From: Caldifarciminota bacterium
Lineage (GTDB): Bacteria > SDB-A
Assembly (NCBI GenBank): GCA_016929715.1
Contig: JAFGIG010000047.1
Span: forward strand, 1-32,870
DNA length: 32,870 bases
Direction of reading: 5' to 3'
Below the pieces are notes generated by a model that worked only from the letters and a program-made list of their open reading frames with translations, did not search any database and was not told the origin of the DNA. The first letter of the stretch is position 1. Each line of letters opens with the position of its first letter. Of this stretch, positions 1 to 32,870 are shown in pieces. Made by a program: the position numbers and the translations under genes.

Positions 1-1
1 A

Positions 2-61
2 AATTATTATGCAGTTCCAAATCTTGGAATCTACCCTCTTGGTGGATATTTTTATTTCTAA
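2..61 (+). CDS. Possible 3' end of an outer-membrane beta-barrel gene (partial)
   Basis: The plus-strand frame from base 2 is open to a TAA at 59-61 and reads as a peptide ending GGYFYF. Alternating aromatic residues and a terminal Phe are the usual C-terminal signature of outer-membrane beta-barrel proteins, and the adjacent non-coding stretch fits a gene end. Only 19 codons are visible, so chance is a serious alternative. The short inverted repeat TTCCAA/TTGGAA (15-29) lies inside this frame. The call rests on the C-terminal pattern alone. Confidence 0.3.
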   Translation, partial: NYYAVPNLGIYPLGGYFYF

Positions 62-89
62 GTTTAATAAGAGAAATAAGAGAATTTTT

Positions 90-166
90 ACCACGAAGTA
101 TAAAATTTGTTAAACAAATTAGCTATTCGCGTCCCAATTTTTGTTTGCAAAAATTGTATTCGTGGT
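90..166. repeat. Degenerate ACCACGAA/TTCGTGGT inverted-repeat element
   Basis: The outer arms ACCACGAA (90-97) and TTCGTGGT (159-166) are exact reverse complements. They enclose two further inverted repeats: AATTTGTT/AACAAATT (104-120) and the perfect 9-bp pair CAATTTTTG/CAAAAATTG (135-156). A TTCGCGTC word sits at 126-133. The outer word and the TTCGTGGTTAATT edge match a family of intergenic repeats I recall from many uncultured bacterial genomes, often built from repeated CACGAATT words; this copy looks decayed. No coding frame explains it. Whether it is mobile or a folded RNA/DNA element cannot be told from one copy. Confidence 0.5.
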
Positions 167-199
167 TAATTCTTCTTTCTATTATCGCTGTGAAAGTTT

Positions 200-979
200 T
201 CAGTCCGATGAACCAGTGGTGTCGGAAGGCAGGGAGTCGGGTTCGCTCAAGGTTATCTGGATTGAAATTGTCTGACCTGAATAGACGAGATCCCAGATAA
301 CGCTTGTCCAGACATCGTAAGCGCACTCTTTGAGATGGAGTCCCTCTATTGTAAGATCCCTGCGGATTTTACCTGTGGTGTCGGTGAAAATTTTGTGCAG
401 ATCAATGTAATAAATAGGTTTTTCCGCGTCTAGGCTGTCGACAAGTTCTTTAAGTAGAAGATTCAGAGAATCTATAGACGGATTGAGCCTTGAGTATACC
501 CCGCCGGTAGGAAGGACGCTGTGGACGAAAAGAGAGACGCCGGGCATGGAGTCGTAGATGGTCTTGACGAGAAGCTTGTAGCCGCCGGCTATCTCTGTTG
601 CAGATCTGTTTCTGTCGCCTATGTCGTTTATCCCTATCATGAGAAAAATTTTTGAAGGTTTGAGCTTAAAACAGGATTCCCTGAGGCGCTTTAAGACTCC
701 GCCGTCTCTGTCTATGCCTATCCTGTCTCCTGTTATTCCCCTGTTGTATGAAGTCACTCCGGGAAAGTGCTTTTTCAGATTGTAGGCTTCGATAATAGAA
801 TTTCCCAGAAAAACTACCCCGCCCTGGGAGACAGAGTCGTTTTCGCTCCTGAATCTGATTATCCTCTGCCAGAAAAGGTCTCTCTGGTTCTGGTTGACAA
901 AGACATTGCCCGAGTCATCGGTGACGTCTGAAAAAAGAGATGTGAAGAAAATAAGAAATACGAAGGGGCTAATCTTCAA
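200..979 (-). CDS. Secreted SGNH/GDSL-family hydrolase or acyltransferase
   Basis: This 259-residue protein has a hydrophobic N-terminal signal segment (about 5-17) and then an SGNH fold. Block I is GNSI with the nucleophile Ser61, block II is NRGITGDR (about 79-86) and block III is GIND with Asn118. Block V reads EGLH, so Glu212 stands where the catalytic Asp normally is, with His215. Members hydrolyse or transfer acyl groups on carbohydrates or lipids; substrate cannot be assigned. It is the last gene of a five-gene minus-strand operon and overlaps the upstream SGNH gene by 11 bp. The start is a TTG with an AGGAG about 11 bases upstream; no in-frame ATG precedes the signal segment. The neighbouring MBOAT gene suggests a role in acylation or deacylation of an envelope polymer. 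Confidence 0.8.
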   Translation of the reverse strand: MKISPFVFLIFFTSLFSDVTDDSGNVFVNQNQRDLFWQRIIRFRSENDSVSQGGVVFLGNSIIEAYNLKKHFPGVTSYNRGITGDRIGIDRDGGVLKRLRESCFKLKPSKIFLMIGINDIGDRNRSATEIAGGYKLLVKTIYDSMPGVSLFVHSVLPTGGVYSRLNPSIDSLNLLLKELVDSLDAEKPIYYIDLHKIFTDTTGKIRRDLTIEGLHLKECAYDVWTSVIWDLVYSGQTISIQITLSEPDSLPSDTTGSSD

Positions 980-1976
980 AAGTAAAATCGCTCCTGATTT
1001 TTTCTATGATCTTGTCGGCTATGAGCTGACCTCCCGCCCTTGTCATGTGTATTCCGTCTTTCTCGTCGCGGGCATGGACCTGTCTTCCGCCAACGGTTAA
1101 ATAAGTCGTGTAGTTCCCCGACGCATCTCCGAGAATAGGGACTGTCGAAAAATAATGTGCTCTGGGATTGGCTGCACATACTTCCTGAAAGACGGTGTTC
1201 AGCGACTGCATTCTCGAATTGTATCCCGAGCTTCTCATAGGAGGCATTCCCAGCCAGTAAACTCTCGACGTGTTGGATGTCAAAAGCGCTATGAAGTCCG
1301 TAGCCCTCTGTCTGTAAACCTCAAACCATTCGTCGGTTCCGTATGTGTAAATTTTACCGTCCATTTCGAAGTTCTGGGCGTCGTTTGTTCCCATCATCAC
1401 AATCACAACGTCGTAGTTTTCGTTTGAAAATATCTGCCTTATCTGGGCGGGCCAGTTGTAGAAATCCGGTCTCGTCATTCCGGATGAGACTTTGAAATAT
1501 CTTTTTTGCGTCATATCAGCTAAATCGTCAATGCCTCTTATTAGCATTGTCCCAAGGCCGTCTCCCATCATAGAGTCTCCGAGGAGCAAAATGCGCAGGG
1601 GAGATGAAGAGGAATAGACGACAGCGTGCGTATTGTCCGGCTGGACTGAATTGACAGAAGATGTATTGAACTCATTGATGCCGGGATTTTCCGCCGCGAT
1701 GAAACCCGCTTCCCTCTGTTTGCCCATGGAGAAAAGAAAAGAATTTTTAAGGGCTTTTCTCGGCAAATCGAGTCCTATAGCGGAAGTTCCGAAGGCGAGA
1801 GGTTCTGTGATTGACATGAAAAACTTTCTTGCCGGTCCGACGCTCAATTTTTTTGACCAGTTATAAAGACCTGTAGAATCGAAGAGTATGACAAAAACGA
1901 GACAGACCAAAAGGATTTTAGAGACGGCAGAGAGGTCGTAGAATTTCTCATTTCTGAATTTTTCCATAAAATCCAT
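969..1976 (-). CDS. DUF459-type SGNH protein, membrane anchored
   Basis: The 335-residue product has one N-terminal membrane segment (about 18-32), a linker to about 125, and a complete SGNH domain. Block I is LLGDSM with Ser135, block III is GTND with Asn198, and block V is DGIHM with Asp307 and His310. The layout matches DUF459-type SGNH proteins. By analogy with AlgJ/AlgX, DltD and PatB, such a protein beside an MBOAT acyltransferase often completes acyl transfer to a polymer outside the cytoplasmic membrane. That role is inferred here from gene order. The ATG is preceded by AGGGGGGAAC, a good ribosome site. It starts 8 bp after the MBOAT gene ends and overlaps the following SGNH gene. Confidence 0.82.
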   Translation of the reverse strand: MDFMEKFRNEKFYDLSAVSKILLVCLVFVILFDSTGLYNWSKKLSVGPARKFFMSITEPLAFGTSAIGLDLPRKALKNSFLFSMGKQREAGFIAAENPGINEFNTSSVNSVQPDNTHAVVYSSSSPLRILLLGDSMMGDGLGTMLIRGIDDLADMTQKRYFKVSSGMTRPDFYNWPAQIRQIFSNENYDVVIVMMGTNDAQNFEMDGKIYTYGTDEWFEVYRQRATDFIALLTSNTSRVYWLGMPPMRSSGYNSRMQSLNTVFQEVCAANPRAHYFSTVPILGDASGNYTTYLTVGGRQVHARDEKDGIHMTRAGGQLIADKIIEKIRSDFTFED

Positions 1977-1984
1977 GTTCCCCC

Positions 1985-3397
1985 CTAAAACCTGAAATAT
2001 ATGAAAGGCGCCACTCCTTCGGGCCCGAACGCGCTCACCAGCAATAAAACCAGACCGAGTATTATACCCTGCACCGAGGCGGGCAGTCTAATGAAATTGG
2101 CGCGTATCCAATTGCCCGGAGATGACGGGATGAAGTGCATTGCTATGCCGATTGACACGAGGAAGAAGACGAAAGGGGTCAGGTTAGTTACGGGTAAAGA
2201 CACGTTGGCGAAAGACCGCAGATACTCGTAAGCGAGGGAAAAAGACCTTGCTCTGAAGAATATCCAGCTCAGACATACGAAGTGAAATACGAAAACGGTC
2301 GATGCAATCTGCCATAAAATATTTCTTTTTCTGTCGCCGAATTTGTCTATAAGAAATCTCTCAACTCCGAGACCGAAGCCGTGAAGAGCTCCCCAGAAGA
2401 CAAAATTCCAGGCGGCTCCGTGCCATAAACCGCCTAAAAGCATTGTCAATGTCAGGTTGACGTAAGTTCTGAACTTCCCTTTTTTGGAGCCTCCGAGAGG
2501 TATATATAAATAGTCCCTGAGCCATGTCGAGAGGGAGATATGCCATCTCCGCCAGAAATCCCTTATTGACTGAGCTCTATAGGGATAGTTGAAATTGTCG
2601 GGGAAGAAGTATCCGAGAAGAGAGGCTATGCCTATTGCAATTTCGCTGTAGGCGCTGAAATCACAATAGATTTGAACCGCGTAGCCGTAAACTGCGAAAA
2701 GGGCGTCGAGAGAGGAGAAAGCGGAAGGATTTTCAAATACAGGATCTACAATTTCAGTTGCCAGGTAGTTCGCAATTATGACTTTTTTAAACAAGCCTGC
2801 TGAAATGAGGACAAACGCCCTCGCAGCGGGTATTTTTTTCGGATCGGGCTTCAGAGAAAGCTGAGGAATAAAGTCTTTTGCTCTGACAATGGGTCCTGCG
2901 ACGAGTTGTGGGAAAAACGAGATGAAAAGAAGGACATCGACCACAGATTTTGAAGCGGGGATTTCCTCTCTATAGACATCTATCACGTAACTCATGGCCT
3001 GAAACGTGAAAAAAGATATGCCCACGGGAAGAATTATATTGAGAACGCTGATGCTGGTCCCCAGTCCGACGAATGAAAGGAAATTGTTAAGGGAAGAGGC
3101 AAAAAAACCGTAATACTTGAAAAACCCGAGAATAATGAGATTCCATGTCACAGCTATGCCTATTACAGCTTTTCTGTGGGAGCCGTTTTTCATGTCCGAC
3201 ATGGCAAGCCCGAACATGTAGTTTCCGAACGAGCACATAAAAAGAAGTACAGTAAAACGCGGATCCCACCATCCGTAGAAAATATAACTTGCGACGAGAA
3301 GAACTATCTTTCTCGGCAGGATTCTGTCTTTAAGAAGCCAGCTCGCGGCGAAGACAATGAAGAAAAAGATACCGAATTCTACGGTTGGAAAAAGCAT
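1985..3397 (-). CDS. MBOAT-family O-acyltransferase (AlgI-like)
   Basis: The protein is 470 residues with about ten hydrophobic segments, the usual size for AlgI/PatA/DltB-type MBOAT enzymes. The hallmark region is clear: FNYPYRAQSIRDFWRRWHIS (about 269-288), then WLRDYLYIPLGGSK (292-305), then GGLWHGAAW with the invariant His326. These proteins pass acyl groups, usually acetyl, across the cytoplasmic membrane to a partner acting on a polysaccharide, peptidoglycan or teichoic acid. The partner is probably the DUF459 protein encoded next. The ATG overlaps the esterase stop by one base (TGATG), so translation is probably coupled. The substrate polymer is unknown; no glycan synthase is present in the window. 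Confidence 0.93.
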   Translation of the reverse strand: MLFPTVEFGIFFFIVFAASWLLKDRILPRKIVLLVASYIFYGWWDPRFTVLLFMCSFGNYMFGLAMSDMKNGSHRKAVIGIAVTWNLIILGFFKYYGFFASSLNNFLSFVGLGTSISVLNIILPVGISFFTFQAMSYVIDVYREEIPASKSVVDVLLFISFFPQLVAGPIVRAKDFIPQLSLKPDPKKIPAARAFVLISAGLFKKVIIANYLATEIVDPVFENPSAFSSLDALFAVYGYAVQIYCDFSAYSEIAIGIASLLGYFFPDNFNYPYRAQSIRDFWRRWHISLSTWLRDYLYIPLGGSKKGKFRTYVNLTLTMLLGGLWHGAAWNFVFWGALHGFGLGVERFLIDKFGDRKRNILWQIASTVFVFHFVCLSWIFFRARSFSLAYEYLRSFANVSLPVTNLTPFVFFLVSIGIAMHFIPSSPGNWIRANFIRLPASVQGIILGLVLLLVSAFGPEGVAPFIYFRF

Positions 3398-4362
3398 CAG
3401 TCGCTCTCAGGAAAGAAGAATTGAAGGCATTCGGATATCGCCGGACCCAGAACGCTTATGTGATCGGCAGTAAAGACACTGCACTTAGAGTTCCCTGAAT
3501 TTCCCGATTTACCGAGTTCAAGGCATAGTTCTGCGTGAAATCCGACTCTGCATACTATGTCCTTTTCGGCACTCGCAATATAAATTTTCTCGTTTAGGAA
3601 AGCAACAGAGCCATTTTTTAACGAATAAAGAATATCGAAACCGCCGGATTTGATCTTTTCCAAAAGCATTTCCTCAACGGACAGCTTGCCGCAGTGATAT
3701 TCGAATAATTCATCTGCACCTCTTCCTGTGAAATTCAGAGACATTTCGTCTGAAAGTCTTGTGAAAAAATGTTCAGGTCCGTATAACTCGGGCGAAGCCC
3801 AGACATTTTCTTCCTCTATGTATTTTGTCCAGTAATCGAAGACGTCCGCTGTGACAATTCCCGAAACAGAACCTATATAAGGAAAAATATCCGGATGCCT
3901 CGATCCTATTCTCAGAGCTCCGAAGCCGCCGAGGGAATGGCCTAAAAGGCAGAAAGGACGGGTTTTTGCACCAAGATTTTCCTGCGACCAGCGACTTATC
4001 TCCTCTGTCAGATAAAAGCAGATAAGATCCTCCCAGTTCCCTGCAGTTTCTGAATTGACCCAAACACACGGGTTTTCTCCGAAAGAAGGGTCAATTATTA
4101 CGGATATGAAAGACCTTCCGACAGGGGTGTTTTCAATAATCCTCTCGATGCCGAGAAAACTAAAATACCAATCCGGATTGCCGTCGAATCCCGGCATAAA
4201 GAAAACAACCGGGATTTCGGCGTCAATGCTTTCGGGATATAATATCGAAACCCTGACACTGTCTATGCCGTATTCACCGGCAGGCGGAGTCAGTATAAGA
4301 TCAGCTCTTGATGTTTTCAGAAAAAAACCGTTCATCATGACAGTCATGATAAGATATATCAT
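3397..4362 (-). CDS. Secreted alpha/beta-hydrolase, putative esterase (PF00756-like)
   Basis: The 321-residue protein has a hydrophobic N-terminus (about 1-20) resembling a signal peptide. The nucleophile elbow GHSLGG lies near residue 140, followed by FGALRIGSRHPDIFPYIG, typical of the esterase D/enterochelin-esterase-like family. A candidate acid (the Asp in AEKDIV) and a candidate His (DHIS) follow in the expected order. It would hydrolyse ester bonds outside the cytoplasm. It starts one base after the foldase stop and overlaps the MBOAT gene by one base, so it is in the same transcript. An acyl-removing role on the polymer modified by the MBOAT enzyme is an attractive inference but is not shown by the sequence. 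Confidence 0.78.
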   Translation of the reverse strand: MIYLIMTVMMNGFFLKTSRADLILTPPAGEYGIDSVRVSILYPESIDAEIPVVFFMPGFDGNPDWYFSFLGIERIIENTPVGRSFISVIIDPSFGENPCVWVNSETAGNWEDLICFYLTEEISRWSQENLGAKTRPFCLLGHSLGGFGALRIGSRHPDIFPYIGSVSGIVTADVFDYWTKYIEEENVWASPELYGPEHFFTRLSDEMSLNFTGRGADELFEYHCGKLSVEEMLLEKIKSGGFDILYSLKNGSVAFLNEKIYIASAEKDIVCRVGFHAELCLELGKSGNSGNSKCSVFTADHISVLGPAISECLQFFFPESD

Positions 4363-4363
4363 A

Positions 4364-5992
4364 TCAGTCCTTTTTACTGCCGCCGAACAGGTAATCTATG
4401 AAAGAACAGACAAGGCCGTTGATGCTGAAAGCGACAGAATGTTTGGTTTTTAGTCCAGCTATGAATTCCGCGAAAGTCTTGTCAAGTTTTTCCCTGCGAG
4501 TGTCGTTTTTGAGCCTTATCTGAATACTGTCGAAAGGAGCAGGTTTAGGCGGCTGAACTTCAGTTACCTGAACGAAAATCCATCCGTCGATAGCCTTAAA
4601 GAGTTCCGAAACTTCCCCTTTGTCGAGCTCATTTACTAAAGGATATATAGTCCCCTGCTGATGCCTGCCCCTGTATCCGGCGTCTCCGCCTTTTATCGCA
4701 GTCGGATGATTTGAGTGAAGGCGGGAAAGGGAGTCGAAAGAAAAGCCTTCTGCGATGAGTCTTCTCATGGAATCCGATAGGGAACTGTCGGGATTCATGA
4801 AAATCGAATATCTTATCTGCTCAGGGTATAGATAATCCTCAATGTTATTTTCGTAGAATTCTTTCATTTCATATATGTCAACGAATACTGTGTCTTCAAT
4901 TCTTTTTTTTAGGACATTGTAAAGATGTTCGTTCTGCATGAGCTTGATTTCAGCCCTTACAAAGGGATCGGTTTTAATTTCGTCCTCATAGGGCATCGTG
5001 AACACGTCTTCGGCAATCAGACGCCTTTCTATCTCAAAACGTAAATTAACTGTGTCGCCGAGTCTCGGGAATGTCCCTTTTCTCCTGAAACGAAGAAGCA
5101 TTTCCCCTGCGGTCATCTCTTCGCCGAGATATCTGCAGACCACTCTTGAGGAATCTACGCTCGAGATTTGCGGAAACATCGGAAATGGTATCGTGTCGAA
5201 TTTTGCGCTGTCAGCGGTTGTGAAAAAAAGCATTGTGGATTGTTCGTAGGACGGACGCGCGATTTCAATTGCGTCGAGTATGTTTTTTATCCTGTAATTC
5301 GTCTGCGCGAGAGATGCGATGAACTGAATCCATTCTGCGTTCATTGTATCGGGCAAAATGGGGTCTTTGGTTTTTGTCTCGAGCCTGACAGGCACGACAT
5401 AGAAAGTCGGAAATCTTGTGACTTCTCCAGCTGAATAATCTTCAAGAGAGAAAACGGCTTCTTTCAGAGGATACATTACATTTTCCCAAGAAATTTCTGC
5501 GATTCCCGATATTCTTGGATCCGCGTGTTCAAAGAAAAGCGATTCGGCGTGCTGTGCGAATGAGCTGTCGCCCTTTTTGGGGCTTGTAGAAAGCTCTGAA
5601 TACACTTTTTCTGCAAGGACGGAATCGCTTGTGCAGATGAATATTGCTCTTATGGAATTGCCGCTCATCATGCGGATACTGTCGAGGTATTCGCCGGTCG
5701 GAGTAAAATCCAGGACGCCGTGTTTAACTAGAGCGTGTTTGTAGAGGATTTCCTTTGCAATGGTTTTGAGGGTCAGCGATTCTTCAAGAGCTATGCCGTT
5801 TTCGTATGCTTCAAGGGAAAAATATTTAACTAGTAAAAATCTGCCAAGGTCGTCATCTTTAAGATTTCTGTATGCAAGAACATCTGAAAAAGAAACTGAG
5901 GTGTCCTGTGAAGATGAAAAGAAAAGTTCTGGGGCGGCGCCAGAAACTTTCAGTGTTTGAAATAGTATAAGGGCTGTCAATATTGCTTTCAT
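4364..5992 (-). CDS. Periplasmic parvulin-type peptidyl-prolyl isomerase (PpiC domain)
   Basis: From the chosen ATG the protein is 542 residues. It begins with the signal-peptide-like MKAILTALILFQ, has a long alpha-helical SurA/PrsA-like body, and carries one rotamase domain at about 388-482. There the family pattern is visible as a GFSFDSLSRLHS block, then GGDAGY, then LVNELDKGEVSELFKAIDGW. It should assist folding of exported proteins. An upstream TTG in frame at 6007 would overlap the GGGAGG ribosome site; the ATG at 5992 lies a proper 6-7 bases after it and directly precedes the signal peptide. It is the first gene of the O-acylation operon, behind a promoter at 6060-6088, suggesting a dedicated foldase for secreted products of the operon. 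Confidence 0.88.
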   Translation of the reverse strand: MKAILTALILFQTLKVSGAAPELFFSSSQDTSVSFSDVLAYRNLKDDDLGRFLLVKYFSLEAYENGIALEESLTLKTIAKEILYKHALVKHGVLDFTPTGEYLDSIRMMSGNSIRAIFICTSDSVLAEKVYSELSTSPKKGDSSFAQHAESLFFEHADPRISGIAEISWENVMYPLKEAVFSLEDYSAGEVTRFPTFYVVPVRLETKTKDPILPDTMNAEWIQFIASLAQTNYRIKNILDAIEIARPSYEQSTMLFFTTADSAKFDTIPFPMFPQISSVDSSRVVCRYLGEEMTAGEMLLRFRRKGTFPRLGDTVNLRFEIERRLIAEDVFTMPYEDEIKTDPFVRAEIKLMQNEHLYNVLKKRIEDTVFVDIYEMKEFYENNIEDYLYPEQIRYSIFMNPDSSLSDSMRRLIAEGFSFDSLSRLHSNHPTAIKGGDAGYRGRHQQGTIYPLVNELDKGEVSELFKAIDGWIFVQVTEVQPPKPAPFDSIQIRLKNDTRREKLDKTFAEFIAGLKTKHSVAFSINGLVCSFIDYLFGGSKKD

Positions 5993-6059
5993 CTGATTTC
6001 CTCCCAAGTAGTGCTACCCAAAAAGCGTTGTCAAAATTTCATGGAATTCTAAAGCGGAT

Positions 6060-6088
6060 ATTATATATGACATGGCTGATATTTACAA
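6060..6088 (-). promoter_or_regulatory. Sigma-70 promoter of the envelope O-acylation operon
   Basis: On the minus strand TTGTAA (6088-6083) is followed after exactly 17 bases by a perfect TATAAT (6065-6060). The predicted transcription start is near 6053, giving a leader of about 60 bases before the foldase ATG at 5992. No other good promoter was seen for this operon. It is divergent from the rpsU promoter. Confidence 0.65.
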
Positions 6089-6158
6089 TATCAATGTTAA
6101 TTTCCTCTTGGATAAATATAAGCGCCGGCATAAAACTAACATAAGTGGAAGTTTAGAA

Positions 6159-6187
6159 TTGACAAGACTCGAAAATGCTGTTATATT
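6159..6187 (+). promoter_or_regulatory. Near-consensus sigma-70 promoter of the rpsU operon
   Basis: TTGACA (6159-6164) and TATATT (6182-6187) are separated by 17 bases, one mismatch from the ideal sigma-70 pair. Transcription would start near 6194, leaving an A/T-rich leader of about 80 bases before rpsU. The leader holds A6 (6213-6218) and T6/T8 tracts (6228-6242). This is the only clear promoter found for the run of genes ending at 14003. Confidence 0.75.
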
Positions 6188-6275
6188 CGGAAAAATCTAG
6201 TTAGTTCTTTTCAAAAAAGAGAGAGGGTTTTTTGTTTTTTTTAAGTTTCATAATACGAGGAGGGTGTGATAGAAT

Positions 6276-6458
6276 ATGTCAGTCGGTGTTAAAGTCAGAG
6301 ACAATGAATCGTTTGAATCGGCGCTCAAGAGGTTTAAGAGGGTTTGCGAACAAGAGAGGATACTGAGCGATTTCAAGAAAAACGAAAGATTTGAAAAACC
6401 AAGCGAAGAAAGAAAGAAGAAAAGCCTTTCTAGCAGGCGCAGAGTTATAAGAAAGTAA
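6276..6458 (+). CDS. rpsU: 30S ribosomal protein S21 (bS21)
   Basis: The 60-residue basic protein matches bS21 along its whole length. It starts SVGVKVRDNESFESALKRFK, continues with an RVCEQ/ILSDF helix and FEKPSEERKKK, and ends in a basic tail. S21 binds the 30S subunit near the 3' end of 16S rRNA and promotes initiation. The GAGGAGGG ribosome site (6257-6264) is unusually far, about 12 bases, from the ATG. It is first in an operon with mutS2, dnaG and rpoD, the classic rpsU-dnaG-rpoD macromolecular-synthesis arrangement with an extra gene. A 6-bp inverted repeat GTAAGC/GCTTAC (6455-6472) covers its stop codon, without a T-run. Confidence 0.95.
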   Translation: MSVGVKVRDNESFESALKRFKRVCEQERILSDFKKNERFEKPSEERKKKSLSSRRRVIRK

Positions 6459-6489
6459 GCTTTTAGGCTTACGATAAGACAATTTCCGG

Positions 6490-8787
6490 ATGGACAAAGA
6501 ATCTTGCAGGATTCTCGATTATTATTCCATTCTCGAAAAAATTGCTCAGGAGTGCTCAAGTCCCTTAAGCGCTGAGAGGCTGAAAGAAGAATTTCCTGTC
6601 GCCGACAGTGCAAGGGTGAGCTTTCTTCTCGATCTCACAGAAGAGTGGAGAGGTATACCGGCAGAGGTAAACCTTAATTTCGGCGAATTGGCAGACGTTG
6701 AAGGCTTGTTTTTCTCCGCTTTCGAAAAAGCAAGGGGTATTTCGCCTCAAGAGCTTTATCATCTCAGTCTGTTTTTGAGCATGGCTTCGGAGACTGAAAA
6801 AGCAATAGAAAAACTGTCTTCGAAATACCCCATTACTTTTTCTTTGACATCCGGCTTAGGCCGCAGGATTGATCTTGCAAAGCATATATCCAAAACAGTT
6901 GACAAAGACGGTTTTATAAGGGATTCAGCGAGTCCGGAACTGGCGAAGATAAGAAAACAAATTTCCTTTCAGGCAAAGAGTCTTTCAAAAAGCGCAAAAA
7001 ATCTTTGTGAAAAATACAAAGATTCACTTCAAGAAAATTTTATTACCCAGCGGTCCGAAAGATACGTTTTGGCAGTGAAAACTGAAAAACAAAGACATCT
7101 CGGAGGTCTTGTCCACGACGTATCCGAAAGCGGATCGACTGTATTCATGGAGCCGTTCGAACTTGTTGAAGAGAACAACAGACTTCAGAGGCTTTTAAGA
7201 GACGAGCAATGGGAAATAAAAAGAATCCTCAGAACTTTGGCTGAAGAAGTCCTCGAAGCGAAAGACGATCTTCTCCAAATAAACGAAAGAGTATGCCAAC
7301 TCGATTGCGCGCTCGCAAAAGCGCGTTTTTCAGAAAGATTTGATGGAGTTAAACCTGCTCAGGGGACTCTGAATCTGTCCTGCGCGAGGCATCCTCTTTT
7401 GTGTATTTTGAAAGGGAAAGATGCCACGGTCCCTCTCGATTTTATGTTCCCGGAAGGCAAAAAAGCAGTTCTCATCAGCGGTCCCAACGCCGGAGGAAAG
7501 ACTATAGCCCTTAAAACCATTGGTATAACTTTTCTTCTCTCATACATCGGAGTCCATCCGCCTGTTTCTGAGGGCACTACGATTCCTTTTGACCTCGAAG
7601 TCCTATGCGACGGAGGAGACAGGCAATCCATCGAAGAAGATATATCGACTTTTACAGCGAGACTCAGAAGATGGAACATGATCTGGAATTACTCGGGGCC
7701 CAACACACTTGTCCTGATAGATGAAATAGGCAGTTCAACAGATCCGGGCAAGGGAGCCGCTTTGGCGGCTTCTTTTATGGAAGCTCTTGTAGATAAAGGA
7801 TGTTCCGCGGTCGCTACAACAAATATAGTTCAATTAAAGGTGACGGTTGAAAATCTTGAAAAGATATCGAACGCGTCAATGGACATAGATATTGCTGACT
7901 TCGAGCCGACATACAGACTTACTATGGGGGTTCCGGGTTCATCATATACTTTCGAAATTGCCGGAAAATACGGTTTTCCCAAACTGATTATAGAAAAAGC
8001 AGTTTCAATGATGCCCGGAGAACAGATCTCATACGAGAAAACGGTAGAGGAGTTAAAAAAAACTCTCGAAAAATGCAGGGTTTCCGAAATGGAGATTGAA
8101 ACTGAACTGTCAAGACAAAAAGCTTTATCCCGAAAAATAGAAGAGGCTGAAGCAAGTATTAAGGAAAGGGAAGGTAAAATTCTCGGCGAAGCGAAAGTAG
8201 AAAAGGAAAGCATTGTATCGGAGACGAGAAAAAAAGCTGAAGAGATAATAAAAGAGCTCAGAGAGTCCAAGGCTTCTAAAAAGAGCATTGACGATTACCG
8301 AAGGGCTTTTATCGGAGAAGACAGCAAAGTTGGAAAAAAGAATACAGCTCAGGCCGGATTTGCCGAAGGGGACAGAGTATTCGTCAAATCGCTAAATGCT
8401 TACGGAGAGATTCTCAAAAAAGAAAGGGGCAGATACCTGATTAAGACAGGCAAAGTCAAAATTCTTTCTTTCCCTGAGGATTTGTCCATATCAAATCTAA
8501 AAGACGAGGAAATCAGCTCAAAAAGAATCCTGCTTTCAAGGGACAGGGAATTCAACACGAGCATTGATTTCAGGGGATTGGATTCCGACACTGCCCTTGA
8601 ACGCTTAGATGTCTTTCTCGACGACGCTGTATTCGCCGGACATCCTTTTGTGACAGTAATTCACGGAATAGGAACAGGAAAACTGAAAAAAAGGATAAAG
8701 GATTATCTGACGGCGAACAAAATTAAATTCAGGGCAGGACTTCCGAACGAAGGCGGAGACGGAGTGACTGTTCTTTTGTTGAAATGA
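6490..8787 (+). CDS. mutS2: MutS2-family ATPase with C-terminal Smr domain
   Basis: The 765-residue protein has the MutS2 order: N-terminal helical core and clamp, ATPase, coiled coil, Smr nuclease domain. Walker A is GPNAGGKT (about 331-338) and Walker B is LVLIDEIGSSTDP (about 407-419). The coiled coil spans about 515-605. Smr shows SIDFRGLD and HGIGTGKLKKRI near the C-terminus. There is no mismatch-recognition domain. MutS2 proteins have been linked to recombination control and, in Bacillus subtilis (RqcU), to splitting collided ribosomes. The latter fits cotranscription with rpsU, but the link is inference. The usual TTH motif after Walker B reads TTNIVQLK. It follows rpsU by 31 bases and overlaps dnaG by ATGA; its ribosome site is weak, so coupling is likely. 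Confidence 0.93.
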   Translation: MDKESCRILDYYSILEKIAQECSSPLSAERLKEEFPVADSARVSFLLDLTEEWRGIPAEVNLNFGELADVEGLFFSAFEKARGISPQELYHLSLFLSMASETEKAIEKLSSKYPITFSLTSGLGRRIDLAKHISKTVDKDGFIRDSASPELAKIRKQISFQAKSLSKSAKNLCEKYKDSLQENFITQRSERYVLAVKTEKQRHLGGLVHDVSESGSTVFMEPFELVEENNRLQRLLRDEQWEIKRILRTLAEEVLEAKDDLLQINERVCQLDCALAKARFSERFDGVKPAQGTLNLSCARHPLLCILKGKDATVPLDFMFPEGKKAVLISGPNAGGKTIALKTIGITFLLSYIGVHPPVSEGTTIPFDLEVLCDGGDRQSIEEDISTFTARLRRWNMIWNYSGPNTLVLIDEIGSSTDPGKGAALAASFMEALVDKGCSAVATTNIVQLKVTVENLEKISNASMDIDIADFEPTYRLTMGVPGSSYTFEIAGKYGFPKLIIEKAVSMMPGEQISYEKTVEELKKTLEKCRVSEMEIETELSRQKALSRKIEEAEASIKEREGKILGEAKVEKESIVSETRKKAEEIIKELRESKASKKSIDDYRRAFIGEDSKVGKKNTAQAGFAEGDRVFVKSLNAYGEILKKERGRYLIKTGKVKILSFPEDLSISNLKDEEISSKRILLSRDREFNTSIDFRGLDSDTALERLDVFLDDAVFAGHPFVTVIHGIGTGKLKKRIKDYLTANKIKFRAGLPNEGGDGVTVLLLK

Positions 8788-10439
8788 GCGAAGCGAGATT
8801 GGAAAAAAACGCAAAAGTCGAGGAAGTCCTCGAAAAAACACCCATAGTCGAACTCGTTTCCGAATACGTCAAACTTGTCCCCTCCGGAAAAGATTTTAAG
8901 GGGCTGTGTCCTTTTCATTCAGAAAAAACGCCGTCTTTTACTGTATCACCTCTGAAAAATCTTTATTACTGTTTCGGATGCGGCGCGGGAGGCAACGCTT
9001 TTAATTTTTTGATGCAGATGGAGAACATAGATTTTAAGGAAGCTTTGAAAAAGCTGGCAAAAAGAGCGGGAGTGTCCCTTGATGATGGAAAAAAAACCGA
9101 CAGGGGCATCTACGAAGTAATGGAGTTCGCGTGCGTTCATTATCAAGAATGCCTCATGAGTCCCGCGGGTGTTTCTGTCAGAAAGTATCTCGGGAAAAGA
9201 GGCTTGACTGAAAATCTTATATCTCTTTTCAGAATCGGTTTTTCAAAAGGAGCGCTTGCCTCAGAGGCTAAAAAATCCGGGTTTTCATTTAAAATTCTCG
9301 AAAAAGCGGGATTGGTGTCTAAAAAAAACTCTTCTTTTTACGAAACTTTCACAGGTAGACTGATCTTTCCGATATCAGACAGCAGCGGAAAAGTTATCGC
9401 ATTCGGGGGAAGGGACCTAAATGGCAAGGGAGCCAAATATCTCAATTCGCGGCAAATGGAGATTTACGATAAAAGTTCGACTCTTTACGGAATTCATCTT
9501 GCCAAAAAAGCGGCTTCTAAAAGTTCTAAGTTCATGCTGGTGGAAGGGTATATGGACGTAATTTCTCTTTTCAAAGGAGGTTTCGAAAACGCCGTAGCAT
9601 CCTGCGGGACTTCACTCACATCGGAACAGGCGAAATCGATGAAGAGATACGCCGATTCTGTTGATATATTCTACGATTCCGATGAATCGGGCAAAAGAGC
9701 AGCTGGAAGAGCCATAGAAATAATTCTCAGTGCCGGACTTGACTGTGAAGTGATAGTGACTGAAAAATACAAGGACCCAGACGAGCTCGTCAACAGGTCA
9801 AAAGACCCTGGAAAAGAAATCGAAAACAACATAAAAACGTGGCTTGATTTCATTATGGACGTCCATTATTCGGCGAAACCAGCGGATAAATCAAAGCTCG
9901 CGTCTAAAATAATAGGTTTTTTGAACAGAATACAGGACAGGATTCTGAGAGACGAGTGGAAGCGAAAAGCTTCGACTTCACTCGGAATTCCTGACATAGA
10001 TGACTATTTATCTAAAAATCAGCAGAATTCTGAGGAAAAAGCTCTTTATCTGGGTTCTACGACTAAAGAAAAACTCTTTCTACTGCTTTTGTCGTCATCG
10101 AAAAGAGATGATTCCGCAGGAGAAGTTGCCAAAAGCGGCTTAAATGATTATCTTATCAAATATGGATTAAAAATCGCCGAAATTGAGAATATGGCTGAAG
10201 AAATCGAAAGAAGCGACGACGGAAGCTCTTTGAGAAAAGAATTCCTGAGATTGCGTTTTTGCGAAGAATCTGAAGCTATAAAAAGTATTGATTCATTGAT
10301 GAAAAAAATAGGCAGTCAGTCTATCAAGGAAGAATGCGAAGAACTGATAAAGGAAATTAAAATTGCTCAGCAGAAGGGAGAAAGTACGCGAGAACTTGCT
10401 CTAAAACTGCAGCAGTTGGTAAGGGAGGGCAGAAAATAA
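8784..10439 (+). CDS. dnaG: DNA primase DnaG
   Basis: This 551-residue protein makes RNA primers at the replication fork. The N-terminal zinc ribbon has Cys42, His45, Cys63 and Cys66 (CPFH and CFGC). The core follows, with a TOPRIM fold containing LVEGYMDVI (about 252-260) and the metal-binding [11 protein letters not shown] (about 296-306). The C-terminal part, where DnaB normally docks, is helical and divergent, and the total is slightly shorter than many DnaG proteins. It overlaps mutS2 by four bases (ATGA), and its TAA overlaps the rpoD ATG by one base. This tight packing couples primase and the primary sigma factor. Confidence 0.96.
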
Positions 10440-12268
10440 TGGCGCCGACAAAAGTCAAGAAAAAAGGAAAGGTGATTTCAAAAGTAGTAAAGACCAGAGA
10501 GAAAAAAGAAAAATGCCTTGAATCTGTTCTCGTAAAAATTGAAAAGAAAGCCAGATCTCAAAAAAACAGCATTTCTTACGAAGAGATAAACGGCTTGATA
10601 CCGGATAGTCTCACTGCCGAAGAAGTTTTCGAAAAAATATGCTCACACCTGAAAAAAAACGATATTTCAATAAGAAACGAACAGCTTGAAACTCTTAAAA
10701 AGCAAAAAGTTCTCAAGATACACAATATTAAGGCTTTTGACGATCCGACAAAGCTATACATGCAAGAACTCAAAAACACGAAGCTGCTGACGAGACAAGA
10801 CGAAATAGTCGTAGCCAAAGAGAAAGAACAAGCTGAAATTGAAATTGCTGATTATGTTTTCTCCTGTTTTACAGGTGTAGAGTATTTTTTAAAAATTAAG
10901 GAAGAAATCGAAAGATCGAAAAGTCAGAATGTAGGAGAATTCCTGAAGCTTTTCTTTTATCCTGAAGACGAAAAAGACCTTCTCTTCCCCATGAGATATG
11001 TAATCTGGAAAAAAAAGCAGTTCCTTATTAAAAAGATAAACAGCATAGAGAAGAAGTTTAAGAACCTTAAAAAGAAAAATAAAAGGGCTGAGAAAGAAAA
11101 AGTCTTGGGAGACATTTCAAAAGCGGTTATGAATCTCGTAAATCCTCCTGTCAGGCAAGAAGTATATTCATTGGATTTTTACGACAGACTGCATATAAAA
11201 ATCGTCGAAAAATGTGTCGAAGCTCTTAAGGCTAATTTCGACAAATTCTGTGAAATGAGATGCCATCAGGAGAAAAAATGGAAAAACATAGCTCCGCTTT
11301 TTAAGTCTTCGACAGACGAGCTTCCCGATGATCCTGAGAGGATATTAAAAATTGTCAGATCAGCGAGTCGTTCAGCAATAGCTTCAGTTAAGAAGAAAAA
11401 CGATAACATTGAAAAAGATATACTGAAGCTCTCGGAGATGGCGAGGGAACAGAAAAAGATGGAAGAAGAAGGAATGTCGTCTTTTGTCAAAACAAAGGAG
11501 ATACTCCAGAAGATTTTAGAAGCCAACAGCAGAGTCAACGACGCTAAAAAGAAAATGATTGAAGCTAATGTGAGACTTGTCATTTCAATAGCCAGAAAAT
11601 CCAGTCATCAGGGGCTCGATTTTCTCGACCTAATTCAGGAGGGAAATGTCGGTCTCATGAGAGCTGTGGACAAGTTCGACTGGAGAAAAGGTTATAAATT
11701 CAGCACTTACGCGACATGGTGGATAAGGCAGGCTATAAGCAGAGCTCTTGCCGATCAGGGAAGGACAGTGAGGGTTCCTGTTCATATGATTGAGGTAATG
11801 CACAAAGTCCTCAAGGAAATATCAATTTACAAACAAAAAACAGGTCAGGAACCGACGCCCGACGAAATAGCCGAAAAACTTGACATACCGATTGAAAAAA
11901 TCTATGCTGTTTTCAATGTCGGACAGGATACTGTTTCCCTGGACAGACCCATAGGAGACAGCGACGATGCTTTTTTTGGGGATTTTATAGAGGACATCAA
12001 AGAGGCTTCCCCTCTTCAAGTTGCCGCCAACGCGATGCTCGACGAAAGATTAAGGGGCGTTCTCAATACGCTTACTGAAAGGGAGAAAAAGGTCCTCGTA
12101 TACAGGTTCGGCATAGAAGACGGTTGTCCCAAAACTCTCGAGGAGGTCGGCATGATATTCGGCGTGACTAGGGAGAGGATAAGGCAGATAGAGACTAAAG
12201 CGCTTAAAAAGCTTAGATTAAAAGCCCGTTCGAGGCAGCTTGAGCAATTCAGGGAAATGTCGGAATAG
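10439..12268 (+). CDS. rpoD: Primary sigma factor RpoD (sigma-70)
   Basis: The 609-residue product is a group 1 sigma factor that directs RNA polymerase to housekeeping promoters. Region 1.1 is at about 31-90, and region 1.2 begins [13 protein letters not shown] (101-113). A large lysine-rich non-conserved region lies between about 150 and 360. Region 2 contains [11 protein letters not shown] and [17 protein letters not shown], then [10 protein letters not shown] (377-434). Region 3 is at 443-525, and region 4 has [14 protein letters not shown] and [14 protein letters not shown] (545-589). Its expected TTGACA/TATAAT targets agree with the promoters found in this window. It overlaps dnaG by one base and is followed after one base by the PP2C start. 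Confidence 0.97.
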
Positions 12269-12269
12269 C

Positions 12270-14003
12270 ATGAGCAGGATATCGCTTAATTACAAATCCT
12301 TGAAAGGGTCGAAGACTTCCCGGAATGAAGACGAATTCACATGGTTTTCTGCCAATAATCAGGAAGAGTTCGAAAAAAAGGGATCGCTTTTTATTATTGT
12401 TGACGGTTTTGGAGGAAGGAACGATGCCGGAGTATCCTCCCACTACATAGCTAAAGAAATCGCCGAAAAATTTTATTCCGACGAGACGAGTAGGACGACC
12501 AGAGAAAGGCTTCTGCAGACTGTAAAAGAAGTTAACGGCAAATTCTACCGTGACTGGAAAGAAACAAACGACAGAAGGGGAGTAGGAGCTTCAATTTCTT
12601 TGCTCGCCCTTAAGTGTCATTCAGCTTGCATCGCCAATGTCGGAGATTCCAAAGTATTTCTTCTCAGGGAAAGAGCCCTCAAGACAATGACGAAGGATTT
12701 CAGCTGGACAGCTCAGCAGGACACAGGACCGGACAAGTCAATGCGGAATATTTTAACTGTATCACTCGGATCGAGACCTGTCGTAGAGCCTCAAATCACA
12801 TCTGTCAACGTAAAAAGCGGAGATATTTTTATCATGACTTCTGACGGAGTTACTGATTTTTTAGACGAAGGAGAGATCAGAGAGGTTTGCCTTTACAGAT
12901 ATTCTGAAGAAACGCCCGGAATTATTATCTCTTCGGCAGTCAAGGCGAGATCGGACGATGACGCAACAATAGCAGTTCTGAAAATTAACGAAGTCCCGCT
13001 TTTATACAGCGATATCCCGGAGAGAAAATTAGAAAAAGCCATGGACAAAAGAGAAGACATTTCCCATCCCGCCAAAGAGGAGAAGGAAAATGTGCCGGTC
13101 TTTTCATCAGATCAAATCCAATCAGTCGAAAAAACAAAAGAAAGGAAAAATGTTGAAACACCGCAGGAAGGTAAACCAAAAAAATTCAATTTTAAAATTC
13201 TCTACGCTCTGATACCGATTCTTCTCTTGGTTTTGGCGGTCATCTTCAATCCTTTCAATTTTCTTCAGAAAAAAACACCCCAAATACAAACGGCAGTTGA
13301 TTCAGTTTTAACAGGAGAAAACGATTCCGTCTTATCTGCGCCGGCCGATTCTTTTTATAGAATAGACATAATAAACGTATCGAAAATTTCAGGAACAGCT
13401 ATGAAGGCACAGATACTTCTTTCAAGCGGGATAGATTCGATTTTTGATTCAACCGGTCCGGGATTTGGATATGCCATATTGAACGGGCAGGTTACTGAAG
13501 CTTTTCAAAGTTCTCTAAACCTTTTTTCAGTAGCCGAAAATTCCCAAAGTTCCAAGACAATTATAGATTATTTTAAGTCATTATATCCTGACTCCACTCC
13601 TCTTGTTGTAAGAGATCTTCATTTAGTCATCGAAACGGGCGACGACTTGGCCAATGGAGGCCGTTTTCTGCCTGATTCTTCACTGTTGCAGGATTTGGGC
13701 ATTGATACACTTAATGTATGCATAGTGTCGAGGTTTCCTGACGACAGTCTTGCCGGCAGGCTTTTCAGGTCTCTTGACGAAAACAGGATAAACGGAATAC
13801 CGATAAAAGTCGTGGCGATAATAGAATCACCTGACACAGCTCAGAAAAACCAGACACGTATTCTAGCCTCGGAAAAAAACTTAAGATTAGCCAGATTGCT
13901 CGCTCATGCGATGGGGCTCAGGGACGATTTCTATGTCTGGAACGATCCCGTGGGCAGATTTGTTTTTTTGATAAACAGGGACGCTTCGGCTTTTATTCAG
14001 TGA
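12270..14003 (+). CDS. Membrane-anchored PP2C-type serine/threonine phosphatase
   Basis: The 577-residue protein has a cytoplasmic PP2C domain at about 1-240, with metal-site motifs RNED (18-21), DGFGGRND (45-52), TSDG (190-193) and DDAT (230-233). It looks catalytically complete. A charged linker leads to one membrane segment at about 309-332. The outer portion seems to hold two related modules (about 363-460 and 480-577) that resemble LytR_C cell-envelope domains, each starting with an I-D-I-I-N/L-N-V-C-I strand; this is tentative. The ATG at 12270 lies one base after the rpoD stop; an upstream TTG at 12240 would overlap rpoD by 29 bases and add residues outside the fold. No Ser/Thr kinase gene is visible nearby. 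It is last in the rpsU-rpoD operon. Confidence 0.85.
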   Translation: MSRISLNYKSLKGSKTSRNEDEFTWFSANNQEEFEKKGSLFIIVDGFGGRNDAGVSSHYIAKEIAEKFYSDETSRTTRERLLQTVKEVNGKFYRDWKETNDRRGVGASISLLALKCHSACIANVGDSKVFLLRERALKTMTKDFSWTAQQDTGPDKSMRNILTVSLGSRPVVEPQITSVNVKSGDIFIMTSDGVTDFLDEGEIREVCLYRYSEETPGIIISSAVKARSDDDATIAVLKINEVPLLYSDIPERKLEKAMDKREDISHPAKEEKENVPVFSSDQIQSVEKTKERKNVETPQEGKPKKFNFKILYALIPILLLVLAVIFNPFNFLQKKTPQIQTAVDSVLTGENDSVLSAPADSFYRIDIINVSKISGTAMKAQILLSSGIDSIFDSTGPGFGYAILNGQVTEAFQSSLNLFSVAENSQSSKTIIDYFKSLYPDSTPLVVRDLHLVIETGDDLANGGRFLPDSSLLQDLGIDTLNVCIVSRFPDDSLAGRLFRSLDENRINGIPIKVVAIIESPDTAQKNQTRILASEKNLRLARLLAHAMGLRDDFYVWNDPVGRFVFLINRDASAFIQ

Positions 14004-14024
14004 AAGAGAACAAATTCAGGACTA

Positions 14025-14049
14025 AAAGGTCTATGGAGGTTAGACTTTT
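14025..14049 (+). terminator. Possible weak hairpin terminator after the rpoD operon
   Basis: AAAGGTCTA (14025-14033) can pair with TAGACTTTT (14041-14049), nine pairs including one G-U, around a seven-base loop. The T-run is inside the stem rather than after it, so it would be a weak terminator or an RNA-processing hairpin. It lies 22 bases past the PP2C stop and before the next promoter. Confidence 0.35.
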
Positions 14050-14066
14050 CAGAGGTTTCAAAGATA

Positions 14067-14095
14067 TTGACACGGGAAAGAAATTCTGTTATTTA
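14067..14095 (+). promoter_or_regulatory. Near-consensus promoter of the lipoprotein/LysM unit
   Basis: TTGACA (14067-14072) and TATTTA (14090-14095) are separated by 17 bases. The predicted start near 14102 puts a perfect inverted repeat at the very 5' end of the message, and the first gene has an almost complete ribosome site, AGAAAGGAGGT, eight bases before its ATG. All three signs suggest high expression. Confidence 0.75.
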
Positions 14096-14103
14096 GTAAG
14101 CGT

Positions 14104-14121
14104 TGTTATCTTGTGATAACA
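14104..14121 (+). promoter_or_regulatory. 5'-end hairpin or operator palindrome
   Basis: TGTTATC (14104-14110) and GATAACA (14115-14121) are perfect reverse complements around TTGT. The element lies just past the predicted transcription start. As RNA it would be a 7-bp stem-loop at the 5' end, the placement known to protect messages such as E. coli ompA from decay. As DNA it could be an operator for a dimeric repressor. The sequence alone does not decide. Confidence 0.55.
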
Positions 14122-14151
14122 TTGTCTAAAGTTAGAAAGGAGGTTTGTTAA

Positions 14152-14412
14152 ATGAAGAAGCGTTTAACGGCTGTCTTTATGGGCACAGCTATGCTGTCTT
14201 TGCTGGCGGTTGGCTGCGGACCGAAGGGCGCGTCCCAGGAAACGCTCGCGAGACTGAGGCAGGTTCAGTCTGAATGTGAAAGCCTCAGATCAGAGCGCAC
14301 AAGGCTTGAGAATCGTAAACAGAGTTTGATGCAGCAGAAAGCCGACCTTCAGGCCGAGATCGAAAGACTCGAACTGAGACTGCAGGAACTCAAAGCTGAA
14401 CGCGGATTGTAA
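14152..14412 (+). CDS. Small coiled-coil lipoprotein
   Basis: The 86-residue protein has a classical lipoprotein signal peptide, MKKRLTAVFMGTAMLSLLAV, with a lipobox LAVGC placing the lipidated Cys at residue 22. The mature part is almost entirely a charged alpha-helical coiled coil (about 30-84) with heptad Leu/Ile/Gln positions. The residue after Cys is Gly, not the Asp associated with inner-membrane retention in enterobacteria. Its size and form recall Lpp-type structural lipoproteins, though no sequence homology is claimed. Arginine codons include several CGN, unlike the AGA/AGG-rich neighbours, as expected for a highly expressed gene. It is cotranscribed with the LysM gene 13 bases downstream, which shares the coiled-coil character. 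Confidence 0.8.
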   Translation: MKKRLTAVFMGTAMLSLLAVGCGPKGASQETLARLRQVQSECESLRSERTRLENRKQSLMQQKADLQAEIERLELRLQELKAERGL

Positions 14413-14425
14413 GGGGAGGTAACAG

Positions 14426-14905
14426 ATGAGATATTCGAAATTGATTCTCGCTCTCTTTATTGGCATATTCGCGGTATCAGCGGTGTTTGCCCAAGAGAGA
14501 CTGACAGAAGAACAGGCTTTGAACAAGTTCAAAGAATACGAACAGTGCATTACCGAAAACAGGCCTATTGTGAATGGACTCAAAGCCGAAGTCGATCAAC
14601 TTCAAGCCGAAGTCGATCAGCTGCTCGCCAGGAAGAGTGAACTGAACAGGCAGATTGCCGAACTCACGAGAACACCGGACTATGTGACCTACATAGTAAA
14701 AGAAGGCGATTGCCTGTGGTGGATCGCGAAGAGGCAGTATCAGCCCAGGGGCGAAAGATGGTATCTCTGGAAGATGATCTATGACGACAACAAAACTGTC
14801 ATAGGTCCCAATCCGGATCTCATCCTTCCGAAACAGCAGTTCAAGCTCAATCAGGATCCCACAGTTTGGGAAAGGTACAGGTCGCAGGTTCGCGGCGGCA
14901 GGTAA
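14426..14905 (+). CDS. Secreted coiled-coil protein with C-terminal LysM domain
   Basis: The 159-residue protein begins with a signal peptide (about 1-22, ending AVSAVFA). It continues with a coiled coil (about 30-78) and ends with a LysM-type domain at about 84-137: YIVKEGDCLWWIAKRQY, an aromatic-rich insert with RWYLWKMIYDDNK, then IGPNPDLILPKQQFKL. LysM domains bind the glycan of peptidoglycan. The coiled coil contains two near-identical heptads, KAEVDQL and QAEVDQL. The ribosome site GGGGAGG is six bases before the ATG. Lying directly after the coiled-coil lipoprotein gene, it may pair with it to link outer membrane and cell wall; that is inference. A strong terminator follows. Confidence 0.85.
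   Translation: MRYSKLILALFIGIFAVSAVFAQERLTEEQALNKFKEYEQCITENRPIVNGLKAEVDQLQAEVDQLLARKSELNRQIAELTRTPDYVTYIVKEGDCLWWIAKRQYQPRGERWYLWKMIYDDNKTVIGPNPDLILPKQQFKLNQDPTVWERYRSQVRGGR
14582..14623 (+). repeat. Tandem 21-bp heptad duplication
   Basis: Two adjacent 21-base units (14582-14602 and 14603-14623) differ at only three bases and encode KAEVDQL and QAEVDQL. The period equals one coiled-coil heptad, so this is a recent DNA-level duplication that lengthens the coil in frame. Confidence 0.8.
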
Positions 14906-14925
14906 GAATTTCCTGGATTTGTATG

Positions 14926-14959
14926 AAAAAAAAAGGGGAGAAAACTCTCCCCTTTTTTT
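14926..14959. terminator. Strong rho-independent terminator, symmetrical
   Basis: GGGGAG (14935-14940) and CTCCCC (14947-14952) form a G+C-rich stem with a six-base loop, preceded by A9 (14926-14934) and followed by T7 (14953-14959). The A and T tracts can extend the stem, so it could work in both directions. It closes the lipoprotein/LysM unit and ends only three bases before the phoH start codon. Confidence 0.88.
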
Positions 14960-14962
14960 AAT

Positions 14963-15889
14963 ATGGCTGAAAAATCCATAGATTTACCGAGCTATCTTGC
15001 TCTTTCTTTTGTCGGTCCCCGAGACGAATATCTGAGAATCCTGAGGGCGAAATTTGATTGCAAGTTTTATTTACAGGGTGAAAAAGTAATAATCAGAGGG
15101 GAAGAAAATTCTGTCGAATCGGCTCATAAGGCAGTCGGCAATTTAATTTCTCATATAAAAGCAGATTCCATTAGGGATGAAACGGATTTTATTTCAGTGA
15201 TAGAAAACTCAGGGGCAAAAACTTCAGACGATAAAATACAGATAAACACCCCCTGCATGAAAATTCTTCCAAGAAGTGACGGCCAGAAAAGATATATAGA
15301 GGAAATTGAAAGAAGTGAGTTGACAATCTGCATAGGTCCGGCGGGAACAGGTAAAACTTTTCTGGCAGTGTCAAAAGCGGTCGAGATGATGACCGAGAAG
15401 CGGATCAAGAAAATAATACTCACAAGACCAGCGGTCGAGGCTGGAGAAAACCTTGGATATCTTCCAGGGGATTTAATAGAAAAAGTCCAGCCGTATCTGA
15501 GACCGTTATACGATTCGCTCGAGATGACTCTTTCTAAAGACAAGATGAAAAAATTTATAGAGTTAGGTTTAATCGAAATAGCGCCTCTCGCTTTCATGAG
15601 AGGCAGAACTCTCAATGAAGCTTTCATAATACTCGATGAGGCTCAAAATACGACTCCTCCGCAGATGAAAATGTTTTTGACGAGACTGGGCAGAAATTCA
15701 AAAACAGTTATATGCGGAGACGTCACCCAGAGCGACCTGATTGAAGGAAAATCCGGTCTTATCGAAGTCAAAACGCTTCTGTGCGGGATAAAAGGAATAG
15801 GAATAAGTGTTTTATCCAGAGACGACGTCGTGCGCCACAGACTTGTCAAAGAAATTATAAAAGCATACGAAGACGCTTATGAAGCTTGA
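14963..15889 (+). CDS. phoH: PhoH-like ATPase (YbeZ type)
   Basis: The 308-residue protein has an N-terminal KH-like region (about 10-75) followed by the PhoH P-loop ATPase. Walker A is IGPAGTGKT (about 125-133), Walker B is AFIILDEAQN (about 216-225), and SKTVICGDVTQSDL follows. YbeZ-type PhoH proteins act with the YbeY endoribonuclease in ribosome and RNA maturation, and ybeY lies two genes downstream. The ATG lies immediately after a strong terminator with no ribosome site in the normal window, so initiation is unusual. Because the N-terminal region fits the family, a much later start is unlikely. It overlaps pgpH by 11 bp. Confidence 0.92.
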   Translation: MAEKSIDLPSYLALSFVGPRDEYLRILRAKFDCKFYLQGEKVIIRGEENSVESAHKAVGNLISHIKADSIRDETDFISVIENSGAKTSDDKIQINTPCMKILPRSDGQKRYIEEIERSELTICIGPAGTGKTFLAVSKAVEMMTEKRIKKIILTRPAVEAGENLGYLPGDLIEKVQPYLRPLYDSLEMTLSKDKMKKFIELGLIEIAPLAFMRGRTLNEAFIILDEAQNTTPPQMKMFLTRLGRNSKTVICGDVTQSDLIEGKSGLIEVKTLLCGIKGIGISVLSRDDVVRHRLVKEIIKAYEDAYEA

Positions 15890-18212
15890 TAAAAGCAAGG
15901 TATTCACTCTCGGCTGGAGATTTTTGTCAATTCTCATAGTAGCTGTTTCAGCTGAAATCATATCGCATCCTCCGTCGAGAAAATCTTTGACTTTTATTCC
16001 CGGCGAGGTCTCGGACAGGACGATTCTCTCTCCAATCGAGTTCAAAGTCTTAAAAGCGAATGAAAGTCTTGCCGCGGAATCAGCTTATGTCAGGGATACG
16101 GTGACTCCGATTTTATCTAAAACAGATGTTTACGACAAATGCATGATAACAAAAGATTCTTTCATGACTTTTCTCGATTCTTGCACTCTGAAAAGTTATA
16201 CCTATGATTCTCTCGGCAACTTTCAGCCGCCGCAAAACAGAGAAAGGGTGTTAAACGAATTTTATGAATGGCTTCAACCCCGTAATTTGACTAAAAACCA
16301 GTTCGACAGCATCTGCAGAACGCTCGATTCACGCACCGTCCAGAATCTTTCAAGATCGCTCGGAGAACTTATTGACACAGTTGTCTCAATCGGTATTTCC
16401 GAAAGTTTTACCCAGAACAGACAGAAAACAGTCATTGTTATAGATACCGACGGATTTACCCAGATTCAAAAACCCCAGGCTGCGATACTTTTCAGTGTTG
16501 ACCAGCTCAGCGACGCGATATTGACTTATTCGGCATACAGAAAGGAAGACACTGTTATTTTAAGGAACGCCCTGAGAAAGATAGCGGAGGTAAATCTTTA
16601 CTATGATAAAAACTGGACTAACGCCAAGATAGATTCCGCCCTTCGGTCAATAGATCCTTACACGGATATTAAAGTGAGCAAAGGGGCGGAAGTTCTGAGG
16701 CAGAATCAGCAGATAACCAAAGATGATTCGATAAAAATCGCGTCACTTATTAAGTTTGTCGGAGAGGACGACCCTCAGGTAATAAGCCTTCTGGGAAAGT
16801 CGAAATATCGTCTAAAAGACATATTGGGAAGATTAATTTCGGTTTCGGCGGTGTTTTTCCTGTCATATCTTTTTCTCGCTTTTCTGTGTCCCATGACATG
16901 GAAGACTAGATCGAGAATGTTCTTGTTTTTATCAATTGTTTTTCTAACTGCAGTGACTACATGTATTTTGATAAAATATCTCGGTCCTTCCGGAAATGAA
17001 TTAATTCCAAATTTTCCATCGGAAAATTTCAAGGATAATTTAATCGCCCTTTCACCGGTAGCGCTCGGCGGGTTTTTAATTGCACTGCTTGTTGGACCGG
17101 GTGAAGCTTTAATCTCTTCTCTTATGCTTTCAGCTCTCGCCGGCGTCTATTGGGGCTATTCGCTCAATCTTTTTTTAGCGCTGTTGATCGGAAGCGCTTC
17201 GGCTATTGTGGTCTCAAGGAAGATACACAGAAGAGCGAGTTTTTACACTGCTCTATTGGCTATGTTTTCCGGGATGAGCGTTATATCAACGGGTCTTTAT
17301 CTTTCAGGAGACCTGCCCTTGAAAGCTCTGTTGAATTCCTTAATTGTGTCTTTCATCGGATCGACACTTTCAGTATTCTTCGCCTTGGGGCTCATATCTC
17401 TTTTTGAGAGGCTTTTCAACATTGTGACCGACATGAAACTTCTTGAGCTTTCTCTTGACAATCAGCCGCTTCTCCATAAAATGGCGAGAGTCGCGCAGGG
17501 AACAAAGTATCATTCCCTCATAGTCGGCGACATTTCAGAAGCCGCTGCAAAAGCGATAGGTGCAAATCCGATTCTTACAAGAGTGGGAGCTTATTATCAT
17601 GATATAGGGAAAATTGAAAACCCCGAAAATTTCATTGAAAATCAGTCCATGAATTCACTTAACATACACGACAGCATATATCCGAGTGAAAGCGTGAATC
17701 TTCTCAGAAAGCATGTCGAAGACGGCAAAGAATTGGCTCAAAAATATAAACTTCCAGCCGAAATAAAAGAGTTTATCCAAACACATCATGGGACAAACGT
17801 CATGGAAGTTTTTCTTCATAAAGCTTCTGTCGCCAGAAAACCCGAGGACCCTGAAATAGACGAAAACCAATTTAGATACAAAGGCCCTCTCCCAAAGAGC
17901 AGGGAAGCAACTCTTGTAATGCTGGCAGACAGTATTGAGGCGGCATGCAGAAGCCTGAAAAATCCGTCAGAAGAGGATATCAGAAAGAAGATTAAATCAA
18001 TTTTCGAAAGAAGGATAAGCGACGGTCAATTAAAAGATTCGGAACTCTCCATGAGAGACCTGGACACAGTTGAGGAAGTTTTTGTAAAGCACATGGCGAG
18101 CTTGTATCACCCGAGAATTCAGTATCCGTCGGACAAGGACTATGGAGAACAGGATAAAGATTATTCCGCTGAACCTGAAAAACAAAAAACGGATCAGGAA
18201 AATAATACATAA
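15879..18212 (+). CDS. pgpH: PgpH-type 7TM-HD phosphodiesterase (c-di-AMP hydrolase)
   Basis: The 777-residue protein follows the YqfF/PgpH plan. A first membrane segment (about 10-28) leads to a large extracytoplasmic 7TMR-HDED domain (to about 310), a block of seven membrane segments (about 315-520) and a cytoplasmic HD domain (about 545-720). The HD metal motif is visible as KYHSLIVGD, then AYYHDIGK (about 567-574), then later IHDS and THHGT. Characterised members hydrolyse cyclic di-AMP to pApA. The ATG sits within the last codons of phoH, and the 3' end overlaps ybeY by 71 bp. The phoH-pgpH-ybeY order is widespread in bacteria, which supports all three calls. Confidence 0.93.
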   Translation: MKLDKSKVFTLGWRFLSILIVAVSAEIISHPPSRKSLTFIPGEVSDRTILSPIEFKVLKANESLAAESAYVRDTVTPILSKTDVYDKCMITKDSFMTFLDSCTLKSYTYDSLGNFQPPQNRERVLNEFYEWLQPRNLTKNQFDSICRTLDSRTVQNLSRSLGELIDTVVSIGISESFTQNRQKTVIVIDTDGFTQIQKPQAAILFSVDQLSDAILTYSAYRKEDTVILRNALRKIAEVNLYYDKNWTNAKIDSALRSIDPYTDIKVSKGAEVLRQNQQITKDDSIKIASLIKFVGEDDPQVISLLGKSKYRLKDILGRLISVSAVFFLSYLFLAFLCPMTWKTRSRMFLFLSIVFLTAVTTCILIKYLGPSGNELIPNFPSENFKDNLIALSPVALGGFLIALLVGPGEALISSLMLSALAGVYWGYSLNLFLALLIGSASAIVVSRKIHRRASFYTALLAMFSGMSVISTGLYLSGDLPLKALLNSLIVSFIGSTLSVFFALGLISLFERLFNIVTDMKLLELSLDNQPLLHKMARVAQGTKYHSLIVGDISEAAAKAIGANPILTRVGAYYHDIGKIENPENFIENQSMNSLNIHDSIYPSESVNLLRKHVEDGKELAQKYKLPAEIKEFIQTHHGTNVMEVFLHKASVARKPEDPEIDENQFRYKGPLPKSREATLVMLADSIEAACRSLKNPSEEDIRKKIKSIFERRISDGQLKDSELSMRDLDTVEEVFVKHMASLYHPRIQYPSDKDYGEQDKDYSAEPEKQKTDQENNT

Positions 18213-18573
18213 AATCGCCGGTTGCTTTTCAGTCGGCGATCCGTCTCTGAGCATCGTATTTGTCAGCAGGGACAAAATGCAAAAAATAACAGAAAAATTC
18301 AGAAAAAAGAAATATTCAGGGGATGTTCTTTCCTTTCCAAGCGGTTTAGAAGATTATTTGGGGGATGTAATTCTCTGTCCGGAAGAAATCATCGATAACG
18401 CCCGGCGTTTAGGCGTTGACCCAGAAGAAGAAATGACAAGAGTCATTGTCCACGGATTTTTGCACCTTTTAGGATATGAAGACGGCGATAGAGAAAAAAA
18501 GAAAAAAATGTGGTTAAAGCAGGAAGAGATACTGAGAGAACTGAAAAAAGAGAAATTGACATGTATTCTCTGA
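18142..18573 (+). CDS. ybeY: Endoribonuclease YbeY (rRNA maturation factor)
   Basis: The 143-residue protein matches YbeY: the strand LSIVFVSRDKMQKITEKF, the block GDVLSFPSG (60-68), and the metal motif HGFLHLLGYEDGD. The first two ligands are His104 and His108. The third, normally His in GYDH, is Asp114 in GYED. A similar D occurs in Bacteroidetes YbeY as far as I recall, and Asp can bind zinc, so activity is likely retained. YbeY acts in 16S rRNA 3'-end maturation and ribosome quality control. The gene overlaps pgpH by 71 bp upstream and the next membrane-protein gene by 13 bp downstream. Confidence 0.92.
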   Translation: MENRIKIIPLNLKNKKRIRKIIHKIAGCFSVGDPSLSIVFVSRDKMQKITEKFRKKKYSGDVLSFPSGLEDYLGDVILCPEEIIDNARRLGVDPEEEMTRVIVHGFLHLLGYEDGDREKKKKMWLKQEEILRELKKEKLTCIL

Positions 18574-19784
18574 TTTTTTGCGTCCTTCTGATATTCCTGT
18601 CCGCGTGTTTTTCCGCTTCCGAAACCGCGATATTTCTTCTTCCTTCATACGTCGTCAACGCAACGGCGAGTTTGGGATTGAGAGGAAGAGTTCTGCATAA
18701 ACTTTATTTTTCTCCGAACTTCACACTTCCGCTTCTGCTTTTCAGCAATACAGTAGTCAATATAATTCTGTCGGTGCTTTCCTTCAGAATTCTCTTGTCT
18801 GTGATCGGCAAAACCGAAGGGGACACTGCAGTGATAATTCTGAACATACTCGCGGTGACCTCCCTTCTTCTCATATTCGGAGAGTTCGGCCCAAAACTGC
18901 TTGCCGTCAGGAGGCCCCGGCAAGTGGCATTCGCTTTGAGTCCTTTTGTGTATTTTCTCGGTTTCGTTTTGTATCCTTTGATAAAACCTCTCGAGTTTTT
19001 TCTCGAGGGCGTGTTAAAAGACAAAAAAGGCGAGATACTTTCCGCGTCAGAGATAATCTATCTTCTCCATAGGGCTAAGAATTCTCAAAGCTCACATGAA
19101 TCAGTTAAATGGAAATTGACTTATTCGCTTTTGTCACTCGGTATTACCGAAGCCGAGGATGTCATGAAAAAAAGACAGAACATTCCCTGTATAGACTCCT
19201 CATCCGGATGGAGTGAAGCCGAATCCGTTTTCAAAAAAACCGGGTCAAAGACTTTACTCGTCTACGATGAAAACCTCGACAACGTAACGGGGACACTTTC
19301 CCTCTCAAAATGCATCGCGGAAGGAGCCGAAAGCGACAGGACTATTAAAAATCTTGTCGATCCGGCATTTTTTATTCCCACGTCGGCAAAACTGAGTTCA
19401 GTACTAAATAACTTGAGAAAAACAGGAGACATATTCCTGGTTGTAAAGGATGAATACGGACAAACCGAAGGAATAGTAAACGAGGACGATATTTTAGACT
19501 ACTTATTCGGTAAAGATAGTATTATTAAAATCGGCGGTAAAATTCTTTTAGGTCAGAAAAAAGTTAAATTTACAGGAGATGCAACATTAAGGCAGATTTC
19601 ACAGGCGATGAACTTTTATGTCGACCCTTCCATAGCAGGCAAAACAGCGGGAAAGTTTTTGCTTGAGAATCTTAAAAGAATTCCGAAAAAAAATGACGTC
19701 ATTTCACTCGGGGACTCAAAATTGAGAGTTGATAAGGTCAGGAAGAATAAAGTGACGGAAATTAGCGTGGAAAAAGAGTTATGA
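18561..19784 (+). CDS. CNNM/HlyC-CorC family membrane protein, first copy
   Basis: From the ATG at 18561 the protein is 407 residues. It begins with a DUF21/CNNM transmembrane domain (about 1-150; FSASETAIF near the start and FGEFGPKLLAV near residue 115). A CBS pair follows (about 170-320; VTGTLSLSKCI, then VVKDEYGQTEGIVNEDDIL), and then a CorC_HlyC-type C-terminal domain (about 330-407). This family is linked to magnesium export or resistance and was originally called hemolysin-like. An upstream GTG at 18510 would add a polar stretch overlapping ybeY; the ATG, just before the first membrane helix, is preferred. It overlaps ybeY by 13 bp and the next paralogue by ATGA. CorC-type genes often follow ybeY. 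Confidence 0.87.
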   Translation: MYSLIFCVLLIFLSACFSASETAIFLLPSYVVNATASLGLRGRVLHKLYFSPNFTLPLLLFSNTVVNIILSVLSFRILLSVIGKTEGDTAVIILNILAVTSLLLIFGEFGPKLLAVRRPRQVAFALSPFVYFLGFVLYPLIKPLEFFLEGVLKDKKGEILSASEIIYLLHRAKNSQSSHESVKWKLTYSLLSLGITEAEDVMKKRQNIPCIDSSSGWSEAESVFKKTGSKTLLVYDENLDNVTGTLSLSKCIAEGAESDRTIKNLVDPAFFIPTSAKLSSVLNNLRKTGDIFLVVKDEYGQTEGIVNEDDILDYLFGKDSIIKIGGKILLGQKKVKFTGDATLRQISQAMNFYVDPSIAGKTAGKFLLENLKRIPKKNDVISLGDSKLRVDKVRKNKVTEISVEKEL

Positions 19785-20998
19785 TTTACTCGGCGCTTTT
19801 GATGTTTTTTATAGTTATATTTCTTTTTCTTCTCGCTTTGTTCACGTCTTCTGAACTCGCTCTGGTCAGCGCCAGAACTGAAAGAATCGCAGGTTCTTTT
19901 TCCAAAAGAAAAAAAACCGCTTTATCTCTTTTGGGAAATGTTGAAAATAATCTTTCTGCCATACTTGTCGGAACAAACATATGCATAGTCGCTATGAGCA
20001 CGCTGACAGAACGTCTTTTCGAAACAGTTTTGAAACAGCATAACCCGGCTTATTCGGTTTTATTCGACTTTGCCGTCATACTGCTCGTTGGAGAGATTAT
20101 TCCTAAAAGCCTCAGTAAAACGGATCCAAACTCAGCAATTATGAATCTTTCGGTTTTCATGATGTATTCAACAAAAGTTTTAAGTCCCTTTTCAGACTTT
20201 TTAAAAGGAATTTCGGATAAAATGCTCTATCTAATCGGAGTCAGGTCATGCGAAGAAAGAAGATTGTCTGATTTTGAAAATGCCGTCAGAGATTTTGCCA
20301 GAGCCGGATTGCTGTCCCCGAATTCAAAAATACTTGAAAGGGGAGTATCAGCCCTAGAGAGGCTCAAGGTTTCCTCACTTATGAAACCGAGAAAAAACAC
20401 TGTATTCTGCAGGGAAAAGGACGGATACGAAGGCGCTCTGGAAGCTTATAGAAAAACAGGTCATTCAAAAATCGTATGCCACGGAGAAAACCCGGACGAT
20501 ATAAAAGGTGTCTATTACATAAGAGATTGGGTGAAAAAAGGCAATAAGTCTCCTAGACCGCCGCGCTTCGTGTATGAGAAGACTACTTTCATGAAAGTCC
20601 TGGAATTTTTCGACTCTATGAATGACGATCTGGCCGTCTGTGTTGATGAGTATGGGCAGGTAAGTGGAATCATTACAAGAGTGGACCTTATTTTGTGTTT
20701 TTCAAGTATTTTGTTTCTCAATGAAAAAAATCCTTTCGTCGAGGGAATTAATAACGAAGGTAATTACATTTTTAAAGCTGAAACGAAAATAGGTCTTGTT
20801 GCGGATCTTTACGGTTTAGATATATCAAGGGAATTTTACGACGGAGAACACACAATATCGAGCTACATCCTCGGCAAAAAGAGAAAAATACCTTCTCCCA
20901 AAGAGAGAATTGAATTCGAAGGACTGCTTTTCACTATTGAAGAAAGCAGCGTCAGAGAGGTGAAATCAGTATCGGTAAAAAAGCTCAATGAAGAATGA
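19781..20998 (+). CDS. CNNM/HlyC-CorC family membrane protein, second copy
   Basis: The 405-residue protein has the same order as its upstream neighbour. The DUF21/CNNM membrane domain (about 1-140) has FTSSELALVSARTERI and VGEIIPKSLSK. Divergent CBS repeats follow (about 195-310), including LAVCVDEYGQVSGIITRVDLI, and then a CorC_HlyC-type tail. The two copies are clearly diverged, so the duplication is not recent; they may form a heterodimer, which is inference. It starts within the stop of the first copy (ATGA) and overlaps queG in the same way. Its first CBS part looks eroded compared with the family. Confidence 0.85.
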   Translation: MIYSALLMFFIVIFLFLLALFTSSELALVSARTERIAGSFSKRKKTALSLLGNVENNLSAILVGTNICIVAMSTLTERLFETVLKQHNPAYSVLFDFAVILLVGEIIPKSLSKTDPNSAIMNLSVFMMYSTKVLSPFSDFLKGISDKMLYLIGVRSCEERRLSDFENAVRDFARAGLLSPNSKILERGVSALERLKVSSLMKPRKNTVFCREKDGYEGALEAYRKTGHSKIVCHGENPDDIKGVYYIRDWVKKGNKSPRPPRFVYEKTTFMKVLEFFDSMNDDLAVCVDEYGQVSGIITRVDLILCFSSILFLNEKNPFVEGINNEGNYIFKAETKIGLVADLYGLDISREFYDGEHTISSYILGKKRKIPSPKERIEFEGLLFTIEESSVREVKSVSVKKLNEE

Positions 20999-22014
20999 TG
21001 AAAATCCTTGGATACGAAGAACATAAAGCGATTACGCTAAAATCGCTTGCCCAAGAAATAAATCTCGACCGCATAGGTTTTGCCTCTGCGGATCCGATCG
21101 AAGAGGAGTTCAACCGCACTTCTTCATTCGAAGGCCAGTTTGTGCCTGACGACAGATTTCACAACCCGCGTTTATTGCGACCATGGGCTGAAAGCGTGGT
21201 TGCCGGTATCATTTCATACAACACGAAAGAGAAAAAAATCCTTGGAAAAGGAGAAGGATTTCTCGCCAGATATCTCTGGGCTAACTACTACAGCCTTCTC
21301 CGGAGAAAAATGAAATATGTGGCAAAAAAGTTTTCTCAAAAGACAGGGTCAAGAGTTTCTGATGTCTATGTCAACGGTCCCCTCGATGAAAAAATGTTCG
21401 CATACAGAGCTGGATTAGGATTCAGGGGTAAAAACGGACTTCTCGTCAATGAGACGCATGGGTCTTATGTTTTAATCGCCCTCTTCTTGACTGACGCGAA
21501 ATTGCCGATATCTTCCGTGAAAGATTCTCAGTGCGGAGAATGCCTTATATGCATTCAAAATTGTCCCGGCGGGTGTTTAATTTCAGCAAATACAGAAAAA
21601 CCGATGTTTAACAGGACCCGGTGCCTTCAGGAAATAATGCAAAAGGACGCCCTAATTCCGGAAGATGAAAAGGCAAAGATAGACGGAATGTTTTTCGGGT
21701 GTGACGAATGCCAGGAAAAATGCCCTTTCAACGAAAGCGCACCGCCTTCTATGCATAGTCCTTTCAAGGGTAAAATCGGAGCAACAATTGACATGACCGC
21801 TTTTTTACAAAATCCCGGCGAATTCAGAAATAACTATTTTTTCGGATCTCAACTGAACGCCGGATGGTTGAAGGAAGAAGTATTGATAAGAAATGCTCTT
21901 ATTGTTCTTGCGAACCAAAAAGAGATTAAAGGTATGATTCCGGCTCAAAAATACAAAAAATCAGAAAATCAAGGATTAAGAGATGCCGCTGAATTTTTTT
22001 TAAATACCGTTTGA
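20995..22014 (+). CDS. queG: Epoxyqueuosine reductase QueG
   Basis: The 339-residue protein performs the last step of queuosine synthesis, reducing epoxyqueuosine in tRNA to queuosine using cobalamin and two 4Fe-4S clusters. The catalytic region includes YVNGPLDEKMFAYRAGLGF and GKNGLLVNETHGSYV. The ferredoxin-like part has CGECLICIQNCPGG for one cluster, and FGCDECQEKCPFN plus an upstream Cys (RCLQEIM) for the second. A C-terminal HEAT-like extension is short. It starts with ATGATG overlapping the stop of the CNNM gene. queF, an earlier step, is about 1.6 kb downstream on the other strand, but queC, queD, queE, tgt and queA are not here. Confidence 0.93.
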   Translation: MMKILGYEEHKAITLKSLAQEINLDRIGFASADPIEEEFNRTSSFEGQFVPDDRFHNPRLLRPWAESVVAGIISYNTKEKKILGKGEGFLARYLWANYYSLLRRKMKYVAKKFSQKTGSRVSDVYVNGPLDEKMFAYRAGLGFRGKNGLLVNETHGSYVLIALFLTDAKLPISSVKDSQCGECLICIQNCPGGCLISANTEKPMFNRTRCLQEIMQKDALIPEDEKAKIDGMFFGCDECQEKCPFNESAPPSMHSPFKGKIGATIDMTAFLQNPGEFRNNYFFGSQLNAGWLKEEVLIRNALIVLANQKEIKGMIPAQKYKKSENQGLRDAAEFFLNTV

Positions 22015-22062
22015 TTTAATGGTCAGATTCTTTTTACAATAATATGATCTGAAAGGCGGGTG

Positions 22063-22506
22063 ATGAAAAAGAAGATTTTCCGATTGTCCGTTATTTTATT
22101 GCACATATTTATTCCGCTGACTATAGGCGGGTTGATATATGTGCTTTTTAGGACAGAAGATCTGCTGATGTTCAGATGGTTTGAATCCGCCGGAATATCC
22201 GGAGCGGTTAAAGCCATGAGAACGTCATTCTTGGTTAGTGATTTCAGATACCCGTATTGGTTGGTATTCTGCCTGCCGAATGCGTTGTGGATATATTCGC
22301 TGACCTCTTACCTGATACTTATGTGGAAGGACGACAAGGCAAAACTTTTCTGGTTCACCCTCGGACCGGCAATAGGTATAGCTTCTGAGGTCATGCAGAT
22401 CAACGGTCTGTTTCCCGGCACTTTTGACGGCATGGATCTCGCTTTCACTGCTGTCTTTTCTCTCATTCCTTTCGCCACTATCAGACCGTTCAGAAAGGAG
22501 ATGTGA
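22063..22506 (+). CDS. Uncharacterised four-helix membrane protein, weakly VanZ-like
   Basis: The 147-residue protein is very hydrophobic, with about four membrane segments: residues 5-27, a middle pair around 65-90 and 100-118, and a last one around 122-140. The pattern SEVMQINGLFPGTFDGMDLA resembles the E-x-x-Q ... D-x-x-D loop of VanZ-like proteins, but the match is weak and no function is assigned. GTG at 22060 and ATG at 22063 are both possible; the AAAGG six bases before the ATG favours the latter. The next gene begins four bases after its stop, so the two are cotranscribed and may work together. Confidence 0.6.
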   Translation: MKKKIFRLSVILLHIFIPLTIGGLIYVLFRTEDLLMFRWFESAGISGAVKAMRTSFLVSDFRYPYWLVFCLPNALWIYSLTSYLILMWKDDKAKLFWFTLGPAIGIASEVMQINGLFPGTFDGMDLAFTAVFSLIPFATIRPFRKEM

Positions 22507-22510
22507 TTCT

Positions 22511-23206
22511 ATGAAAATTCAACGTTCAAGCAGAATTATTTTGTCTCTCGCCGGAATTACAGTTTTTTTTATTTTAGCTCTCGGCAGTTTCGAAAGCTCA
22601 TGGGGAATAAAAATTACTTACGAAAACGGAAGCGAGCTTTATTATAAATCCCCGGTAACAGAGCAGGAAGCGAAAGCTCTCGGAGAATATCTTTCTGAGG
22701 CCGGTTGGTTTGATGCGGGAAAACCCGTGAAAACGGTTCAACTCCTAAAAATCGCAGGAGTTTATCAGGTAAGGTTCCCGGTAAAGGAAGGCTATGATAA
22801 AGACGAGGATTACTTAAATACATGCAAGCTGATGGCGCAGGAGATTTCCGACGGGATATACGAAGGTAAAACCGTGGAAATACATCTTTGCGATAAAAAC
22901 TTAAACACTCTTTTTGTCGTATCGAACGAAGATTCTTCTTCCAAATATTCTATCGAGACAGATATTATCGGGTCATGGGAAGATGAACAGATTTTGCTTG
23001 ATTTTGATGGAGATCATTCAATAAGGCTGATTTCACTCAACGGAAAAGATACGATACCCGGCGCCTATTCTTTTACCGGTTCAGGGACCGTAAAAATTCA
23101 AACACAGGATGAAGACATAAGGATTTATGACGTTCGGATATCTTCAGACACTTTGTTTTTTAAGGACGAAGCGGATATAACCCACAAAAGCCTGAGAATT
23201 CGTTAA
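22511..23206 (+). CDS. Anchored two-domain protein of unknown function
   Basis: The 231-residue protein has one N-terminal membrane segment or uncleaved signal (about 9-25). An alpha/beta domain follows (about 30-130) with the pattern YYKSPVTEQEAKALGEYLSE, VQLLKIAGVYQVRF and EIHLCDKNLNTLF. I recall this arrangement from uncharacterised proteins of several phyla, without a settled function. The C-terminal part (about 150-231) opens with IIGSWEDEQILLDFDG and alternates strands like a lipocalin-type barrel. The chosen ATG has AAAGGAG about ten bases upstream and lies just past the previous stop. Its TAA shares TTAA with the stop of the convergent gene on the other strand. Confidence 0.65.
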   Translation: MKIQRSSRIILSLAGITVFFILALGSFESSWGIKITYENGSELYYKSPVTEQEAKALGEYLSEAGWFDAGKPVKTVQLLKIAGVYQVRFPVKEGYDKDEDYLNTCKLMAQEISDGIYEGKTVEIHLCDKNLNTLFVVSNEDSSSKYSIETDIIGSWEDEQILLDFDGDHSIRLISLNGKDTIPGAYSFTGSGTVKIQTQDEDIRIYDVRISSDTLFFKDEADITHKSLRIR

Positions 23207-23637
23207 GGTTTTTTAACTGAATTTCCCGGGAAATTCGGGTTTTTGTAAAGATATATAAGCGTGGAAATCCTCAGGAGAAGATCAAAAATGCAGATCTTCG
23301 CCGTCAGAAAAGAGAAATCCTTCCATGCCGCTGTTTTCGGAGACATTAAGAAAAGGAGTATTACGAAAATTATTTCTCCTGTTCCGGCTGTGAAATGCTC
23401 CGTGATGGCGGCTTTTTTCGTCCATTGTTTTGCTTTCCAAAGACTCGACCCGAGGAAGTGATAAAAGACTGCAGGCGGAATTAAAACAGCAAACCATATC
23501 GGGGATAAACCAAGCCCCAGAAAAAAAGCGGCTGTGGCAAAAAAATAACAGAAAAAAACAAAACGCCAGCCCAGCGCCCAATTCTGCCAGGCAGTGGTCT
23601 TAAACATTCTGTGTCTCGGATATGCTGAACCGATCAA
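23203..23637 (-). CDS. Small uncharacterised membrane protein
   Basis: The 144-residue protein has about four hydrophobic segments (around 24-42, 44-62, 85-100 and 110-130) separated by short basic loops. No family was recognised. The start is a TTG overlapping the queF stop. It is chosen because AAGGAGG lies five bases upstream, whereas the first ATG, ten codons later, has no ribosome site. The last codons contain a perfect 18-bp palindrome that probably terminates transcription from the opposite strand. It is last in the nadA-rseC-queF transcript. Confidence 0.6.
   Translation of the reverse strand: MIGSAYPRHRMFKTTAWQNWALGWRFVFFCYFFATAAFFLGLGLSPIWFAVLIPPAVFYHFLGSSLWKAKQWTKKAAITEHFTAGTGEIIFVILLFLMSPKTAAWKDFSFLTAKICIFDLLLRISTLIYLYKNPNFPGNSVKKP
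23219..23244 (+). terminator. Terminator for the plus-strand operon, inside the opposing gene
   Basis: A perfect 18-bp palindrome GAATTTCCC/GGGAAATTC (23219-23236) is followed on the plus strand by GGG and T5 (23240-23244). It lies 12 bases after the stop of the upstream plus-strand gene and within the last codons of the convergent minus-strand gene. No T-run follows it in the minus direction, so it should act mainly on plus-strand transcripts. Confidence 0.6.
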
Positions 23638-24044
23638 TTTTCCCTCCTTGAACTTGAAAAATCACTGCCGCTTCTGGCTGTCACTGATGTTCTTATGCCT
23701 CCTCTTATGCTGAACTGACCTCTGACTTCAAGATGAAGAGGTTGGACCGCTTTTTCAATTTTATCGAAAATCGCGTTGACTGCTTCTTCATGAGTTAAAG
23801 ACATTTGACGGAAAGTCTGTAGATAAAGCTTAAGAGATTTTAGCTCGAAAATGCTGTCTTTCGGGCAGTAATGTATGAGTATTACGGCATAGTCAGGCTG
23901 ACCGGTCATGGGGCATAGACATGTGAATTCAAGAGCTTCTATCTCGACGGTATATGTCCTTGAAACAACTGGATTCTTGAGTATTGTCAGTTCTCCCTGA
24001 ACCGGGACTTCTATCTTTCTGTAGTCTTCGCCGTGTTTTTTCAT
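23634..24044 (-). CDS. queF: NADPH-dependent preQ0 reductase QueF
   Basis: The 136-residue protein is a short, unimodular QueF, which reduces 7-cyano-7-deazaguanine (preQ0) to preQ1 in queuosine synthesis. The catalytic Cys44 is in FTCLCPMTGQPDYA with Asp51 close by, the NADPH motif is ELKSLKLYL (67-75), and the end shows the conserved VRGQFSIRGGI. The ribosome site GAGG is eight bases before the ATG. It follows the RseC-family gene by ten bases and overlaps the next gene. With queG on the other strand, two steps of the pathway are in the window. Confidence 0.95.
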   Translation of the reverse strand: MKKHGEDYRKIEVPVQGELTILKNPVVSRTYTVEIEALEFTCLCPMTGQPDYAVILIHYCPKDSIFELKSLKLYLQTFRQMSLTHEEAVNAIFDKIEKAVQPLHLEVRGQFSIRGGIRTSVTARSGSDFSSSRREN

Positions 24045-24054
24045 CCGTTAAACC

Positions 24055-24462
24055 TCATCGGACGGGTTCGATAAAAATTCTGCCGATAAAGTCTTTTTCC
24101 ATTTTTTTCATAATCCAAATCATAATAATAAAATCAGCAACAGCGATGGCTGAAGATATAAAAAGAGAGAAAGCTTCTGATATCTGAGTGGTTTTCAGTA
24201 TGAAAAACAGTGTGAGAAAAACCGCTACCGGAGAGCCGAGTATTATCAAGAGCCGCGATACTTTAGACCCTTCCGGAAAAACTGCCCGTATTTCCTGTCC
24301 TGTTCTCAATCCCGGCGGACCCGGTATTTCAAGTTGCTGGTTTTTTTTCACAATACATTTGTGATACGCCGCGCAGCATGAGCAAGCTTCGGGATTTATG
24401 AAAAATCTTACCAAATATTTTCCATTCCCAAAATCTTTTTCTATTATTCCTCTTTCTTCCAT
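24055..24462 (-). CDS. RseC/MucC family membrane protein (SoxR-reducing type)
   Basis: The 135-residue protein has the RseC plan: a small N-terminal beta domain with a cysteine cluster (Cys27, Cys29, Cys30 and Cys36 in ACSCCAAYHKC), then two membrane segments (about 69-89 and 96-114) and a basic tail. RseC proteins have been tied to sigma-E signalling and to SoxR reduction, often with Rnf complexes; neither is in the window. The cysteines could bind a metal or an Fe-S cluster. It starts one base after the nadA stop, so the two are translationally coupled. Linkage to the Fe-S enzyme NadA may be meaningful, but this is inference. Confidence 0.8.
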   Translation of the reverse strand: MEERGIIEKDFGNGKYLVRFFINPEACSCCAAYHKCIVKKNQQLEIPGPPGLRTGQEIRAVFPEGSKVSRLLIILGSPVAVFLTLFFILKTTQISEAFSLFISSAIAVADFIIMIWIMKKMEKDFIGRIFIEPVR

Positions 24463-24463
24463 A

Positions 24464-25378
24464 TTAAACTGATAAGTCCATCATTCTTTTAATCGGTATA
24501 AAGGCTTTTTCGGCGATTGGATAAGGAACGCTAATTTTATCGGACGGGTTTTCGAGAACAGAGAGAACTGATTGGAGAGAGGTTTTTTTCATACCGTAGC
24601 AGAGCCTCGGCATAAGAGGGGAAATGATATTTTTGTGAGGGTGAACTATTCTCATCCTTTCGAGCATTCCCTCTTCAGTGCATACGATGAATTCTTTCTC
24701 TGCGCTCGCAGAGACGTATTTTAATATTGCCGAAGTCGAACCGACAAAGTCGGAAATCTGAAGTACCGGATCCTGGCATTCAGGATGGGAAAGAATTAAA
24801 GATGCCGGAAATTTTTCTTTTGTCTTTATAACGTCTTCAGGATAAATTTCGTGATGAACATAGCAAAAAGCAGGAGCAAGCCAAACTTTAATTTCCGGAA
24901 AGGATTTCGAGACATAGGTGCCCAGATTTCTGTCCGGAACAAAAATAATTTCCTCTGATTCTATTTTTCTGGCGAGAAGGATAGCGTTTGAACTCGTGCA
25001 AATAATGTCGCTGACTGATTTAACTTCAGCTGAAGAATTTACATAGCACATCACCTGGGCTGAGGGGTGATTTTTTTTCAGGGCGAGAACGGCATCAGGT
25101 GTCAGCATTTGAGCCATTGTGCAGTGAGCGTTTTTTTCCGGAAGATAGACATTTTTATCAGGATTGAGAATAGCCGCAGTTTCGGCCATGAAACTGACTC
25201 CGCAAAGAACTATATTTGAATAAGGGCTTTTCTGGGCTTCTTTGCACAACTCGAGAGAATCACCGACGAAATCGGCAACGGATTGAACTTCGGAGTTCTG
25301 GTAGTTATGAGCGAGAATCAAAAAACCTTTTTTTTCTTGTAGCGATTTGATTCTTTCTGTAATATCTGATTTTTCCAA
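24464..25378 (-). CDS. nadA: Quinolinate synthase NadA
   Basis: The 304-residue protein condenses iminoaspartate with dihydroxyacetone phosphate to quinolinate in de novo NAD synthesis, using one 4Fe-4S cluster. Family signatures are LAHNYQNSEVQSVADFVGDS, CGVSFMAETAAILNPDK, SHPECQDPVLQ and STSAILKYV. Judged by spacing, the three cluster ligands are Cys86 (AHCTMAQ), Cys172 (FCYVHHE) and Cys260 (RLCYGMKK). The length is that of short bacterial and Thermotoga-type enzymes. Neither nadB nor nadC is nearby. It is first of a four-gene minus-strand unit; no clear promoter was seen upstream, where a 26-bp palindrome lies. Confidence 0.95.
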   Translation of the reverse strand: MEKSDITERIKSLQEKKGFLILAHNYQNSEVQSVADFVGDSLELCKEAQKSPYSNIVLCGVSFMAETAAILNPDKNVYLPEKNAHCTMAQMLTPDAVLALKKNHPSAQVMCYVNSSAEVKSVSDIICTSSNAILLARKIESEEIIFVPDRNLGTYVSKSFPEIKVWLAPAFCYVHHEIYPEDVIKTKEKFPASLILSHPECQDPVLQISDFVGSTSAILKYVSASAEKEFIVCTEEGMLERMRIVHPHKNIISPLMPRLCYGMKKTSLQSVLSVLENPSDKISVPYPIAEKAFIPIKRMMDLSV

Positions 25379-25403
25379 AAATCAATCCTTGAATATGAGA
25401 GAA

Positions 25404-25429
25404 GGCGAAGCGCTTTAAAGCGCTTCGCC
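25404..25429 (-). terminator. 26-bp perfect palindrome, likely terminator
   Basis: GGCGAAGCGC (25404-25413) and GCGCTTCGCC (25420-25429) pair perfectly around TTTAAA. The element lies seven bases after the stop of the DUF5684-like gene and before nadA. On the minus strand it is followed by TTCTCTCATATT, only a modest T-tract, so it may be a partial terminator or a 3'-end stabilising hairpin. Confidence 0.6.
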
Positions 25430-25436
25430 CTGAGAT

Positions 25437-25853
25437 TTATTCAGACCAAGCCAGGTATCCGGGAGTGATGATGTTCATCACGGGAACGAGCAGCATAATG
25501 CCCCACCAGCTCGGTTTTCCTCTTGCCTCTGCGATAGCCATCCATATCATAATGGAGATGACTATGTTGACGAAGGGTATAAACAAAAGGACTATCCACC
25601 ATGTCGGCTGTTGCGCCAGCTCGATCATGAGAAGGGCATTGAGAATGGGTATCCACGCCCACCACGCCTTTTCAGTTGCACCGAGTTTCTTGGCTATTGT
25701 CATAAGAGCCATAGAATAATAAACGTAAGAGCCGACTATGAGGAGGAAGTAGAAAATCCAAAAACAACATACCATGCCGAAAACTCCGGCGGCGCCGGCT
25801 GCAGAGCCGTCTTCCTGCGAAGTCTGTGCCAGTATGTTCAGGTATTGAATCAT
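25437..25853 (-). CDS. DUF5684-like small multi-pass membrane protein
   Basis: The 138-residue protein has about four hydrophobic segments and Trp/Pro-rich motifs: MTIAKKLGATEKAWWAWIP, then the TWWIVLLFIPFVNIVISIMI stretch, and the final GKPSWWGIMLLVPVMNIITP. This repeated (W)WI-PI-N pattern matches my recollection of DUF5684; its function is unknown. The ribosome site is weak (GGCGG). It follows the DUF4234-like gene by 13 bases in the archease-rtcB transcript, and a 26-bp palindrome follows. Confidence 0.72.
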   Translation of the reverse strand: MIQYLNILAQTSQEDGSAAGAAGVFGMVCCFWIFYFLLIVGSYVYYSMALMTIAKKLGATEKAWWAWIPILNALLMIELAQQPTWWIVLLFIPFVNIVISIMIWMAIAEARGKPSWWGIMLLVPVMNIITPGYLAWSE

Positions 25854-25866
25854 TTCCGCCGCTCTT

Positions 25867-26163
25867 CTACTTTACTTCGTTGTATTTCTGCTGAACGAGG
25901 AACATTCCGACGGGGTTTACGAACCAGAAAAGAATGAAAGCCATTACGCCGGTCTGAGCTCCGGCAGTGACTTTTTCAACGCCTTCAGAGTATTTCCAGA
26001 GCCAGAAAATGCTGACTATGGGAATGAAAATGAGTATGGGGTTCGGAATTGTGGCCCCTTTGGAATTGAGTTCACTGCAGGTTTGCCAGAACCATATAAG
26101 GTTATATATTCCGAGCGTTACGCATCCGAGTATCAGAACCATTATTGGATTGCGCTGTGTCAT
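25867..26163 (-). CDS. DUF4234-like small membrane protein
   Basis: The 98-residue protein has three hydrophobic segments. The first has the DUF4234 pattern VTLGIYNLIWFWQTCSELN, then come PNPILIFIPIVSIFWLWKYS and a final segment ending FLVQQKYNEVK. Function is unknown. The ribosome site GGGAGG lies a few bases before the ATG, in a context (GGGAGGTAACAG before ATG) identical to that of the LysM gene at 14426. It starts 15 bases after rtcB, so it is likely cotranscribed. Confidence 0.75.
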   Translation of the reverse strand: MTQRNPIMVLILGCVTLGIYNLIWFWQTCSELNSKGATIPNPILIFIPIVSIFWLWKYSEGVEKVTAGAQTGVMAFILFWFVNPVGMFLVQQKYNEVK

Positions 26164-26178
26164 CTGTTACCTCCCGTT

Positions 26179-27588
26179 TTATCCTTTGATGTTTCCTACG
26201 GGCCTTCCCCTGAGAATACTCCGGGCTAGCCCAACTTTTGTCACTGTTTCTACTACGTCTTCCAATCCTTTATAAGCACCCGGCGCTTCTTCCGAAACGC
26301 CTTCACTGGAGTAATTTTTAACATAAATTCCCTTATTCATCAACTCTTTTTTAATGTCGTTTTCCTTAAATTTCCGGCACGCTTGTTTTCTTCCCAGAAG
26401 CCTTCCTGCTCCATGTGGCAGAGAGAAAAATGTATCTGCGCATTTTTCTTCAGGAGACAAAAGGTGGAAGCCTGAACCCATAGAACCCGGGACTATCACA
26501 GGAGACGAAAAAGATTTATTGCCGTATATTGTTTTTTCTTTCGGGTCGGCTCTCGTTGCTCCTTTTCTATGGACTATAATATTTTTGCCGTTGATTGATT
26601 CCTTCATCGCGATGTTGTGGCAGCAATCGCAGATAAGCTCTACTCTGGCTTGATTTGATAGATATTGGGTAAACATGGTCCTGATTTTGTGGGACATAAG
26701 CTGTCTGTTGGCGAATGCGAAGTTTGCCCCCGCGTTCATCGCGGAAAAATATCTTTTTCCAGCTTCCGTATTTGCCTCGGTGTAAACTAACTGTCTGTCC
26801 CTCAAGAAGATGTCTTTTTTTCTGATTTCCTTCATAAGAATGCTGATCCAATCGGTCGTTATTTGATGCCCAAGCCCTCTGGAACCCGAATGAATCATTA
26901 AAAAGAGTTCTCCTTTGAAAATGCCGGCTTCGCGAGTGAAATGTTCGTCGAAAATCTCCTCTACGACGTCAATTTCAATGAAATGATTTCCCGCACCGAG
27001 ACTGCCGAGCTGACCCAGCCCCCTCTCTTTGGCTCTGTCGGAAACCGCTTCGGCGTCTGCCTCCGGGATGCATCCGTTTGAATCGCATCTTTGGAGATCT
27101 TCTTTGTCTCCGAAACCTTTTTCGACAATGTATTGGGCTCCCCGGGATAGAATCTTTGAAAGCTCCGCCTTGTCCGGTCTGTAGATAGCTCCTTGTCCAA
27201 GTCCAAGAGGTATATTTTGGAATAATTTGTCTGTAAGGGGACGGATTTTCTTCTGAACCTCTCTGTATGTGATTCCGGTTTTCATCAATCTGACACCGCA
27301 GTTGATATCGTATCCAATTCCTCCGGGTGAGATTATGCCGTCAGGAAAAGGAAAAGCAGCAACTCCGCCGATTGGGAAGCCGTATCCCCAGTGTGCGTCA
27401 GGCATGGCAAGCGAATAAGATATGATTCCGGGGAGAGAGGCTACGTTTTCGATCTGTGACAAAACATTAATGTCGATGCTCCGGAGTATATTATCGTTGG
27501 CGTAAATTCTTCCGGGGACGTTCATACTCCCTTTTTTTTCTATTTCATAGAGATTTTCAGACACGAGGCGTAATTCTCTTTTATACAT
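26179..27588 (-). CDS. rtcB: RNA-splicing ligase RtcB
   Basis: The 469-residue protein joins RNA 2',3'-cyclic phosphate or 3'-phosphate ends to 5'-OH ends using GTP and manganese. Metal and catalytic motifs are clear: MPDAHWGYGFPIGG (Asp, His), GYDINCGVRL (Cys), GAGNHFIEID (His), HSGSRGLGHQ, and the guanylylated His in HRKGATRADP (near residue 339). The end YKGLEDVVETV with KVGLARSILRGRPVGNIKG is typical. Its start overlaps the end of archease by eight bases, so ligase and activator are coupled. In bacteria RtcB is usually an RNA-repair enzyme, and no RtcR-type regulator is seen here. Confidence 0.96.
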   Translation of the reverse strand: MYKRELRLVSENLYEIEKKGSMNVPGRIYANDNILRSIDINVLSQIENVASLPGIISYSLAMPDAHWGYGFPIGGVAAFPFPDGIISPGGIGYDINCGVRLMKTGITYREVQKKIRPLTDKLFQNIPLGLGQGAIYRPDKAELSKILSRGAQYIVEKGFGDKEDLQRCDSNGCIPEADAEAVSDRAKERGLGQLGSLGAGNHFIEIDVVEEIFDEHFTREAGIFKGELFLMIHSGSRGLGHQITTDWISILMKEIRKKDIFLRDRQLVYTEANTEAGKRYFSAMNAGANFAFANRQLMSHKIRTMFTQYLSNQARVELICDCCHNIAMKESINGKNIIVHRKGATRADPKEKTIYGNKSFSSPVIVPGSMGSGFHLLSPEEKCADTFFSLPHGAGRLLGRKQACRKFKENDIKKELMNKGIYVKNYSSEGVSEEAPGAYKGLEDVVETVTKVGLARSILRGRPVGNIKG

Positions 27589-28006
27589 CGAGAATGAACC
27601 TCGCGCAGAAAGAACCGTCTTTTTCTTCGACTGACAAACCGCTGAAAGTTGCGCCTTTTATACTTTTTCTTGGTCGTGAATTTTTTTCAGCTTTTGTCGT
27701 TTCCAATAGAACTTTCATAAGATATTCTCCGGATTGAAGTTTTTTCACTTTTAACATTCGAATTTCTGAGGGTAAAATTGATTTTACTTCAGAAATGTAT
27801 ATTATCTCGGAAATGAATTCTATAAGAAGATTCTCGACTCGGTCTGACTTCAACTCGAGATAAAGTCCGGCAGAGGTTTTTGCTCTATTTCTGTCTTTCA
27901 TAATGGATAATACAGCTTGCGCAGAGCTTTTGAACATTGAAGAAAGGGATTTGCCCCGAGCTTCAATGCCGACGTCGGCTGTGTGGTCAAAAAAACGATA
28001 GTTCAT
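27581..28006 (-). CDS. Archease, RtcB cofactor
   Basis: The 141-residue protein opens with the archease signature YRFFDHTADVGIEARG and contains LLIEFISEIIYISEVK and the end GATFSGLSVEEKDG. Archease binds RtcB and speeds its guanylylation, allowing multiple turnovers. The Asp/His metal-site residues near the N-terminus (FDHTAD) are present. It is first in the minus-strand unit archease-rtcB-DUF4234-DUF5684 and overlaps rtcB by eight bases. No ribosome site precedes the ATG, and no convincing promoter was found, so start signals here are uncertain. Confidence 0.93.
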   Translation of the reverse strand: MNYRFFDHTADVGIEARGKSLSSMFKSSAQAVLSIMKDRNRAKTSAGLYLELKSDRVENLLIEFISEIIYISEVKSILPSEIRMLKVKKLQSGEYLMKVLLETTKAEKNSRPRKSIKGATFSGLSVEEKDGSFCARFILDV

Positions 28007-28045
28007 CTGAGTTGATTTTTCTTATCATTGGATGTTAAATATAGA

Positions 28046-28435
28046 ATGGCTTTGGGGAGAAAAAAAGAGTTATTTTTCAGCTTTGCTGTTCTCTTTCCCT
28101 GCCTTATAATATTTTTTCTTGCCTTCTTCTACAGAAATGCTCATCGCGACCCGGGTTGGCTCACCTGCTGTTTTGAAAACGTGGATTCAGCAGACCTTGT
28201 TTCCATGAGCATAAAATCAAATTATTTTGACGTAGCTATTTTGCGAACCACAGTTCCTCCTCCGAGTATTACAGTTGATTTGAAAAATCTCGTTCCCGGG
28301 ACTCTCGAAGTCAGATACCATAGCAGAGGGGATGATTCCGAAAAAAAACTTCTGGTCAGCATAATAATAGGCGGAGAAGAGCTTGAAAAAAGGGAGCTCA
28401 TACCGAGCTCCCAAATGCTCATTCCCCTGGAATGA
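28046..28435 (+). CDS. Small membrane-anchored protein of unknown function
   Basis: From the ATG at 28046 the protein is 129 residues: a basic N-terminus, one membrane segment (about 8-29), then an extracytoplasmic domain rich in alternating hydrophobics. No family was recognised. A TTG at 28028 would add six residues; neither start has a ribosome site. The pattern PSITVDLKNLVPGTLEVRYHS suggests a small beta-sandwich. Its last codons contain a hairpin that is a textbook terminator for the gene on the opposite strand, which constrains its C-terminal sequence. It diverges from archease with a very short gap. Confidence 0.5.
   Translation: MALGRKKELFFSFAVLFPCLIIFFLAFFYRNAHRDPGWLTCCFENVDSADLVSMSIKSNYFDVAILRTTVPPPSITVDLKNLVPGTLEVRYHSRGDDSEKKLLVSIIIGGEELEKRELIPSSQMLIPLE
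28386..28412 (-). terminator. Rho-independent terminator of the aminotransferase gene, inside the opposing CDS
   Basis: On the minus strand GGGAGCTC (28412-28405), a five-base loop and GAGCTCCC (28399-28392) form a perfect 8-bp stem followed directly by T6 (complement of 28391-28386). It lies about 27 bases past the aminotransferase stop. The same bases encode residues near the C-terminus of the plus-strand gene. Confidence 0.82.
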
Positions 28436-28438
28436 AAC

Positions 28439-29698
28439 CTACGGAGATTGAGGGACTACGTTGTTGAGCCCTTTGTCTGTCTTTTCCTTTTCTTTTTCAA
28501 TGACTTTGGCGAGTCTTTGTATTCCCGTTTCAATTTCATCTTCCGATGGATAGGAAAAATTCAGTCTCATTGTATTTTGTCCTTCTCCGTCGCAGTGGAA
28601 AGCGCTGCCGATTACATAGGCGACGTTTTCCTTGATGGCTTCGTAGAACATCCTGTCCGAATTCATCGAAGGAGGAAGAGAAACCCACAGAAAAAGACCA
28701 CCGTCCGGTTTTGTCCATTTAAGGCCTTCAATCTTAGGCATGTATTTTTCGAGGGCTTCCAGCATTTTCTTTCTTTTTTTGCTGTACAGTTCAATGTTTT
28801 TTTCAATCCTCCCGTCGAGGCGATCTGCCTTGATATATTCTCTCGCTATCGCCTGAGTGAAAAGCGATGTGCAAAGATCCATGCCCTGTTTCGCGAGAAT
28901 CATTTTTTCTATGACATGTTTCGGTCCGATAATCCATCCGAGTCTGAAACCAGGTAAAAATATTTTAGAAAAAGTATAGAGAGTCACCACGTAACCCCTG
29001 CCTTGGTCGAGTTGAAAAATAGTGGGAATGGGTTCTCCGCTGTATCTCAGTTTCCTGTAGGGGGAATCCTCTATGATGATGATGTCGAATTCCTCGGCGA
29101 TTTTGAGCAGGTGTTTTCTCCTTTCGAGAGAAAGAGTCACGCCAGCCGGATTCTGGAAATCCGGGATGACGTAAATAAATTTAGGTTTTTTACCTTCTTT
29201 TATGAGGCGGGTTATCTGATCCTTGACCTGATCCGTCCTTATTCCGTCGTCGTCGAGAGGGATCCCGACCATTTTTCCCCGGACTGCGCTTGCAGATTGC
29301 AGAAATCCGAGATATGTCGGAAGGCCTACAATGCATGTGTCTTCGGGATTTAGAAAAATTCTCGCAACAAGGTCGAGCGCCTGCTGTGACGCGCTTACTA
29401 TGAGCATCTGATCGGGCTTTACGCTCACTCCGTCTTTGGCGAGCCATTTGCACAGCTCTTCTTTCAGTGACTGGTCTCCTTCTGTCGTTGAATACTGAAG
29501 GATTTTTTTCCCCTCTCTGTGAAGCAGATCAGCTACTATTTCTTTAAGGTGAGGAATGGGGAAAGTGTCGTGATGGGGAAGCCCTCCCGCGAAAGAAATT
29601 ATCTCCGGCTTGGCTGTCAGCTTGAGAAGTTCCCTGATGGCGGACTTTTTGAAAGACATGGCGTTCTCGGAAAAAAGCAGATCATACTGGAGCGGCAT
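28439..29698 (-). CDS. PLP-dependent aminotransferase, class I fold (2-aminoadipate/LysN-like)
   Basis: From the ATG at 29698 the protein is 419 residues, without the DNA-binding domain of MocR regulators. Signatures are ISFAGGLPHHDTFP near the start, QYSTTEGDQSLKEELCKWL, SASQQALDLVARIFLNP, PDFQNPAGVTLS, IIEDSPYRKLRYSG, and the PLP lysine in TFSKIFLPGFRLGWI. The closest described relatives are 2-aminoadipate and aromatic/branched-chain aminotransferases; substrate cannot be fixed from sequence. The ATG is chosen because AAAGGAGG lies about six bases upstream; a TTG at 29719 would overlap that site. It has its own promoter (29737-29765) and terminator, so it is a single-gene unit. Confidence 0.9.
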   Translation of the reverse strand: MPLQYDLLFSENAMSFKKSAIRELLKLTAKPEIISFAGGLPHHDTFPIPHLKEIVADLLHREGKKILQYSTTEGDQSLKEELCKWLAKDGVSVKPDQMLIVSASQQALDLVARIFLNPEDTCIVGLPTYLGFLQSASAVRGKMVGIPLDDDGIRTDQVKDQITRLIKEGKKPKFIYVIPDFQNPAGVTLSLERRKHLLKIAEEFDIIIIEDSPYRKLRYSGEPIPTIFQLDQGRGYVVTLYTFSKIFLPGFRLGWIIGPKHVIEKMILAKQGMDLCTSLFTQAIAREYIKADRLDGRIEKNIELYSKKRKKMLEALEKYMPKIEGLKWTKPDGGLFLWVSLPPSMNSDRMFYEAIKENVAYVIGSAFHCDGEGQNTMRLNFSYPSEDEIETGIQRLAKVIEKEKEKTDKGLNNVVPQSP

Positions 29699-29736
29699 CA
29701 GACCTCCTTTGTAGGACAAATGATGAAAACAAAGTA

Positions 29737-29765
29737 ATTTTATAACAAAAACGCCGAAATGTAAA
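29737..29765 (-). promoter_or_regulatory. Promoter of the aminotransferase gene
   Basis: On the minus strand TTTACA (29765-29760) and TAAAAT (29742-29737) are 17 bases apart, each one mismatch from consensus. The start would be near 29730, giving a leader of about 32 bases with the ribosome site. The -35 box overlaps a hairpin, TGTAAAAA/TTTTTACA (29760-29783), that covers the rsgA stop. Confidence 0.6.
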
Positions 29766-29783
29766 AATTATTCCTTTTTTACA
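29760..29783 (-). terminator. Possible weak terminator at the rsgA 3' end
   Basis: TGTAAAAA (29783-29776) pairs perfectly with TTTTTACA (29767-29760) on the minus strand around an eight-base loop. It is A/T-only apart from one pair and includes the rsgA stop codon. An outer GCCGAA/TTCGGC pairing, followed by GTTTTTG, could strengthen it. It could reduce read-through from rsgA, or simply be a product of A/T-rich sequence. Confidence 0.3.
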
Positions 29784-30852
29784 ACCTTTTCGTGTCAATT
29801 CGGCGGGTCAGCAATGCTATTTTCTTTTCCCATTCGTTTTTGTCTTTTCTCGCCGCTGATTTTGTCTTCAGGATATATTCTTTTTCTTTTGATAGCTTGA
29901 CAAAACTTTTGTATCTTTTTTTGTCAATCAATCCGCTTTCCAATGCTTTCAGGACTTCGCACCCCGGTTCTACAGTGTGGGTGCAGTCTGAAAACCTGCA
30001 GAGCTCAGATAACTCGGATATCTCCGTGAAAACGGCGTCAATATCCGTTTCCGGATCGTATAAACCGAATTCCCTCATCCCCGGTGTGTCTATCAGGGCG
30101 CTTTTTTTTGAGAGAAAGATCATTTGCCTTCTCGAAGTAGTATGTCTTCCCTTGGAGTCGAATTCCTTCACTTCTCTGACTTTTAATAATTCTTTTTCAA
30201 GAAGTGTGTTTATAAGGGTTGATTTTCCGGCGCCTGAAGAACCGATGAAGCAAAACACCTCTCCGGGAGAAATTTCACTTTTCACCCCTTCGACGCCTTC
30301 AGCTGACAAAGCGCTGTATGCCAATACTCTGATGTCGGGTGCGCAAGCGGTGATTTGACGGATACTTTCTGCCAGCTCTTTCTCGCACAAAAGGTCGCTC
30401 TTGCTCAGGAGTACCGTCTTTTGAATCTCTCTGCCGTCTATGGCGGAAAGATACCTCTCAATTCTTCGGGGGTTAAAATTATTGTCCAGCCCCTGAACAA
30501 TAAAAACTCTATCTACGTTAGCGGCGATTATTTGGCAGAATAAGGTTTTTATTCCCGCTCCTTTTCTTGCTAAAAAATTTCTCCTGGGAAAAATTTCCAG
30601 AATAATTCCTTTGCTGCCGCCGTCGGTGAGTTTTAACGAGACTATGTCGCCGACAGCGGGGTATTCCTCGGGTGACGCGGCAAAATATTCCAATTTCCCG
30701 GATATCTCGGCGAATATCTCGGAGTTTTCGTTAAAAACTCTGTATCTGTCTTTTTCCTGGGAAGTTACTATTCCTATTTCCGTGTCTTTTTTTGTGCAGT
30801 AATCTTTGAGTTCACAATATTTAGTGCGTAAAACGTAATTCCAAAAATGCAT
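29779..30852 (-). CDS. rsgA: Ribosome small-subunit GTPase RsgA
   Basis: The 357-residue protein is a circularly permuted GTPase that checks late 30S assembly. An N-terminal OB fold (about 24-95) precedes the G domain, with motifs in the permuted order. G4 appears as SKSD (150-153), where NKxD is more usual. G1 is GSSGAGKS (204-211) and G3 is DTPG (255-258). The C-terminal zinc site is Cys285, Cys290, His292 and Cys298. The ARKGAG, QIIAANVD and RRIERYL motifs resemble the longer RsgA subgroup. The ribosome site AGAGGAG is six bases before the ATG. Its promoter lies about 150 bases upstream, with a structured leader and a small ORF in between. Confidence 0.94.
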   Translation of the reverse strand: MHFWNYVLRTKYCELKDYCTKKDTEIGIVTSQEKDRYRVFNENSEIFAEISGKLEYFAASPEEYPAVGDIVSLKLTDGGSKGIILEIFPRRNFLARKGAGIKTLFCQIIAANVDRVFIVQGLDNNFNPRRIERYLSAIDGREIQKTVLLSKSDLLCEKELAESIRQITACAPDIRVLAYSALSAEGVEGVKSEISPGEVFCFIGSSGAGKSTLINTLLEKELLKVREVKEFDSKGRHTTSRRQMIFLSKKSALIDTPGMREFGLYDPETDIDAVFTEISELSELCRFSDCTHTVEPGCEVLKALESGLIDKKRYKSFVKLSKEKEYILKTKSAARKDKNEWEKKIALLTRRIDTKRL

Positions 30853-30894
30853 TGCATTCTCCTCTGATGATGATTGATACGGTTTTTTTAAGCG

Positions 30895-30937
30895 GAAAGG
30901 TCCGAACGGAGTTTCAGTTCAGGACAAAATGCCTTTC
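30895..30937 (-). promoter_or_regulatory. Predicted leader hairpin upstream of rsgA
   Basis: On the minus strand GAAAG (30937-30933), GUCC (30925-30922) and GAAC (30920-30917) pair in order with GUUC (30907-30904), GGAC (30903-30900) and CUUUC (30899-30895). That gives 13 pairs, interrupted by a seven-base bulge and a single bulged U, with a nine-base loop. The loop contains the UGA stop of the upstream ORF. No known riboswitch class was recognised. Confidence 0.45.
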
Positions 30938-30964
30938 GGAGCCGAGTATTCCTGATATTTTCAT
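30914..30964 (-). CDS. 16-codon upstream ORF (leader peptide candidate) before rsgA
   Basis: The ORF begins ATG at 30964 and ends TGA at 30916-30914, encoding MKISGILGSERHFVLN. Its ribosome site AAAGGAGG is eight bases before the ATG and is stronger than that of rsgA itself. It lies within the leader transcribed from the promoter at 31005-31033 and overlaps the 5' half of the leader hairpin. It has no run of one amino acid such as classic attenuators use. It could be a regulatory leader peptide or a small protein; chance is possible, but the ribosome site argues against it. Confidence 0.45.
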   Translation of the reverse strand: MKISGILGSERHFVLN

Positions 30965-31004
30965 ACTGGACACCTCCTTTGGCACAAGTTTATTATCAAG
31001 CGGA

Positions 31005-31033
31005 ATTCTATTGACTAAAATTTACGCTGTCAA
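31005..31033 (-). promoter_or_regulatory. Near-consensus promoter of the rsgA unit
   Basis: On the minus strand a perfect TTGACA (31033-31028) is followed after 17 bases by TAGAAT (31010-31005). Transcription would start near 30998, giving a leader of about 146 bases. The promoter begins directly where the terminator of the upstream gene ends. Confidence 0.72.
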
Positions 31034-31034
31034 T

Positions 31035-31064
31035 AAAAAAAAGGAGAGGCTTTTCAGCCTCACC
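31035..31064 (-). terminator. Rho-independent terminator of the beta-propeller gene
   Basis: On the minus strand GG-T-GAGGCT pairs with AGCCTC-T-CC around a GAAA loop, one mismatch in the stem, followed by T8 (31042-31035). It starts 25 bases past the stop of the propeller gene and abuts the -35 box of the next promoter. Confidence 0.85.
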
Positions 31065-31088
31065 CTTTTACAAATCGCTTACTGCGAG

Positions 31089-32870
31089 TTATTTAGCCAG
31101 AAAAGCTCTGGTTGTCTTTACCCCCTGGGGAGTGCTTATAGTGAAGAAATATGAACCCTGTGCGAATTCCGGCGTAAACTCCAACGTGTAAGTTCCGGGT
31201 TCTCTCGTTCCTTCGAATACGTTTGCTACGTTTCTTCCAGTGATGTCAAAGACGTCTATCGAGACGTTTCCGGCAGAAGCGACCGAGTAGGTTATCCTGA
31301 AATTTCCACCGGCCGCAGATACTGCAAAAGTCTCAGGTCCAAAGTCCCCCTGGACGGGTTCCTCTTCGATACCTGAAGTCCACGAGAGCTTGTCAAACCA
31401 CACACTGTAGATGGCGCTGTTGTAGTTCGTCCACGCTACACAAACTCCGTCGGTTGTGTAGTCGTAGCAGACGCTCGGACCGTAAGAAGCGCTGAGGTTG
31501 GTTCTGTCGTCGTTTATTATGACTGATGTATTCCAGCTGTTGGGGGATGTGATAGAGCCTTGTTTGTATCTTACGTATTCTTCAGACGTGTCGTCCATGC
31601 GGTAGGCTGCCATGAAAGCAGTGCTGTTGTAGTCGACGTAGACAACGGGAAGGAATAGATCGTCGTATATTGAAACCCAGCCGGCGAGGGTCCAGTTGGA
31701 ACCGTTGTCGGTAGAATAGGCGTTGTAGATATGTCCGTAGGATGAAATTGTGTCCTGCTGTCTTACAAGGCACACCCAGTTGCTGTTGTTGTGCGATCCG
31801 GCAATACTGGGTTGGTCTTCGTCGAGGTGGTTGTCGTTGGGAGTGATATAAATTACCGATGACCAGCTGGATCCGCCGTCTGTAGAGGTATAGCCCCTGA
31901 TGTATTCGTCGTAGGAAGTCGGCCAGTTGAAGGGATGAAGCGTGGCGCAGTAAACCAAGTTTATCCCGTCTCCGTTTTCAATGTTAGTTTCTTTGAAGTA
32001 TACTCCATTTCCCGCGGTAAAAATTAAGGTATCTTGTATATCCCAGGTGGCTGCATCTATGTTGTTCGACCTTGCGAATCTCAAGCGGGTCGTGTCAGTT
32101 CCGGTCGTGTTTTCTTCTACCCACGCCGCGTAGATGTACTTTGCGTTGTAGTTGGGACCGTCGTTTGTGACGTAAAAGTAACTTATCGGGTTGTCCTGAT
32201 AACTGCCGCTGGGGGAGCCGGACGAGAAGTTCGTAAGAGTAGCTCCCGGCACGTCGACCCTTATCCACGCTATGTATTGGTTGGAAGTGCTTCTCATGAC
32301 ATAGGACATAATGAGAGTGTCGTCGGCTACGTTCAGTCTTGGATACAGAATGGCATTGGTAGTTACATATTCGTTGCAGACACTCCAGGTCATTCCACCG
32401 TCTGTCGATCTGCTTGTAAGCCTTGTGTAGTTCGGGTTGACATACTGAACAGAAATTGCGTAGAGATGGCCGTTGCTCAAGGAGACGATGTTTCCGCCGC
32501 GAAATCCGTCTCTCGGGTCAATTCTGACGTCGTCACCCCAGAAAGGCGCGTAAGAGGAAGGCTCGTCGTTCAGGTAATCCCTGTTGATCGGTTTTTGTCT
32601 GGTTTCGCCGCCGTAGGGATCGACGAGGGTCGGGTCGTTCTCTATATCTCTGTTTTCTTTCCAGTATTGGTTAATCTGAGCAGAAAGAAAATTTGCCCTC
32701 TCAATGTCGCCGTTTTCTTTTGCCCTTATCATCTCCATGGTCGCATAATCGGCGTCGAAACCGTCGGGAACCGTCACCTGTGCTCTTTCTATCGGCATCG
32801 GCGGAAAGTCTATTTCCCCGTTTATCATCCTTTCGTCGGCTGAGAACATAAGTGTTCCCGCGGCGAGAAG
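31089..32870 (-). CDS. Secreted Asp-box (BNR/sialidase-like) beta-propeller with C-terminal sorting-type domain, 5' end missing
   Basis: The frame stays open to the window edge, and the first visible residues, LLAAGTLMFSA, look like the end of a signal peptide. The true start therefore lies beyond 32870, not at the in-window ATG (32849). About 590 residues are visible. A polar N-terminal part is followed by a beta-propeller with three Asp-box motifs: STDGGMTW, STDGGSSW and STDNGSNW, as in sialidases and other secreted propellers. The last 80 residues form an Ig-like module, with VSIDVFDITGRNV and then ending TTRAFLAK, as in Por-secretion (type IX) or FlgD-like tails. Catalytic sialidase residues were not identified, so enzyme activity is not claimed. 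A strong terminator follows. Confidence 0.82.
   Translation of the reverse strand, partial: LLAAGTLMFSADERMINGEIDFPPMPIERAQVTVPDGFDADYATMEMIRAKENGDIERANFLSAQINQYWKENRDIENDPTLVDPYGGETRQKPINRDYLNDEPSSYAPFWGDDVRIDPRDGFRGGNIVSLSNGHLYAISVQYVNPNYTRLTSRSTDGGMTWSVCNEYVTTNAILYPRLNVADDTLIMSYVMRSTSNQYIAWIRVDVPGATLTNFSSGSPSGSYQDNPISYFYVTNDGPNYNAKYIYAAWVEENTTGTDTTRLRFARSNNIDAATWDIQDTLIFTAGNGVYFKETNIENGDGINLVYCATLHPFNWPTSYDEYIRGYTSTDGGSSWSSVIYITPNDNHLDEDQPSIAGSHNNSNWVCLVRQQDTISSYGHIYNAYSTDNGSNWTLAGWVSIYDDLFLPVVYVDYNSTAFMAAYRMDDTSEEYVRYKQGSITSPNSWNTSVIINDDRTNLSASYGPSVCYDYTTDGVCVAWTNYNSAIYSVWFDKLSWTSGIEEEPVQGDFGPETFAVSAAGGNFRITYSVASAGNVSIDVFDITGRNVANVFEGTREPGTYTLEFTPEFAQGSYFFTISTPQGVKTTRAFLAK

Follow-up and report, generated by a model that had tools for sequence, protein, structure and literature searches.

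The five tightly spaced genes on the (−) strand at positions 200–5992 of the window, by which we mean the whole 32,870-nucleotide stretch of DNA that was analysed, probably constitute an OAP-type (PatA–PatB–Ape-like) peptidoglycan O-acetylation operon of an outer-membrane bacterium, extended at its 5′ end. From 5′ to 3′, they encode a PpiC parvulin foldase, a PF00756 esterase, an MBOAT O-acyltransferase, a DUF459 protein, and a second SGNH protein, and the Pfam matches of all five proteins exceed the curated cut-offs. Neighbouring genes are joined by a 1-bp gap (PpiC/esterase), a 1-bp overlap (esterase/MBOAT), an 8-bp gap (MBOAT/DUF459), and an 11-bp overlap (DUF459/SGNH), and the starts are preceded by purine-rich stretches that resemble ribosome-binding sites. 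A candidate sigma-70-type promoter of the operon is located at 6060–6088 (− strand; TTGTAA-17-TATAAT, 10/12 consensus), a match that alone is not proof of a promoter. Upstream, the divergent flank gene rpsU (6276–6458, + strand; ribosomal S21, Ribosomal_S21 4e-20) lies outside the system and opens an rpsU-mutS2-dnaG-rpoD run. No inverted repeat was reported within the first 400 bases, and PADLOC gave no match pointing to a role in anti-phage defence. The close packing of five genes on one strand, as described in the first-pass annotation, agrees with the coordinates, junctions, and Pfam assignments, and the gene content supports its proposal of a single envelope O-acylation operon whose esterases would remove what the transferases add.

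The 2005 study that defined the OAP cluster reported a strict gene order, pat-ape2-ape1a, with ape2 since renamed patB (PMC1199599), and the patA-patB(ape2)-ape1 clusters of Neisseria and Campylobacter (PMC1199599, PMC6174289, PMC12148441) encode MBOAT, DUF459, and SGNH proteins in the same order as the window. Both arrangements combine an MBOAT protein ending in an FXYXXF motif, a DUF459/PatB protein with Ser/Asn in block II, and a further SGNH protein. The window differs in its two extra 5′ genes, in the MBOAT tail FIYFRF, and in the SGNH protein encoded by the third gene of this core, which is not CE3/Ape1-like by sequence. The five-gene combination had initially been regarded as unrecognised; however, a review (PMC9487903) equates DUF459 with the PatB family of peptidoglycan O-acetyltransferases, and, judged from sequence, the MBOAT–DUF459–SGNH core is the published OAP arrangement, to which the window adds no more than the two upstream genes, those for the esterase and the foldase. 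A literature search found no operon joining an O-acetylpeptidoglycan esterase, a prolyl isomerase, and patA.

The PatA-like MBOAT O-acyltransferase (1985–3397, − strand) matches PF03062 with 108.5 bits (5.7e-31; cut-off 27). It carries the segments GGLWHGAAWN, which includes the catalytic MBOAT histidine of the WHG motif, His326, and DFWRRWHISLS, with the FWRRWH motif named for this acyltransferase family (PMC1199599). DltB is its best sequence match in both NCBIfam and the PDB: DltB structures are matched at 2e-27, and the NCBIfam DltB equivalog is matched with 174 bits, below the cut-off of 375. PatA acetylates the tyrosine of its own C-terminal FXYXXF motif, and PatB then uses this acetyl-Tyr (PMC12148441). 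The C-terminus of the window protein, FIYFRF (1988–2005, − strand; Tyr467), fits this motif and is identical in all four genomes available from the phylum; the longer tail, GVAPFIYFRF, is unlike FIYANF and FIYSSF, the tails of characterised PatA proteins. The locus thus resembles DltB–DltX–DltD in combining an MBOAT and an SGNH protein with an acyl-tyrosine shuttle. We nevertheless rejected D-alanylation because the shuttle motif resides on the MBOAT protein itself, the SGNH partner is a DUF459 protein and not DltD, and neither dltA nor dltC is found alongside.

The PatB-type DUF459 SGNH O-acyltransferase (969–1976, − strand; DUF459 9.1e-61) bears an N-terminal membrane anchor and matches the PatB structures of N. 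gonorrhoeae (7tjb, 1.2e-23) and C. jejuni (8tlb, 1.7e-20). The transferase features of PatB comprise the catalytic triad, a block II Ser/Asn, and a hydrophobic wall (PMC12148441). Residue mapping showed that Ser133, Asp302, His305, Asn196, and Ser161 of NgPatB are all kept, with S135-D307-H310 forming the triad, N198 the block III oxyanion position, and a transferase-type S164 replacing Gly in block II. In the hydrophobic wall, Ile304 of NgPatB is kept as Ile309, and Leu250 aligns to Tyr252. The score against the NCBIfam PatB equivalog (101 bits) does not reach the cut-off of 580, and we therefore place the protein in the same DUF459 family without calling it a PatB ortholog. It stands apart from NgPatB and CjPatB in the DUF459 tree, whose deep branches are weakly supported. 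In a spread sample of 386 genomes, just two from outside the phylum had clear DUF459 matches.

The second SGNH protein (200–979, − strand; SGNH/GDSL family, Lipase_GDSL_2 8e-15; TTG start) comprises 259 aa with no extra module and is a putative O-acylesterase at the ape1 position. In profile comparisons, its nearest solved relative is the Phocaeicola vulgatus sialate O-acetylesterase (7pzg/6njc, 6e-25), and the profile also matches PAF-acetylhydrolase types; no entry named as Ape1 or an O-acetylpeptidoglycan esterase occurs among its PDB matches up to E 1. Given these matches, an assignment to the Ape1/CE3 esterases was rejected. Like the sialate 9-O-acetylesterase PvSAE (PMC9063846), the protein has a GNS block I with the nucleophile position S61 and the oxyanion residues G84 and N118. 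Unlike PvSAE, it is encoded in an O-acylation operon and has Glu212 (in E212-H215) in place of the usual catalytic Asp, Asp199 in PvSAE; this glutamate is invariant in the four phylum genomes. As it keeps the hydrolase-type Gly84 that is lost in PatB, we read the protein as an esterase that would take Ape1's role without being Ape1.

The PF00756 esterase (3397–4362, − strand; Pfam Esterase 2.9e-12) contains the nucleophile motif GHSLGG together with conserved D268 and D300-H301, and both the G-H-S-x-G-G pattern and the D/H residues are invariant across the four genomes. Its profile aligns with the esterase 8z91 over residues 37–317 (1e-14). Neither this protein nor the second SGNH protein gave a usable single-sequence AlphaFold model (pLDDT 38 and 43, respectively). 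The product of the first gene (4364–5992, − strand; 542 aa; Rotamase_2 3e-12; ATG at 5992 behind GGAGG) resembles secreted parvulins of the PpiC/SurA/PrsA type: a four-sequence profile matches Cell-binding factor 2 (3rfw, 7e-11) and PrsA (4wo7, 1.5e-10), in both cases with alignments that reach beyond the PpiC domain. Inspection by eye indicated a putative signal peptide and no lipobox cysteine. Further PpiC-type matches are found elsewhere in the genome, in at least four other genes (five matches on contig C7 and a weaker one on C28). The block therefore does not encode the only foldase of this bacterium, which leaves the dedicated role implied by the earlier description of an operon with its own foldase unproven.

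The gene order was compared across relatives, as had been suggested at the outset, in four genomes representing two genera of one family, the window itself deriving from a 2.0 Mb assembly of 142 contigs that is 94.7% complete. All four keep the five-gene order, which argues against a chance arrangement since both genera are represented; in the genome of the other genus (G003), the contig stops inside the foldase gene, leaving this gene partial and the block intact up to that point. G001 and G002 share with the window a divergent mutS2-dnaG-rpoD run ahead of the block. Different genes lie beyond the SGNH end in G003, so the block was kept while that flank changed. Protein identities among the four genomes range from 28 to 89%. 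The MBOAT–DUF459 core evolves slowest and the PF00756 esterase fastest (28–55% identity), with identities to G003 of 71% for MBOAT, 59% for DUF459, 52% for SGNH, 36% for the foldase, and 28% for the PF00756 esterase.

Of 80 MBOAT relatives whose loci we took from the GTDB collection for comparison beyond the phylum, 78 carry a C-terminal FXYXXF motif. In the MBOAT tree (82 sequences, a set that excludes the Neisseria and Campylobacter PatA proteins), the window family falls into a clade of 48 members with support of 100/99. A DUF459 gene is located nearby in 42 of the 48, the window family included, and contig ends truncate some of the other six loci; outside the clade, DUF459 was matched in none of the loci retrieved. 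The nearest kin of the window protein come from two MAGs, one of Ignavibacteriaceae and one of Spirochaetales, each encoding MBOAT and then DUF459. They adjoin a large alphaproteobacterial group (for example, Brevundimonas and Parvibaculum) in which the DUF459 gene is followed by one for another SGNH-like protein and then by the MBOAT gene, an arrangement that resembles the Zymomonas order in PMC1199599. These alphaproteobacterial loci share with the window a closely related MBOAT (48–54% identity in the named genera), an APFIYF tail, and a DUF459 partner; they differ in the reversed order, in a different extra SGNH protein, and in having neither a foldase nor a PF00756 gene.

The genome encodes transpeptidases (PF00905), three SLT lytic transglycosylases, and Omp85 proteins, a family of the outer membrane, as assessed by gene presence, and inspection by eye of the operon and the rest of the window revealed no glycan synthesis genes, including the linked locus that the first-pass annotation had proposed to look for. 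Together, these observations favour peptidoglycan as the likeliest polymer, and the earlier description of the acceptor as unknown appears over-cautious. We propose that DUF459 would take an acyl group, presumably acetyl, onto Ser135 and transfer it to a hydroxyl of a glycan, the C6 hydroxyl of MurNAc in peptidoglycan being the likeliest acceptor. The lytic transglycosylase reaction requires this hydroxyl to be free (PMC1199599). The second SGNH protein and the PF00756 esterase, both secreted, may then strip the acyl groups, allowing lytic transglycosylases to cut, and the periplasmic PpiC foldase may help the secreted proteins to fold. Such a system would extend the PatAB/OAP logic of O-acetylation to an uncultured phylum, in four genomes, with an erasing step that would use enzymes unrelated to Ape1.

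The two 5′ genes may simply be co-transcribed upstream neighbours with general envelope roles, leaving MBOAT–DUF459–SGNH as the functional unit, a reading that we consider possible but hold only tentatively. It is consistent with the much faster divergence of the foldase and the PF00756 esterase relative to MBOAT and DUF459, with the additional PpiC genes in the genome, and with the MBOAT loci of other taxa, where neither gene was found in any of the 80 (0/80); the second SGNH protein likewise had no match in these loci. However, both genes are joined to the core via 1-bp junctions, and they have stayed in this position in two genera. The role of the second SGNH protein itself could also be different. 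The AlgI/AlgJ/AlgX system for alginate O-acetylation likewise combines one MBOAT with two SGNH proteins (PMC9487903), and in the alphaproteobacterial relatives, too, an additional SGNH-like protein is encoded between DUF459 and MBOAT. By analogy with AlgJ/AlgX, the protein might be a second transferase, in which case the operon would mainly add acyl groups and the PF00756 protein would be the sole esterase. Although the unusual Glu212 would also favour this scheme, the retained block II Gly, which is replaced in PatB, and the acetylesterases as closest solved relatives speak against it, and we consider it rather improbable. The window also differs from the alginate systems in lacking adjoining alginate genes and in that DUF459 is an SGNH family other than that of AlgX.

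A different acceptor, whether a lipid-linked glycan or a polysaccharide of the surface or matrix, would leave the acyl-tyrosine shuttle chemistry unchanged. Several observations would fit such an acceptor: the MBOAT tail is unlike those of characterised PatA proteins, the second SGNH protein has its closest matches among sialate O-acetylesterases, and the DUF459-linked MBOAT clade also takes in Actinomycetota and Chloroflexota, beyond the Gram-negative range given for PatB (PMC9487903). Against these stand the PatB transferase signature kept by DUF459, the peptidoglycan enzymes of the genome, and a window in which no glycan synthesis gene was seen, and on balance we regard a non-peptidoglycan acceptor as unlikely. 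The most elaborate version, a self-contained write-and-erase module on one transcript that acts on a non-peptidoglycan glycan, with the transferase pair, a dedicated foldase, and two unrelated esterases for two different acyl groups or positions, appears very improbable. We retain the 5′-extended peptidoglycan O-acetylation operon as the preferred reading.

Analysing the C-termini of the 80 MBOAT relatives, we further noted that the tails in the DUF459-linked clade are mostly APFIYF, unlike those of other MBOATs. The presence of APFIYF before and at the shuttle tyrosine largely tracks the DUF459 partner across phyla and could help to predict the SGNH partner of an MBOAT protein.

The residues directly ahead of the shuttle motif, the C-terminal FXYXXF of MBOAT proteins, mostly follow partnership with DUF459 (AP-FIYF), and they do so across phyla, as judged from the C-termini of the 80 MBOAT loci from other taxa (L002–L081). 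A further DUF459 protein is encoded outside the operon as a stand-alone gene (G000:C72:1666–2310, on another contig of the same genome; loci L103 and L107), and each of the four genomes from the phylum has this second protein (also L118, L119, and L120). Judging by its sequence, the active-site blocks GDSM, SSGLSRPDF, GAND, and DDGCH look intact. The window's genome nevertheless contains only one MBOAT, which the stand-alone protein may share.

In the sister genomes, two genes adjoin the operon and converge on it (L105:11812–14246 and L104:10696–13079): a Usp-like gene and a gene for a single protein that combines a PTS EIIA domain with a CitMHS transporter. Elsewhere in the window's genome, several PpiC-domain matches form a tandem cluster (G000:C7:3118–7441), and one of the two transpeptidase genes (G000:C105:13717–14597; L109, L110) is split across two frames and contains an internal stop, reflecting either an assembly error or a real disruption.

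Adjoining the contig start, window positions 60–185 constitute a dispersed repeat, a 37–56 bp part of which has six more copies elsewhere in the genome (89–95% identity). Shorter pieces also occur, some close to contig ends, and the repeat may have caused the contig break. At the far end, the C-terminus of a BNR-repeat-like protein (31089–32849) weakly matches a Por-type sorting domain, which is a hint of secretion by a type IX-like system.
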